DNA of 53,809 nucleotides from an uncultured Gimesia sp. (lineage in GTDB: Bacteria; Planctomycetota; Planctomycetia; Planctomycetales; Planctomycetaceae): contig NZ_CALEMX010000487.1 of the NCBI RefSeq assembly GCF_937910335.1, positions 1-53,809 of the forward strand. Direction: 5' to 3'. Positions within the stretch are counted from its first letter, which is position 1. The number at the start of each line of letters is the position of its first letter. Positions 1-53,809 of the stretch are shown piece by piece. Under the pieces are notes generated by a model that was given only the letters and a program-made list of their open reading frames with translations, was not told the DNA's origin and did not search any database. Both the position numbers and the translations under genes were made by a program.

Positions 1-64
1 ATGACAGCATTCATAAGTGCTTTATGCCTCGAACCTTTCCTTTATATGCCAGAGTCTGTGTTTC

Positions 65-952
65 ATGATATCAACCACCATCGGTGAGACAAACACAACT
101 CCAGCAGTTATTTCTCCGCCGGAAAACTCTACCCGGCGCGAAGTCCTTGGCCTGGAGATGCTGATTGAGACGCCCGAAAATGTTATTTTGACGTACCAGC
201 TTGCCGGTCCGGCAAAGAGATATCTTGCTTATATGATTGATCTGGCTATTCGTATGGCACTAACGCTAGGCATGTGGATTGTCGTTCCGATACTGGGTAT
301 CGTCTTGCCGGGAACCGCAATGGGAATCCTGCTCGTCTTGATGTTCTTAAATACCTGGGGCTACTACACGATTTCAGAAGGGTTTTTCAAAGGACAATCC
401 ATTGGTAAACATATCTGTGGAATACGTGTGATTCGTGACGGTGGATATCCCATTACTTTCTGGCCAGCACTACTAAGAAACCTCGTGCGAAGTGCAGACG
501 CGATTATTTTTTATGGTGTTGGTTTTACAAGTATGTTACTTACACGTCGCTTCCAAAGGCTCGGCGATCTAGTGGCGGGAACGGTCGTTATTCAGGAACG
601 AACTCTATCGCTGCCGAGAAAGCCTGTTATTCTCGATAAAATTCAACCTTTGAATAAAAATGAAATCGGTAGTTTTTTACCACGCGATGAAATCCTCTCA
701 TTGATCGACGAGTTTATTGGTCGCAGGCATGTACTCACTTATGATCGCGGACATGCCCTGGCTGCGGTTTTAGCCAATAATCTAGCGGAGCGATTGAATT
801 ACTCGGGTGATCCCAAAAAGTTAACCCAATACCCGATGGCATTTCTGGCTTCAGTCTACAAAACATTCAGCTTTTCCCAGGAGGAGGAAGAACAGGAGTT
901 TGTCTCTGCTTATCATCCCCGAAATCAGACTGCGGAGGTGAACCTTGAATAA
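65..952 (+). CDS. RDD family membrane protein
   Basis: ORF 17..952 opens at a GTG; the ATG at 65 (MISTTIGETN) is the more likely start. Hydrophobic segments and the pattern 'AGPAKRYLAYMIDLAIRM...GQSIGKHICGIRVIRDGG' are typical of RDD proteins. Confidence 0.8.
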   Translation: MISTTIGETNTTPAVISPPENSTRREVLGLEMLIETPENVILTYQLAGPAKRYLAYMIDLAIRMALTLGMWIVVPILGIVLPGTAMGILLVLMFLNTWGYYTISEGFFKGQSIGKHICGIRVIRDGGYPITFWPALLRNLVRSADAIIFYGVGFTSMLLTRRFQRLGDLVAGTVVIQERTLSLPRKPVILDKIQPLNKNEIGSFLPRDEILSLIDEFIGRRHVLTYDRGHALAAVLANNLAERLNYSGDPKKLTQYPMAFLASVYKTFSFSQEEEEQEFVSAYHPRNQTAEVNLE

Positions 953-2048
953 ACACAAATTTATTGAACAAAGGCGACCACACTGGAAACAGTTTGAAGA
1001 AACTCTCAGGGATGCTTCAAGATCTTCGCTCTCCAAACTTCCTGCAGAAGATATTTCGAATATTTCTCAACAATTACGTGAGGTTTCACATGATTTAGCT
1101 ACGATACGATCGCGTGGGTGGGGCCATGATTTGATATCGTATTTAAATGATCTGGTCGCCCGTGGACATAATCTGTTTTATAGTGCTCCTCCTACTAATT
1201 TTGCTGGCCTCTACCGTTATCTGGCGATTGATTTCCCCCGTCTGTTTCGTGCCAACTTCGGCTATTTTCTCACAGCCTGTCTCTTATTTTTTCTGCCACT
1301 GGGAATCAGCTGGTATGTTGTTCAAAACAACCCCAGTCTGGCAAACAGGGTCATACCCGAAGAACTCATGTCTAGATTTGATACGATGTATGGAACAGAG
1401 AGCCCACTTAACTCAGAAGAGAAAAAAACCGAGGATCAAGAAGAAGAAACAGATTCGTCCGAGGACACCAGCTTCGGTAGCTTTGGTGATCAACGAGCAA
1501 CGATGGCTGGTTTTTACATTAACAACAATGTGGGAATCGCATTGAAGTGTTTTGCATTAGGAATTCTGTTGGGAATTGGTACTGTTTACACTCTGTTATT
1601 CAATGGTATCTTTCTGGGTGCCGTATCTGGATATATTGTCAGCCAGGGCAACGGAGATCGTTTTTTAAGCTTTGTCATTTCACATGGCTCTTTTGAATTG
1701 ACGGCGATTGCCGTTGCAGGAGGCGCCGGTCTCATGCTGGGCAATGCCCTGATTCATCCCGGTCAGAGAAAACGGTTCGAATCATTGCAGGTTCGCGGAC
1801 TCGAAGCGGTTCAGATTGCAGGAGGTGCCGCCGTAATGCTGGTTGTGGCTGCGTTTATAGAAGCATTCTGGTCCCCGTCTGACATTCCGAATCTCGTAAA
1901 ATACGTCGTGGGAAGCGGACTCTGGTTACTGGTCTTTTTATATCTGGGATTAGCGGGACTGCAATCTGATTCTCGGTTAGTTTCAGTGAGAAACAAGGAG
2001 CGAACCAGATCTCATAAATCGGACCATAGTGGGAAACAGCAACGATGA
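945..2048 (+). CDS. SpoIIM/DUF95-like integral membrane protein
   Basis: 367 aa, TTG start overlapping the upstream ORF. Multiple TM segments and 'FNGIFLGAVSGYIV...SHGSFELTAIAVAGGAGLMLGNALIHPGQRKR' match stage II sporulation protein M-like proteins. Confidence 0.8.
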   Translation: MNKHKFIEQRRPHWKQFEETLRDASRSSLSKLPAEDISNISQQLREVSHDLATIRSRGWGHDLISYLNDLVARGHNLFYSAPPTNFAGLYRYLAIDFPRLFRANFGYFLTACLLFFLPLGISWYVVQNNPSLANRVIPEELMSRFDTMYGTESPLNSEEKKTEDQEEETDSSEDTSFGSFGDQRATMAGFYINNNVGIALKCFALGILLGIGTVYTLLFNGIFLGAVSGYIVSQGNGDRFLSFVISHGSFELTAIAVAGGAGLMLGNALIHPGQRKRFESLQVRGLEAVQIAGGAAVMLVVAAFIEAFWSPSDIPNLVKYVVGSGLWLLVFLYLGLAGLQSDSRLVSVRNKERTRSHKSDHSGKQQR

Positions 2049-2959
2049 GATTTGAGCATGTCAATATTGCCTTTGTTCCTCGTAATTCAGCCAATTGTCT
2101 GGATTTGGCGATTATGTTCTATGGTCGCTTTCTAGTCTCCATTCTCAAGCTCTGGGCGATGTTTGCCATTCCCGCTTGTACGCTGGTCTATCTGCTCAGC
2201 TACTATTTTCTGGTAGATCTTAGAATCGCAATCACAATCGCTTATTTTACAACATCACCTCTGGGAGTTTTGCTTACCTGGAATACAGCATTATTTACTT
2301 TTGGAAATTCAAAGGGGTTCCCAAGTTTAAAGCGCCAATTGAATCCAAAATTGATTTCGTTAATCATTCGTTGTCTGTTTGACAGAACTGTTTTATTTCT
2401 CGGACCCGCATTAATTTTTTTCTCCGGTAATATTTTTATTATGCTGGGTTTCATTTATCTTCTGTTTCCGGGAATCTGGTTGGCATTACGGAACGGATTT
2501 CGAGTGGAACAGTCTTCGCTCCGTTATGCCGGCATCGCTTCATCACAGGGAACATCCCACGATCATCGTACGAAAGATTTAATTTCACATGATTTTGGGA
2601 CACTATTTTTTCGAGGTGCCATGACATTCTTTTTCTGCTATCTAATAACATTCGTACTCTTTATCACCTTTGATTATCTTTCCTATACGTTGCTGGAATA
2701 TCCAATATTAATGGGCCAAATTCCTTATGTTTTCGATCCTGAATCGATAGACCAGTCCCTGACTAATATCATACTTCTGATGACATCAGACCCAAGAGTT
2801 TTAACATTTTTGACGGGTTTCATTTTACTTGTTTATCCCATTGGTCGAATCGCCTGGTTCTTTACTTACATCGATCTACGGGTTCGTCTCGATTGCTGGG
2901 ACATGGAATTACGTATGGCGGAACTTTCGCAAAAACTGAATCCTGGAGAGGCAACATAA
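2045..2959 (+). CDS. Hypothetical multi-pass membrane protein of the RDD/SpoIIM/DUF4129 operon
   Basis: 304 aa ORF with an ATGA overlap to the upstream gene; several hydrophobic segments; no family recognised. Confidence 0.65.
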   Translation: MRFEHVNIAFVPRNSANCLDLAIMFYGRFLVSILKLWAMFAIPACTLVYLLSYYFLVDLRIAITIAYFTTSPLGVLLTWNTALFTFGNSKGFPSLKRQLNPKLISLIIRCLFDRTVLFLGPALIFFSGNIFIMLGFIYLLFPGIWLALRNGFRVEQSSLRYAGIASSQGTSHDHRTKDLISHDFGTLFFRGAMTFFFCYLITFVLFITFDYLSYTLLEYPILMGQIPYVFDPESIDQSLTNIILLMTSDPRVLTFLTGFILLVYPIGRIAWFFTYIDLRVRLDCWDMELRMAELSQKLNPGEAT

Positions 2960-3753
2960 TGACGTGTTACTCCCAACAGGGTTTTATTCATAAATTAAAA
3001 TTCATACTGTTTGTGACAGCCAGCCTGTCCCTGATGACAGCGACCGCTTTTTCACAGTCTACAAAGAACGCGCCATTCGATAACAATGCGCCTGATCGGG
3101 CAATGATTGAACAGGATACAAAAGAAATTCTCAATCGTCCTGAATTTCGCCATCTGACGCGAGAACGACAGATAGCCACAGATTCACCATTTGACCTCGA
3201 AGAACTCATCAAAGAAGAGCCAGAAACAAACACCGCTACCAACGATTCCTTCATAGCCGCCTTTGCGGGATCTATCATCATGTTATTTTCCTATGTTGGT
3301 ATTGTCTGCGCCTGCGGTTTAATAGTGTATCTGCTCTATCGGTCTCTCTCTGGCTTCAGGTTTTCAGACAAAATAAAAGACAAATCACCCCCAGATCAAT
3401 TACAAGGCGAATTGACATTGGAAGAGATTCTTTCTCCTGCTGAAAGCGAGGCATCAACATATCTGCAGAGAGCAAAAGAGTTGGCCCTGACCGGGGACTA
3501 CCACAATGCCATCATTCAGTTGTTATATGGATCAATGAGTTTTATTGAACGATCGGGCTGGATTCGCTTTCGCAAAGGATTAACGTATCGGGATTATCTC
3601 CGCGCAACGCGACCTCACGGCTTGCCCTGCGATTCATTACGTCAGATGATTCGAACCTATGAACCATTGGGGTTCGGCCGCCGGGAAGCCACCAGAGAAC
3701 ATTTTGAAAGTACACTTAGTCATTATGAAGCCGCCTTCCAGAAAAAAGCGTGA
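2959..3753 (+). CDS. DUF4129 domain-containing protein
   Basis: ATG at 2959 overlaps the upstream stop. Signal peptide, one TM and C-terminal 'YLQRAKELALTGDYHNAIIQLLYGSMSFIERSGWIRFRKGLTYRDYLR' are typical of DUF4129. Confidence 0.75.
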   Translation: MTCYSQQGFIHKLKFILFVTASLSLMTATAFSQSTKNAPFDNNAPDRAMIEQDTKEILNRPEFRHLTRERQIATDSPFDLEELIKEEPETNTATNDSFIAAFAGSIIMLFSYVGIVCACGLIVYLLYRSLSGFRFSDKIKDKSPPDQLQGELTLEEILSPAESEASTYLQRAKELALTGDYHNAIIQLLYGSMSFIERSGWIRFRKGLTYRDYLRATRPHGLPCDSLRQMIRTYEPLGFGRREATREHFESTLSHYEAAFQKKA

Positions 3754-4969
3754 ACGCAGGAACGCCGGCTGGATCTGGCTGATGTTCCTCTGCGCATTAC
3801 TCTCTCTCCACCTCTGGTTTCCAGAGTTTGGCACGGGAGCGTTCGACGATTCCTATAGTTCTTCTGCTGGTGGGAAAAAAGCGTTCTATCTGTTAATGGA
3901 TTACGAATCATTTGGCGCAGAACGGAATCGTGTCCCCTTAACAGTCGCAATTTCTTCTTTGGACTATGACGATTCACTATGTCTCCTGGGGCCGGCCAGA
4001 TACCCGAGTCCGTTGGAGTGGTCTTCCCTGCTTGCATGGGTAAAAGAGGGAGGGCATCTGATCGTTTCTGCGAATCACGAACACCCGGAATTTAAAATTG
4101 AACCATTAAAAATCAGCGTGAATTATCTCGATGAAACGGACCGTGAAAACATACCAATTGCTGAGCCAAATTCAGAAAAGAAAGAAGAGAGCTCTCTCTC
4201 GATATCATTAAAAAAAGAACATAGCCTGTTAGAAGGCAAGGCCACAACAGTCTTTCCTGACGCCCCCTCTATCGTCTGGGAGACCAACGCCCAGGTGAAA
4301 TCAAAAACCGGACAAACACTTATTTCGTTAGGAGAGACTAAACAGGCGGTGCGAATGAAACACGGCTTTGGGGAAATAGTTGTTGCCGCTTCATCTGAAA
4401 TTTTTTCCAATCAATCGATGGTTGATGGCGGAAGTGTTCCCGCATATCGACTGATTGAATCGGTGGGCGAAGCTGATTATATTGTCATTGATGAATCGTT
4501 AAATGCATCGGGCACTTCAAAGGTGGTGGCATTGTTAATTGACCCTACCTTTCGGCCATTGACGATCCAGCTCCTGATTACCCTGCTGGTATTTGGCTGG
4601 TGGCGCAGTACGCGGTTCGGCCCGATCCTTTCGTCCCACATACTTCCCCGGCATAACATTGTGTCTCACACTGACAATGTCGGGAATTTACACTATAAAA
4701 ACGGAAATGGTCGTGCTTTACTCTATGCTTATGTCAAACAGTTGTTCACGGAATTAAATCTCAGACGATTTCGGGGAGAAGAACACAGGGTGATTGACCC
4801 CATTGCCCGGCGCTTGAATGAAGACCCTCAAAAAGTGAAGTCTTTTCTGAAACAGGCGGCGAAACTCTCGAAATCGGAAAAAGTGACTCGTCAACAATTG
4901 GGTGATTTGATTCGTAAATTGTCAAAAATTCGTCAAGCAGCTCAACCTGGCAGTTCCAGGATTAAATAA
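3725..4969 (+). CDS. DUF4350 domain-containing protein
   Basis: N-terminal TM, 'SSAGGKKAFYLLMDYESFGAERNRVPL...WVKEGGHLIVSANHE', C-terminal TM. Gene order after DUF4129 supports the call. Confidence 0.7.
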   Translation: MKPPSRKKRERRNAGWIWLMFLCALLSLHLWFPEFGTGAFDDSYSSSAGGKKAFYLLMDYESFGAERNRVPLTVAISSLDYDDSLCLLGPARYPSPLEWSSLLAWVKEGGHLIVSANHEHPEFKIEPLKISVNYLDETDRENIPIAEPNSEKKEESSLSISLKKEHSLLEGKATTVFPDAPSIVWETNAQVKSKTGQTLISLGETKQAVRMKHGFGEIVVAASSEIFSNQSMVDGGSVPAYRLIESVGEADYIVIDESLNASGTSKVVALLIDPTFRPLTIQLLITLLVFGWWRSTRFGPILSSHILPRHNIVSHTDNVGNLHYKNGNGRALLYAYVKQLFTELNLRRFRGEEHRVIDPIARRLNEDPQKVKSFLKQAAKLSKSEKVTRQQLGDLIRKLSKIRQAAQPGSSRIK

Positions 4970-4982
4970 CGAAAGCATTTCA

Positions 4983-5339
4983 GTGCTCACATATTTTTCT
5001 ATTGCCAAAGTAGGAGACATTCCAGAAGGGGAAGGCCGCGCATTCCATGTAGAAGGACAGATGGTTGCCGTCTTCCTTAAAGAGGGGGCTTACACAGCCA
5101 TCAATGACTTCTGCCCGCATCAGGGGGCACCGCTTTCTACCGGATATGTTGATGATGAGGGGGCGGTCACCTGTCCGTGGCATGCCTGGCGATTCTGTAT
5201 CAAAGAAGGAACCTGGCTCGATAATCCCAGGTCAAAACTACAGGTTCCCGTGTACCCGATTCGTATTGAAGGTGATGAGATCCAAGTGGGACTGGAACTC
5301 CCTCCCGAAGAATCAGAAACCCGAGAAACTCAGAGTTGA
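4983..5339 (+). CDS. Rieske (2Fe-2S) domain protein, NirD/ferredoxin-like
   Basis: 118 aa with intact Rieske ligands 'CPHQGAPL...CPWHAWRF'. Confidence 0.85.
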   Translation: MLTYFSIAKVGDIPEGEGRAFHVEGQMVAVFLKEGAYTAINDFCPHQGAPLSTGYVDDEGAVTCPWHAWRFCIKEGTWLDNPRSKLQVPVYPIRIEGDEIQVGLELPPEESETRETQS

Positions 5340-6013
5340 AATGACTCTCCCGGCTCCAATACGATGGGTTCAGCCGATGTCTGGTTTCGAATTTGATCAG
5401 CCCACGCGGCTGCATCCTGTTCAATCAGAGGCCAGGTATTATAATGCATGGGCATTACGCGTTTCGGGGCGATCATGCTGGTTGCTTTGACTGAGTCATC
5501 AGGGCCCATTGTAAAATTATCTCCAATGGGTAGGATTGCGAGATCCACACCTTCCTCACCGATCAGTCTCATATCGGAAAACAGACCAGTATCTGCAGCA
5601 AAATAAATTGTTCCCTCTTCTAATTTCAGCAGAATTCCACAAGGACTGCCTCCATTACTTCCGTCGGGAAGCATTGAACCGTGATGCGCAATTGTGAGTT
5701 TCACTGTTCCGAAATCGTATTTGTGTGCGCCACCTATATGCTGCGGATGCACATTTTCCACACCCTGCTTTCCCATCCACTCAATGATTTCATAATTCGC
5801 AATCACCAGCGCATTGGTCCGCTTCGCAATTTCGACCGTATCTCCGACATGATCGCCATGTCCATGACTGACGATAATTGCATCAGTTTTCGCCTCGTTC
5901 GCTGAAATCGATGCATTTGGATTCCCTGTAAAAAAGGGATCCAAGATGATTATTTTACCGGCGGTTTCAATTTGAAAGGTGGAATGTCCCAGCCAGGTAA
6001 TATTCGTTCCCAT
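5330..6013 (-). CDS. Metal-dependent hydrolase, UPF0173/metallo-beta-lactamase fold
   Basis: 'MGTNITWLGHSTFQIETAGKIIILDPFFTGNP' and 'VSHGHGDHVGD' (intact HxHxDH). Likely start at 6013, not the ORF maximum 6082. 3' end overlaps the convergent Rieske gene by 10 nt. Confidence 0.85.
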   Translation of the reverse strand: MGTNITWLGHSTFQIETAGKIIILDPFFTGNPNASISANEAKTDAIIVSHGHGDHVGDTVEIAKRTNALVIANYEIIEWMGKQGVENVHPQHIGGAHKYDFGTVKLTIAHHGSMLPDGSNGGSPCGILLKLEEGTIYFAADTGLFSDMRLIGEEGVDLAILPIGDNFTMGPDDSVKATSMIAPKRVMPMHYNTWPLIEQDAAAWADQIRNQTSAEPIVLEPGESFQL

Positions 6014-6088
6014 GTTTGCCTCTGAGGGTGAGAGAAGAAGTTGACTCAAGTTACACATCTGCAAGATACAACAAATCGTCAATCTATT

Positions 6089-9000
6089 TCAAGCAGTTTG
6101 CTTCACATATCGATAGGCAAAACAGATTACCCCGCTGACAAAACAAACCATTGCGAAAGCCGCAATCCCTCCACTCAGTAATAACCAGCCTGCCAGACCG
6201 ATGAAAATCATAATCGCTCCCAGCCCTTTTTGAGCTGATGCAGATTGAGGACAGCGGGATACAGACCAGACTAACCCGATTAAGATAACGCTCCAAAATA
6301 AAGTCCAGAGCACCGCGGAACCCATCTTATACGTATTTTCGGATCGTACATTCAAGGCCAGCTTCGGTTGGCCGTTAATTTTCGAGAACACGAGTTTGTG
6401 ACCTTTCAAGGGAATCTCAAACTTGAGCGAAATTCCCCCCGCCTGTGTCCAAGCCGTTTGCTGGTCACCTCTTCCTTTTCCAACATCGACTATGAAGTGA
6501 TTACCAGAATAAGGTCGTTTACTACTATCAGAATTGCGAATTGTATGTGACTTAAGCGATGCAGGCCCGCCTAGCGGCAGGTTTGGTGCTTCTTCAATAT
6601 CATTCAACTGATACCATACATTTTTTTCTTTTTGTATCGCCTGATTTCTGCCTTCTCGATTCTTAAATTGTAATTTCCACTTACGTGTTTGCTCATCACC
6701 AGCAGATGCATTTGGATTTTTTCCCAAGCTCAGTTTTTCATTGAGGCCGAATGGTGAATTTTTTGGCATTTGACCTAGTTGTTGTGTGCTCAGATTAGAT
6801 TGAATCTGCTCGTTCGCATTCAGTAAGCTTTGCTGCCTTCTGAGAGCGCGACCGTCAGCCGATTGGGATTTGCCCCCTTTTTGCTTTTTCGCATCTGATT
6901 TGCCTTTTCCTGCTGAATAGAAGAAGCCTTTCAGTTGAGATTTGGAATCTGTGATTTCATGTGGAACTCCTGGTTTTCCAATGGGAGTTCCTGCATGAGC
7001 TTGAGCAAGTGTATTCTGTTTCGTTTGAAGACGAGGTCGGCCATTTGCATTGTACAGGTCCGTATTATTTCCGATGACTAACTGATTAAAAGTTTCTTCA
7101 GAATCAAAATCGGCCTGCCCATCTTTATCTTTAGAAAATCCAAGTATTTTTTTTCGTTGTTCCTGCCGTTGCTGCTCCTTCAATTGGATTTCGCTGATCT
7201 GCTGCTTAATCTGTTTTCCTTCCCGGCTGTTAGTCGGGTTCGCAGCCCGTTCCAGTTTCTGTTCCAACTGTTTGAGATTTCTAACTACCCGGCCGCGAAC
7301 GCGATCACTTTTACTTCCAGTGTAAACGGAGTATAAGTTTTTCACATCGTTGTTCAGGTTGGAGATGCTCAAACCCTCATCGTCAATACTTTCAACGGGA
7401 GTCATATTCGTCCGCGGATCATCGAGCAATGCTGTCGCGGAATATTCATCGGGAACATAAACGGTCCACTTTGTCTGAGCGACTGGAATTCCATAATCGG
7501 CATCTTCAGCAGGAATGACAATCTGGGGAGGCTGTAAATCAATTGCTTCTGCTGACCACCGGAAAGCCCCTTTCGGCAAGGGAGATGTCAGGCGACCTGC
7601 CAATATTAAATTTACTGAAAACGAGAGATCGGCTGCACTCCCTTTGGGTAATGCAATCAGGTAAATGACCTCGTTTTTATTCTTTAGTTTTGCATCATCT
7701 TTTAACACGACGGGAGCCGTGGGTACATCTTTGACGAAAGCGCTTAGTACCTGAGTATTTTCTGGAAGTCGAACTGCCAGAAATTGTCGTGAACGATTTC
7801 GTAATCGATAGTCTGCATGTGTTTTCCAGCTGCCGTCATTTGCCAGTACCGTCGTCAATTCTGACAAATTGACGGCAGCGGCTGCTCCCTGATCGGCCTG
7901 AAACTGTTGAATCTGATAGGTTGGCGGTTTGCCATTCTGAATGATACGTGCCAACTCCATCGCCTGATTTGCCAACGAATCATTAATTTTCAAAGGCATT
8001 TCCTGACGATCGATGCTTGCGATACTTTCCGGATTCATCAAAGAAAGACGTGCCCATGAATGATTTACAAGCATTAGAAAGTGTTGTTGAATTTCTAATT
8101 CGGTAGTCTGTGGATCAACTTTTCCACTGGTATCCATGACTCGCACTTGTGGAATTTCGATCTGACCGGAAGTTGGCGGTGACAGAGTCGATTCAGCCGT
8201 GATGAAGTAAGAACCTTCGACGGAATCCTGCAGAGAAACCGTCCATTGCACAATGGTTCCACCAATCACTCGTTTATCCACCTGACGAATCGATTCTCCA
8301 CGAAAATCAAGATGCTCGCCTAACCAGGCAGGTGTCGTAAACGAGAATTTGTCAGTCGCAGCCCCCTGAATGGACCAGCGAATTCCGACGGTATGACTTA
8401 CAGAAACATTTCCAACGGTTGTCATTACCAGCGAGTTGGCTGTAATTACAGGCTGTGCAGGAGAAATATCCAGTTTTACCCACTCTGGTAATTCGGCCGA
8501 CGAGCGAAATGCAAACTGAGGTAATCGGGATTGCTGTCCTTTTAACTCGGCAGACAGATCATCAGCCGAAATTGCGCGCCAATCTTTTAATTCCGGCGCA
8601 CGAGCCACCAGAGATTCATCACACCAGATGGCAAGATCACTTCGAACTGATGAAACTCCCAACGGCGTAGGCATCATCACTTCTGCTTCGCGTTGATTCC
8701 CTTCGCGAGGAATCACGCCATCAAAAACAACTTCCACCTGATTTGTTTTCAGTTCCTTAAATTCAAACACCAGCACCCGCATATCGTCGGCGTTCTGTTC
8801 AATGACATACCAGTCATCAAGGCCTGCTGCGTTCACGTTCAAAACCAGATAAGTTTCGGGCAATTCCACTACAAATGTGGACTCTGGAATTCCCTTTAGT
8901 TGATAACGCACCCTGCTGGAGAGGCTCATCTTCCGCTGAGAAACCAACACAGCGTGTTCAGCAATCGCCTGTTTTTCGGCCTGTCGACGCGTCACAAGAA

Positions 9001-12000
9001 ACTGAAGTGACAGAGGGCGCCTGGAAAAACGATATGCCCATTGTGGACTCAGAGTTTGCCCGGCTATTTTTAATAAGGGTGTAGACGTACCCGGATTTTG
9101 AAATTTTCGCAAATCAATCTGAATCGCTCCTGTGATCTCTTCCGGGCGAACTTGAAACTGTGGCTCCAAATAGATCCCAACGGTGCCTGTTTCATTTGTG
9201 ATATTTTCAGGCACGATTTCAGGCAGGTTGACGGAGCGTGATTGCTTGCCAACCGACAAAGGCTGAAAAGCGACTACATTGACCTGAGTTGTATCTTTCA
9301 CATCACGTCGCAAAAATATCTTAATGCGGCGTGCTTCACCAGATCCTACAATTTCCCAGCCCCCCACGTCTGGTCCACTGACAGATTGAATGCGTAACGC
9401 TTCGGAAATTTTCAAATCAGCCTGATTCATTTCCCCTTGACGGATGCGATATTTATGTTCGCTCTGCAGTTTCATACCCGCGTCTTGAAGGATCATTGCC
9501 AGAGTTGACTTACATTGCACGACTCCCTGAATGGCGCCCCGGGCTTCTGCCGGCCGCCAGGCAATTTGAATATCGCCTCCCTGATCGATGGGAAGTTCCA
9601 GAACTGCTTTTCCTGCGACCATCTTTTTGCGATAAGAGGCTCTGGTGCCTGTCACACTGATTTGCGATTTGGGATCAGGCAGTTCCAAAGTCAATCGGCC
9701 ACTGGCTACCGCCTGCAGATCAATATGAAAACTACCTGCGATTCCCGTTTGTTGTGCTGGAAGATCAAATTCCAGATCGAGCAGATGCAAACCTGGTTTG
9801 GGTATGACAATGGAATAAAAATGCGCTGCGACTGCTTTTTTTGCGATGTTTTTTTGCTTTGGATAGGTCAGCAGCGTTGCCGTCTTCCCGTCCAGCAGTG
9901 CACTGCTCATCGCGACTTGTCCTAATGGTAAAGGTAGTGTAACAGGCTGATTGCCAACCGTGTGAATCACCAGACGTCCCGTTACATGCACAACTGCCTG
10001 ACCTGCTGCTGCCCCCGGCTGTAGTTTGGCAGCATAAAGTGCCTGACTGATGGCACCGACTGACGCGGTCGCCTGATTCACTGGCTGATCAGGGTTTGCT
10101 GCGTTCCAGAGTTTCGTAAATTCTTTTCGTGACAGAAAAACCCGCTGCGAACTTAAAGGGTCAGTACCTGCTTCATAGGGTACCACTAGATTCTGAGGCA
10201 ACCGTGGCTCAAACGTTGGCTTCTTTTGAGCAAAAACAGACGCTGATTCAAACAGTAAACTACCCAGCAAGATCAATGACACAACCGTTGCTTTTTTATG
10301 ATTCGACGAAGGAAATAATTCTTTAATCTCTGAACTAAGCTTGCGGACAATCCATTCTCCTATCCAGAAACAAACCGCCAGCATAGAACCCCAAAAGACG
10401 CCATCCAGAATTATCTGATACTTGACAGGAATCAGTGCACTGCAAGCGAATGGCAACAGCAGACCGATGAGAACCAAAGTCAGTTTTCGTAAACAGGACA
10501 TTCCCCGCATGAGCCAGAACAACCAGAACACAGCCGCGATGACTGCCACGAAGATTCTCTGACTCGTCTGTCTCTCCTGCAGTGAGAAAGCCAGCGCCAA
10601 CGGTTTTTTTTGAGGTTCTCCATAATATTGAAAAGACAGCATGCGAAAACCATCTGGCTCCGGCAAAGGAGCCACGACTGACAATCGTCCGCCTAACGCT
10701 TTTGCAGGACGTACTTCAGCCAGTTTTCCGGTCGCTTCCTTTTTGGCAGACTCTCCGGCTTGTATCGCGGGAACATTCAACCTGCTTCCTCCCATCCCTC
10801 CTTGTGCTCCACGAGATAATGTCTGGTCACCACCAAATCCACCCTTAGATCTTTCTATCAACCTTTCTTTTTCCACACCAAAAAGACTCTCACTCGCAGG
10901 AGATTCTTCAGGCAATGACAATGCTTGCGACAGGGGAACTGTAAAACCCGGTTTTGTGACAGGCGCTCTAGCTGCTGATGGTTGAGACGTCGCTGGTGCG
11001 GCCATTTCCGCTTGAACTTCGAAGACATCGTCGACACCACCAGATAAGTCCGCATCATCATTTAAATAATATGCAGAGGGTAGTTCCGCATACGAGGGGA
11101 AGCTGGCAGCTTCACGTGATTGTTGGACTGCAGGTAACATTAATGCCACCAGCACAGCCAAGATACAAAAACCGCCGATCAAGGAAGCCGCGCCAGTGAA
11201 TCCTCCTCTGCGAAACGCATACGTACAAATCAAAAGCACAACAGACACAAAGAAGATAACAAAGGCTCTACCCAGAATTTCTCTCGTTGAAAGCAGGGAA
11301 ACCTGTTGACGAATCGTTTCAATCATACCGAAACGAGTCAATGGTTGATCTGGTACGAAATCTCCGGTGCTCTCCGAAATGAATATTTCATTCGGATACA
11401 GAATGGACCATGATTGATTTAGAATCTTTAAGGGTTGGATCAAACCTGTGCCACCGACGACAGCAACCTGTGGCGGGCTTTGTGTAAATTGCCGTGTTTT
11501 ATGTACCGGCGCCCGGTTTGCATCATACAACAGTTTCAAAGTGTGAGCGCCGTCCGCTCGACTGTCCGCAGAAACGGGAACAATGAATGCCTGGCCGGTA
11601 TCACGAACTTCAACAGGTTTCTCATTCACAAGGGCAGATAATAATTGAGATTGATCTGGTAAAATGACCCGTAGAGATTGAATGCCCACTGCAGAAAAAA
11701 CCAGGAGTGCCTCGTTTTGGACTTCACCTGCATTTCCTAATACACTTTTCAGGATCAGTTGATGAGCAATTGCGGTCGGCACGGCTGTCTGATCAAAACG
11801 GGTTTCCTCAGCCTGAATCTCGTGCCCGACTCCAACAAACCGGTAAGCGGCTACGATTCGTTCTCGTGGCTGGTAAGAAACAGGCTGTTGTAATTCGGCC
11901 GCGTCAATGGATGTCAGCGACTGACCGCGCAGACCAGTCGCTTGAATTTTCAAACGCTGATCACCCTCGGCTTCAAACGCGACTTCACCATATTGACGAT

Positions 12001-14224
12001 CTGCAGACATAATCTGCAGTTGAGGAATTTTAACGATCTCCCCCACTTTCCGCAGCTGTTCTACCGTCACTGCCAGAATCTGTTTCCCACTTAAACGTCG
12101 ATCCATTTTTAACGTCCAGACGCGGACTCCATTCATTGGTTCGTCGGCGACTTGCTCGATAATTTTACCTGATGTTTTTATCAGTCGAAATTGTAGATCT
12201 GATCCCGCGCTTTCAGGAAGTGCCACCATTAACGTTCGATAACTGCCACGCTCCACATTCAGTGTCGCTTCGAAATGAGAAAACAGAGTCGTCTGATCCA
12301 ATCTGACATATTGTAAATGGTGTGCGGCTAATTGAAGTGGCTTTCTAGAGACTGACATACTGCCCGCATAGTTATCGTCTTGATACTGATATCCGAAGCG
12401 CATCCTGGGAAGCTGTTCCTGTATCGGTTCCAGATTCGTCAACCCACTGGGAATCAGATCCCAATCGCTATTGGCATTTATGACAATCGAACCTTCCAGA
12501 ATTTTTGCCTGAGGCAATTCAATTTCAGGAAGTTTCAGCAACTGACTGTCCGCTTCCGGAGGCCAGTTTTCCAGGTCACGATGGGCTAGTACCATTACTT
12601 TGGCTTCCGTATTTGCGGATAGCGCTTTGGGAAAGGTGAGTCGAATGAATTTACTGCCGGCTTCTCGAGACGATTCTTTCCAATCAATGTTTTGGTTTTG
12701 CAGAGTTGCTCCCAGTATCGTCCATTCGGCTGGAATCTTCATTTGAAATTCGAATAGAGGCGCGAACAGACTTTCTACCGTTGTGACCAATCGTAAATCC
12801 ATACCCTGCTCATTGATCTCAACAACAGTGGAAGCAGCCATTTGCACTTCAGACCGTTTTTCCTGCGTAATCAGAGTGATTCTGAATTTTGGCTGCCAGA
12901 AATCATAATCCAGACCGGGATTCACTGCAGTGCGAACGGGCGTGCCTTTCCGTTTTGGTTTCTTTTCTAGAACCTGTCGTCTGACACCATCGGCCTGCTC
13001 CACCTGCAAACGAACGCCTAACGGATAGCGAATTAATACAGATCCCACATGGGAGTTTACTTTATCAATGTAGAGATCGGGGACTTTCCAGGCTTGATCC
13101 GTTTCAGTTGTCATCACACCGCGACAGAGAATTTTTCGCTCACCCTCAATGGGTTGGCGATAATTCAGAGTAATCTCAGTTCGACGTCGATCTTTCATAC
13201 TGTCGTTTAAGATCCAGGATTCCAGGCCCGTTGATTCCACGCTGACAATTTCCAGAGATTGAGGAACACTGAGTACAATTTGATCGAGAGTCTGACCGTA
13301 GATATTGAGAGCCGACTGTGCCTGCCAGGCAACTTTTCCGGGACTCACCGAAACACCGATCGCACTCCGGGCAAACACCAGCGAATCATTTGATTGTTGA
13401 CGAGCCTGCTCTGTCATTTTTAAACTCACCTGACCTTCGCCGCCAATAGGGAAGTCGTAGACTCTTTTTTTATCAGCTGGAGCAGACGAACTTACCTTTA
13501 AATCATTTACGATAAGGTGCTGGTTTGAAGGAATTTCTATCTTGAAGTGACTGGGAATACGAGGCAGGAGTTGAAACTGGGCAACCTGATCGCTGCCTAC
13601 CGTATTCAGTGGTGCTGACATTTTTAACACAAGTTGATGTTCGCCCGGATGCTGACTAAACAACTGCAACATCGTTGTTTTCCCTGTCGAGCGTGCAATC
13701 ATCGCTGGTTTTTGATCCAACGTTACCGCTTCAACCGCTAACCCATTTAAAGGCAGATTAATTATTGTCAGCTTCTGTTTAAATTGTCGAAACGAAATCG
13801 TTGCTTCAATTAATAGCTGACGATCCGAACTTTCTGCCCGATACGTCGCAGCATGGAGAATGACATTGGACTGTGGTATCTCAACACCGCCGGAATTCAA
13901 CCTGGCTTGTTTTTTTAAAGCTTCATATTTTGACCGCGGTAGTAACACACCACTGCGATCGCGGTTTATTAAGGCGTCCAACTGATCCACTGGAATATAA
14001 ACGGCGGTCTTAGGCCATTTTTTCGGTTCGGGATTCGATGCACTTTTTTTGGCAACAGTCTTCTGCGCAGAGACAAGCTGTAGATCAAATGAACTCAGAC
14101 ATGCAATGCAACTTACCAAACACATCAAAAAACTCAAAAAGCCTTTATGATGAAGAAATAGCCGATGCGAATCGGTTGTGATCTGGCAAGAGTTTTTCGT
14201 ATTCAGAATCATGGCGAACCTCAT
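6089..14224 (-). CDS. Giant (2711 aa) secreted/membrane protein, apparent fusion of two paralogous modules
   Basis: Single uninterrupted ORF. N-terminal signal/TM, internal TM cluster followed by a second signal-peptide-like segment, C-terminal TM segments, beta-rich body. Paralogous to 14309..17875. Confidence 0.85.
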   Translation of the reverse strand: MRFAMILNTKNSCQITTDSHRLFLHHKGFLSFLMCLVSCIACLSSFDLQLVSAQKTVAKKSASNPEPKKWPKTAVYIPVDQLDALINRDRSGVLLPRSKYEALKKQARLNSGGVEIPQSNVILHAATYRAESSDRQLLIEATISFRQFKQKLTIINLPLNGLAVEAVTLDQKPAMIARSTGKTTMLQLFSQHPGEHQLVLKMSAPLNTVGSDQVAQFQLLPRIPSHFKIEIPSNQHLIVNDLKVSSSAPADKKRVYDFPIGGEGQVSLKMTEQARQQSNDSLVFARSAIGVSVSPGKVAWQAQSALNIYGQTLDQIVLSVPQSLEIVSVESTGLESWILNDSMKDRRRTEITLNYRQPIEGERKILCRGVMTTETDQAWKVPDLYIDKVNSHVGSVLIRYPLGVRLQVEQADGVRRQVLEKKPKRKGTPVRTAVNPGLDYDFWQPKFRITLITQEKRSEVQMAASTVVEINEQGMDLRLVTTVESLFAPLFEFQMKIPAEWTILGATLQNQNIDWKESSREAGSKFIRLTFPKALSANTEAKVMVLAHRDLENWPPEADSQLLKLPEIELPQAKILEGSIVINANSDWDLIPSGLTNLEPIQEQLPRMRFGYQYQDDNYAGSMSVSRKPLQLAAHHLQYVRLDQTTLFSHFEATLNVERGSYRTLMVALPESAGSDLQFRLIKTSGKIIEQVADEPMNGVRVWTLKMDRRLSGKQILAVTVEQLRKVGEIVKIPQLQIMSADRQYGEVAFEAEGDQRLKIQATGLRGQSLTSIDAAELQQPVSYQPRERIVAAYRFVGVGHEIQAEETRFDQTAVPTAIAHQLILKSVLGNAGEVQNEALLVFSAVGIQSLRVILPDQSQLLSALVNEKPVEVRDTGQAFIVPVSADSRADGAHTLKLLYDANRAPVHKTRQFTQSPPQVAVVGGTGLIQPLKILNQSWSILYPNEIFISESTGDFVPDQPLTRFGMIETIRQQVSLLSTREILGRAFVIFFVSVVLLICTYAFRRGGFTGAASLIGGFCILAVLVALMLPAVQQSREAASFPSYAELPSAYYLNDDADLSGGVDDVFEVQAEMAAPATSQPSAARAPVTKPGFTVPLSQALSLPEESPASESLFGVEKERLIERSKGGFGGDQTLSRGAQGGMGGSRLNVPAIQAGESAKKEATGKLAEVRPAKALGGRLSVVAPLPEPDGFRMLSFQYYGEPQKKPLALAFSLQERQTSQRIFVAVIAAVFWLFWLMRGMSCLRKLTLVLIGLLLPFACSALIPVKYQIILDGVFWGSMLAVCFWIGEWIVRKLSSEIKELFPSSNHKKATVVSLILLGSLLFESASVFAQKKPTFEPRLPQNLVVPYEAGTDPLSSQRVFLSRKEFTKLWNAANPDQPVNQATASVGAISQALYAAKLQPGAAAGQAVVHVTGRLVIHTVGNQPVTLPLPLGQVAMSSALLDGKTATLLTYPKQKNIAKKAVAAHFYSIVIPKPGLHLLDLEFDLPAQQTGIAGSFHIDLQAVASGRLTLELPDPKSQISVTGTRASYRKKMVAGKAVLELPIDQGGDIQIAWRPAEARGAIQGVVQCKSTLAMILQDAGMKLQSEHKYRIRQGEMNQADLKISEALRIQSVSGPDVGGWEIVGSGEARRIKIFLRRDVKDTTQVNVVAFQPLSVGKQSRSVNLPEIVPENITNETGTVGIYLEPQFQVRPEEITGAIQIDLRKFQNPGTSTPLLKIAGQTLSPQWAYRFSRRPLSLQFLVTRRQAEKQAIAEHAVLVSQRKMSLSSRVRYQLKGIPESTFVVELPETYLVLNVNAAGLDDWYVIEQNADDMRVLVFEFKELKTNQVEVVFDGVIPREGNQREAEVMMPTPLGVSSVRSDLAIWCDESLVARAPELKDWRAISADDLSAELKGQQSRLPQFAFRSSAELPEWVKLDISPAQPVITANSLVMTTVGNVSVSHTVGIRWSIQGAATDKFSFTTPAWLGEHLDFRGESIRQVDKRVIGGTIVQWTVSLQDSVEGSYFITAESTLSPPTSGQIEIPQVRVMDTSGKVDPQTTELEIQQHFLMLVNHSWARLSLMNPESIASIDRQEMPLKINDSLANQAMELARIIQNGKPPTYQIQQFQADQGAAAAVNLSELTTVLANDGSWKTHADYRLRNRSRQFLAVRLPENTQVLSAFVKDVPTAPVVLKDDAKLKNKNEVIYLIALPKGSAADLSFSVNLILAGRLTSPLPKGAFRWSAEAIDLQPPQIVIPAEDADYGIPVAQTKWTVYVPDEYSATALLDDPRTNMTPVESIDDEGLSISNLNNDVKNLYSVYTGSKSDRVRGRVVRNLKQLEQKLERAANPTNSREGKQIKQQISEIQLKEQQRQEQRKKILGFSKDKDGQADFDSEETFNQLVIGNNTDLYNANGRPRLQTKQNTLAQAHAGTPIGKPGVPHEITDSKSQLKGFFYSAGKGKSDAKKQKGGKSQSADGRALRRQQSLLNANEQIQSNLSTQQLGQMPKNSPFGLNEKLSLGKNPNASAGDEQTRKWKLQFKNREGRNQAIQKEKNVWYQLNDIEEAPNLPLGGPASLKSHTIRNSDSSKRPYSGNHFIVDVGKGRGDQQTAWTQAGGISLKFEIPLKGHKLVFSKINGQPKLALNVRSENTYKMGSAVLWTLFWSVILIGLVWSVSRCPQSASAQKGLGAIMIFIGLAGWLLLSGGIAAFAMVCFVSGVICFAYRYVKQTA

Positions 14225-14269
14225 TGAAGTTTGTCGCTCACTATTTGTCTTATTTATTCATACATTAAC

Positions 14270-14297
14270 GATGCCTGTCTTGGGTAAAACAGGCATC
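14270..14297 (-). terminator. 9-bp inverted repeat between the two giant genes (possible terminator)
   Basis: gatgcctgt (14270-14278) / acaggcatc (14289-14297), 10-nt loop, just downstream of the 1188-aa gene stop on the minus strand. No clear U-tract. Confidence 0.35.
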
Positions 14298-14308
14298 ACA
14301 AATTGTCT

Positions 14309-17300
14309 CTACTCGTTATCTGATTGATCTTGCAGGAAATCATCAAATACACCCGGAGGCGGAATCACAGCCGTTGAATGACCACTGACATTGATTGCTG
14401 GTTTCTGTGAATCAGACAAAACATGCGGCTTACCTGATATAGAGGATTGTCCGGAAAACGCATACAAAATCCATAAAACCAGCAGTGTATATATTCCAAA
14501 GCGGGCTGCATAAACACCATACAGGATTATGTCAGCGTTGTTTAATGAGACCAGCGCGAGAATAAATACTACGAAAATCAGGGTAGCTACTTTATTAACC
14601 CATGATTTTTTTCGCATCACAAAAGCAATCGCGACCAAAGCAAAACTCAGCACCCAGGAAACATTGGAGAGTTTCCACCATGAGACAGCGATTTCACTAC
14701 TGTCGCCTAAACGAGTAAAAGTAAATGCACGGCCTTCAGTGGGAAAGTCGATCAAGGAACCGGCTGTGGCACCAATCCATGAATCAAAGGCATTCCCTGA
14801 AACCTTCTTCCCTCCCCGTTTGGGAATGATGCCAGCAAGAGAAGGTGGATCCGCGAGTTCAAACTCGTCAGAGACACTCACCAGAGCGTACTGCTCTGGA
14901 ACCCAGATTGCTGACTTTAATTGTTGAACAACCACATTCTCGCCAGTCGTCCCACCAAATCGAGGTAGTGGCAGTTTCAAGTTGCCACCCCATGAATCAG
15001 TGATCCGGGGCACGGGTTTCTTGAAAATCAGGCTAATCAAAAATGATTGATCTGAAGCTTGATCGCGCGCCACATTTATAAAGTAAGTGGACCAACCCAC
15101 TTCCTTTTGGCCTTGCTCATCTTTTTCCAGAGGAACTGGTTGACCGGCTACAGTAACACTGAGAGGCTCCATGCCTTCCGGCAAAGCCACTTTTAGCTGT
15201 TGACGTTCACTAGACTTCATTAAATATCGACAACGATAGGTTGAATGCCCTTCCTTGCTCACGACCACTTCTACCAGTGATTTCAAAATGATTGTTTCCA
15301 CAACTTCCTGAATTTTGTGTCGTGTAGATGCGAGTTCCAGAGTCACTGGCTGATTATAGTAGCGATAAGCCAGGAAACCTTCCTGAGGTAAATACTTCAA
15401 CTCACGAATATCGATCGGATCCAGCAGCTCGTCCAATTGAGATGTTGAAACAGAAAGAGTTTTCGATTTTCTGACGGATATCTCTCCATAAACCCTGGAT
15501 AACGGAACAGACCGAGATCGCTGTTGATCTTCCGTTTTTTCCAGACCGAGTACTTTCAATGGCTGCAGAATGATTTTCTTCAGCGAAAGTTCTTCTGTTT
15601 CATTTTCCTTTGCCACTTTCTTTTCGTTGTCAGCCTTCGCTTCTGCCTTATCACCTTCCGCATCTTTGGCAACTTCTTTTTTCACGGGCTTTGGCACAGA
15701 AGCTAACATGCCCGGGGTGATGTCATAGCGAACTTCAATCGAATAAGGCCCTTGTACATTCCGCTGCGTAGTAACAGTCCAGATAACCCAACCACCATCG
15801 ACGGCCTTTTCGGAACGGCTCTTCTGCTTGATCGAGGGAGCTGGTGCTGCAGACAATAATCGAATCTGAATCAAGTCGGCGATTGCTTCGGGTACAGCAA
15901 ATCGAAAAGTATCTATGCCCGCGTATTGTACCTGGTAATTGACTCTCGTTGTCACTTCTGCAATTTGTTCTTTGACATCGACACTGGTTGCCACGTCTGC
16001 TACGAGTCGTGTTGGCTTAATTCGAATCTGAACCGGAATCATGACCGGACGACGATTGTAATCCCAAAGTGAAGCCAACGACATGTTGGCGGCCTGTGAC
16101 CGCGTTGTATTGGTAGCAGGCTGCGCACCAATCACGTCGGGATTGTTAATAATCAGTTCCATTGATTCCGGCGCAAAAACGGCAATCTGACCCGTTTCCC
16201 GTTCGATGTTCGTGGGTTCCAATAATGGAACATTAATTTTTGAATCCTGTTCTCCCTGATTGAAATCCTGATGACCACGAATCTGTAGTTTGAGTTTCCC
16301 CTGATACTTTTGCAGTAATGAGATTGTTAACAGCCGAGACTTTTTATCAAAGTTATATTCTTTCAATCCCGCGACATTGACTGAGTCGATTTCGAGTTGA
16401 GCGGGGACCTTCAGTTGAAATGAAAATATGCCTGCCCGTTGAATATCATAATCCAGTAAGGCACCCAGTTTTATTTCATCTTCACCAAAAAAGCACTCCG
16501 TCAGTTGATTCACAAATATACGAGGTTTCAGGGGTTGTACGCTGATTTGCAACTTTGCTGAAGGGTTAAAGAACCGGTAATAGATTGCGTTTGGTCTTTG
16601 AATACTTGCAGGCATCCCGGTCGCTTCACTGCGCGTTACTCCCTCGGAACTGGTAACGGAAAACGTCATCGTTTCTCCGGGAACAATGGCAATCTGACCA
16701 CTTTCCCTGATGACATCCAGTGCATGAATTCCATTCGTGGTTGCGTCAGAGAAACCTAAGATTTCAAATGCTTCTTCCGGGATTTCCTTTTCTGTATGCA
16801 CTTGAATCATCGCACCATTTTGTAACTTATTGAGGAACTCCACCGAGATGACTTGCCTGTTCTCTGCTTTCTCTACTTTCCAACTTTTAATTTTTGTATT
16901 GGAGGAAGAGAGATCCAGAATACGATCATTGAGAGGAACCGCGATCCGCGCACTCTGCATATCGCCTCTGAGAACGTCGTATTTCAATGACGCCTGTGTA
17001 TGGATCAAACCATCTCGTATGGAAACCAGAGTGGAGTTTTCGACACTAGCCAGTAAATCCATTTCCGGTTTAGTGCTTTCACGGGGGTACCAGAGAACGG
17101 AGATTTGATTTGTAGCCCCCAAAGTCGACTTGACCATTGTTGAGGTTTTCGTTGATTCGATGGGAAGCCTGACTAACTGTGGTGTAATTTTTACTGTCTG
17201 GTCCGCTTCCGGAATCGACAATTCCAATGTCGTGATCCCCACTGTCGGACATTCAAACTGAAAACTGCGGCCTTCAGGTGAATTTTTCACACGCGTTAAC

Positions 17301-17875
17301 AGCTCAATCTGTACCTGATGTTCCCCTTTTTCGGAAAGCAGTAGTGCATAACTACCATTACCTGTTCCCCGCAAAAAGACTTTGGACTTCCCGGAAGTTA
17401 CTTTTCCAATGGCGGCCTTTCCAAATCTTAGCGGAACTTCCACCCAGGGGTCACCCATCACCTGAACCGTCAGGTTACAGTTGATACGGACGACATTTTC
17501 TTCAATCGTTCCGGTATACGATGAATTTGTAACGACGGCTTTGACCGGAAAGTGGAAACCCCCATCGGTATTGATTCCAGCCGCTTGAGACCAGAGATTT
17601 AAATATTCCAGATACGGCATGAAAATCGTCGCATCGGACTTGTTGAATACTTCCTTAATATTTTTAAAGGGGACATAAATCAGGCGATCCCAGTCATTCT
17701 CTTCTTTCGCAGTTTTTTCCGGATCATTCACTCCAGGCTTACCTGCATCTACCGGTGCCTGTGCCATCGAAAATTGGGTAATCCCAAGAGTCAGGGAGGC
17801 AATGAACGAAAAAAGGAAGAAACGAGGTGTGAATCTCAGATATCGCATATTATCCACCTTTTGTACATTATTCAT
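14309..17875 (-). CDS. Large (1188 aa) secreted/membrane protein, paralogue of the modules in 6089..14224
   Basis: Signal peptide, N-terminal 'IYVPFKNIKEVF...IFMPYLEYLNLWSQAA', long beta-rich body, C-terminal TM segments. N- and C-terminal motifs resemble each half of the neighbouring 2711-aa protein. Confidence 0.85.
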   Translation of the reverse strand: MNNVQKVDNMRYLRFTPRFFLFSFIASLTLGITQFSMAQAPVDAGKPGVNDPEKTAKEENDWDRLIYVPFKNIKEVFNKSDATIFMPYLEYLNLWSQAAGINTDGGFHFPVKAVVTNSSYTGTIEENVVRINCNLTVQVMGDPWVEVPLRFGKAAIGKVTSGKSKVFLRGTGNGSYALLLSEKGEHQVQIELLTRVKNSPEGRSFQFECPTVGITTLELSIPEADQTVKITPQLVRLPIESTKTSTMVKSTLGATNQISVLWYPRESTKPEMDLLASVENSTLVSIRDGLIHTQASLKYDVLRGDMQSARIAVPLNDRILDLSSSNTKIKSWKVEKAENRQVISVEFLNKLQNGAMIQVHTEKEIPEEAFEILGFSDATTNGIHALDVIRESGQIAIVPGETMTFSVTSSEGVTRSEATGMPASIQRPNAIYYRFFNPSAKLQISVQPLKPRIFVNQLTECFFGEDEIKLGALLDYDIQRAGIFSFQLKVPAQLEIDSVNVAGLKEYNFDKKSRLLTISLLQKYQGKLKLQIRGHQDFNQGEQDSKINVPLLEPTNIERETGQIAVFAPESMELIINNPDVIGAQPATNTTRSQAANMSLASLWDYNRRPVMIPVQIRIKPTRLVADVATSVDVKEQIAEVTTRVNYQVQYAGIDTFRFAVPEAIADLIQIRLLSAAPAPSIKQKSRSEKAVDGGWVIWTVTTQRNVQGPYSIEVRYDITPGMLASVPKPVKKEVAKDAEGDKAEAKADNEKKVAKENETEELSLKKIILQPLKVLGLEKTEDQQRSRSVPLSRVYGEISVRKSKTLSVSTSQLDELLDPIDIRELKYLPQEGFLAYRYYNQPVTLELASTRHKIQEVVETIILKSLVEVVVSKEGHSTYRCRYLMKSSERQQLKVALPEGMEPLSVTVAGQPVPLEKDEQGQKEVGWSTYFINVARDQASDQSFLISLIFKKPVPRITDSWGGNLKLPLPRFGGTTGENVVVQQLKSAIWVPEQYALVSVSDEFELADPPSLAGIIPKRGGKKVSGNAFDSWIGATAGSLIDFPTEGRAFTFTRLGDSSEIAVSWWKLSNVSWVLSFALVAIAFVMRKKSWVNKVATLIFVVFILALVSLNNADIILYGVYAARFGIYTLLVLWILYAFSGQSSISGKPHVLSDSQKPAINVSGHSTAVIPPPGVFDDFLQDQSDNE

Positions 17876-18369
17876 TACCCTGCCATAATGTGAGAATAGA
17901 CAGCAAACAGGGCAATCGCGTAAAAAGCGTTAAATTAAGAGTTTACAGAGTCCAGTATAGTTTTTTTCACTCGTTGTCTGAAAGATTGGACGTAAGTGAG
18001 ACTAGTGAAATTGCGAAAAAAACGAAACTTTTCTACAAATCTGTTACGCAATTCAAGAAGCTCCAGTCAATCTCGCTCTCTAAAACAAGACGTTTGAAGG
18101 GCTGTTCTCAAACGAATCAGGTGATAAGGGAAGCTTTTCTCAGTCTGGCAAATCTCAAAAAAACATCGGTTTACCGATACAGGAAGCAGTGATAAACATC
18201 TTCCGGAGCAAGAAGCGTGCACAAATCAATATTTCACACAGGATTATGGCTCCCGCGTTTCCTGCTTGCTTCATAAACAAAAGCCATTAAAGTTTTGTTT
18301 TGCTGAATTGAATCCAGTGGAATCGCATTACATTCTCATTGAAGAACACCATTCAGGAATCGTGCCGAC

Positions 18370-19785
18370 ATGTTTCGAAATAACCTTCTTCGAGCTTTGT
18401 TTTTAAAATTGATAGCGCTGTCAAGTTTCTATTTATTGACAGGACTGAACCAAAGTCTGATCGCAGGTGACCTGAAGATCATTACGTTCAATGAAGATAT
18501 CACCCCCGAGTTGGGAATTCCGGTGGCTTATGCTCCTGCAAGAAAAATTGTAACTCCACTTTACGCACGCGGAGTTGTGCTGATATCCGATGAGCGCCCG
18601 GTTGTATTGTGCGCAGTAGATGCCATTGGAATTGGAAATGAAGGATATGACATCTGGCGAACGAAATTGGCTGAGGCAGCGAAGACAACGGCGGATCGCG
18701 TTGCCGTTCATTCACTGCACCAGCATGACGCGCCACGCTTTGACTTCGCGACTGAGAAAATCATGGAACAGCAAGGACTTGGTGGAAAACGCTACGACAA
18801 TGAATACAACAGACAATGCATCCAGAAAGTGGCAAGCGCGATCAAATCGAAGTGGGACGCTCCCCAAACCATCACTCATCTTGGTATCGGGAAAGCGAAG
18901 GTAGAAAAAGTCGCCTCGAATCGACGCCTGCTGGGCGAAAATGGCAAAGTTCGATTGATGCGATGGAGTAAATCTAAATCTCCTGAAGCGATAAAGGCTC
19001 CTGAAGGTACAATTGATCCCTTCCTGCGATCCCTCTGCTTCTGGAATCAGGACCATCCTATTGCCGTACTTAGTTACTATGCCACTCATCCACAAAGCTA
19101 TTACGGTCAAGGTGATGTGAACTATGAATTTACAGGCATGGCGCGTGAAGCCAGAAATAAAGCATTGCCGGGCACTCTCAATGTCTACTTCAATGGAGCA
19201 GCCGGAAATATTGCGGCTGGCAAATACAACAATGGCTCGAAAAAAATGCGACCCATTCTTGCAAGTCGTATTGAATCGGCAATGAAAAAAGCATTTGAAA
19301 ACCAGAAAGTGGAAGAAGTCACTTCCGCAGACTTGAACTGGAAAACCGAACTGACAGCCTTACCCGTCTCTACTCATCTGAACCCTGAAACCTTATTGGC
19401 GATCGTCAACGATCACAAAAAAAATGTGAGAGAGCGGTCTTCGGCTGCCTTTCAACTGGTCTGGTACCGCCGCGCGAGTGCAGGGCATCAAATACCGATA
19501 ACCTGTCTGCATTTGAAATCAGCAGCAATCTTGCATCTTCCGGGGGAATTATTCATCGAATATCAATTACAAGCTCAGAAATTGGCGCCGGACAAAACCG
19601 TCTTCATGGCTGCCTATGGTGATTATGGTCCCGGTTATATTTGCACGGAGATTGCTTATTCACAAGGAGGATATGAATCAAGCCCTCGCGCCAGTCGAGT
19701 GGCTCCGGAAGTTGAATCGGTCCTCATGAAAGTGATCGAAAAGCTGGTGACTTCAACACCCCAAAGTCATCAAAGTAAACCCTGA
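18370..19785 (+). CDS. Neutral/alkaline non-lysosomal ceramidase N-terminal-like secreted protein
   Basis: Signal peptide; 'VHSLHQHDAPRFDF', 'LSYYATHPQSYYG', 'VYFNGAAGNIAAGKYNNGS' are arranged as in ceramidase-like proteins common in planctomycetes. Confidence 0.65.
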   Translation: MFRNNLLRALFLKLIALSSFYLLTGLNQSLIAGDLKIITFNEDITPELGIPVAYAPARKIVTPLYARGVVLISDERPVVLCAVDAIGIGNEGYDIWRTKLAEAAKTTADRVAVHSLHQHDAPRFDFATEKIMEQQGLGGKRYDNEYNRQCIQKVASAIKSKWDAPQTITHLGIGKAKVEKVASNRRLLGENGKVRLMRWSKSKSPEAIKAPEGTIDPFLRSLCFWNQDHPIAVLSYYATHPQSYYGQGDVNYEFTGMAREARNKALPGTLNVYFNGAAGNIAAGKYNNGSKKMRPILASRIESAMKKAFENQKVEEVTSADLNWKTELTALPVSTHLNPETLLAIVNDHKKNVRERSSAAFQLVWYRRASAGHQIPITCLHLKSAAILHLPGELFIEYQLQAQKLAPDKTVFMAAYGDYGPGYICTEIAYSQGGYESSPRASRVAPEVESVLMKVIEKLVTSTPQSHQSKP

Positions 19786-19800
19786 GAATCATCTTTGATG

Positions 19801-21456
19801 CTATTGTCCATTTAAAGCTGATCCACGCTGGCTCGTGCCACCTGCTCCCTGACTGATATCGCCTACTTCATTCAAGCCTCCAGTCAGCAACAGGCCGGAT
19901 ATCTGAATTTCCGCCTGACGCATTGCGACGAGTGAAGTGACATACGACTGAGTTGATTCAAAAAAAGTACGACGTGCGGTCAAAACTCGCAGGAATTCAA
20001 ATTCTCCCTGCCGATATCCTTCGTTGGTTAGCTCCAGGTTTTCTTTTGCCGAAGGGATGATTTCTTTTTCAAATCTTTCAACTTGTTGAGAAGCCTGCTG
20101 AAAGTTCCGATAAGTGATCGCCAATTGGTCCCTTAACAACAGCTGGATTCGTTCGGCATCGTTTAATGCACGATGGTAGTCTGAAGAAGCAACAGTGATA
20201 TTACCTTCATTCCGATTAAAGAGTGGTAAATATACGCCGAGCTGAGCATTCACGATCTCATTACCTGTTTGGTAATCGTGCCCTACTCCTACTTGTGTCT
20301 GCAAGTTAGGCTTTGCCTGAACCTGTTGTCGTTCAATTTGAGACTGAGCTCGCTGGACACGATAATAAGCAGCCTGAAGCTCTGGGCTATTAGAAATCAG
20401 GGTCTGATAACTGGAATCCCAATCAGAAACTTTTGCAATTTGATCTTTAAGATCACCGGTCAAACGTCCCGATTCTAAATCTGGAACACCCACGACATTC
20501 ACCAGCCGCTTCCATGACGCTTGATAAGCCAGTACAGCATTTTGATGAATGATCTGTACCTGATTCAATTGAATTTTAGCTTGCAGGATATCAGCGCGAC
20601 TCGCCTGTTGGGCTTTAAATAATTGCTGAGTTACTTTCAGCCCGTCTTCAGCTATCTTGAGTAATTCCGTTGTCAGTTCAATTCTTCTTTGCGCGCCCAG
20701 CGTTTCGTAATGTCGTGAACGGACATCATTTTCAACACGCATTCGTTGTGCTTCATACTTCCATGATGTTTCCTGAACGTCTTTTTCTGCTACCAGTTCA
20801 TTTAACCTGAGTTTATCTCCCGTGACAAAAGTCTGAGAAATAAAAGCACCCTGCCTGCCTGCAGTGCCGCCATCCCCAATTTCATCACCAAAATATCCTA
20901 CAATCGGATTGGGGCGTTTCCCCACCTGAGTTTGAATACCGCAGGCTTTACCGACAACGGCAGACGCCTGTGCCAGAGTCGGATTGTATTGGCCGGCCAT
21001 CTCTTCCATTTGGGCAAGTGAATAGCTCTTGCTTCCAAGACTCCCAAGTGTAGATTGACTTCCTGATGGCGCAGGAGGTACGGGGGGAGTCTTCAGTGAA
21101 ATTTGATTAATGACAGGCTCATGCTTGAACTCGCTCTCGCTGGAATCGATTGCCTGCAATTCAGATTCTGCCTGTTCAAATGCCGGAAGCTCTTCTGATA
21201 ACTCATCAGATTGTTTTTGATTCGTCGTTTTTTTAACAAACGGCTTCGCGGTGATGGAACTTGGAGAATGGAGACTCTCTGGTTCAACTGTGGTGTATTG
21301 TTCAAACTGTGAACAACTGGATAAACAGAATACCAGTCCCATAAAAACCAAAAATGAAACTATGAAATCAAATACTAAAAAATGCCTCTGGCGATTTCTT
21401 TCGCTGAAAAGGCAAACCAGATATTGATAGAACTTCGACATTGCAATCCTTTGCAA
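19801..21456 (-). CDS. TolC family outer-membrane efflux protein (CzcC-like), probable lipoprotein
   Basis: Lipobox-like 'LVFCLSSC', long coiled-coil helical repeats, 'YNPTLAQASAVV', 'LYLPLFNRNEGNITVASSDYHRALND'. Confidence 0.85.
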   Translation of the reverse strand: MQRIAMSKFYQYLVCLFSERNRQRHFLVFDFIVSFLVFMGLVFCLSSCSQFEQYTTVEPESLHSPSSITAKPFVKKTTNQKQSDELSEELPAFEQAESELQAIDSSESEFKHEPVINQISLKTPPVPPAPSGSQSTLGSLGSKSYSLAQMEEMAGQYNPTLAQASAVVGKACGIQTQVGKRPNPIVGYFGDEIGDGGTAGRQGAFISQTFVTGDKLRLNELVAEKDVQETSWKYEAQRMRVENDVRSRHYETLGAQRRIELTTELLKIAEDGLKVTQQLFKAQQASRADILQAKIQLNQVQIIHQNAVLAYQASWKRLVNVVGVPDLESGRLTGDLKDQIAKVSDWDSSYQTLISNSPELQAAYYRVQRAQSQIERQQVQAKPNLQTQVGVGHDYQTGNEIVNAQLGVYLPLFNRNEGNITVASSDYHRALNDAERIQLLLRDQLAITYRNFQQASQQVERFEKEIIPSAKENLELTNEGYRQGEFEFLRVLTARRTFFESTQSYVTSLVAMRQAEIQISGLLLTGGLNEVGDISQGAGGTSQRGSALNGQ

Positions 21457-21687
21457 ATCTCTGAAACGTAAAATGGGGTACTCAGAGTATCGGCAAGGGG
21501 AGATTCCGTATCGGTATTTAGAATGATGGAATTACCCGAGAAGACCAAATAGCTGGTCAACGTTGCAAGTAGAAGCTGTTACACTCATTAAAGACTTTTG
21601 GCAATCTGGTAAAAATATACCGATTTTAAAGTACTTGATTGATTAACCCGCATAAATTACCACTCAGAAACTGAGATTCCTGATGGA

Positions 21688-23223
21688 TCAATTAGCGACC
21701 GCTGAAAGTTTGGGGAGAAGAGTAACCGAACGTCGCAATACTTCTTTTCCTTTTGACTTGATGGAAACATAGTATTTCCCTGGTTCAAGAACTTCATTGG
21801 CATAAATCTGGAATGTGTTTCGTAAATGTTCCCGAGAAACAATATTTCCTGAACGATGCACAATGCGTCCATTCTCTTCACAGAAGTGGCAGTCGATCCA
21901 GATATCTTCATGAGGTGGATTAAGACAACATTGTACGAGAATCAAATCTCCAACCATAAACTCGGTTTTACGATTTGTGAGCCGTCCACCCACAATTTGC
22001 GTTCCCACATCAACAGAAAGAAACTTGTCTTTTTGTCGCATCACCTGTTCCGGCGCCAGCATCTTTTGTACCAGCTCTGGATCAACTTCATGTAATGTCA
22101 TTCGACCCTCGGCCCGTCTCAGACCATATAAGTCTTGTTGATACTCCACATAAACACTCAGGAATAAAACAGCCATGATGGCGCTCGTCCAGCTGACAGG
22201 TGATTTCCACCCAACATCTTTTTGTGGACGCAATCGTTCCACAGCTAAACTCAGTGCAGCTGAATATTGTCTCAACCAGTGTCCCTTGCGGCAGAATCGA
22301 CGATATTGAGCTGACATCCATTGCACATCTTTCTCCGTGAGAAAGCAGAAATACATCGAAATTGAAATCATGGGAAAGATGTAGAGCCCCAATGAGAAGA
22401 ATGTTCCAATATGAAATGCCGTTCCCATTGCCAGCCCAATAATTCGTCCCCATTTTTGCCAGACGAAAAAGACAAAAGCAATTTCCCAGACAATGGCTAT
22501 ATATGACATGACTGATAAAATAATCGGATACATTGTTAAAAAGTCGCCCACGGGATGTGGGTTATTATAACGTGACATCGCCCAGTAGCTGATCTGATCG
22601 CCTTCGAGATACCCGGGAGTATGCAGCTTCGTAATGCCAGCTCCGAAATAAATGACGGCTATTAGAATCTGTATCAGTCGTTGAGGCCAAATCTCAAAAC
22701 GAGGTTTTTCATGTTTTGTATATTGCGGTATCGATATCCTGGCCTGCCTGCCTTTCAACCAACTGTCAACTGACCAGATAGCACCACAGTTTGAAAGGCT
22801 AAGCAAAAATAAGACATGGGTAGCGATGGCAGAATACTTCGTCGTCATACTAATGCTATCCATGAAACAGAAGTAAACATAAAGTATCACAGAAGCAATC
22901 AGTGAAAACCGGGTCATCCAGCCTAGACTACTGCAGACTAGAAAAAATCCCAATGCAGCAAACAATGCAACAGCCGCTGTTCCTGGAAGAAGCGGCAGAA
23001 AATCATAAAAGCCAAAAATATCGGCCAGAGGCGCAGGCGCCCCATCAGCAGAAAATAACTCTCTTGAAAAAGACCATCGGGTACATACCGTTCCAAACAA
23101 AACAAGTGGAATCAACATTCGCACGATAGCTAACCCGTAAGGAATTTCTTTCGCAAAAAAGAAACGTTTGAACGGATTATGAATCGAGTGAACTTGAGCA
23201 GAACTCACTTCTTTGACATCCAT
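21688..23223 (-). CDS. HTTM domain-containing membrane protein (vitamin K-dependent gamma-carboxylase-like fold)
   Basis: 'YGLAIVRMLIPLVLFGTVCTRWSF', 'LIAVIYFGAGITKLHTPGYLEGDQISYWAMSRY', multi-pass TM. Confidence 0.8.
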   Translation of the reverse strand: MDVKEVSSAQVHSIHNPFKRFFFAKEIPYGLAIVRMLIPLVLFGTVCTRWSFSRELFSADGAPAPLADIFGFYDFLPLLPGTAAVALFAALGFFLVCSSLGWMTRFSLIASVILYVYFCFMDSISMTTKYSAIATHVLFLLSLSNCGAIWSVDSWLKGRQARISIPQYTKHEKPRFEIWPQRLIQILIAVIYFGAGITKLHTPGYLEGDQISYWAMSRYNNPHPVGDFLTMYPIILSVMSYIAIVWEIAFVFFVWQKWGRIIGLAMGTAFHIGTFFSLGLYIFPMISISMYFCFLTEKDVQWMSAQYRRFCRKGHWLRQYSAALSLAVERLRPQKDVGWKSPVSWTSAIMAVLFLSVYVEYQQDLYGLRRAEGRMTLHEVDPELVQKMLAPEQVMRQKDKFLSVDVGTQIVGGRLTNRKTEFMVGDLILVQCCLNPPHEDIWIDCHFCEENGRIVHRSGNIVSREHLRNTFQIYANEVLEPGKYYVSIKSKGKEVLRRSVTLLPKLSAVAN

Positions 23224-23298
23224 GCTTAAAGTCCTGTTTGAAGTTTTGACTTATAAAAGGAATGAACTGGTGAAAATTAATCGAAACGCAACGGACCT

Positions 23299-23967
23299 TT
23301 AATTTCCCACTGGCGATGCCAAGTGAACGGGTACATCCGGATGATGCTGTGGCCCTTCGGGTTCAATTCGACTACCAATCGTTGCCGCGAAAAACGGACG
23401 TGCGCGGTTCATATCACTAATCAAGCGAGGATTGTCGTTGATTTGCAGATAACGCTGTCGGGCAAGCCAGGATACATAGTTTTGTGCAATCACGCCTTCA
23501 GGAGTAATCACTCTACGTAATCGATAATAATTGTGAAAATCTTTCGGCTCTTCATAACGCTGATCCCAGATCGAATCGGGCAGGTTATACTTTTTACACC
23601 AGGCTTCTTCGATGCACAAAATTCGAAGCATAGGCTCATGCTCGGTCTTATCGAGTGCATTCATGGCCATTCTCAACCAGGCATCGCCGGTCGTGTCGTA
23701 ATGTCGACGCCCTAGATTCCCATAAGGTTTATATTCACCCCAGGGACCTGGTGCCAGCTCATAATATTTTCCGCTGATCCCTTCCCCAACGATATGGGTA
23801 CGAATGGAATAAGCAGACCAGCCACAGAACATATCCCATACAATGTAATACATGGTGGGATGCCTGCCAGTTTTGTAGGAAAAGGTGTGGCTGAAAATGC
23901 CAAACAACAAAATTCCTATGTAACTGGTAATTGTCAGATAAGTTAATCCACGTTTCAGTAATCGCAT
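23299..23967 (-). CDS. Hypothetical protein co-directional with the HTTM gene
   Basis: 222 aa, N-terminal TM, 76-nt gap to the HTTM ORF; no family recognised. Confidence 0.6.
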   Translation of the reverse strand: MRLLKRGLTYLTITSYIGILLFGIFSHTFSYKTGRHPTMYYIVWDMFCGWSAYSIRTHIVGEGISGKYYELAPGPWGEYKPYGNLGRRHYDTTGDAWLRMAMNALDKTEHEPMLRILCIEEAWCKKYNLPDSIWDQRYEEPKDFHNYYRLRRVITPEGVIAQNYVSWLARQRYLQINDNPRLISDMNRARPFFAATIGSRIEPEGPQHHPDVPVHLASPVGN

Positions 23968-24171
23968 CAGAATAGCCTTCCCTGGCTTAATAATGAGATC
24001 AAAATTTATAAAACCCTGTCACACAAGGACTTGAAGTTTCAGAGCCATTCAAACATCGCTCGTGAAACCCTTCACCCTGGATTTGGAGTGGTAAATATTG
24101 CCGATCTTTGAATTCAGGTCAATAGCAACCTTCTTGTCCGATTTAACTCGCTCACGCACGCGGGTTGAAGA

Positions 24172-25698
24172 TCAGGTTGAAGATTGCTGTTTCAAAATCG
24201 CGGCAAAAATCCCTTCCCAATGATACTCTTCCGCTTCGGCAGCGATCTGCAAGCCAACTTCGCGCGCCGCCTGAGTCGTCACAGGGCTGATACTGGCGAG
24301 CTTGATCGTCTTCCCGATCTGCTCACGCGCTTTGTCTGATAAAAGACGGCTCAAGTTTCGAGCAATTGAAGGACTACTCAAACCAATCCAGTCTACCTCG
24401 CCTGACTCCAGAAGGTTGATACTCTCTGCATCCCACGCTTTCACATCATGATTTTCATAAACCACAACTTTGTCCACAGTTGCAGAGACTTCTGCCAGTT
24501 CCCTCTGCAAGACTTCACGTCCCCGGTTCGCACCTGCCCAAAGAATTTTTTGCTGAATTACAAGCGGCTTCAGTGCTTCTGCTAAATCCTCTGCACGATA
24601 GTGCGCTGGTATTAAATCAGTCCGAAGATGGTATGCATTCAAAGCTTCTGCTGTAGAAGGGCCTATTGTGGCAATCTTCAAATGAGCTAATCTTCTTGCA
24701 TCGAAGCCAATTTCCCATAAGCGATTCAGGAAGTATCGCACCCCGTTAGCACTCGTGAAGACCAACCATTGATATTCTTCAAGCTGTGAAATTGCATCGT
24801 CAACTGGTTTCCAGTCCTGAGGAGGACCGATCTCGATTGTTGGTAAAAGCACCGGCTGCGCGCCTGAATTCAGGGCAAGCTTCATTTCTGTCGCTGATTG
24901 TTCCCAGGAGCGAGTAATACCAATACGCAGTCCAAACAACGGTTTTTGTTCAAACCAGGCAATTTGATCGCGCAAAGAAACACATTCACCAATCACAATT
25001 AAGGAAGGTGCCACCAAACCCGCCTGCCGAACAGATTCCGGTAATTCAGCAAGGTTTGTTTGCACTGTTTTCTGAAAAGGCGTTGTTCCGCGACTGATGA
25101 CGGCCGCTAGTGTGTCTTTTGATTTGCCCGCTTGAATCAATGAATTCACAATATGGTCAATTTTGTGTAAACCCATATAAAAGACGAGCGTCCCGGGAAA
25201 CTTTGCCAGCACTTCGAAATCCAGTGATGAATCTGTTTTGTCTGGGTCTTCATGACCTGTGATCAGTGCAACGGCGGATGCGTGAGCGCGATGCGTTACA
25301 GAAATACCGGCATAACCGGCGGCGGCAGTTGCTGCTGTAATCCCGGGGACCACTTCAAAATCTATCCCTGCATTCCGCAATGCAACCGCTTCTTCGCTAC
25401 CTCGGCCAAAAATAAAAGGATCTCCGCCCTTCAGTCGAACAACGATTTTTCCTTCACGGGCGGCTGCAATTAACCGCTGGTTGATTTCATCCTGCTGGAG
25501 CATTCGCCGGTTTTTACTACCGACTTCAACACGACACGTGCGCTCGACAGCAGAAGAAACATGTTGCAAGAGTAACGGATTTACAAGACCGTCATAGAGA
25601 ATCAGATCGGCTTGTTGAAGACATTCAATCCCTTTGATGGTGATCAAACCGGGATCACCGGGACCTGCACCAACTAAATAGACTTTCCCCCCTGCCAT
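24172..25698 (-). CDS. cobA-hemD: Bifunctional uroporphyrinogen-III C-methyltransferase / uroporphyrinogen-III synthase
   Basis: N-terminal 'GKVYLVGAGPGDPGLITIKGIECLQQADLILYD...RLKGGDPFIFGRGSEEA' (SUMT) and C-terminal HemD-type domain from 'LFGLRIGITRSWEQ'. Confidence 0.9.
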   Translation of the reverse strand: MAGGKVYLVGAGPGDPGLITIKGIECLQQADLILYDGLVNPLLLQHVSSAVERTCRVEVGSKNRRMLQQDEINQRLIAAAREGKIVVRLKGGDPFIFGRGSEEAVALRNAGIDFEVVPGITAATAAAGYAGISVTHRAHASAVALITGHEDPDKTDSSLDFEVLAKFPGTLVFYMGLHKIDHIVNSLIQAGKSKDTLAAVISRGTTPFQKTVQTNLAELPESVRQAGLVAPSLIVIGECVSLRDQIAWFEQKPLFGLRIGITRSWEQSATEMKLALNSGAQPVLLPTIEIGPPQDWKPVDDAISQLEEYQWLVFTSANGVRYFLNRLWEIGFDARRLAHLKIATIGPSTAEALNAYHLRTDLIPAHYRAEDLAEALKPLVIQQKILWAGANRGREVLQRELAEVSATVDKVVVYENHDVKAWDAESINLLESGEVDWIGLSSPSIARNLSRLLSDKAREQIGKTIKLASISPVTTQAAREVGLQIAAEAEEYHWEGIFAAILKQQSST

Positions 25699-25786
25699 CG
25701 AATCTTATTCTTTCCACAACATAGTTTACAGATGAGATAGAACGCAAACTGACATTGTAGCAGAGTTTGTCGGGATGGAGAATTAA

Positions 25787-27046
25787 CTAGAAGTCGTACC
25801 AGGTACCAAATCCCAGCATTCTTTCCGAATTCCGAAAGAAGGAATATTGCATGGTTTTTCCGTCAAGGTATTGAAGTCCAATTCGGAACAGATGATTATT
25901 GCGGTCGCCGCGCCACTGCCAGCCAACCATGATATTCACATTCCCACCCCAGTCGACTTCCTCACGCAAATAACCATTGACGGCCCAGAATGGAGCCCCA
26001 TAAATTCCGGAATGATCTGCCGGACTGAATTCAACTCCAAATTGCAATTCCCAGGGCTGTGCCCCACCGTCGGTATTAAATGCATATCCGATTTCACCGT
26101 AAAGCCGTAAATCGGGATCGATAAAATAACCTCCGCCCAAAACGAAAGCATCACGGACATAATTGATTCTCTGGAAGCCGGGATTGCGCACCAGGTATTC
26201 ATCACCTACATGCGCACTGGTATGATAATACGCAAATTTTGCCTGGTAAGGACCTCGTCTCCAGGTCAATGGAACGCCAACTCGAAAGTCGGCCGCATCC
26301 AGATCCAGTTCTTCTTCAATATTCAAACGAGGGGGCCCAGCTCCTTCAATGTCAAGCTGCCAACCTTCCAATATATCGTCATTTAATGAACCATAACGCA
26401 GAATTCCGACACGCGCTCCTGCTTCCAGCTCCATCTGCCAGCCTATATCTTTTTCATTCAGAACGGCCAGCGCCATCCTCGATTCTTTGGGACCGGCTAA
26501 ATACGAAGTGTAAAGCAAATCAGTTGGTAAAACGGTCCATCCCCAGCAATCCCCTGCACATAACTGTTCGATCGAATCAGAATAGTTACTTTCGGGTACG
26601 GGCATTGTTTCCAGCCCCTGATAGTTTGAATCCTGCGAAGAGGAGTCAAAGAGAGCAGGATAATCTGCCTGTGTAAATTCAACCTGTTGAACTTGATTGA
26701 ACTGATTCCGTTGTCGAACTGCATTTTGAGAATAAAGGGGGGGTAAGGTTTGCGTAATCTCCTGCTTCAAACCCGCTGATTGAACGGGACCTGTTTGATG
26801 CAAAGGGGTTCCCAGTTTTACCGGGTTATGCTGTTGAATGGAGTATTGTTGTTCCAGAGTGCGCTGCGCATGGCTGGCGCGAGGGGAAGCATGGTTCTGA
26901 CGATCACCATAAGGCGACGGCGCCATGAATGGTTTCGCGCTGAAAGTCGGTTGGCTCAACTGTTGTGCCTTTAAGTTTCCGTTATGTAAACATAACAGAA
27001 GCCCTAAAAGTGCCAGCCGAACTGATGACCAAATAGATAACCTCAC
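25787..27046 (-). CDS. DUF1207-like outer-membrane/secreted protein
   Basis: Signal peptide; 'LPTDLLYTSYLAGPKESRMALAVLN...GWQMELEAGARVGILRYG', C-terminal 'GLQYLDGKTMQYSFF'. Confidence 0.65.
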   Translation of the reverse strand: MRLSIWSSVRLALLGLLLCLHNGNLKAQQLSQPTFSAKPFMAPSPYGDRQNHASPRASHAQRTLEQQYSIQQHNPVKLGTPLHQTGPVQSAGLKQEITQTLPPLYSQNAVRQRNQFNQVQQVEFTQADYPALFDSSSQDSNYQGLETMPVPESNYSDSIEQLCAGDCWGWTVLPTDLLYTSYLAGPKESRMALAVLNEKDIGWQMELEAGARVGILRYGSLNDDILEGWQLDIEGAGPPRLNIEEELDLDAADFRVGVPLTWRRGPYQAKFAYYHTSAHVGDEYLVRNPGFQRINYVRDAFVLGGGYFIDPDLRLYGEIGYAFNTDGGAQPWELQFGVEFSPADHSGIYGAPFWAVNGYLREEVDWGGNVNIMVGWQWRGDRNNHLFRIGLQYLDGKTMQYSFFRNSERMLGFGTWYDF

Positions 27047-27358
27047 AGGTGAGGATCCTTATTGTAAACCACAGCAGAATAATGCTGAGATCAATTTATG
27101 GGGTGAGCGAAAAATAAAACTGAAGTGTGAGAGAGGGATTGTCACAAGATGTGAGTTTGAAATGCGGGTGGAGTATAGCGAGATGAGTAAGAAGCGAAAA
27201 GACGAATTCAGCGATAGAATCTGTACAAAAACTTAACTGCACAATAAGTTCTAAACACAGATTAGATCATAAGTTGCAACCGAATTAATGCAAATGTATC
27301 CCGAATGATGCTTCGTGAATCCAGTATCACAATTCACAAATAATGGAACATTTTTTAG

Positions 27359-28018
27359 TTATTGCTTGATATGTAGAGTGTTTTTTTCGTCTAAAATAAG
27401 CGTCTGGCCTTGTAACAAATGCTTTACCACAACTCCTTCATCGGAGAAAAAGCGAACCTGTGCAGAATAATAGAATTCATGAGATTCTCCAACTCTTAAG
27501 CGGTAGGGGCCAACCCATGGCATAGAAGGACCTTTTAATTCATACAACACAGGCAGCTTCGATTGGTTAGATAACTTCACTGAAGACTTCTGAGTACCTT
27601 TTAATACTGTAAAGAAAAAGGAATCATGCTGAGGATTTTTCTCGTGAAACCAGTGGTTGCGAACCTGATTGAGCCATTCTGTTTCTGCTTTCTCCTCTTC
27701 TTTCTTGATCTGGTCGAAGCGTTGGTATTCGTCCAGAATTAACTTTGCAACTTTTGCAGACTCAGATTTAGGGTACAGACGAATCACTTTGCGGGCGATA
27801 CGTTTTTGCTGCGAAAGAACCAGTCTATTAATGCCTTTAATTAATTCCTGAGCTGCTTCTTCCTGTTCTTTTGGTGTCATCTTTTCCTGATCGGCAGCAA
27901 ACGGATCATCCTGTGCTGATGCGATTTGAGTTAATCCAGGAAAATTGAAAAGTACTGCCAGAACAAACACACGACAGATATTGTGAGAATTGATTGCGAA
28001 AAAGCGTCTTGAGTTCAT
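27359..28018 (-). CDS. Hypothetical secreted protein
   Basis: 219 aa with a clear N-terminal signal peptide ('ICRVFVLAVLFNFPGLTQIASAQ'); no family recognised. Confidence 0.6.
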   Translation of the reverse strand: MNSRRFFAINSHNICRVFVLAVLFNFPGLTQIASAQDDPFAADQEKMTPKEQEEAAQELIKGINRLVLSQQKRIARKVIRLYPKSESAKVAKLILDEYQRFDQIKKEEEKAETEWLNQVRNHWFHEKNPQHDSFFFTVLKGTQKSSVKLSNQSKLPVLYELKGPSMPWVGPYRLRVGESHEFYYSAQVRFFSDEGVVVKHLLQGQTLILDEKNTLHIKQ

Positions 28019-28327
28019 GGATTACACCTCAGGTTCTGCAAATCTATTAATATGTCACCTGTTTCAAGTTTACCCGCCAATTGGAGCAGAAGCTTTTTTC
28101 ATCTGAAATAATGGGCGTTTTCTAGATCACATTCTGGCAGAGATCTGTTTTTTTTCCGTGAAAGTCATCATCAAAAGATTCTTTATAAACCATTTATTCT
28201 AAATAAGTTATCATTTTTGGTAAGTTTACTTTTCTGATCTGGCAGTCAGAGAAGACAATACAGGTTGATTTGAATAAAATGCTAATACGTATTGAATTAA
28301 TAAGTACAGTCAGCGAATTTCACTTCC

Positions 28328-29245
28328 GTGCAGAAAGTGCTTCCTCAAATGGCAAGCTCCACCCGGCCTCACTATGGACGTGTCTGGATTACCTTCCTTC
28401 AAAATTCCCTTATCCGCGAAATGACGTTTCGCGGTAATTTACTGATAACGATTGTCACGCGTGGGTTCTGGTTTGCTGCTCAGCTAGTCCTGTTTGATAT
28501 TATTTATCGAAATGTCAATTCGATTAATGACTGGTCGCGCGAGGATTATTTTGCATTCATGGCAACCGGGATGTTGATCAACGCAATCGTTGAAACTTTC
28601 TTTATGCCAAACTGCGCTCATTTCAGTGAATTGATCCGAAATGGAAATCTTGATTTTGTGCTGTTAAAACCGATCGATACCCAGTTTCTGGTTTCATTCG
28701 AAAAAGTCAATCTGGCGATGTTGAATCAAGTACTGCTTGCAGGAGCACTTTTATGCTATTCCCTGTTACATCTGTCACATCTTGAATTGATACTGCCTGT
28801 TTTACAAGACATGATCCAATCAGGCCAGTGGATTACACTATTGGGAATGTGTTTTCAGGGAACCGCACAGATAATAATGTATCTTCTGTTATTAGCAGTT
28901 GGCGTCGCTTTCTTTTACAGTCTGATGATTGCTTTGGCCAGCAGCAGTATCTGGTTTGGTCGTAATCAGGGACTTTATGATTTCTGGTTTTATATCACAG
29001 TATTTGCCCGCTATCCCCGCAGTATCTATAGCGGGTCGCCAACTGGTGAGATAATCCGTTTTGCTTTTTCTTATGTCATCCCTATTTTACTTGTCGTAAC
29101 CGTTCCCTCACGGCTGTTGTTATCTAAAGCATTGGTGCCATCGTGGATTACTCTGGTATCCGTATTGATTACATTCGCTTTATTGTTTATTTCACGTTTT
29201 ATCTTCAAATGGTCATTAAACAGTTATCGCAGTGCCAGTAGTTAA
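28328..29245 (+). CDS. ABC-2 type transporter permease (DUF990-like)
   Basis: Multi-pass TM protein; '[52 protein letters not shown]...[15 protein letters not shown]' is typical of DUF990/ABC-2 permeases. GTG start; the exact start is uncertain. Confidence 0.75.
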
Positions 29246-29295
29246 CGTTCTAAGTCAACCAATTAATCTCGAAATACGATTCTATTGAGTAAACC

Positions 29296-30636
29296 ATGAA
29301 TATAGTCATTATGGGTGCAGGAACCGTTGGCACATTTGTCGCCGACACACTTTGTGCCGAGCAACACAATGTCACCATCATCGACAAGTCACGAAGTGCC
29401 CTCGAACAGGTCGAAGAACGAGTAGATGTGCAAACGATCTGCGGTTCTGCCTGTGATTCTGCAATCTTATTTCAGGCAGGCGTATTAGGTGCGGACCTCT
29501 GCCTGGCGGTAACCAGCCAGGATGAAGTCAACATGGTTGGGGCCAGCCTTGCCAAGGCAATGGGGTCGCGGCGTTGCGTTGCGCGTGTTTTCAATCATGC
29601 TTACTTGAACTTGAGTACGTTCGATTATCAACGACACTTCAAGATTGACCGACTTCTGAGCCTCGAACATTTGACGGCTCTTGAACTCGCCAAACAGATT
29701 GGGGAACCCGGTTTGTTTGCCGTTGAAAACTTTGCGCGAGGAGAAGTCGTTATTCAAGTCCTTGATGTACAACCGGGGGTCACTGCAGACGGAGTCCTGT
29801 TGCGTAACTTGAAACTCCCCAGTGGAGTCCGTGTCGGTCTGATTTCTGACGGTGCAAATACTTCTATCGCAGGTGCGGACAATACCATCAAAGCAGGACA
29901 AATCGTGACCTTGATTGGGACACAGGAAAATATTGATAAAGTGCACCGCTTATTCCAGCATAAACGTGCTGTGAAATTTCGCGTGATCATTGCAGGGGGA
30001 GGAAATATTGGCTTTAATCTCGCTCGTATTTTACAAAGAAAAGAATATTCCGTCACAATTCTGGAATCGGATCCCGCGCGTTGTGATTTTCTTTCAAGAC
30101 ATCTGGATACGACGACTATTCTTCATGCTGACGGAACAAGAAAAACGGAAATGGAAGAAGCCCGTGTTGGCAAAGCTGATGTGTTTATAGCAGCAACGGG
30201 ACGAGATGAAGACAATATTGTCTGTGGCGTAGAAGCCAGAGAACTGGGTGCGAGTCGAATCATGAGTATTGTCAGACGACCCGATTATGCCAATGTTCTA
30301 GAGAAACTGGGCATCGATGTCGCGGTCAGCCCTCGAGAAGTCATTACCCGGCAGATTATGGGAATGGTTCAGTCAGGTCCGATTGTCAGTCATTCAGAAA
30401 TTGGTGGAGGAAATTCGGCAATTCTGGAACTGGAAGTCAGGGGTAATGCTCCGATTACCCAAGCACCTTTAAAAGATCTCAAATTAAAACAAGCCCTCAT
30501 CGCTGCTGTAGTCAAGGAAGACTGTGTCCGGGTTCCAGGTGCGGATGACCAGATTCAAGCAGGTGATTCCGTCATTCTATTGTGTGAACAAGACAACTTG
30601 AATGAAATCATACCGCTGTTCAAACCTCAAAATTGA
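29296..30636 (+). CDS. trkA: Trk system potassium uptake protein TrkA
   Basis: Duplicated Rossmann RCK_N/TrkA_C organisation; 'MNIVIMGAGTVGTFVADTLC...HNVTIIDKS' and second 'RVIIAGGGNIGFNLARIL'. Confidence 0.9.
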   Translation: MNIVIMGAGTVGTFVADTLCAEQHNVTIIDKSRSALEQVEERVDVQTICGSACDSAILFQAGVLGADLCLAVTSQDEVNMVGASLAKAMGSRRCVARVFNHAYLNLSTFDYQRHFKIDRLLSLEHLTALELAKQIGEPGLFAVENFARGEVVIQVLDVQPGVTADGVLLRNLKLPSGVRVGLISDGANTSIAGADNTIKAGQIVTLIGTQENIDKVHRLFQHKRAVKFRVIIAGGGNIGFNLARILQRKEYSVTILESDPARCDFLSRHLDTTTILHADGTRKTEMEEARVGKADVFIAATGRDEDNIVCGVEARELGASRIMSIVRRPDYANVLEKLGIDVAVSPREVITRQIMGMVQSGPIVSHSEIGGGNSAILELEVRGNAPITQAPLKDLKLKQALIAAVVKEDCVRVPGADDQIQAGDSVILLCEQDNLNEIIPLFKPQN

Positions 30637-30816
30637 TACAGACGGACTTGCAGGCGGAATCCACTGAAATTCTGCAACTCTCTTGCGCTATGTTTCAGAT
30701 CCTGTCCTATACTTAAGTGGCATAGTGCGTCTATTTTCACATCTCTATGCTGCCAACCATTTCCGCCAACCATTTCCTTAGTACAGCCTCATGAAAACAG
30801 GCTGCAGGTATCGCCC

Positions 30817-31212
30817 ATGAGTGACCGCAGAAAACCGAGAAGCCGACGTTCCGGAAATGAAAGGCGTGAATATCAACGCACGAAAGTCACGACGGAAGTC
30901 AGTTTGTTGCGCTCGGGCAGAACATCGGGCAACGAACCTTTAAACGGAATACTCTTTGATGTTTCTCCGAATGGTATTCGTATTCAAATTGATATACCGC
31001 TTTCAATCGGAGAATCACTTCTGGTAGAAGTCCATAACGATGGCGAACACTTATTCAATTCCACTGCAAAAGTGATCTGGCAAGAACAGGACAGTTCTGG
31101 AAAATATTCCACCGGATGCGAACTCTGTGTTTTGCTAACTGAAAAGCAGGAAAATATATTGAACGAGATTCTCAATCGCACATTAAATTCTAATGATTTC
31201 GCGCGAAATTAG
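30817..31212 (+). CDS. PilZ domain protein
   Basis: 'RREYQR' (RxxxR) and 'DVSPNGI' (DxSxxG), 131 aa. Confidence 0.75.
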   Translation: MSDRRKPRSRRSGNERREYQRTKVTTEVSLLRSGRTSGNEPLNGILFDVSPNGIRIQIDIPLSIGESLLVEVHNDGEHLFNSTAKVIWQEQDSSGKYSTGCELCVLLTEKQENILNEILNRTLNSNDFARN

Positions 31213-31318
31213 ACCAAACCAATTCTGCCCTGGAATTCTATTGCAAGACGAAGACCGCACACAGTCTTCACGCAAAACCGATGGTGAACCAAAACCAGGA
31301 CTCACATCTCATTCTCAG

Positions 31319-32071
31319 TCAGCCGACCGTGTAACCACCATCGACCACAATTTCCTGACCATAAATATTATGGGCAGCATCTGATGCCAGAAAGACAGCC
31401 ACTTCTGCGATGTTTTCCGGTTTCCCAAACGCTTGAGGAATTAACCTGCTGGTAATATTCTCAGTAACTTTAGCGTGTTGCTCTGCATTCAGTCCTGAGC
31501 TTTCCCACAGTGGTGTCGTGATCGGCCCGGGGGCAATAGAATTCACGCGAATGCCACGAGGCCCCAGTTCTGCCGCCAGAGTTTGCGATAATGATTTTAA
31601 AGCAGCCTTTGATGCAGAATAGGCTGCCAATCCTGGAAACCCGACTTGAGTTAGAAATGTCGTAATAAAGATGACGGCAGAACCTTCATTCAAATGGGGC
31701 AAAAAAGTACGAACCGTTTGCATTGCTCCATGAAAGTTCACATCAAACGTTTCATTAACGGCTTCGCGCGATGATTCTTCAAAAGAAATGACACGTGCCA
31801 TGCCAGCATTCGGAACTAGAATATCCACGCGCCCAAATCGACGCTGAGTTGCTTCAACAAGTCTCCTCAGATCTGCAGCATCAGTTACATCACCATCGAC
31901 GATCAAAGTGCGCGCGGGAAAGCGAGTTTCCAACTCTTCCAATGGGTCACTCCTTCGGGAAAAAGCCACCACTTTCGCACCTTCATTCAAATAAAACTCA
32001 GCGATGGAACGACCAATGCCGCTGCTAGCACCGGTGATGACAGCTATTTTGTTGAACAGACGATCGGCCAT
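31319..32071 (-). CDS. SDR family oxidoreductase
   Basis: 'AVITGASSGIGRSIAE', 'NAG', 'YSASK', C-terminal 'IYGQEIVVDGGYTV'. Confidence 0.85.
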   Translation of the reverse strand: MADRLFNKIAVITGASSGIGRSIAEFYLNEGAKVVAFSRRSDPLEELETRFPARTLIVDGDVTDAADLRRLVEATQRRFGRVDILVPNAGMARVISFEESSREAVNETFDVNFHGAMQTVRTFLPHLNEGSAVIFITTFLTQVGFPGLAAYSASKAALKSLSQTLAAELGPRGIRVNSIAPGPITTPLWESSGLNAEQHAKVTENITSRLIPQAFGKPENIAEVAVFLASDAAHNIYGQEIVVDGGYTVG

Positions 32072-32193
32072 CGAATTCCTCTGCGAAACATGCTATTGGA
32101 GAAACAGTCTATTATGTTTACCTATAGCTATTTGCTGTAGAATTCGCAAGCAGCGAAAGAATACTTCCAAGATCGAATTAGACCAATTGGCTA

Positions 32194-34344
32194 TTAGTGA
32201 ATTAAAATAAATTCATTGGAATTGAGATAAGCCCAATAGACATCCTGATAGCTTTGTTGAATTGCCGTCTGAGATGGGACGTTGCGGGCAATCAGATACT
32301 TAGTACGCTCTTTAATCAGGCGTTTCATTTCTGATAACTCTCGAGAAGAAGGATGTCGCGTCAAGGCAGCCAGGCTCAGCTTTTTAATTCTGTTATCAGG
32401 GCTACGTTCTTTCAGCGCCTGTGCCAGAATAGTCTGCTCCTGTTTGTAATCGAGACAATGTTTAATCAAAGGGCCGTTCATCATCAGCAATGCCTGAGTG
32501 ATCGTACCATCAAACGTAGTCGTTTCGTCATTTTCTTCATTATCGAGCGTATAGACAAACTGCTGTAACCATCGATCTCGTTTCTGCATTTTATTCCATG
32601 CCGTAGAATAATCAGTGATGATCTGATCCGGATTTGCAGTGACAAGCAAGGAGTCGTAAAGTTGTTCAGCTGTCATTTGCTTCACATACATGCGACTGAA
32701 GTTAGGAGTACTGCCATCATCAGGATTATCTGAAACATTCTCATCCATGAAACGACTACTAAGCCGATAGGCATCAGACAAACAAATCCACTGGATCAGT
32801 TGTTTGATGTCATATTCACTGTCAATGAATTGACTTGCTAACTGATTCAGTAATTCAGGATGTGTGGGTGAATTATGATAACCCATATCGTCAATGGGTC
32901 GAGTAAATCCATAACCAAAGAAATGAGCCCACATACGATTCACCATGGCTCGAGCCAACTGGTTATTCTTGCCTGAAGTCATCAATCGTGCCAACTGCTG
33001 ACGTCGGTTTACACCCGCTTCAGCCGATACTTTAACTCCGGCAAATTTAGGATAGGCTGGCTGAACAAGGCCTTGTCGTGTTTCGTAGAAAGTCGTCCCT
33101 CCGTTGGAAACCGAAATCAACTCCAACTTCGGTGCCTGCTTTCCCACAACGTCCATTTTCCTGCTACGAACAACTTTTGTCTGCTTGAAGAAACTGTTGA
33201 TTTCCCAGAATTGACTTTGAGTTGCATCGTTAAAAGGATGGTTATGACATTGTGTGCATTGAATTTGAGTTCCCAGAAAAAGGCGAGTCGTAATCGCGGT
33301 CGCGGGAACTGCTTCGTTATTCAAGTGTGCCAGGAGAAAATTGGTTGCGCCATTGGTTTCTGAATCGCCTTCTGCAGATACCAGATCATAAACCATCTCA
33401 CTCCAGGGACGGTTTGCTGCAAAACTATCAACCAGAAAATCTTGCAAAGCCTGCCGGTTGATCTCGCGAGAAGTCGAACGGCCAATTAACAATCGTGTCC
33501 AGATCGTCGACCAGTTAGTAACATAAGTAGGATCTTCGGTCAGATATTCTATCAGCAGTTGATGCTTATCAGCCTGCTTCGATGCCAAAAACTGTTTTGC
33601 TTCATCTGGAGTAGGAATACGACCTATCACATCAAGATACACACGCCGGATCCACTCTTCATCGGTAGCGAAAGAGGAAGGCGTGATATTAGCTGCTTCC
33701 CACCCATCCTGTATACGACGATTGATAAACGTAATGATTGCTTCATCAGAAGCGTCTGATGGCAGTTTCTCAGCTGGCGCTAACTGCTTTGGTCTGATTG
33801 CAATCAAAGGGCGATCATCGTTTAACGCGACAGGATCCCCATTCTGAGATTGCAGCATTGGATGTTTTGCGGGCTCTATCTTAATTGATCGCGCGTGAGT
33901 CGATGGAATGGAAACCGGATTCTCGGAAATATGTCGGGGACCATTGGGTACCTGATTCCGTTCGATCGGAGTTTCGGCTAGATTTGGGGATTCGTTCTGT
34001 TTCGTAAATGAATTGAATGCAACAACGAACAACACCAATAAGCAGGCTGTTGCCAACCCCAGACTTAATTGTTTTCTGCGAGTGATTGCAGGCTTCCGAA
34101 TTGGTTTCGGTAATTCCGCTTCTGGAACAGGCATCGTGACCGGAATCATTGCATCGGAGCCCAATGCCTGATCCCAGTAGAGTGTTCCATGTAGATGTGA
34201 ATAATTCAGATAGTATTGCATAGCATCAGGATCTGAAAGTACGATTTCTTCCAGACGCATCTTATCCACGGTAGAGAGACGTTCTTCGCACAATGCTTCC
34301 ATCAGCAAAGAAAGTTCGGCTAATTCCAGTTCTTTCTTACTCAT
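32194..34344 (-). CDS. DUF1549/DUF1553 domain protein with anti-sigma/FecR-like N-terminus and single TM
   Basis: N-terminal 'LMEALCEERLSTVDKMRLEEIVLSDPDAMQYYLNYSHLHGTLYW', TM 'LSLGLATACLLVLFVVAF', then 'WIRRVYLDVIGRIPTPDEAKQFL...CTQCHNHPFND...YLNSNEFILIH'. Confidence 0.85.
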   Translation of the reverse strand: MSKKELELAELSLLMEALCEERLSTVDKMRLEEIVLSDPDAMQYYLNYSHLHGTLYWDQALGSDAMIPVTMPVPEAELPKPIRKPAITRRKQLSLGLATACLLVLFVVAFNSFTKQNESPNLAETPIERNQVPNGPRHISENPVSIPSTHARSIKIEPAKHPMLQSQNGDPVALNDDRPLIAIRPKQLAPAEKLPSDASDEAIITFINRRIQDGWEAANITPSSFATDEEWIRRVYLDVIGRIPTPDEAKQFLASKQADKHQLLIEYLTEDPTYVTNWSTIWTRLLIGRSTSREINRQALQDFLVDSFAANRPWSEMVYDLVSAEGDSETNGATNFLLAHLNNEAVPATAITTRLFLGTQIQCTQCHNHPFNDATQSQFWEINSFFKQTKVVRSRKMDVVGKQAPKLELISVSNGGTTFYETRQGLVQPAYPKFAGVKVSAEAGVNRRQQLARLMTSGKNNQLARAMVNRMWAHFFGYGFTRPIDDMGYHNSPTHPELLNQLASQFIDSEYDIKQLIQWICLSDAYRLSSRFMDENVSDNPDDGSTPNFSRMYVKQMTAEQLYDSLLVTANPDQIITDYSTAWNKMQKRDRWLQQFVYTLDNEENDETTTFDGTITQALLMMNGPLIKHCLDYKQEQTILAQALKERSPDNRIKKLSLAALTRHPSSRELSEMKRLIKERTKYLIARNVPSQTAIQQSYQDVYWAYLNSNEFILIH

Positions 34345-34903
34345 GACTATAGGACTCTGATGCTATATAACGATTAATACACTCGAATAAAGTACGTCTT
34401 ACACGACCTAGAGATTGATAAACAGAATTTGCGGGACGCCCCAAATCCTCAGCTACTTCCTTGCCCTGATGACTTCCCTGATAGCGTCGTTGGATTAACT
34501 CTCGATCTTTCTTTCGCAATTTGCCAAGACAGAAAGTTAACGCGTTGCGACGTAACTCAAAAATGTCCTGATTCTCTTTTACAGCTTCTGCTACCTGAGT
34601 AACGAATTCATCGCTAAATTGAAGCTTGTCACGGCTTCGTTTTTTCCGAAACTTTAAGACTTCGTAATGTGAAATTTGACAAGCCCAGGCAAAAAAATTA
34701 GTACCAGCTTCAAACTGTTGTGCTTTTTTCCAGATGACCAAATTTGTATTTTGCAAAATCTCTTCCGCTTCCAATGGATGAGGAACCACCGAGAGAATAT
34801 ACAAATAAATGCGCCTCTGAGACTTGGTAAATAACGTGATAAATTCACGCCCTTGCTCAGATTCGGTATCAGGAAAAACAGGTTGGTCAGTCGAACTTGT
34901 CAA
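34337..34903 (-). CDS. ECF sigma factor (RNA polymerase sigma-70 family)
   Basis: 188 aa: 'FTKSQRRIYLYILSVVPHPLEAEEILQNTNLVIWKKA', 'FFAWACQISHYEVLKFRKKRSRDK', 'RRYQGSHQGKEVAEDLGRPANSVYQSLGRVRRTLFECI'. Overlaps the next gene by 8 nt. Confidence 0.9.
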   Translation of the reverse strand: MTSSTDQPVFPDTESEQGREFITLFTKSQRRIYLYILSVVPHPLEAEEILQNTNLVIWKKAQQFEAGTNFFAWACQISHYEVLKFRKKRSRDKLQFSDEFVTQVAEAVKENQDIFELRRNALTFCLGKLRKKDRELIQRRYQGSHQGKEVAEDLGRPANSVYQSLGRVRRTLFECINRYIASESYSHE

Positions 34904-34965
34904 AAGAATTCCAATTTTGTTACATCAATTTTTGTTTGCTCAGACTAAATTTTTGAATCGACATT

Positions 34966-35004
34966 AAAACAGCGGAAGCACCCTTGGCGAGCGTCCGCTG
35001 TTTT
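34966..35004 (-). terminator. Intrinsic terminator-like hairpin downstream of the DUF1501 gene
   Basis: Perfect 11-bp inverted repeat aaaacagcgga (34966-34976) / tccgctgtttt (34994-35004). On the minus strand the 3' arm ends in TTTT, 34 nt after the DUF1501 stop. Confidence 0.7.
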
Positions 35005-35037
35005 ATGGCTTCATTGATCTCAATGACTGTTTCTAAA

Positions 35038-36312
35038 TCAGCCAATCAACTCCTTGATGGGAGTTCCACCATTGGCTAATTTCATGGGACGACCGCGTTT
35101 TGATGTATGTACGATATCCAATGGAATTCCCAACGCATGAGAAACCGTTGCCCAGAGGTCGCCTGGGAGATAACTCTTGCCTTCGATACCAATTCCATCA
35201 CTGTCGGTTTTACCAACAGCCTGACCATTCTTGAGTCCACCACCACCAACCATGGCAGTCCAACTGGCGGCCCAGTGATCGCGACCAACATTCTGGTTAA
35301 TACGCGGAGTACGACCAAATTCGCCCATACAGACAATCGTCACATCGTCCAACATCGCACGCTGCTTCAAGTCTGTAACCAGTGCTGAAATTCCTTTATC
35401 CAACTGAGGCAGGTTATTATTCTTCAATGAATCGAAGACGCCCTGGTGCAGGTCCCAACTCCCAACGGAAGCTGATACTTCGATAAATGGTACTCCGACC
35501 TCTACCAGACGGCGAGCTAGCAATAAGCCTTTACCAAAGTTGCCGGTTCCATAGGCATCTTTTAAGGCCGCTGGTTCCTGATCGACCTTGAATGCTTCCA
35601 TTTGCTTGGAAGTCATCAAGTTAACGGCTTTCTTATAAATGTCCTTATGAGAATTGGCAGATTCACCCCGCTTGGACTTAATGAATCCGGACTCCAGAAC
35701 TTCCAGCATATTGAGCCGTTGCCCTAATCGCTGTTGTTCCGTCATGTTGATTTCTGCATTTTGAATGGTTCCATCGCTGGAAACAACAAAGGGAGAATGA
35801 GCCATCCCCAAAAATCCGGCGCTTCCCCGACTACCACCAACTGAGATGAAAGAAGGGATATCCAGTTCTTTACGGCGAGAGCCTAATTCGTAACTGACGA
35901 CCGAACCAAATGTCGGATGAACCACAGTCGGATTAGGAACATATGCAGAGTGCATGTAATAAGTCCCGCGGGCATGATCCGCTTCACGAGTACTCATCGA
36001 TCGAATCAATGAAAGATCGCCCATGACTTGAGCGGTCTGAGGCATATGCTCAGAAATCTGCATGTCACCTTTCGTACTGATTGGCTTGAACTCTCCCCCG
36101 TTCTTTGAACCAGGTTTGAGGTCCCAGATATCAATTGTAGGTGGTCCGCCCGGCATCCAAATCAGGATACATGCCTTTTGCTGTTTTTTGACCTGGCTGG
36201 CATTTGCTTCTAGATGAGACAGGAAATGCATCGTGGGAATCGTTGTCGCAGCACCCGCGACATGATTCAAAAAATGCCGACGCGTCATTCCATAGGGATT
36301 GAGAATTGTCAT
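35038..36312 (-). CDS. DUF1501 domain-containing protein (Tat-exported, sulfatase-like fold)
   Basis: N-terminal '[16 protein letters not shown]' (Tat-like RR), '[21 protein letters not shown]', '[21 protein letters not shown]'. Confidence 0.9.
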
Positions 36313-36388
36313 AACAAATGCCTTCTTTTGATTCTATTGTGGTGAAAATGTGTTTGTTGAAAATTTAATGCAGAACGCGATTTCGATT

Positions 36389-38035
36389 TTAATGATTGAA
36401 GATAAACTCATTTGAGTTCAGCAGTGCCCAGTAAAGGTCCTGATAGGCGGATAATTTATTCTTCGAACTGCCAACCAGACTCTGGGCGCCTTTGATTTCA
36501 CGACGATCCGGGTAACGGTTCAAAGTAGACAGAAACATTTTACGAATTTTTACCTGATCGCTGCTCTTCTCTGATAATAATTGATTCAGATAACTCCCTT
36601 TATCGGCACTGATGGCGTTTTTTGTGAGGTCGCCATTCATCATCATTAATGCCTGAGGAATGGTGCCGTTAAAAGTCGTGGAATCATCGCCTGAATCGCC
36701 ATCAAAGGCGACCATAAACTGGCCCATCCATCGGCGACGTTGCGTTTCAGCCCGCTCCCAGTTGGACTGACCCGATTTGTGAGCACCAGTGGCTACGATC
36801 AACGAATCGTAGAGCTGCTCAGCCGACATATTCTTGACATACATATGAGAGAAAAGGGGAGATTCTCCTTTCTCAGGGCTGTCAATTTCATTCTTGCGAC
36901 CAAACTGGCTGGTCAAATTATATGCTTCACTATTACAGATCCAGCGTGCCAGTTGCTTGAGGTCATATTTTTTCTTGACCAGTTCTTCGGTCATCCTGGC
37001 TAATAATTCTGGATGAGAGGCAGGGTTATGTGGTCCCATATCATCAACGGGACGCGTAAACCCATAGCCTATGAAATAACCCCACATTCGGTTTACGATT
37101 GCTGAAGCGATTAATGGTTTCTCGCCTTTAACGATCAATTTGGAGAATTCCTTACGGCGCTCGATACCTGCTTGCGGATCGACTTTTATATTCTCGAAAA
37201 TCGGATAGGCAACCTGCATCAACCCAGAACGTTTTTCATAATAAACAGGACCATTAAAGCCAGTGGAGACAACTTCAGAGTAATCGTCAACCTGACGTCC
37301 TGTTTTGGGATCAGTCTTACGGTGATTGATGCGTCGCATCTGGCGAAAGAAGCTGTTGTATTCCCAGAATTGATTCTGTTTCCAGTCATTAAACGGATGG
37401 TTATGACATTGAGTACATTGTACCTGTATGCCTAAGAATAAACGTGTTGTTGCCGCTGTAACCTGGACCCCTTCATCATTATTCTGCATCTGTGCCAACA
37501 GATAATTCACAGCACCATTTTCTTCAAAATGTCCTTCTGCAGTGACCAGATCCTGGACTACTTCGTTCCAGGGACGATTTTTAGCAAATGCCTCACGCAA
37601 AAACTTCTGCATCCCGCTACGACTTACGCGGCGAGGTGTACGGCGACCGATGAGCAAATTCGTCCACACATTCGTGAAGTTCTGCACATAAGCAGGATCG
37701 TCCAATAATTGATCGATTACTTTTGATCGTTTCGCGGTATCACGATCTTTGGCGAATTTTTCGACAGTTTCTGCGGATGGAATTTGACCGATCAGATCCA
37801 GGTGCACGCGTCGCAGCCATTCTGCATCAGTGGCAACTGGAGAAGGCTCTACTTCATTATCTTTCCAACCCTGACGAATTTGACCGTTGATATAGTCAAT
37901 AAAAGGGTCAAATGATCCGGTAGAAAATGCCTTCGCCCTGCTTGCCGGAGGAGCAGCATCCGCGAGAGACACCAATGAACCGGCACAGATCGCAGAAGCA
38001 AAAACAACACATAGTTGTTTAGAAAAACGATGCAT
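36389..38035 (-). CDS. DUF1549/DUF1553 domain-containing protein (secreted)
   Basis: Signal peptide; 'WLRRVHLDLIGQIPSAETVEKF', 'CTQCHNHPFNDWKQNQFWEYNSFF', 'VNRMWGYFIGYGFTRPVDDMG', 'ALLNSNEFIFNH'. Confidence 0.9.
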   Translation of the reverse strand: MHRFSKQLCVVFASAICAGSLVSLADAAPPASRAKAFSTGSFDPFIDYINGQIRQGWKDNEVEPSPVATDAEWLRRVHLDLIGQIPSAETVEKFAKDRDTAKRSKVIDQLLDDPAYVQNFTNVWTNLLIGRRTPRRVSRSGMQKFLREAFAKNRPWNEVVQDLVTAEGHFEENGAVNYLLAQMQNNDEGVQVTAATTRLFLGIQVQCTQCHNHPFNDWKQNQFWEYNSFFRQMRRINHRKTDPKTGRQVDDYSEVVSTGFNGPVYYEKRSGLMQVAYPIFENIKVDPQAGIERRKEFSKLIVKGEKPLIASAIVNRMWGYFIGYGFTRPVDDMGPHNPASHPELLARMTEELVKKKYDLKQLARWICNSEAYNLTSQFGRKNEIDSPEKGESPLFSHMYVKNMSAEQLYDSLIVATGAHKSGQSNWERAETQRRRWMGQFMVAFDGDSGDDSTTFNGTIPQALMMMNGDLTKNAISADKGSYLNQLLSEKSSDQVKIRKMFLSTLNRYPDRREIKGAQSLVGSSKNKLSAYQDLYWALLNSNEFIFNH

Positions 38036-38442
38036 TTTCTAATTCTCCACTGTTTCGAAAAAAGACAGGTTTGAAAAAAGACAGGATAAAACCTGTATAG
38101 AACTATAGCGGCCACTTTGAAAAGGCAATTTGCGAAAAGAAGACCGCCTCGCTAATGTATTAACATCCTCAAAGTTCAAAACATTCGAACCGAGTCTGAA
38201 TAATATCCGTATTTTATACTAATTAGCTTTTTATAGAATACTCGCTTTTACACATTTTCCAATGATAATTCCCATCATTTCTAATGGAATCCTTGGATTT
38301 TCTAGTCCAACGTAATTTACATAAACCATTTTAATAATATATCTTACATCCATTATATCACATCGGAGTGCTCACAAAACAGGTGAATTGTCCGCTTGAT
38401 GAATGACAGGCCCCAAGAAACAGGACATGGGAACACTAATTT

Positions 38443-39264
38443 TTGAGCTTTTTTTCAGAATCTGGAATCATGACAAACAGCTACCATTTTCAGGATCAAG
38501 TCGCCATTATCACCGGCGGTAGTAATGGGATCGGTCGTGCGACTGCCATTATGATGGCGGAAGCCGGTGCCCATGTCTTTGCGGGCGACATAAAACATCT
38601 CTCGGAAAACAGAGAATCGTTCTCCCGATTGGATATCGAGGAAGTGATTTGCGATGTACGCCGAGAATCTCAGGTCCAGGCGTTGATCGAACAGGCAATC
38701 AACAAGTATGGAAGAATTGACATCCTGGTAAACAATGCTGGCATTGGTTTAGTAAAGCCGATTCATCAGGTAACCGAAGCCGAATGGGACGCATGCATTG
38801 ATACGAATCTCAAAGGAACTTTTTTTGGCTGTAAGCATGCGATCAAATACATGCTGGCAACCGGAGGAGGAGCCATTGTGAATACGGCCAGCAATGCCGG
38901 TTTACTCCCCCGAGTGCACGATCCTGTTTATTCAATTAGTAAACACGCTGTCGTGGCACTCACCGAGAGCCTGGGTCTTTGTCATGGCAAAAATAACATC
39001 CGGATCAATTGTGTCTGCCCCGGACCGGTAGGGGAAACCGGAATGATGAATGATGATATTATGAACGCTGCTGACCCGGAAGGTCTGACTCAATCAATGA
39101 TTCGTGCCAGCCCGATCGCTGCTGCCAACAGAAGAATGATCAAACCGGAAGAAGTTGCCTCTGCAATTTGTTATCTGGCAAGTAAAGACGCTTTAATGGT
39201 AACGGGTACGGCCCTTCGCATTGACGGCGGTAAGTCACTTGGCGTTCCACCACAGGGCAACTAA
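38443..39264 (+). CDS. SDR family oxidoreductase
   Basis: 'AIITGGSNGIGRATAIMMAEAGAHVFAGD', 'NNAG', 'YSISK'. Likely start is the internal ATG giving MTNSYHFQDQ. Confidence 0.85.
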   Translation: MSFFSESGIMTNSYHFQDQVAIITGGSNGIGRATAIMMAEAGAHVFAGDIKHLSENRESFSRLDIEEVICDVRRESQVQALIEQAINKYGRIDILVNNAGIGLVKPIHQVTEAEWDACIDTNLKGTFFGCKHAIKYMLATGGGAIVNTASNAGLLPRVHDPVYSISKHAVVALTESLGLCHGKNNIRINCVCPGPVGETGMMNDDIMNAADPEGLTQSMIRASPIAAANRRMIKPEEVASAICYLASKDALMVTGTALRIDGGKSLGVPPQGN

Positions 39265-39270
39265 TACATC

Positions 39271-39873
39271 TTACCCAGCATAGCAGGATGAGGCGTGTTC
39301 TTTTAACTGTATAATCTGCTGATCGTTTAGCGGACTCAGCAGTTTACAATCAGTACGCCAGAATTGATCGTCAAGCGGGGTAGCACGAACGACAGATACA
39401 GTCACATCCAGGGTTAATTTCACGAGCTGATCTTCCAAATGTAGCGGCAACTCATCGCGCAATTGGAATTGGGTTCGAGATGCAAATGAAATTCCATTCC
39501 GACTGACGTTGATTACATATCCCTTATCTCTTAGCGGGTCCCTTTCAACGGAATGATTTTGTCCCGCATGATCCAAGGCAAGGACGATCGCTTCACTGGC
39601 ATGGCGCGGAAATTCACGACGCTCGTATGAATTTTGTTCCTTCTGTTTCACGGGACCTTCTGTTATTTCTTCCGATTTTTCTAGTACTTTCGAAAGAACT
39701 TGATTCCAGGAACAGTCAAAACGACTTCTCTGAACCTTTAACAATCGCTCAGAATTAAGAAAACACTGACGGAATGAGATTGGTTCTAACGGTTTCGATT
39801 GAGTTGAAGAAACCACTTTCGGAGAATCCTGTTTAGATTCAATTTTTTGCTCGGCATCTAGTACTATATTCAT
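39271..39873 (-). CDS. PilZ domain protein
   Basis: 'ERREFPRHASEAIVLALD' (RxxxR) and 'NVSRNGISF' (NxSxxG) in the C-terminal half of 200 aa. Confidence 0.7.
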   Translation of the reverse strand: MNIVLDAEQKIESKQDSPKVVSSTQSKPLEPISFRQCFLNSERLLKVQRSRFDCSWNQVLSKVLEKSEEITEGPVKQKEQNSYERREFPRHASEAIVLALDHAGQNHSVERDPLRDKGYVINVSRNGISFASRTQFQLRDELPLHLEDQLVKLTLDVTVSVVRATPLDDQFWRTDCKLLSPLNDQQIIQLKEHASSCYAG

Positions 39874-40408
39874 TTGCTTAAACCTGCTAAATCAATAAAA
39901 CGCGATACTTCATAGAGACACTAGCCACAAACAGCTGGCAATTTCATTTACTTAAATTTAGTTCACTAAAGCATTATGGTCAAAAAAGTTAGGGCCTTTA
40001 TTCAAAAATAGATAAAACCACCGCCTCTCATGGCATGCAGTCTGAATCGTTCCCAAAAGAGACGAGGTTACCATTCATAAAATCAGATTAATCGGTACGA
40101 ACACCCAAACACATAAGGCTTTAAACAATAGACACTTACAACACTGAATCACGAAAGGTTAAATTTTCATAGGATTTCAGGATTGTCTAATGAGCGCCTA
40201 GCTTGAGAAACAGGTAACAGGGAATTATACTGCCACGTTTCCAGTGACTCTTAAGAATCGAATGGTTTTGGGTCAGTTCGATTATCAATAGAGGTTTCTA
40301 TATTTAAGCCGGTTTGACTATCACTGTGAATTGAGTGAGTCTCATCAGCAGGCATACATCTGCTCTCCCGGTTTACCCTTCCCTTACAGGTAGCGAGACA
40401 ATACAGAC

Positions 40409-40897
40409 ATGCGATTTTCGCTCGTCGATCAAATTTTGGAATTAGAGAAAGGTAAGTCGATTACGGCGATCAAGAACCTTTCTCTGGCAGAAGAATACTT
40501 ACAGGACCATTTCCCTGGTTTCGCTGTGATGCCGGGGGTATTAATGGTGGAATCCATCGTGCAAGCTGGTGCCTGGCTGATGCGTTACACAAATGATTTT
40601 GAGTACAGCACGGTTCTGCTGAAACAAACAAAGGGTATTCGCTTTAATAGTTTTGTGACCCCGGGCAAACAACTCAAAGTCTCTTTGAACGTTCATAAGT
40701 GGGAAGAAAACCTGTGCACATTTAAGGTCACTAGTGAAGTTGAAGGTGAAACAGCTGTCAGCGGTCGTATTGTACTGGAGCAATTTAACTTGCGGGACAA
40801 AAACCCGTCGATGGCAGAGAATGATGTAGAGCGTATTAAAGATCTGCAGACACAGTTTAGACAACTTTGGAAACCAAGTAAGCAAATGACTTCCTGA
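40409..40897 (+). CDS. 3-hydroxyacyl-ACP dehydratase (FabZ-like hotdog), copy 1
   Basis: 'LAEEYLQDHFPGFAVMPGVLMVESIVQAGAW' with intact His and Glu. Confidence 0.85.
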   Translation: MRFSLVDQILELEKGKSITAIKNLSLAEEYLQDHFPGFAVMPGVLMVESIVQAGAWLMRYTNDFEYSTVLLKQTKGIRFNSFVTPGKQLKVSLNVHKWEENLCTFKVTSEVEGETAVSGRIVLEQFNLRDKNPSMAENDVERIKDLQTQFRQLWKPSKQMTS

Positions 40898-40971
40898 AAC
40901 CTGAGCCGTCTGCATAGTCGGTATCGTTCAAAGAAATCAAGATAAACATAAATAACTAGATTGGGAATAGT

Positions 40972-41724
40972 ATGAAACTGGATGGAAAAATAGCTCTGGT
41001 AACCGGTGGTAGCCGCGGCATTGGAAAAGCCGCTGTGCAGACCCTGGCCCGGGAAGGGGCAAAGGTTGCTTTTGTGTACCAATCCAGTGCGGAAGCAGCA
41101 GAGCAAATTGTGAAAGAGCTCGCAGACCAAAATTGTGAGGCGATTGCGATTCAAGCAGATGTAGCTGATAAAGCAGCAGCAGATGCGGTCGTCAATCAGG
41201 TCATTGAAAAGTGGGAAAAAATCGATATCCTGGTTAATAACGCAGGTATTATTCGAGATGGCCTTCTGGCTACTATGTCATCAGAAGACTGGCAAGCGGT
41301 GATTGATACCAACCTGACCAGTGTATTTAACTTCTGCCAGGCGGTCACTCGTCCCATGATGTCAAAGCGGTATGGACGCATCATCAATATGTCGAGCGTG
41401 GCTGCCCACTTTGGTAACTCGGGACAAACGAACTATGCCGCCAGTAAAGGGGGAATTATTGGATTTACCCGCTGCCTGGCAACAGAACTGGCAAAACGGG
41501 GGATCACCGTTAATGCGGTAGCTCCCGGTTTTATTGAAACGGATATGACAGTCGACGTGCGGAACGCGGCCGGCGACCAAATCAAGAAACATATCCCCGC
41601 TCGACGCCTGGGTCTTCCGGATGACATTGCCAATGCGGTACTGTTTTTCGCTAGTAACGAGTCATCCTATGTTACCGGTCAAACACTGGCCGTCGACGGC
41701 GGACTCACTTTGGGTGGAATTTAA
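40972..41724 (+). CDS. fabG: 3-oxoacyl-ACP reductase FabG
   Basis: 'IALVTGGSRGIGKAAVQTLAREGAKVAF', 'NNAGI', 'MSSVAAHFGNSGQTNYAASKGG', C-terminal 'TGQTLAVDGGLTLGGI'. Confidence 0.9.
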   Translation: MKLDGKIALVTGGSRGIGKAAVQTLAREGAKVAFVYQSSAEAAEQIVKELADQNCEAIAIQADVADKAAADAVVNQVIEKWEKIDILVNNAGIIRDGLLATMSSEDWQAVIDTNLTSVFNFCQAVTRPMMSKRYGRIINMSSVAAHFGNSGQTNYAASKGGIIGFTRCLATELAKRGITVNAVAPGFIETDMTVDVRNAAGDQIKKHIPARRLGLPDDIANAVLFFASNESSYVTGQTLAVDGGLTLGGI

Positions 41725-41918
41725 TTCAGGTCAATCCGAAGCAGCTTGTTGCCGTTTTCGGAAGAAATATTTTGTGTTATTGGTATCACTCGAATTGGGT
41801 CAATTCAACTTATCGATAACGAAAACCGTCAAGACTATTCTTCTCGCCAAATAGTTTTTAATCAGGCTGGGTCGGCGAGACCAAGCGACCATCAGGTCGA
41901 ACCAAGGAGTAATTACAG

Positions 41919-42305
41919 ATGCCAACTAGAGATGAAATTTTCGATTCCGTGCGTGAAACACTTGTGGATGCTCTGGGACTGGATGATGACGAAGTCGTGC
42001 CTGAGGCCACTCTCATGGGTGACCTCGGAGCAGAATCTATTGACTTTCTTGACATCGCATTCCGTCTGGAAAAAGCATTCGATATCAAAATTCCACGGGG
42101 TGAACTGTTCCCGGAGAATATTGCTTCCTCAGACTCTGGCTTTGTCAAAGACGGTGTCTTTACTGAAACAGGCATTGCAGAACTGCGCGTAAAGATGCCA
42201 CACGCAAACCTGGATACATTTGTAGAAGATCCCAAAGTAGAAAAAATGCAGGATCTGTTTACTGTTGATATGCTGGTCAACTTCCTTGAAGCACGTCTTG
42301 CCTAA
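41919..42305 (+). CDS. Acyl carrier protein with extended C-terminal region (128 aa)
   Basis: 'VRETLVDALGLDDDEVVPEATLMGDLGAESIDFLDIAFRLEKAFDIKIPRGELF' (phosphopantetheine-site Ser in GAESID); about 45 extra residues compared with typical ACPs. Confidence 0.85.
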   Translation: MPTRDEIFDSVRETLVDALGLDDDEVVPEATLMGDLGAESIDFLDIAFRLEKAFDIKIPRGELFPENIASSDSGFVKDGVFTETGIAELRVKMPHANLDTFVEDPKVEKMQDLFTVDMLVNFLEARLA

Positions 42306-42312
42306 TCGAAGA

Positions 42313-42370
42313 AACGGAGGCAAGCTGACTAACGCGCACAGCTCGCGATTGCGGGCTGTACGCCTCCGTT
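42313..42370. other. Structured intergenic hairpin between ACP and second FabZ gene
   Basis: Outer 9-bp stem aacggaggc (42313-42321) / gcctccgtt (42362-42370). Inner hairpin acagctcgc (42338-42346) / gcgggctgt (42351-42359), with one T-G wobble and a gatt tetraloop. Confidence 0.6.
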
Positions 42371-42458
42371 AGAATTTCATTGATTTCAAAACAGCATTCA
42401 GTCACTGATTCGCTGAATTTACATGTGCTGTAACCCAGCAACTTAAAGGTTCATCAAA

Positions 42459-42947
42459 ATGCGATGGTTCTGGATAGATCGCTTTATTGAATTCGAACGT
42501 GGTGATTCTGCAAAAAGTGTGAAAAACGTCACACTTGCTGAAGAGCATCTGCATGACCACTTTCCCGGTTTCCCAGTGATGCCCGGATCTCTGATGATCG
42601 AAGGTATGGCACAAACCGGAGGGATTCTGCTGGGCGAAATCAATGATTTTGAACATATTGTGATCCTGGCCAAAGTACCACAGATGACCTTTCACAGCTG
42701 GGCTTGCCCGGGAGATCAACTGATTTATTCGGCAAAAATCACAAACGCAGGGGACGAAGGAGGGGCCGTTGACGTCACCGCCATGGTAGGAGATCGTCTG
42801 GTTGCAGAAGGTAGCATCATCTTTGTTCACCTCGACCAGAGTGATTCTGAATTTGGCGCGATTGATCAGAAAAACTTTGTGTTTTCAATGAATCTACTGG
42901 GCATTCTTGATGTCGGCAAAGCAGGAAACGGCGAAGATCAGGCTTGA
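42459..42947 (+). CDS. 3-hydroxyacyl-ACP dehydratase (FabZ-like hotdog), copy 2
   Basis: 'LAEEHLHDHFPGFPVMPGSLMIEGMAQTGGIL'; same length and layout as copy 1. Confidence 0.85.
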   Translation: MRWFWIDRFIEFERGDSAKSVKNVTLAEEHLHDHFPGFPVMPGSLMIEGMAQTGGILLGEINDFEHIVILAKVPQMTFHSWACPGDQLIYSAKITNAGDEGGAVDVTAMVGDRLVAEGSIIFVHLDQSDSEFGAIDQKNFVFSMNLLGILDVGKAGNGEDQA

Positions 42948-43126
42948 GTCAGCTATTTTTGGAACCTTGGTATGGAGGCCTTGATTCTAAATGGACTACA
43001 ATAATAATTCCACTATATGAAAACCAGATAAATTATCTGGCAGCAAATCACTTCGGGCTGGGTCAAACAATCTTGTGATTTGTCTGCTGCAACTAAATTC
43101 AATTTAAAAAACTAGAATTCGAAGCT

Positions 43127-44410
43127 ATGAACCGCCGTGTTGTCATTACAGGAATTGGCGCTATTACTCCCTTGGGAAAAACTGTGGAAGACACCTGGAA
43201 AGCACTTCAGGAGTCCCAATGCGGCGTTTCCAATATCACTCATTTCGACGCCTCAAATTTTCCAACCCGATTCGCTGCAGAAGTGCATGACTTCCATCTG
43301 GAAGATTATGTAGACAACGTCGATCGCTTTGAACATTCCGGTCGCAACATTCGCTACGCCATCGGTGCAGCAACACAAGCTGTCAATGATTCTGGCATCC
43401 TGGATGATGATTTTGATCCCGCGACATTCGGTGTTTATCTGGGAGCTGGTGAAGGGCAACAAGATTTCTATAAATTCATGAAGATCATCGCACAAGCTCA
43501 AAACGATGGTCAGGTTGACCTGGAAAAATTTACCAAAGTGGGACTGGAACAGCTCAATCCACTTTTCGAACTCGAGCAAGAACCAAATATGCCGGCCGGC
43601 CATCTGGCCAGCTTGTTCAATGCACAAGGACCGAATCTCAACTGTCTAACCGCTTGTGCCGCCTCCAGCCAGGCAATTGGTGAAGCGTCGGAACTTATTC
43701 GTCGGGGTGACGTTGACATCATGCTTTCTGGTGGTGCACATAGTATGATTCATCCTTTTGGTGTAACTGGCTTCAGCCTGCTAACAGCGCTTTCAACACA
43801 CAATGATGATCCCGCTAAAGCATCGCGACCCTTCGATCGAAACCGGGACGGATTTGTGCTCGGCGAAGGTGCCGGCATGATGATTCTGGAAGATCTGGAA
43901 CGAGCCCAAAAACGTGGTGCTCGAATTTATGGCGAACTGGTTGGCTATGGCTCCAGCGCAGACGCTTATCGTGTTACCGACATTCATCCAGAAGGACGCG
44001 GTGCTATCAAATGTATTAATATGGCCATGAGTCATGCGAATGCCAATCCCGAAGATATTCATTACATCAATGCACATGGAACAAGTACCGCGGTCAACGA
44101 TAAAGTCGAGACCAGAGCCATCAAGGGCGCATTAGGCGAAACAGCCTATAAAGTTCCGGTTTCCAGTATCAAAAGCATGATGGGACACTTGATTGCGGCT
44201 GCGGGAAGCGTCGAAGCCATCACTTGTCTGATGGCCATTCGAGATAATGTCGTCCCTCCCACAATCAACTATGAAACCCCCGATCCGGATTGTGACCTGG
44301 ATTACATTCCCAATGAAGCACGTCAAAAAAAGGTAACAACGACGCTTTCAAACAGCTTTGGATTCGGCGGTCAGAACATCTCTTTGATCTTCTCAGAATT
44401 CAATGGCTAA
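43127..44410 (+). CDS. fabF: Beta-ketoacyl-ACP synthase II
   Basis: 'RVVITGIGAITPLGKTVEDTW', catalytic Cys in 'NCLTACAASSQAIGEA', His in 'NAHGTSTAVND' and 'KSMMGHLIAAAGS'. Confidence 0.9.
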   Translation: MNRRVVITGIGAITPLGKTVEDTWKALQESQCGVSNITHFDASNFPTRFAAEVHDFHLEDYVDNVDRFEHSGRNIRYAIGAATQAVNDSGILDDDFDPATFGVYLGAGEGQQDFYKFMKIIAQAQNDGQVDLEKFTKVGLEQLNPLFELEQEPNMPAGHLASLFNAQGPNLNCLTACAASSQAIGEASELIRRGDVDIMLSGGAHSMIHPFGVTGFSLLTALSTHNDDPAKASRPFDRNRDGFVLGEGAGMMILEDLERAQKRGARIYGELVGYGSSADAYRVTDIHPEGRGAIKCINMAMSHANANPEDIHYINAHGTSTAVNDKVETRAIKGALGETAYKVPVSSIKSMMGHLIAAAGSVEAITCLMAIRDNVVPPTINYETPDPDCDLDYIPNEARQKKVTTTLSNSFGFGGQNISLIFSEFNG

Positions 44411-44838
44411 TTCTTTCTGGCTGAATCTGGTCACTTTCCAGACAAGATAGAATCATCAGTTCGCCCTGGAAAGAACTGCTTTCTCCGCGAAAAAGATCAA
44501 CGCCGCTGATCAACTTTTCACATTTGCAAATCTTTTTGCACAGGTTCCCCGTCCTGAAGCAGACTACTGCCTATTTGACAGCGAAATCCTCTTTTTATTG
44601 TAAAGAAACATTGCAGAGTGATTTCGAACTGCTAAATTATGTAACTGCGAGACATAATTTAACCACTTCCCATGTAACTACTTACAAAGAGACTCCCTTT
44701 TATATCGGGTAATGGTATCTGATTTGCTAATCTTCTCTTTGTTCTAACGATATTTGCATGATTTGAATTATGGGCTAGTCTTAGCTTAAATTCCCGCGGA
44801 TATGTGGTTGGCTTCTGAATGAATTGGTGAAAGAAATC

Positions 44839-45258
44839 ATGGTGAATGCCAGGTCTCAGACCCCTTATCAATTACTGATTGCTGATGATGACGCCGGGTT
44901 TCGCAACGTACTCAAAGAGCTGTTCAATCCTTATTTCGAGCTGTTTGAAGCCGAATCGGGAGAAGAGGCTATTGAGCTTGTTGAGCAATTCCAGGTCGAT
45001 CTCGTTTTGCTTGATATGCACATGGACGTTCTAACAGGCTTGGAAGCAGTCCGGATCATGAAGCAAATTAATGCCATTCTGCCCTGCATTCTCATTACCG
45101 CAGACGCAACAGATGAGTTACGGCAAGATGCCAGCGCCGCTGATGCTTATGGAGTTCTGTCTAAGCCCTTCAAGCGACAAGAGTTAGTTTCTACAGTCTC
45201 TCACGCCTTGCTGGAAACGTACCACGATCCGGATATCCCTTCCTGGCTGGGTAACTAG
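44839..45258 (+). CDS. Stand-alone response regulator receiver domain protein
   Basis: 'LLIADDDAGFRNVL', 'DLVLLDMHMDVLTGLE', 'ILITADA', 'LSKPFKR'; no output domain. ORF opens at TTG 44824; ATG at 44839 preferred. Confidence 0.85.
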   Translation: MVNARSQTPYQLLIADDDAGFRNVLKELFNPYFELFEAESGEEAIELVEQFQVDLVLLDMHMDVLTGLEAVRIMKQINAILPCILITADATDELRQDASAADAYGVLSKPFKRQELVSTVSHALLETYHDPDIPSWLGN

Positions 45259-45576
45259 AGCGCATCCCATTTAACCATAGCGCCTTTCATTCTATTATAC
45301 TCGTTTCAAATAGCCTTGGAGACGCCACAGGAAACCTGGACACAGGCTAGATCGATAGTTAGCCAGTTCACATCATTCGTAGTTTCGTTGATTCAAAGAA
45401 ACAGGAACTCTCGATTCCGGGTACACTCCAGACATTTTTCCGTGGAATCGACTTTTCATTAACTTCATAGTGAAGTACACTTCGAGTCGAAATATTAATC
45501 TCAACAGCATACCTGCATCCCGTGTTTTCATACGAATTATCACATATACAGGTCGTGCGGCGGAAAGGAGTCTGCC

Positions 45577-46887
45577 ATGCCATTTGTGCCAACCCGTTTT
45601 ATCCACGCAAGTAACCTGCGCCTCGACCATCAACCTCAGGGAGTCGGTGCGGTTTCCAGAGAGTCGCAAACCCATCTCGAAGACTGCACTTTGGAGACCT
45701 TCGATGGAATCATCAAAGCGTGCCTGGAATATGAAATTGATTTCTTGCTTTTGACGGGCAACACTTTTATCGACGAAGATTACAGCATACGCGCCAGAAT
45801 CGCGCTGATTGATGGATTTCAGCATCTGGCGTCAAAAAATATTCAGGTCTTCGTTATTCCCGGACAACACGATCCCTTGAGTGCCTGGGATTTACAATCC
45901 AACTGGCCTGCTAACGTTACGTTTCTCTCGCCTCAGGATTATGAAAGACTCGATATTATCCACGATGAAGAAACAGTGGCGACACTTCAAATTCTGGATG
46001 CCTCTCACTACAAACTACACCAGCCTTTAAAATTGGAGAAACGCAATCAGCTGTTTAATCAGCATAACCAACGTGTATTTTCGATAGGCTGTATCATAAC
46101 CAATTCAACGACAGATCCGGTGAACCAGCCATCTGAGACGAAGTTAACAGCTCCGCTTAGTTCGTCAGAAGAAACAAACGAAGTGCCCGTTGACTATCTT
46201 GCACTGTGTAAAGGAACTCAGCGACACACATTCGAAATGCAGCCGGGAATTGCCCACCATCCAGGTGCAGGCCAGGGACTCAACTTCGATGAATGTAAAA
46301 GCAATGGTGTTACGTTAGTCACAATCAATCCGGAAGAACAATGGGACCATCGTCCGTTAAACGTCGCCGTCGTTCGCTGGTTAGTGATCGATATAAATCT
46401 GAATCCGGAAACGTCTCGCAATCAGCTCAAACAGCTGATGGAAGAAGCCCTGCTCACTCGAACTCCGAAGAACCATGAAAAGTTATGGATGGTACGTTGG
46501 AATATCAAAGGGTCTGGCGAGCTCTTCGAGACTCTACGAAGCTTCAAAAACCAGGCTGGTTTAAGCTCCGAATTCGCAAACGAAACCAATGATCGTCTGC
46601 CGTTATTGCTTGAACAATCATATTATCTTCAAGAAACAAACGCGAATTCCGAAACAGAACAGTCTGGCTTGATAAAACTGTATCAGCAACAACTTGAAGA
46701 ATTTCAGACTGAATCAACATCGCCATTGAACCAATTAATCACACAATCAACTCAGCTTGATCAAACCTGGCAGCGACGTCTCAGCGCGTTAACAGAACAG
46801 GTGAATGAGCAACACGTTTTTAATAAGGCTATCCAAAACGGACATAGCTGGCTTAGCATCTCGTCGGGCGAGGAAGTTCACATATGA
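45577..46887 (+). CDS. SbcD/YhaO-like metallophosphoesterase-fold protein with degenerate active site
   Basis: Strong RBS (ggaaaggag) before ATG. 'RFIHASNLRLD...FLLLTGNTFIDEDYS...VFVIPGQHDPL...DYLALCKGTQR' aligns with MPP motifs I-V, but the metal ligands are substituted. Confidence 0.8.
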   Translation: MPFVPTRFIHASNLRLDHQPQGVGAVSRESQTHLEDCTLETFDGIIKACLEYEIDFLLLTGNTFIDEDYSIRARIALIDGFQHLASKNIQVFVIPGQHDPLSAWDLQSNWPANVTFLSPQDYERLDIIHDEETVATLQILDASHYKLHQPLKLEKRNQLFNQHNQRVFSIGCIITNSTTDPVNQPSETKLTAPLSSSEETNEVPVDYLALCKGTQRHTFEMQPGIAHHPGAGQGLNFDECKSNGVTLVTINPEEQWDHRPLNVAVVRWLVIDINLNPETSRNQLKQLMEEALLTRTPKNHEKLWMVRWNIKGSGELFETLRSFKNQAGLSSEFANETNDRLPLLLEQSYYLQETNANSETEQSGLIKLYQQQLEEFQTESTSPLNQLITQSTQLDQTWQRRLSALTEQVNEQHVFNKAIQNGHSWLSISSGEEVHI

Positions 46888-49800
46888 AAATTACCAGAAT
46901 CCACGTCGATCAATTTGGAAACTGGAAAGACCTGACTCTTGCTCCCCTGAATGCGGGGATCAATGTATTTTATGGTCCGAATGAAACCGGTAAATCAACT
47001 TTAATGCGCATGATTCGCGGCATTCTTTATGGTTTTCACCTGGAAAAAATTCAGGCAGGTTCCCGTGTTTCCGATGCCGTTCCCTGGTCAGGCTTATTAG
47101 ATATACAACATAAAGGACAACGTTACGAAATCCGTCGCAAAACCAACTCCAAAGCAAATGGTCATTTTTGGTTCCAGGGAGAATCGAAGGGGACTTCCAG
47201 CCAGGATCTGCTCACATCCCTGCATGCCGGTGTGAATGAAACCGTATATGAAAACATATTTGCCATCGGCTTAAATGAATTGCAGGAACTGGGCACCCTG
47301 CACGGCGATCAGGTAGCGCAACATATTTATGGCCTCTCTTTAGGACCGGAAGGGCGGGCCATTCTTGATGCGTCTGATCAATTAGGTCAATCACAACAAA
47401 AGCTGCTCAGCGACAACTTCAAAACCGGAAAACTGGTTGATCTGTATCAGCGGCTTGATGATGTGAATTCCAAACTCGAAGATCTGAAACAACAGGCAGA
47501 GCGTTTTTTCAATTTGACGGGTGAATTACAGAAATTACGCTCTGAATCTGACAGCCTCAAAAAACGCAAAGCAGGATTACAATATCAGATCCGGGGGCAT
47601 CGTTTTCTGGATCGCGTCTGGAGACCCTGGCAGGAAGTACAAACTCTGCGTCAGAAATTAAAACAACTACCCATCATTCAGAATTTTCCAGAAAATGGTG
47701 TCGCCTTACTGAATGAATACGACCAGGATTTGAAACAGCTCGAAGCTAAGCTAATAGAACTCGAAGCAGAGATCCAAAGACTCGGTAAAGAAATTGAGCG
47801 CTACGAGTCAGCCAATGATTTCCTCAATTTTGCTCCTGACATTCAAAGTCTGTCTGACCAGAAAGCCTGGATAGCCGATCTGGAACAGCAGTATCAGCAA
47901 GGCGAATCTCAGAGAATCGATGTAGAACAGGCATTAAACAAACATCTCACGCAGGATCTGACCCTGAGTGACATCAGGCAGATTCAGACAACGCCCGATA
48001 ATAATCAATGCCTCATTCAGGCAGCACGTGCTTATCAACTTGCCTGCACGAAACGCAAAAACGCACATCAGCGTTATAAAAAAGTTTCCCGGAAATATCA
48101 GCAAACATTAGTCCAACTACAGGAACAATCAAGCGAGTTGCTTAATGGGAATTCGATTGAAGAAGAAATGCGAAGAGCCCATGAACGAATGAAACACCTG
48201 GAACGCCTCAGCCAGTTACGGGTTCGGGAATCTGAAATTCTCATTCGGCAGGAAGCGCTTCAAGAACAGTTATCGCGACTACGGTCTCACGCTCGCATCC
48301 CCAGTTGGGCTAAAAAATCCTTATTTGGTTTTGCCCTGGCTGGAATGCTGTTGATTGTTGCCGGCGTATGGCGTGGTGTTTCGGATGCGGTTCTCGTCGG
48401 ATTGATTTATTGTCTCTCAGGAATGTTTTTAGGTGGAATTGCCTGGGCTCTTAAAAAACATTATGAAATTGATATCGATGATCAAGCAGAAGAATTACAA
48501 GATGAAAGCCGAACGTTAGACATTCACTTGCGAGAAACACAACAGGAAATCGAGCTACTGCTGGAAGACGAATTCTTTGCCCTCAAAATAATTACTGAAG
48601 GACACTCGCTAACCAGCCATAGACAGCACAACAATATCCCTGCCCTCAATTACAACGAAGAAAATATTCTCCGTACAGATTTGCTGCATGAACTGGCTCT
48701 CAAAATCAGTCAACTGGAACAGTTGAAAACCGAGCAAGAACGAGCACAAAAAACACGTCAGCTACTCGTAAAACTGAGAAATCGTTCCCAGGAAATACAG
48801 CGTCTTTTTAGCAGCAAGCGGCATGACTGGTGTGAATGCCTCAAACAATTAGGTTTAACAGAAACGCTGAAAACCACTGAAGCATTTCAAATGTGGCATC
48901 GAGTTTCCAATGCGAATTTATATGCGAACCAGCTCGATCAGATAAAACGTCAAATCAAACCAGCCGGTGAAATAATCAACCAGTTCAACCAGCGCGTACG
49001 TGACTTAGGGTTACGGATGGACCGCAGAAACCATAATTTCGATAAACCGTTCGATGTCATAGCAGAATGGGAACGCGAACTCGGTACACTCTCCGTGCAT
49101 CAACAAGACTGCGCTCGCCTGCGTAAAGAAGAAAAAAAACTACGACAGCAATCAGACTCCATCCAATTAAATATTCAGGAACTGAAACAGAAACGTTCAA
49201 GCCTGATGATTCAGGGCAGCGCATCAAATCGCGAAGAATTCGTTCAACGAGCAACCTCTCTTGAAGAACGGATTCTAATTGAAAATCTCCTGGAGGATGC
49301 ACAGACTGAATTGGAACATATCAGCCGCACCGAACAGGAAATGGCGATTGTCGAAGAAGATCTACTGAATTTCAATCTGGATGATAACACCGAACATCTC
49401 GAAATGCTGAACCTGGAACTGGAAGACATAGAGCAAGATCTGGTAAGAACCGCCGAAAATATGGGTCGGTTAAAACAGGAATTTCAAAACGCCAAAACCG
49501 ATCGCAGCTCGGCTCATTTACGTTTTGAACGAGAACAGATTCTCCAACAAATTAAACAGACCAGTACAAATTGGTTCGCAAATCAACTTTCAAAAACAGG
49601 TTTGAAGCAGTTACGTTTAGAATATGAACGAACCTGTCAACCAGAGACATTGGCAATTGCTTCTGAATATCTTAGCCAACTGACTAATGGGAAATATACA
49701 AATATCTGGACTCCTCTAGGTGAACAGTTCCCAAAAATTGACGATCAACAAGGGCATACGCTCACCGTAAGTGAACTCAGCAGTGGTACGCGCGAGCAAC

Positions 49801-50618
49801 TCTTTCTGGCAATCCGCCTGGCAATGGTAGAGCGTTTTCGAAATAACGGCGTCGAGCTCCCCATGATCCTGGATGATGTGCTTGTTAATTTTGACCAGGA
49901 GCGAACAATCGCTGCTATTAAAACTTTAAATGCCGTTGCTGAAAAAGGGCAGCAAATCCTGTTCTTCACCTGCCATCTACATCTATCCCAACTGTTTGAA
50001 GAACATGGTGGCGATCCCATCTTGTTACAGGATACGAAGTCTCAATCCACTACATCTCCTGCCTTGACGCAGTCTAATCCCGAAATGGAACAAACATCCG
50101 ATACCGAAAGATCCCACGAACAGCGAGCATTTCGCAGAGACAGTCCGCATGATGCTTCATCCTGTTTCAGCCCGTCGATCCCGCCATTTTATTTGAATCG
50201 TTCGATGCCCATAGAATCAGCCCCCTCCATTGGCGCCAAAACAGCACAACGGCTGGAAAGAATTGGTATCTTTACTATCGATGATTTTCTGGAGTGTAAT
50301 CCCGAATTCGTCTCCGGAAAGTTGAAGAGACGCCACATCAACAAACAGAAAATTCGTCAATGGAAAAAACAAGCGAAGCTGGTTTGCTGCATTCCTGGTT
50401 TACGAGGCCATGACGCACAGGTTCTAGTTGCTTGCGGCTTTTTTGAGCCCGATGCGATCGCACGTTCTTCACCGAATGAATTATTCGAAAAAGTACAGGC
50501 GTTTGTAAATACTTATGAAGGAGAACGACTTCTCCGAGGCGCTAAAAAACCGGACTTCAGTGAAATCACAGACTGGATCAATTGGTCTCAACAAGCCAGA
50601 GAACTGCATGCCGCTTGA
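46884..50618 (+). CDS. SbcC/YhaN-like AAA ATPase with internal TM hairpin and C-terminal DUF4332-like domain
   Basis: Walker A 'GPNETGKST', signature 'LSSGTREQLFLAIRL', Walker B 'LPMILDDVLVNFD', H-loop 'FFTCHLH'; long coiled coils. C-terminal 'SIGAKTAQRLERIGIFTIDDFLECNPEFVSGKL...' resembles DUF4332. 4-nt ATGA overlap with the upstream gene. Confidence 0.85.
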   Translation: MKITRIHVDQFGNWKDLTLAPLNAGINVFYGPNETGKSTLMRMIRGILYGFHLEKIQAGSRVSDAVPWSGLLDIQHKGQRYEIRRKTNSKANGHFWFQGESKGTSSQDLLTSLHAGVNETVYENIFAIGLNELQELGTLHGDQVAQHIYGLSLGPEGRAILDASDQLGQSQQKLLSDNFKTGKLVDLYQRLDDVNSKLEDLKQQAERFFNLTGELQKLRSESDSLKKRKAGLQYQIRGHRFLDRVWRPWQEVQTLRQKLKQLPIIQNFPENGVALLNEYDQDLKQLEAKLIELEAEIQRLGKEIERYESANDFLNFAPDIQSLSDQKAWIADLEQQYQQGESQRIDVEQALNKHLTQDLTLSDIRQIQTTPDNNQCLIQAARAYQLACTKRKNAHQRYKKVSRKYQQTLVQLQEQSSELLNGNSIEEEMRRAHERMKHLERLSQLRVRESEILIRQEALQEQLSRLRSHARIPSWAKKSLFGFALAGMLLIVAGVWRGVSDAVLVGLIYCLSGMFLGGIAWALKKHYEIDIDDQAEELQDESRTLDIHLRETQQEIELLLEDEFFALKIITEGHSLTSHRQHNNIPALNYNEENILRTDLLHELALKISQLEQLKTEQERAQKTRQLLVKLRNRSQEIQRLFSSKRHDWCECLKQLGLTETLKTTEAFQMWHRVSNANLYANQLDQIKRQIKPAGEIINQFNQRVRDLGLRMDRRNHNFDKPFDVIAEWERELGTLSVHQQDCARLRKEEKKLRQQSDSIQLNIQELKQKRSSLMIQGSASNREEFVQRATSLEERILIENLLEDAQTELEHISRTEQEMAIVEEDLLNFNLDDNTEHLEMLNLELEDIEQDLVRTAENMGRLKQEFQNAKTDRSSAHLRFEREQILQQIKQTSTNWFANQLSKTGLKQLRLEYERTCQPETLAIASEYLSQLTNGKYTNIWTPLGEQFPKIDDQQGHTLTVSELSSGTREQLFLAIRLAMVERFRNNGVELPMILDDVLVNFDQERTIAAIKTLNAVAEKGQQILFFTCHLHLSQLFEEHGGDPILLQDTKSQSTTSPALTQSNPEMEQTSDTERSHEQRAFRRDSPHDASSCFSPSIPPFYLNRSMPIESAPSIGAKTAQRLERIGIFTIDDFLECNPEFVSGKLKRRHINKQKIRQWKKQAKLVCCIPGLRGHDAQVLVACGFFEPDAIARSSPNELFEKVQAFVNTYEGERLLRGAKKPDFSEITDWINWSQQARELHAA

Positions 50619-50642
50619 TCATGATGTTTTTACAGTTCTACT

Positions 50643-51881
50643 TCAGAGACGCGTCAGATCACTTCTTAATAAATTGAGAGCCGCTTTCGTTACGCGGCTT
50701 TTCGCAATCGCCCGGTTGACTGTTAATCCAATTTCTTCGACTAACTCAACCCCCTCAGCAACCAAGGCTATAAACGCCTGTGGAATATTTTCTGCGTCTT
50801 GCCAGGACTGATTCACGTCCAGAACGATCGAAAGTGCATAATTGCTTGCATATTTTTCTCGTGTTTCTTTTGCCAGAGAAATGGCGCCAGAAGCACTAAA
50901 TTGATATCCGTCGTCTACCAAATTATTCTGTTGGTCGGCTGGCAAACCAGGCATTCCGGAAATGGTTCCTCCGGCATAGCAAGTAGTCGAACCGGTCACA
51001 TCCGTCAATCGGTAAGACAATAGACCTCCCGTTCCACATTCACAAGTTGCCAGCGTTTGCCCCCGTTCGCTGAGCAGCGCTACAACCACATGTTCCAGTT
51101 CTTCGTCCTCATATCCATAAATGTAATCGCCAATCCGTTCATGGATCAGGTCACAGGTTTCTGAAATTTTCTGTTCGCAGACTTCTACTGATTTACCTGT
51201 GGCTTTAATCCGTAAAGTAATTGTCGCCTCATGTGCCGTGATTCCGACCTCGGGATCACGTCCACGACTGGTGATGTCTCCCAGAATTTCCTCTGTTTTC
51301 GATTCACCCATCCCAAAACAATTGATGCGGGCAAACCGAATCACGTTCGTTCCCGTGGAAAGTCGGGGAAGAATTGATTGAGTAAACATCGGCTTCATTT
51401 CCGAAGGTACACCGGGCATCGCAGCGATACAGCAATTCGTGTTCAAATTTTCACGAGGCACTTCCATCCAAATTCCAGGCGCGGTTCCATGCATATTTTC
51501 GATCGGTTCAGACCCTTGGGGAAACAGAGCCTGAATCCGGTTTCGTTCGGGCATCTCTCGATCGCGTTGCAGGAACATGTTTTCAATAATTTGCAGCGAA
51601 TTCTCATCCAGAGCCAGATCTGCTCCGGTTAATTCCGCCATCGCCTGTCGCGTTAAATCGTCTAACGTGGGGCCCAGTCCTCCTGTGATCAATACCAGAT
51701 CAGACCGTCGTATGGAAAGTCGCAATTGCTCAACAAGCTCGTCGAGATGGTCAGCGATGGTCGTATGAAAGTGTGTGGATATTCCCACGGAAGCTAATTG
51801 AGTACTTAACCATTGACTGTTGGTATCCAGTTTTTCTCCATTCGTCAGTTCGCTGCCGATCGCTATTATTTCTGCTCGCAT
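50643..51881 (-). CDS. cinA: CinA family protein (MoCF-like N-terminal domain plus divergent PncC-like C-terminal domain)
   Basis: 'MRAEIIAIGSELTNGEKLDTNSQWLSTQLA', 'LITGGLGPTLDDLT'. C-terminal 'LATCECGTGGLLSYRLTDVTGS' corresponds to the AESCTGG region. Confidence 0.85.
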   Translation of the reverse strand: MRAEIIAIGSELTNGEKLDTNSQWLSTQLASVGISTHFHTTIADHLDELVEQLRLSIRRSDLVLITGGLGPTLDDLTRQAMAELTGADLALDENSLQIIENMFLQRDREMPERNRIQALFPQGSEPIENMHGTAPGIWMEVPRENLNTNCCIAAMPGVPSEMKPMFTQSILPRLSTGTNVIRFARINCFGMGESKTEEILGDITSRGRDPEVGITAHEATITLRIKATGKSVEVCEQKISETCDLIHERIGDYIYGYEDEELEHVVVALLSERGQTLATCECGTGGLLSYRLTDVTGSTTCYAGGTISGMPGLPADQQNNLVDDGYQFSASGAISLAKETREKYASNYALSIVLDVNQSWQDAENIPQAFIALVAEGVELVEEIGLTVNRAIAKSRVTKAALNLLRSDLTRL

Positions 51882-51957
51882 CGTCTCTTTCAGTATAAGG
51901 AATTAACAGCACGAAACCTGAGATTCATGGCCGAGACATCATTGAATGATGACGTAC

Positions 51958-53049
51958 TCACGACGCAACATGCAGCGCCAGTTTATATTGTTCAACAGTT
52001 CTCTCAACCATCGTTTCTACACGAAATTCTTGTCTGACTAGTTCCCGTGCCGACTCACCCATCGCACGCGCTTTGAGTGGATCTTTCAATAACATGAGGA
52101 TGCTGTTGGTTAACGCCTCACTATTTGAAGGAGGAACCACTAATCCTGTCTCCCCATCACGGATGACCGAATAAATCCCCCCCACACCTGTTGCGATGAC
52201 CGGCTTTGCTAATGACATCGCTTCCAGCATGATCGTTCCCAGCCCCTGTCTTAACGAAGCCAGACAGAAGATATCCATTGCTTCGAGCGAAATAGAGAAA
52301 TCGTAGAGATTCGAAACAAAAGTCACATTTTCCGAAATTTCCAAATCACGTGCTAAATAACGAAGATTGCTTTCCTCGGGACCAGCGCCTGAAATCAAAA
52401 ACTGGACATTCGGATTCACTGCTAACACACGGCTTGCAGCTCCTAAAAAATAGGGGAGCCCTTTGATGGCTTCCAGCGGACCGGCTGTCCCTACAACAGG
52501 CTGATGATCTTGTGACAATACCGGCAAAAGTTGTGAATGATCGGGTACATGCACGCCACTGGGAATCACTAAAATCAACTCTTCTGGCAAACTGGTTCGG
52601 GCTAATAAATCTTTTTTGACAGATTCACTGACGGTGATGATCCCTCTGCACCATCGCATATCAATCCGAAGCTTTTCATCGCTCTGCAAATAATCATTCA
52701 CGGTCAGAATAAATGGACGTTTGATTTTTCTGGCAAGCCATTGCCCTTGTGGAAGCACATGCCTGGATTGGATATGAATCAGGTCTGGTGGTTGTTTCAA
52801 TAATTCCTGCTGTACCAGCCGTAATACTATTTGACCCAGTAACGGTACATTCAAATTTCGGTACTCTAACATCTCCAGATTAGATCGAATACTGGGATCA
52901 ACTTTGGATGCATCAGGACATATCACACATGTATTGATTCCATAATTGGTCGCATGTTGTGCCAGGCGCAAGGTGTAAGCCGAGGTTCCTCTGACTTCAA
53001 ATGGACCTGCAAACAACAATACATCAATCGGGGAATCTGCTTTACTCAT
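51958..53049 (-). CDS. Glycosyltransferase family 4-like
   Basis: 'VVGTAGPLEAIKGLPYFLGAASRV...FLISGAGPEESNLRYLARDL', 'LRQGLGTIMLEAMSLAKPVIATGVGGIYSVIRDGETGLVVPP'. Confidence 0.85.
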   Translation of the reverse strand: MSKADSPIDVLLFAGPFEVRGTSAYTLRLAQHATNYGINTCVICPDASKVDPSIRSNLEMLEYRNLNVPLLGQIVLRLVQQELLKQPPDLIHIQSRHVLPQGQWLARKIKRPFILTVNDYLQSDEKLRIDMRWCRGIITVSESVKKDLLARTSLPEELILVIPSGVHVPDHSQLLPVLSQDHQPVVGTAGPLEAIKGLPYFLGAASRVLAVNPNVQFLISGAGPEESNLRYLARDLEISENVTFVSNLYDFSISLEAMDIFCLASLRQGLGTIMLEAMSLAKPVIATGVGGIYSVIRDGETGLVVPPSNSEALTNSILMLLKDPLKARAMGESARELVRQEFRVETMVERTVEQYKLALHVAS

Positions 53050-53109
53050 TCGCTTTTCTTAGCATTGACCGTTTCAAACAAATTCAAAGCGAACTGCTGT
53101 GAAAGAGTA

Positions 53110-53809
53110 TCATCTGGAACGGCGGAGTGATTTGGGAGGGGAGAGAATTTCATTCAAAATAATTGCCTGGCGTAATGATTGAGGATTTTTCATCAACCCT
53201 CTGATGACTTTCACTCCCTCTGATCTGGAAGCACGTTTTTCTTCATCAGCATGAGCCCCAAAAGATCCTATGAGATGCTTGTTGACTTTGCTGGTAAGAT
53301 GACCGTGAATACTTGACGAGATATGAGATTGATGCTTTTCTTCGATGCGATCGCGCAGATCCCCTCCTGTTCGTTCCTTGCGATCTTGTGCTTCAATATC
53401 TGATCGCTCCCTCAGCGTTAAATGCTGTTTGGCACTTTGATTTTCGGTCGAACTGCGAACAGACTGTTGGCTTTGCCTTTTTTGTTGAGGACGAGATGGT
53501 TGTGACTTTTGCTGTCGACGCCTGCGACGTTGGGGAACTTGCTGGACCGGAGTCTCTGCTTTGAAATCCTCTTCGTCAAGTTCAAAAATTTCGACGTTGG
53601 CAGGTTTTTGTTTTTTCTCCTGCTGAGGATTAATCGCATCCTGTAGAAATTTTTCTAATTCCTGCTGCAGCGCCGCCTTCTGTTTCTGCTTTCCAGGCTG
53701 GGGTTTATTTTTTTCCTTGGCAGCATTCATGATAGCGCTCCCAATGCTGATAATCACGAAGATGATGCCAAAGATAACCCCGACAATGTCGGCTGCAAAA
53801 AGTGGAATA
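53110..53809 (-). CDS. Hypothetical membrane-anchored, Gln/Arg/Lys-rich protein, truncated at the window edge
   Basis: The ORF track starts at an internal GTG (53757). The same frame continues without a stop to the window end and encodes 'IPLFAADIVGVIFGIIFVIISIGSAI', an N-terminal TM helix. Confidence 0.7.
   Translation of the reverse strand, partial: IPLFAADIVGVIFGIIFVIISIGSAIMNAAKEKNKPQPGKQKQKAALQQELEKFLQDAINPQQEKKQKPANVEIFELDEEDFKAETPVQQVPQRRRRRQQKSQPSRPQQKRQSQQSVRSSTENQSAKQHLTLRERSDIEAQDRKERTGGDLRDRIEEKHQSHISSSIHGHLTSKVNKHLIGSFGAHADEEKRASRSEGVKVIRGLMKNPQSLRQAIILNEILSPPKSLRRSR

Follow-up and report, generated by a model that had tools for sequence, protein, structure and literature searches.

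A protein of the Mre11/SbcD/YhaO type in the class Planctomycetia has lost the residues that bind the catalytic metals and has been kept by selection beside an intact Rad50-like ATPase. We studied it in a window of 53,809 nucleotides from an uncultured Gimesia sp., the whole stretch of DNA that was analysed, and refer to it as pseudo-YhaO (Table 1). The ligand loss and its phylogenetic extent, the selection acting on the gene, its constant pairing with the ATPase gene and the intact motifs of that ATPase were established directly. Pseudo-YhaO probably serves as the pseudonuclease subunit in a YhaON (SbcE-type) complex that would be anchored in the membrane and would clamp or tether DNA under ATP gating. 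In the literature searched, we found no earlier description of the planctomycete pseudo-YhaO family.

Table 1. Features of the pseudo-YhaO locus, in coordinates of the window
Feature	Position	Strand	Basis or remark
RBS-like GAAAGGAG	45563..45570	+	6 nt 5' of the pseudo-YhaO ATG
Pseudo-YhaO, Mre11/SbcD/YhaO-fold protein predicted to lack a functional two-metal site, 436 aa	45577..46887	+	ORF and profile alignment
Motif I D-x-H, replaced by N13-x-R15	45613..45621	+	profile alignment
Motif II bridging Asp, replaced by N62 (GNTF)	45760..45762	+	profile alignment
Motif III N-H, now Q97-H98	45865..45870	+	profile alignment
Motif IV His, replaced by I174	46096..46098	+	profile alignment
Motif V H-x-H, replaced by K212-x-T214	46210..46218	+	profile alignment
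Partner ATPase, YhaN/Rad50-like (AAA_27, AAA_23), 1244 aa, 4-bp overlap with pseudo-YhaO	46884..50618	+	ORF and Pfam
Walker A GPNETGKS, ATPase residues 31-38	46974..46997	+	
Two-helix hydrophobic (predicted membrane) hairpin at the ATPase coiled-coil apex, residues 481-516	48324..48431	+	hydropathy only
ABC signature LSSGT, ATPase residues 965-969	49776..49790	+	
Walker B PMILDD, ATPase residues 993-998	49860..49877	+	
C-terminal DUF4332 (helix-hairpin-helix-like) of the ATPase	50223..50585	+	Pfam

The pseudo-YhaO frame is open and starts with ATG, and its ribosome-binding site carries AAAGGAG. The stretch 5' of the gene is conserved, with an in-frame GGKESA in most Gimesia and several other genera. 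At 46884-46887, the sequence ATGA holds both the stop codon of pseudo-YhaO and the start codon of the ATPase. The open frame, the ribosome-binding site and the junction with an intact ATPase gene, as described in the sequence-only reading, were all recovered. Further upstream (40409-44410), the translated ORFs resemble a fatty-acid-synthesis cluster with two FabZ-like proteins, a FabG-like protein, an acyl carrier protein and a ketosynthase.

The Gimesia protein is barely detected by standard family models. Pfam Metallophos gave 16.8 bits, below the cut-off of 21.5, and TIGR00619, the NCBIfam model of SbcD, gave 23.9 bits against a cut-off of 77.65, which intact YhaO proteins also miss (52-58 bits). 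We made profile-profile comparisons among three sets: A2, with 21 orthologues from Planctomycetaceae; A3, with 21 from other families; and A4, with 18 canonical YhaO paralogues of the same class. A2 matched the intact planctomycete proteins of A4 with an hhalign probability of 100 (E 1.4e-43), and A3 matched A4 at E 7.2e-57. The two pseudo groups, A2 and A3, were alignable over their full length (E 3.7e-59). The alignment of pseudo-YhaO with intact YhaO extended through the capping domain. Against the PDB, the A4 profile matched Pyrococcus furiosus Mre11 (1ii7, E 9.4e-19) with the motifs in register, and the A2 profile matched Thermotoga Mre11 (3qg5, E 5.5e-5). Judged by sequence profile, the Gimesia protein has the predicted fold and domain order of Mre11/SbcD/YhaO. 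Since an AF2 model of pseudo-YhaO, made from three sequences, was unusable (pLDDT 40.1, pTM 0.28), we mapped the ligands by sequence-profile alignment.

The ligand and catalytic positions of the Gimesia protein are N13, R15, N62, Q97, H98, I174, K212 and T214, which we take to match D8, H10, D49, N84, H85, H173, H206 and H208 of PfMre11 (PfMre11 numbering). Seven of the eight are replaced and H98 is kept. All five motif readings of the sequence-only reading (HASNLRLD, LTGNTFI, PGQHDP, IGCIITN and LALCKGTQR) were present, and the profile alignment confirmed their ligand columns. In the change from GDxFD to GNTFI, the first Asp is indeed replaced (N62), but the second is not a ligand. The His of GQHD is the sole remaining catalytic residue, as had been proposed, but it is not a constrained remnant, because only 9 of 48 Planctomycetaceae orthologues retain it. 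In Mre11, the equivalent His (PfMre11 H85) and the metal-2 ligands are required for catalysis. The loss of the active site in pseudo-YhaO is well supported by these alignments.

We compared 88 pseudo-type members of the class Planctomycetia (48 from Planctomycetaceae and 40 with other family codes) with 30 intact homologues. Because all 30 intact homologues keep eight of eight ligands and the 48 Planctomycetaceae orthologues keep 0-2, the substitution is not due to chance; in other families, the range among the 40 members is 0-5. Only one of the 88 pseudo-type members retained the motif-III Asn, and none of the 88 retained the first His of GHxH. Outside Planctomycetaceae, the complete metal-1 set (D, H, D, H) was present in 17 of the 40 members, and of the three ligands specific to metal 2 (N, H, H) no member kept more than one. 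Under the usual assignment of Mre11 ligands to metals 1 and 2, on which the order of loss rests, these present-day states suggest that metal 2 and the catalytic His were lost first and metal 1 later, in Planctomycetaceae. In other Planctomycetota classes, and in Firmicutes and Deinococcus, membrane-type YhaO keeps all eight ligands. The erosion is therefore specific to the class; within Planctomycetia it apparently had a single origin and proceeded stepwise. Conservation of the substitutions N/R/N/Q/K/T holds mainly within Gimesia, and incompletely even there. What is seen family-wide is mainly GN[TSC]F together with N or R at motif I.

The dN/dS ratio (Nei-Gojobori) between Gimesia pseudo-YhaO and its nearest relative was 0.27, and that of the partner ATPase was 0.17; other close pseudo-YhaO pairs gave 0.09-0.40. 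Of the columns whose conservation in the intact proteins reaches 95% or more, Planctomycetaceae retain 14/21 non-ligand columns vs 0/8 ligand columns (Fisher p = 0.002). Given the low dN/dS values and the persistence of neighbouring structural residues, pseudo-YhaO is not decaying. In addition, Trp104 and Trp308 are near-fixed in the pseudo clade and not in intact proteins, which suggests a new constraint and not just relaxation. The fast divergence of pseudo-YhaO and the heavy erosion of a few members (L077, L078 and L085) would fit a dispensable gene in ordinary decay, or an artefact of sequencing. However, the degeneracy is common to independent genomes, the frames are open in nearly all members and dN/dS stays in the range given above, and we attach almost no credence to this account. 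Sequencing error and strain-specific decay were rejected on the same evidence: the degeneracy is shared by orthologues from the same genus and from many other genera. The dN/dS well below 1, the degeneracy shared across genera and the intact adjoining ATPase argue for selection for a non-catalytic role, as the sequence-only reading had supposed.

At the loci examined, the ATPase gene directly follows pseudo-YhaO, and no third conserved neighbour gene was found beyond the genus. The hydrophobic hairpin of the ATPase sits where Rad50 has its zinc hook. By hydropathy, one or two strongly hydrophobic apex segments occur in 85/85 ATPases paired with pseudo-YhaO vs 0/17 partners of canonical YhaO in the same class. 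The fusion of DUF4332 to a membrane-type ATPase was seen only in Gimesia among the loci examined. The DUF4332 stretch scores below the cut-off against helix-hairpin-helix models, and these sub-threshold scores raise the possibility of an extra DNA contact in Gimesia. One DUF4332 copy is present in the locus studied here and in the Gimesia genomes G002, G003 and G004, and two copies in most other Gimesia. In ATPases outside Planctomycetaceae, DUF4332 is replaced by long C-terminal tails that are largely acidic and proline-rich (e.g. L152:2-517 and L153:5620-6201).

The MPE tree recovered the pseudo-type members as monophyletic (99/98), inside the membrane-type YhaON branch (96/99). The ATPase-head tree agreed, with a monophyletic pseudo clade (100/99) within the membrane-type branch (100/100). 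Membrane-type pairs with an intact YhaO were found in Listeria, Latilactobacillus, Deinococcus, one Clostridia record and other Planctomycetota classes. This is most simply explained by an ancestral membrane-type pair whose active site was lost within Planctomycetia. Of the SbcD/YhaO-like identity first assigned, the YhaO part stands; among intact proteins, it is not SbcD that is nearest but the membrane-type YhaO found in other classes and phyla. A strict coupling of membrane anchoring with nuclease death was rejected. The hairpin occurs with an intact site in Firmicutes, Deinococcus and planctomycetes of other classes, and degenerate MPE proteins also stand beside hairpin-less ATPases; therefore, anchoring neither requires nor causes the loss of the nuclease.

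With TIGR00619, we found no canonical SbcD or YhaO in the host genome. Contig C1 of this genome (L096 68-2459) carries a small Mre11/Rad50-like pair by ORF reading. It consists of a 483-aa Rad50-like N-terminal half ending near CPTCGAE, with a hook-like CPTC, and an overlapping 318-aa phosphoesterase with all motifs intact. Given this pair, the idea of a host without any active MR nuclease was rejected, and another MR-like nuclease is probably still present in the cell.

We considered what else a pseudonuclease pair might do. Such a complex could act outside DNA tethering, as an allosteric regulator or sensor (e.g. of membrane stress, or in signalling), with the ATPase signalling conformationally across the hairpin. 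The loss of the nuclease, the hydropathy-based membrane hairpin in all partner ATPases and the long, acidic or proline-rich tails outside Planctomycetaceae are consistent with this. However, the Rad50-type ATPase heads and the Mre11 fold are conserved. Moreover, PMC3896406 and PMC4205851 cite a title that describes the B. subtilis homologue SbcE (YhaN) as an SMC-like DSB-repair protein. In Bacillus pumilus, yhaONM is linked to the SOS response, with yhaO and yhaN listed under LexA/SOS in these papers. A regulator or sensor is thus rather unlikely, though it deserves serious consideration.

An enzyme that is still active, with a shifted or single-metal site, would find some support in the metal-1 sets of other families, and in a new His (H227) common in the pseudo clade. 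Yet Planctomycetaceae, the Gimesia protein included, have lost the ligands of both metals and, in most cases, the catalytic His as well, and no new Asp, Glu, His or Cys column near the motifs is invariant in the pseudo clade. We consider residual phosphoesterase activity improbable. Since 17 of the 40 members outside Planctomycetaceae keep the metal-1 site, some metal-dependent role is possible there. The weak match of PADLOC LmuB to the ATPase (54 bits, N-terminal part only) would suit a component of Lamassu-like anti-phage defence, in which a Rad50/SMC ATPase acts with a partner. Against this, the pair is near-universal in Planctomycetaceae, and no effector-like conserved neighbour (LmuA) was found at the loci examined. 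PADLOC gave no match for pseudo-YhaO and viral contigs held no relative. The defence reading was rejected, and we grant it only a very slight chance.

We favour the pseudonuclease subunit of a membrane-anchored clamp or tether. By homology, pseudo-YhaO and the adjacent YhaN-like ATPase would form a two-subunit, Mre11-Rad50-type complex, and the hairpin at the coiled-coil tip, judged also by hydropathy, would anchor the ATPase in the membrane. The Mre11-fold subunit is most likely structural, a putative DNA-binding clamp that would dimerise, cap the ATPase heads and couple their ATP-driven opening and closing to DNA binding. The complex may hold DNA, or the ends of DNA, at the membrane and leave it uncut, and DUF4332 of the Gimesia ATPase probably adds a DNA contact. 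The planctomycete pair would then have kept the ATP-driven clamp and DNA tethering and dropped cutting. In its widest form, which we put forward only tentatively, a class-wide Mre11-Rad50-type complex lost its nuclease in two steps (the metal-2 site and the catalytic His, then metal 1 in Planctomycetaceae). In Planctomycetia it might now be dedicated to tethering DNA from its membrane anchor under ATP gating, or to organising the nucleoid, and would be an MR complex with a natural separation of function. Planctomycetes are known for their invaginated membranes, and some of them also for a condensed nucleoid (PMC8567305). If the hairpin inserts, the pair would be a membrane-linked DNA machine in a group with such membranes.

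Compared with known systems, the pair can be described as a pseudoenzyme branch of membrane-type YhaO/YhaN (SbcE). Like the pairs of Firmicutes and Deinococcus, it consists of an Mre11-fold gene followed at once by the gene of an AAA_27 Rad50-like ATPase with a hydrophobic apex segment, and it lies on the same tree branch; unlike the Gimesia protein, which keeps one of the eight ligand and catalytic residues, their YhaO keeps all. The hairpin-less YhaO/YhaN of Planctomycetia and Alphaproteobacteria share the two-gene layout and the folds, but have an intact active site, no membrane segment and a separate clade. SbcCD and archaeal Mre11-Rad50 are linked to the pseudo-YhaO family by the profile match to 3qg5, whereas the pair has no two-metal site, no zinc hook and a score below the SbcD cut-off. 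SMC/condensin complexes also combine ABC-ATPase heads and long coiled coils with non-enzymatic partners; the pair differs in its Mre11-fold partner, in the hydrophobic hairpin in place of the hinge and in that no kleisin was found at the loci. The phosphoesterase B-subunits of eukaryotic DNA polymerases have the same fold, have lost the metal ligands and are now structural. Pfam DNA_pol_E_B matched four pseudo-YhaO family members weakly, but the partner of the B-subunits is a polymerase and not a Rad50-like ATPase, and the two losses were presumably independent.

Cutting as opposed to tethering or signalling in Mre11-Rad50 is usually studied with engineered nuclease-dead mutants. Here, evolution made such mutants and kept them class-wide, with intermediates visible and intact sisters in neighbouring classes, which suggests that the complex has a job needing no nuclease. 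In one genome of another planctomycete class (G303), contig C50 carries two membrane-type YhaON pairs (L205 and L206), both intact and separated by about 10 kb. Furthermore, other Planctomycetaceae have a second type of pair, with a hairpin-less ATPase and tandem DUF4332 (L106 4251-8855, L107 6153-9770 and L072 4168-8988). A degenerate MPE was seen beside the ATPase in L106 and L072, and in L072 the tandem DUF4332 lies on a separate frame.
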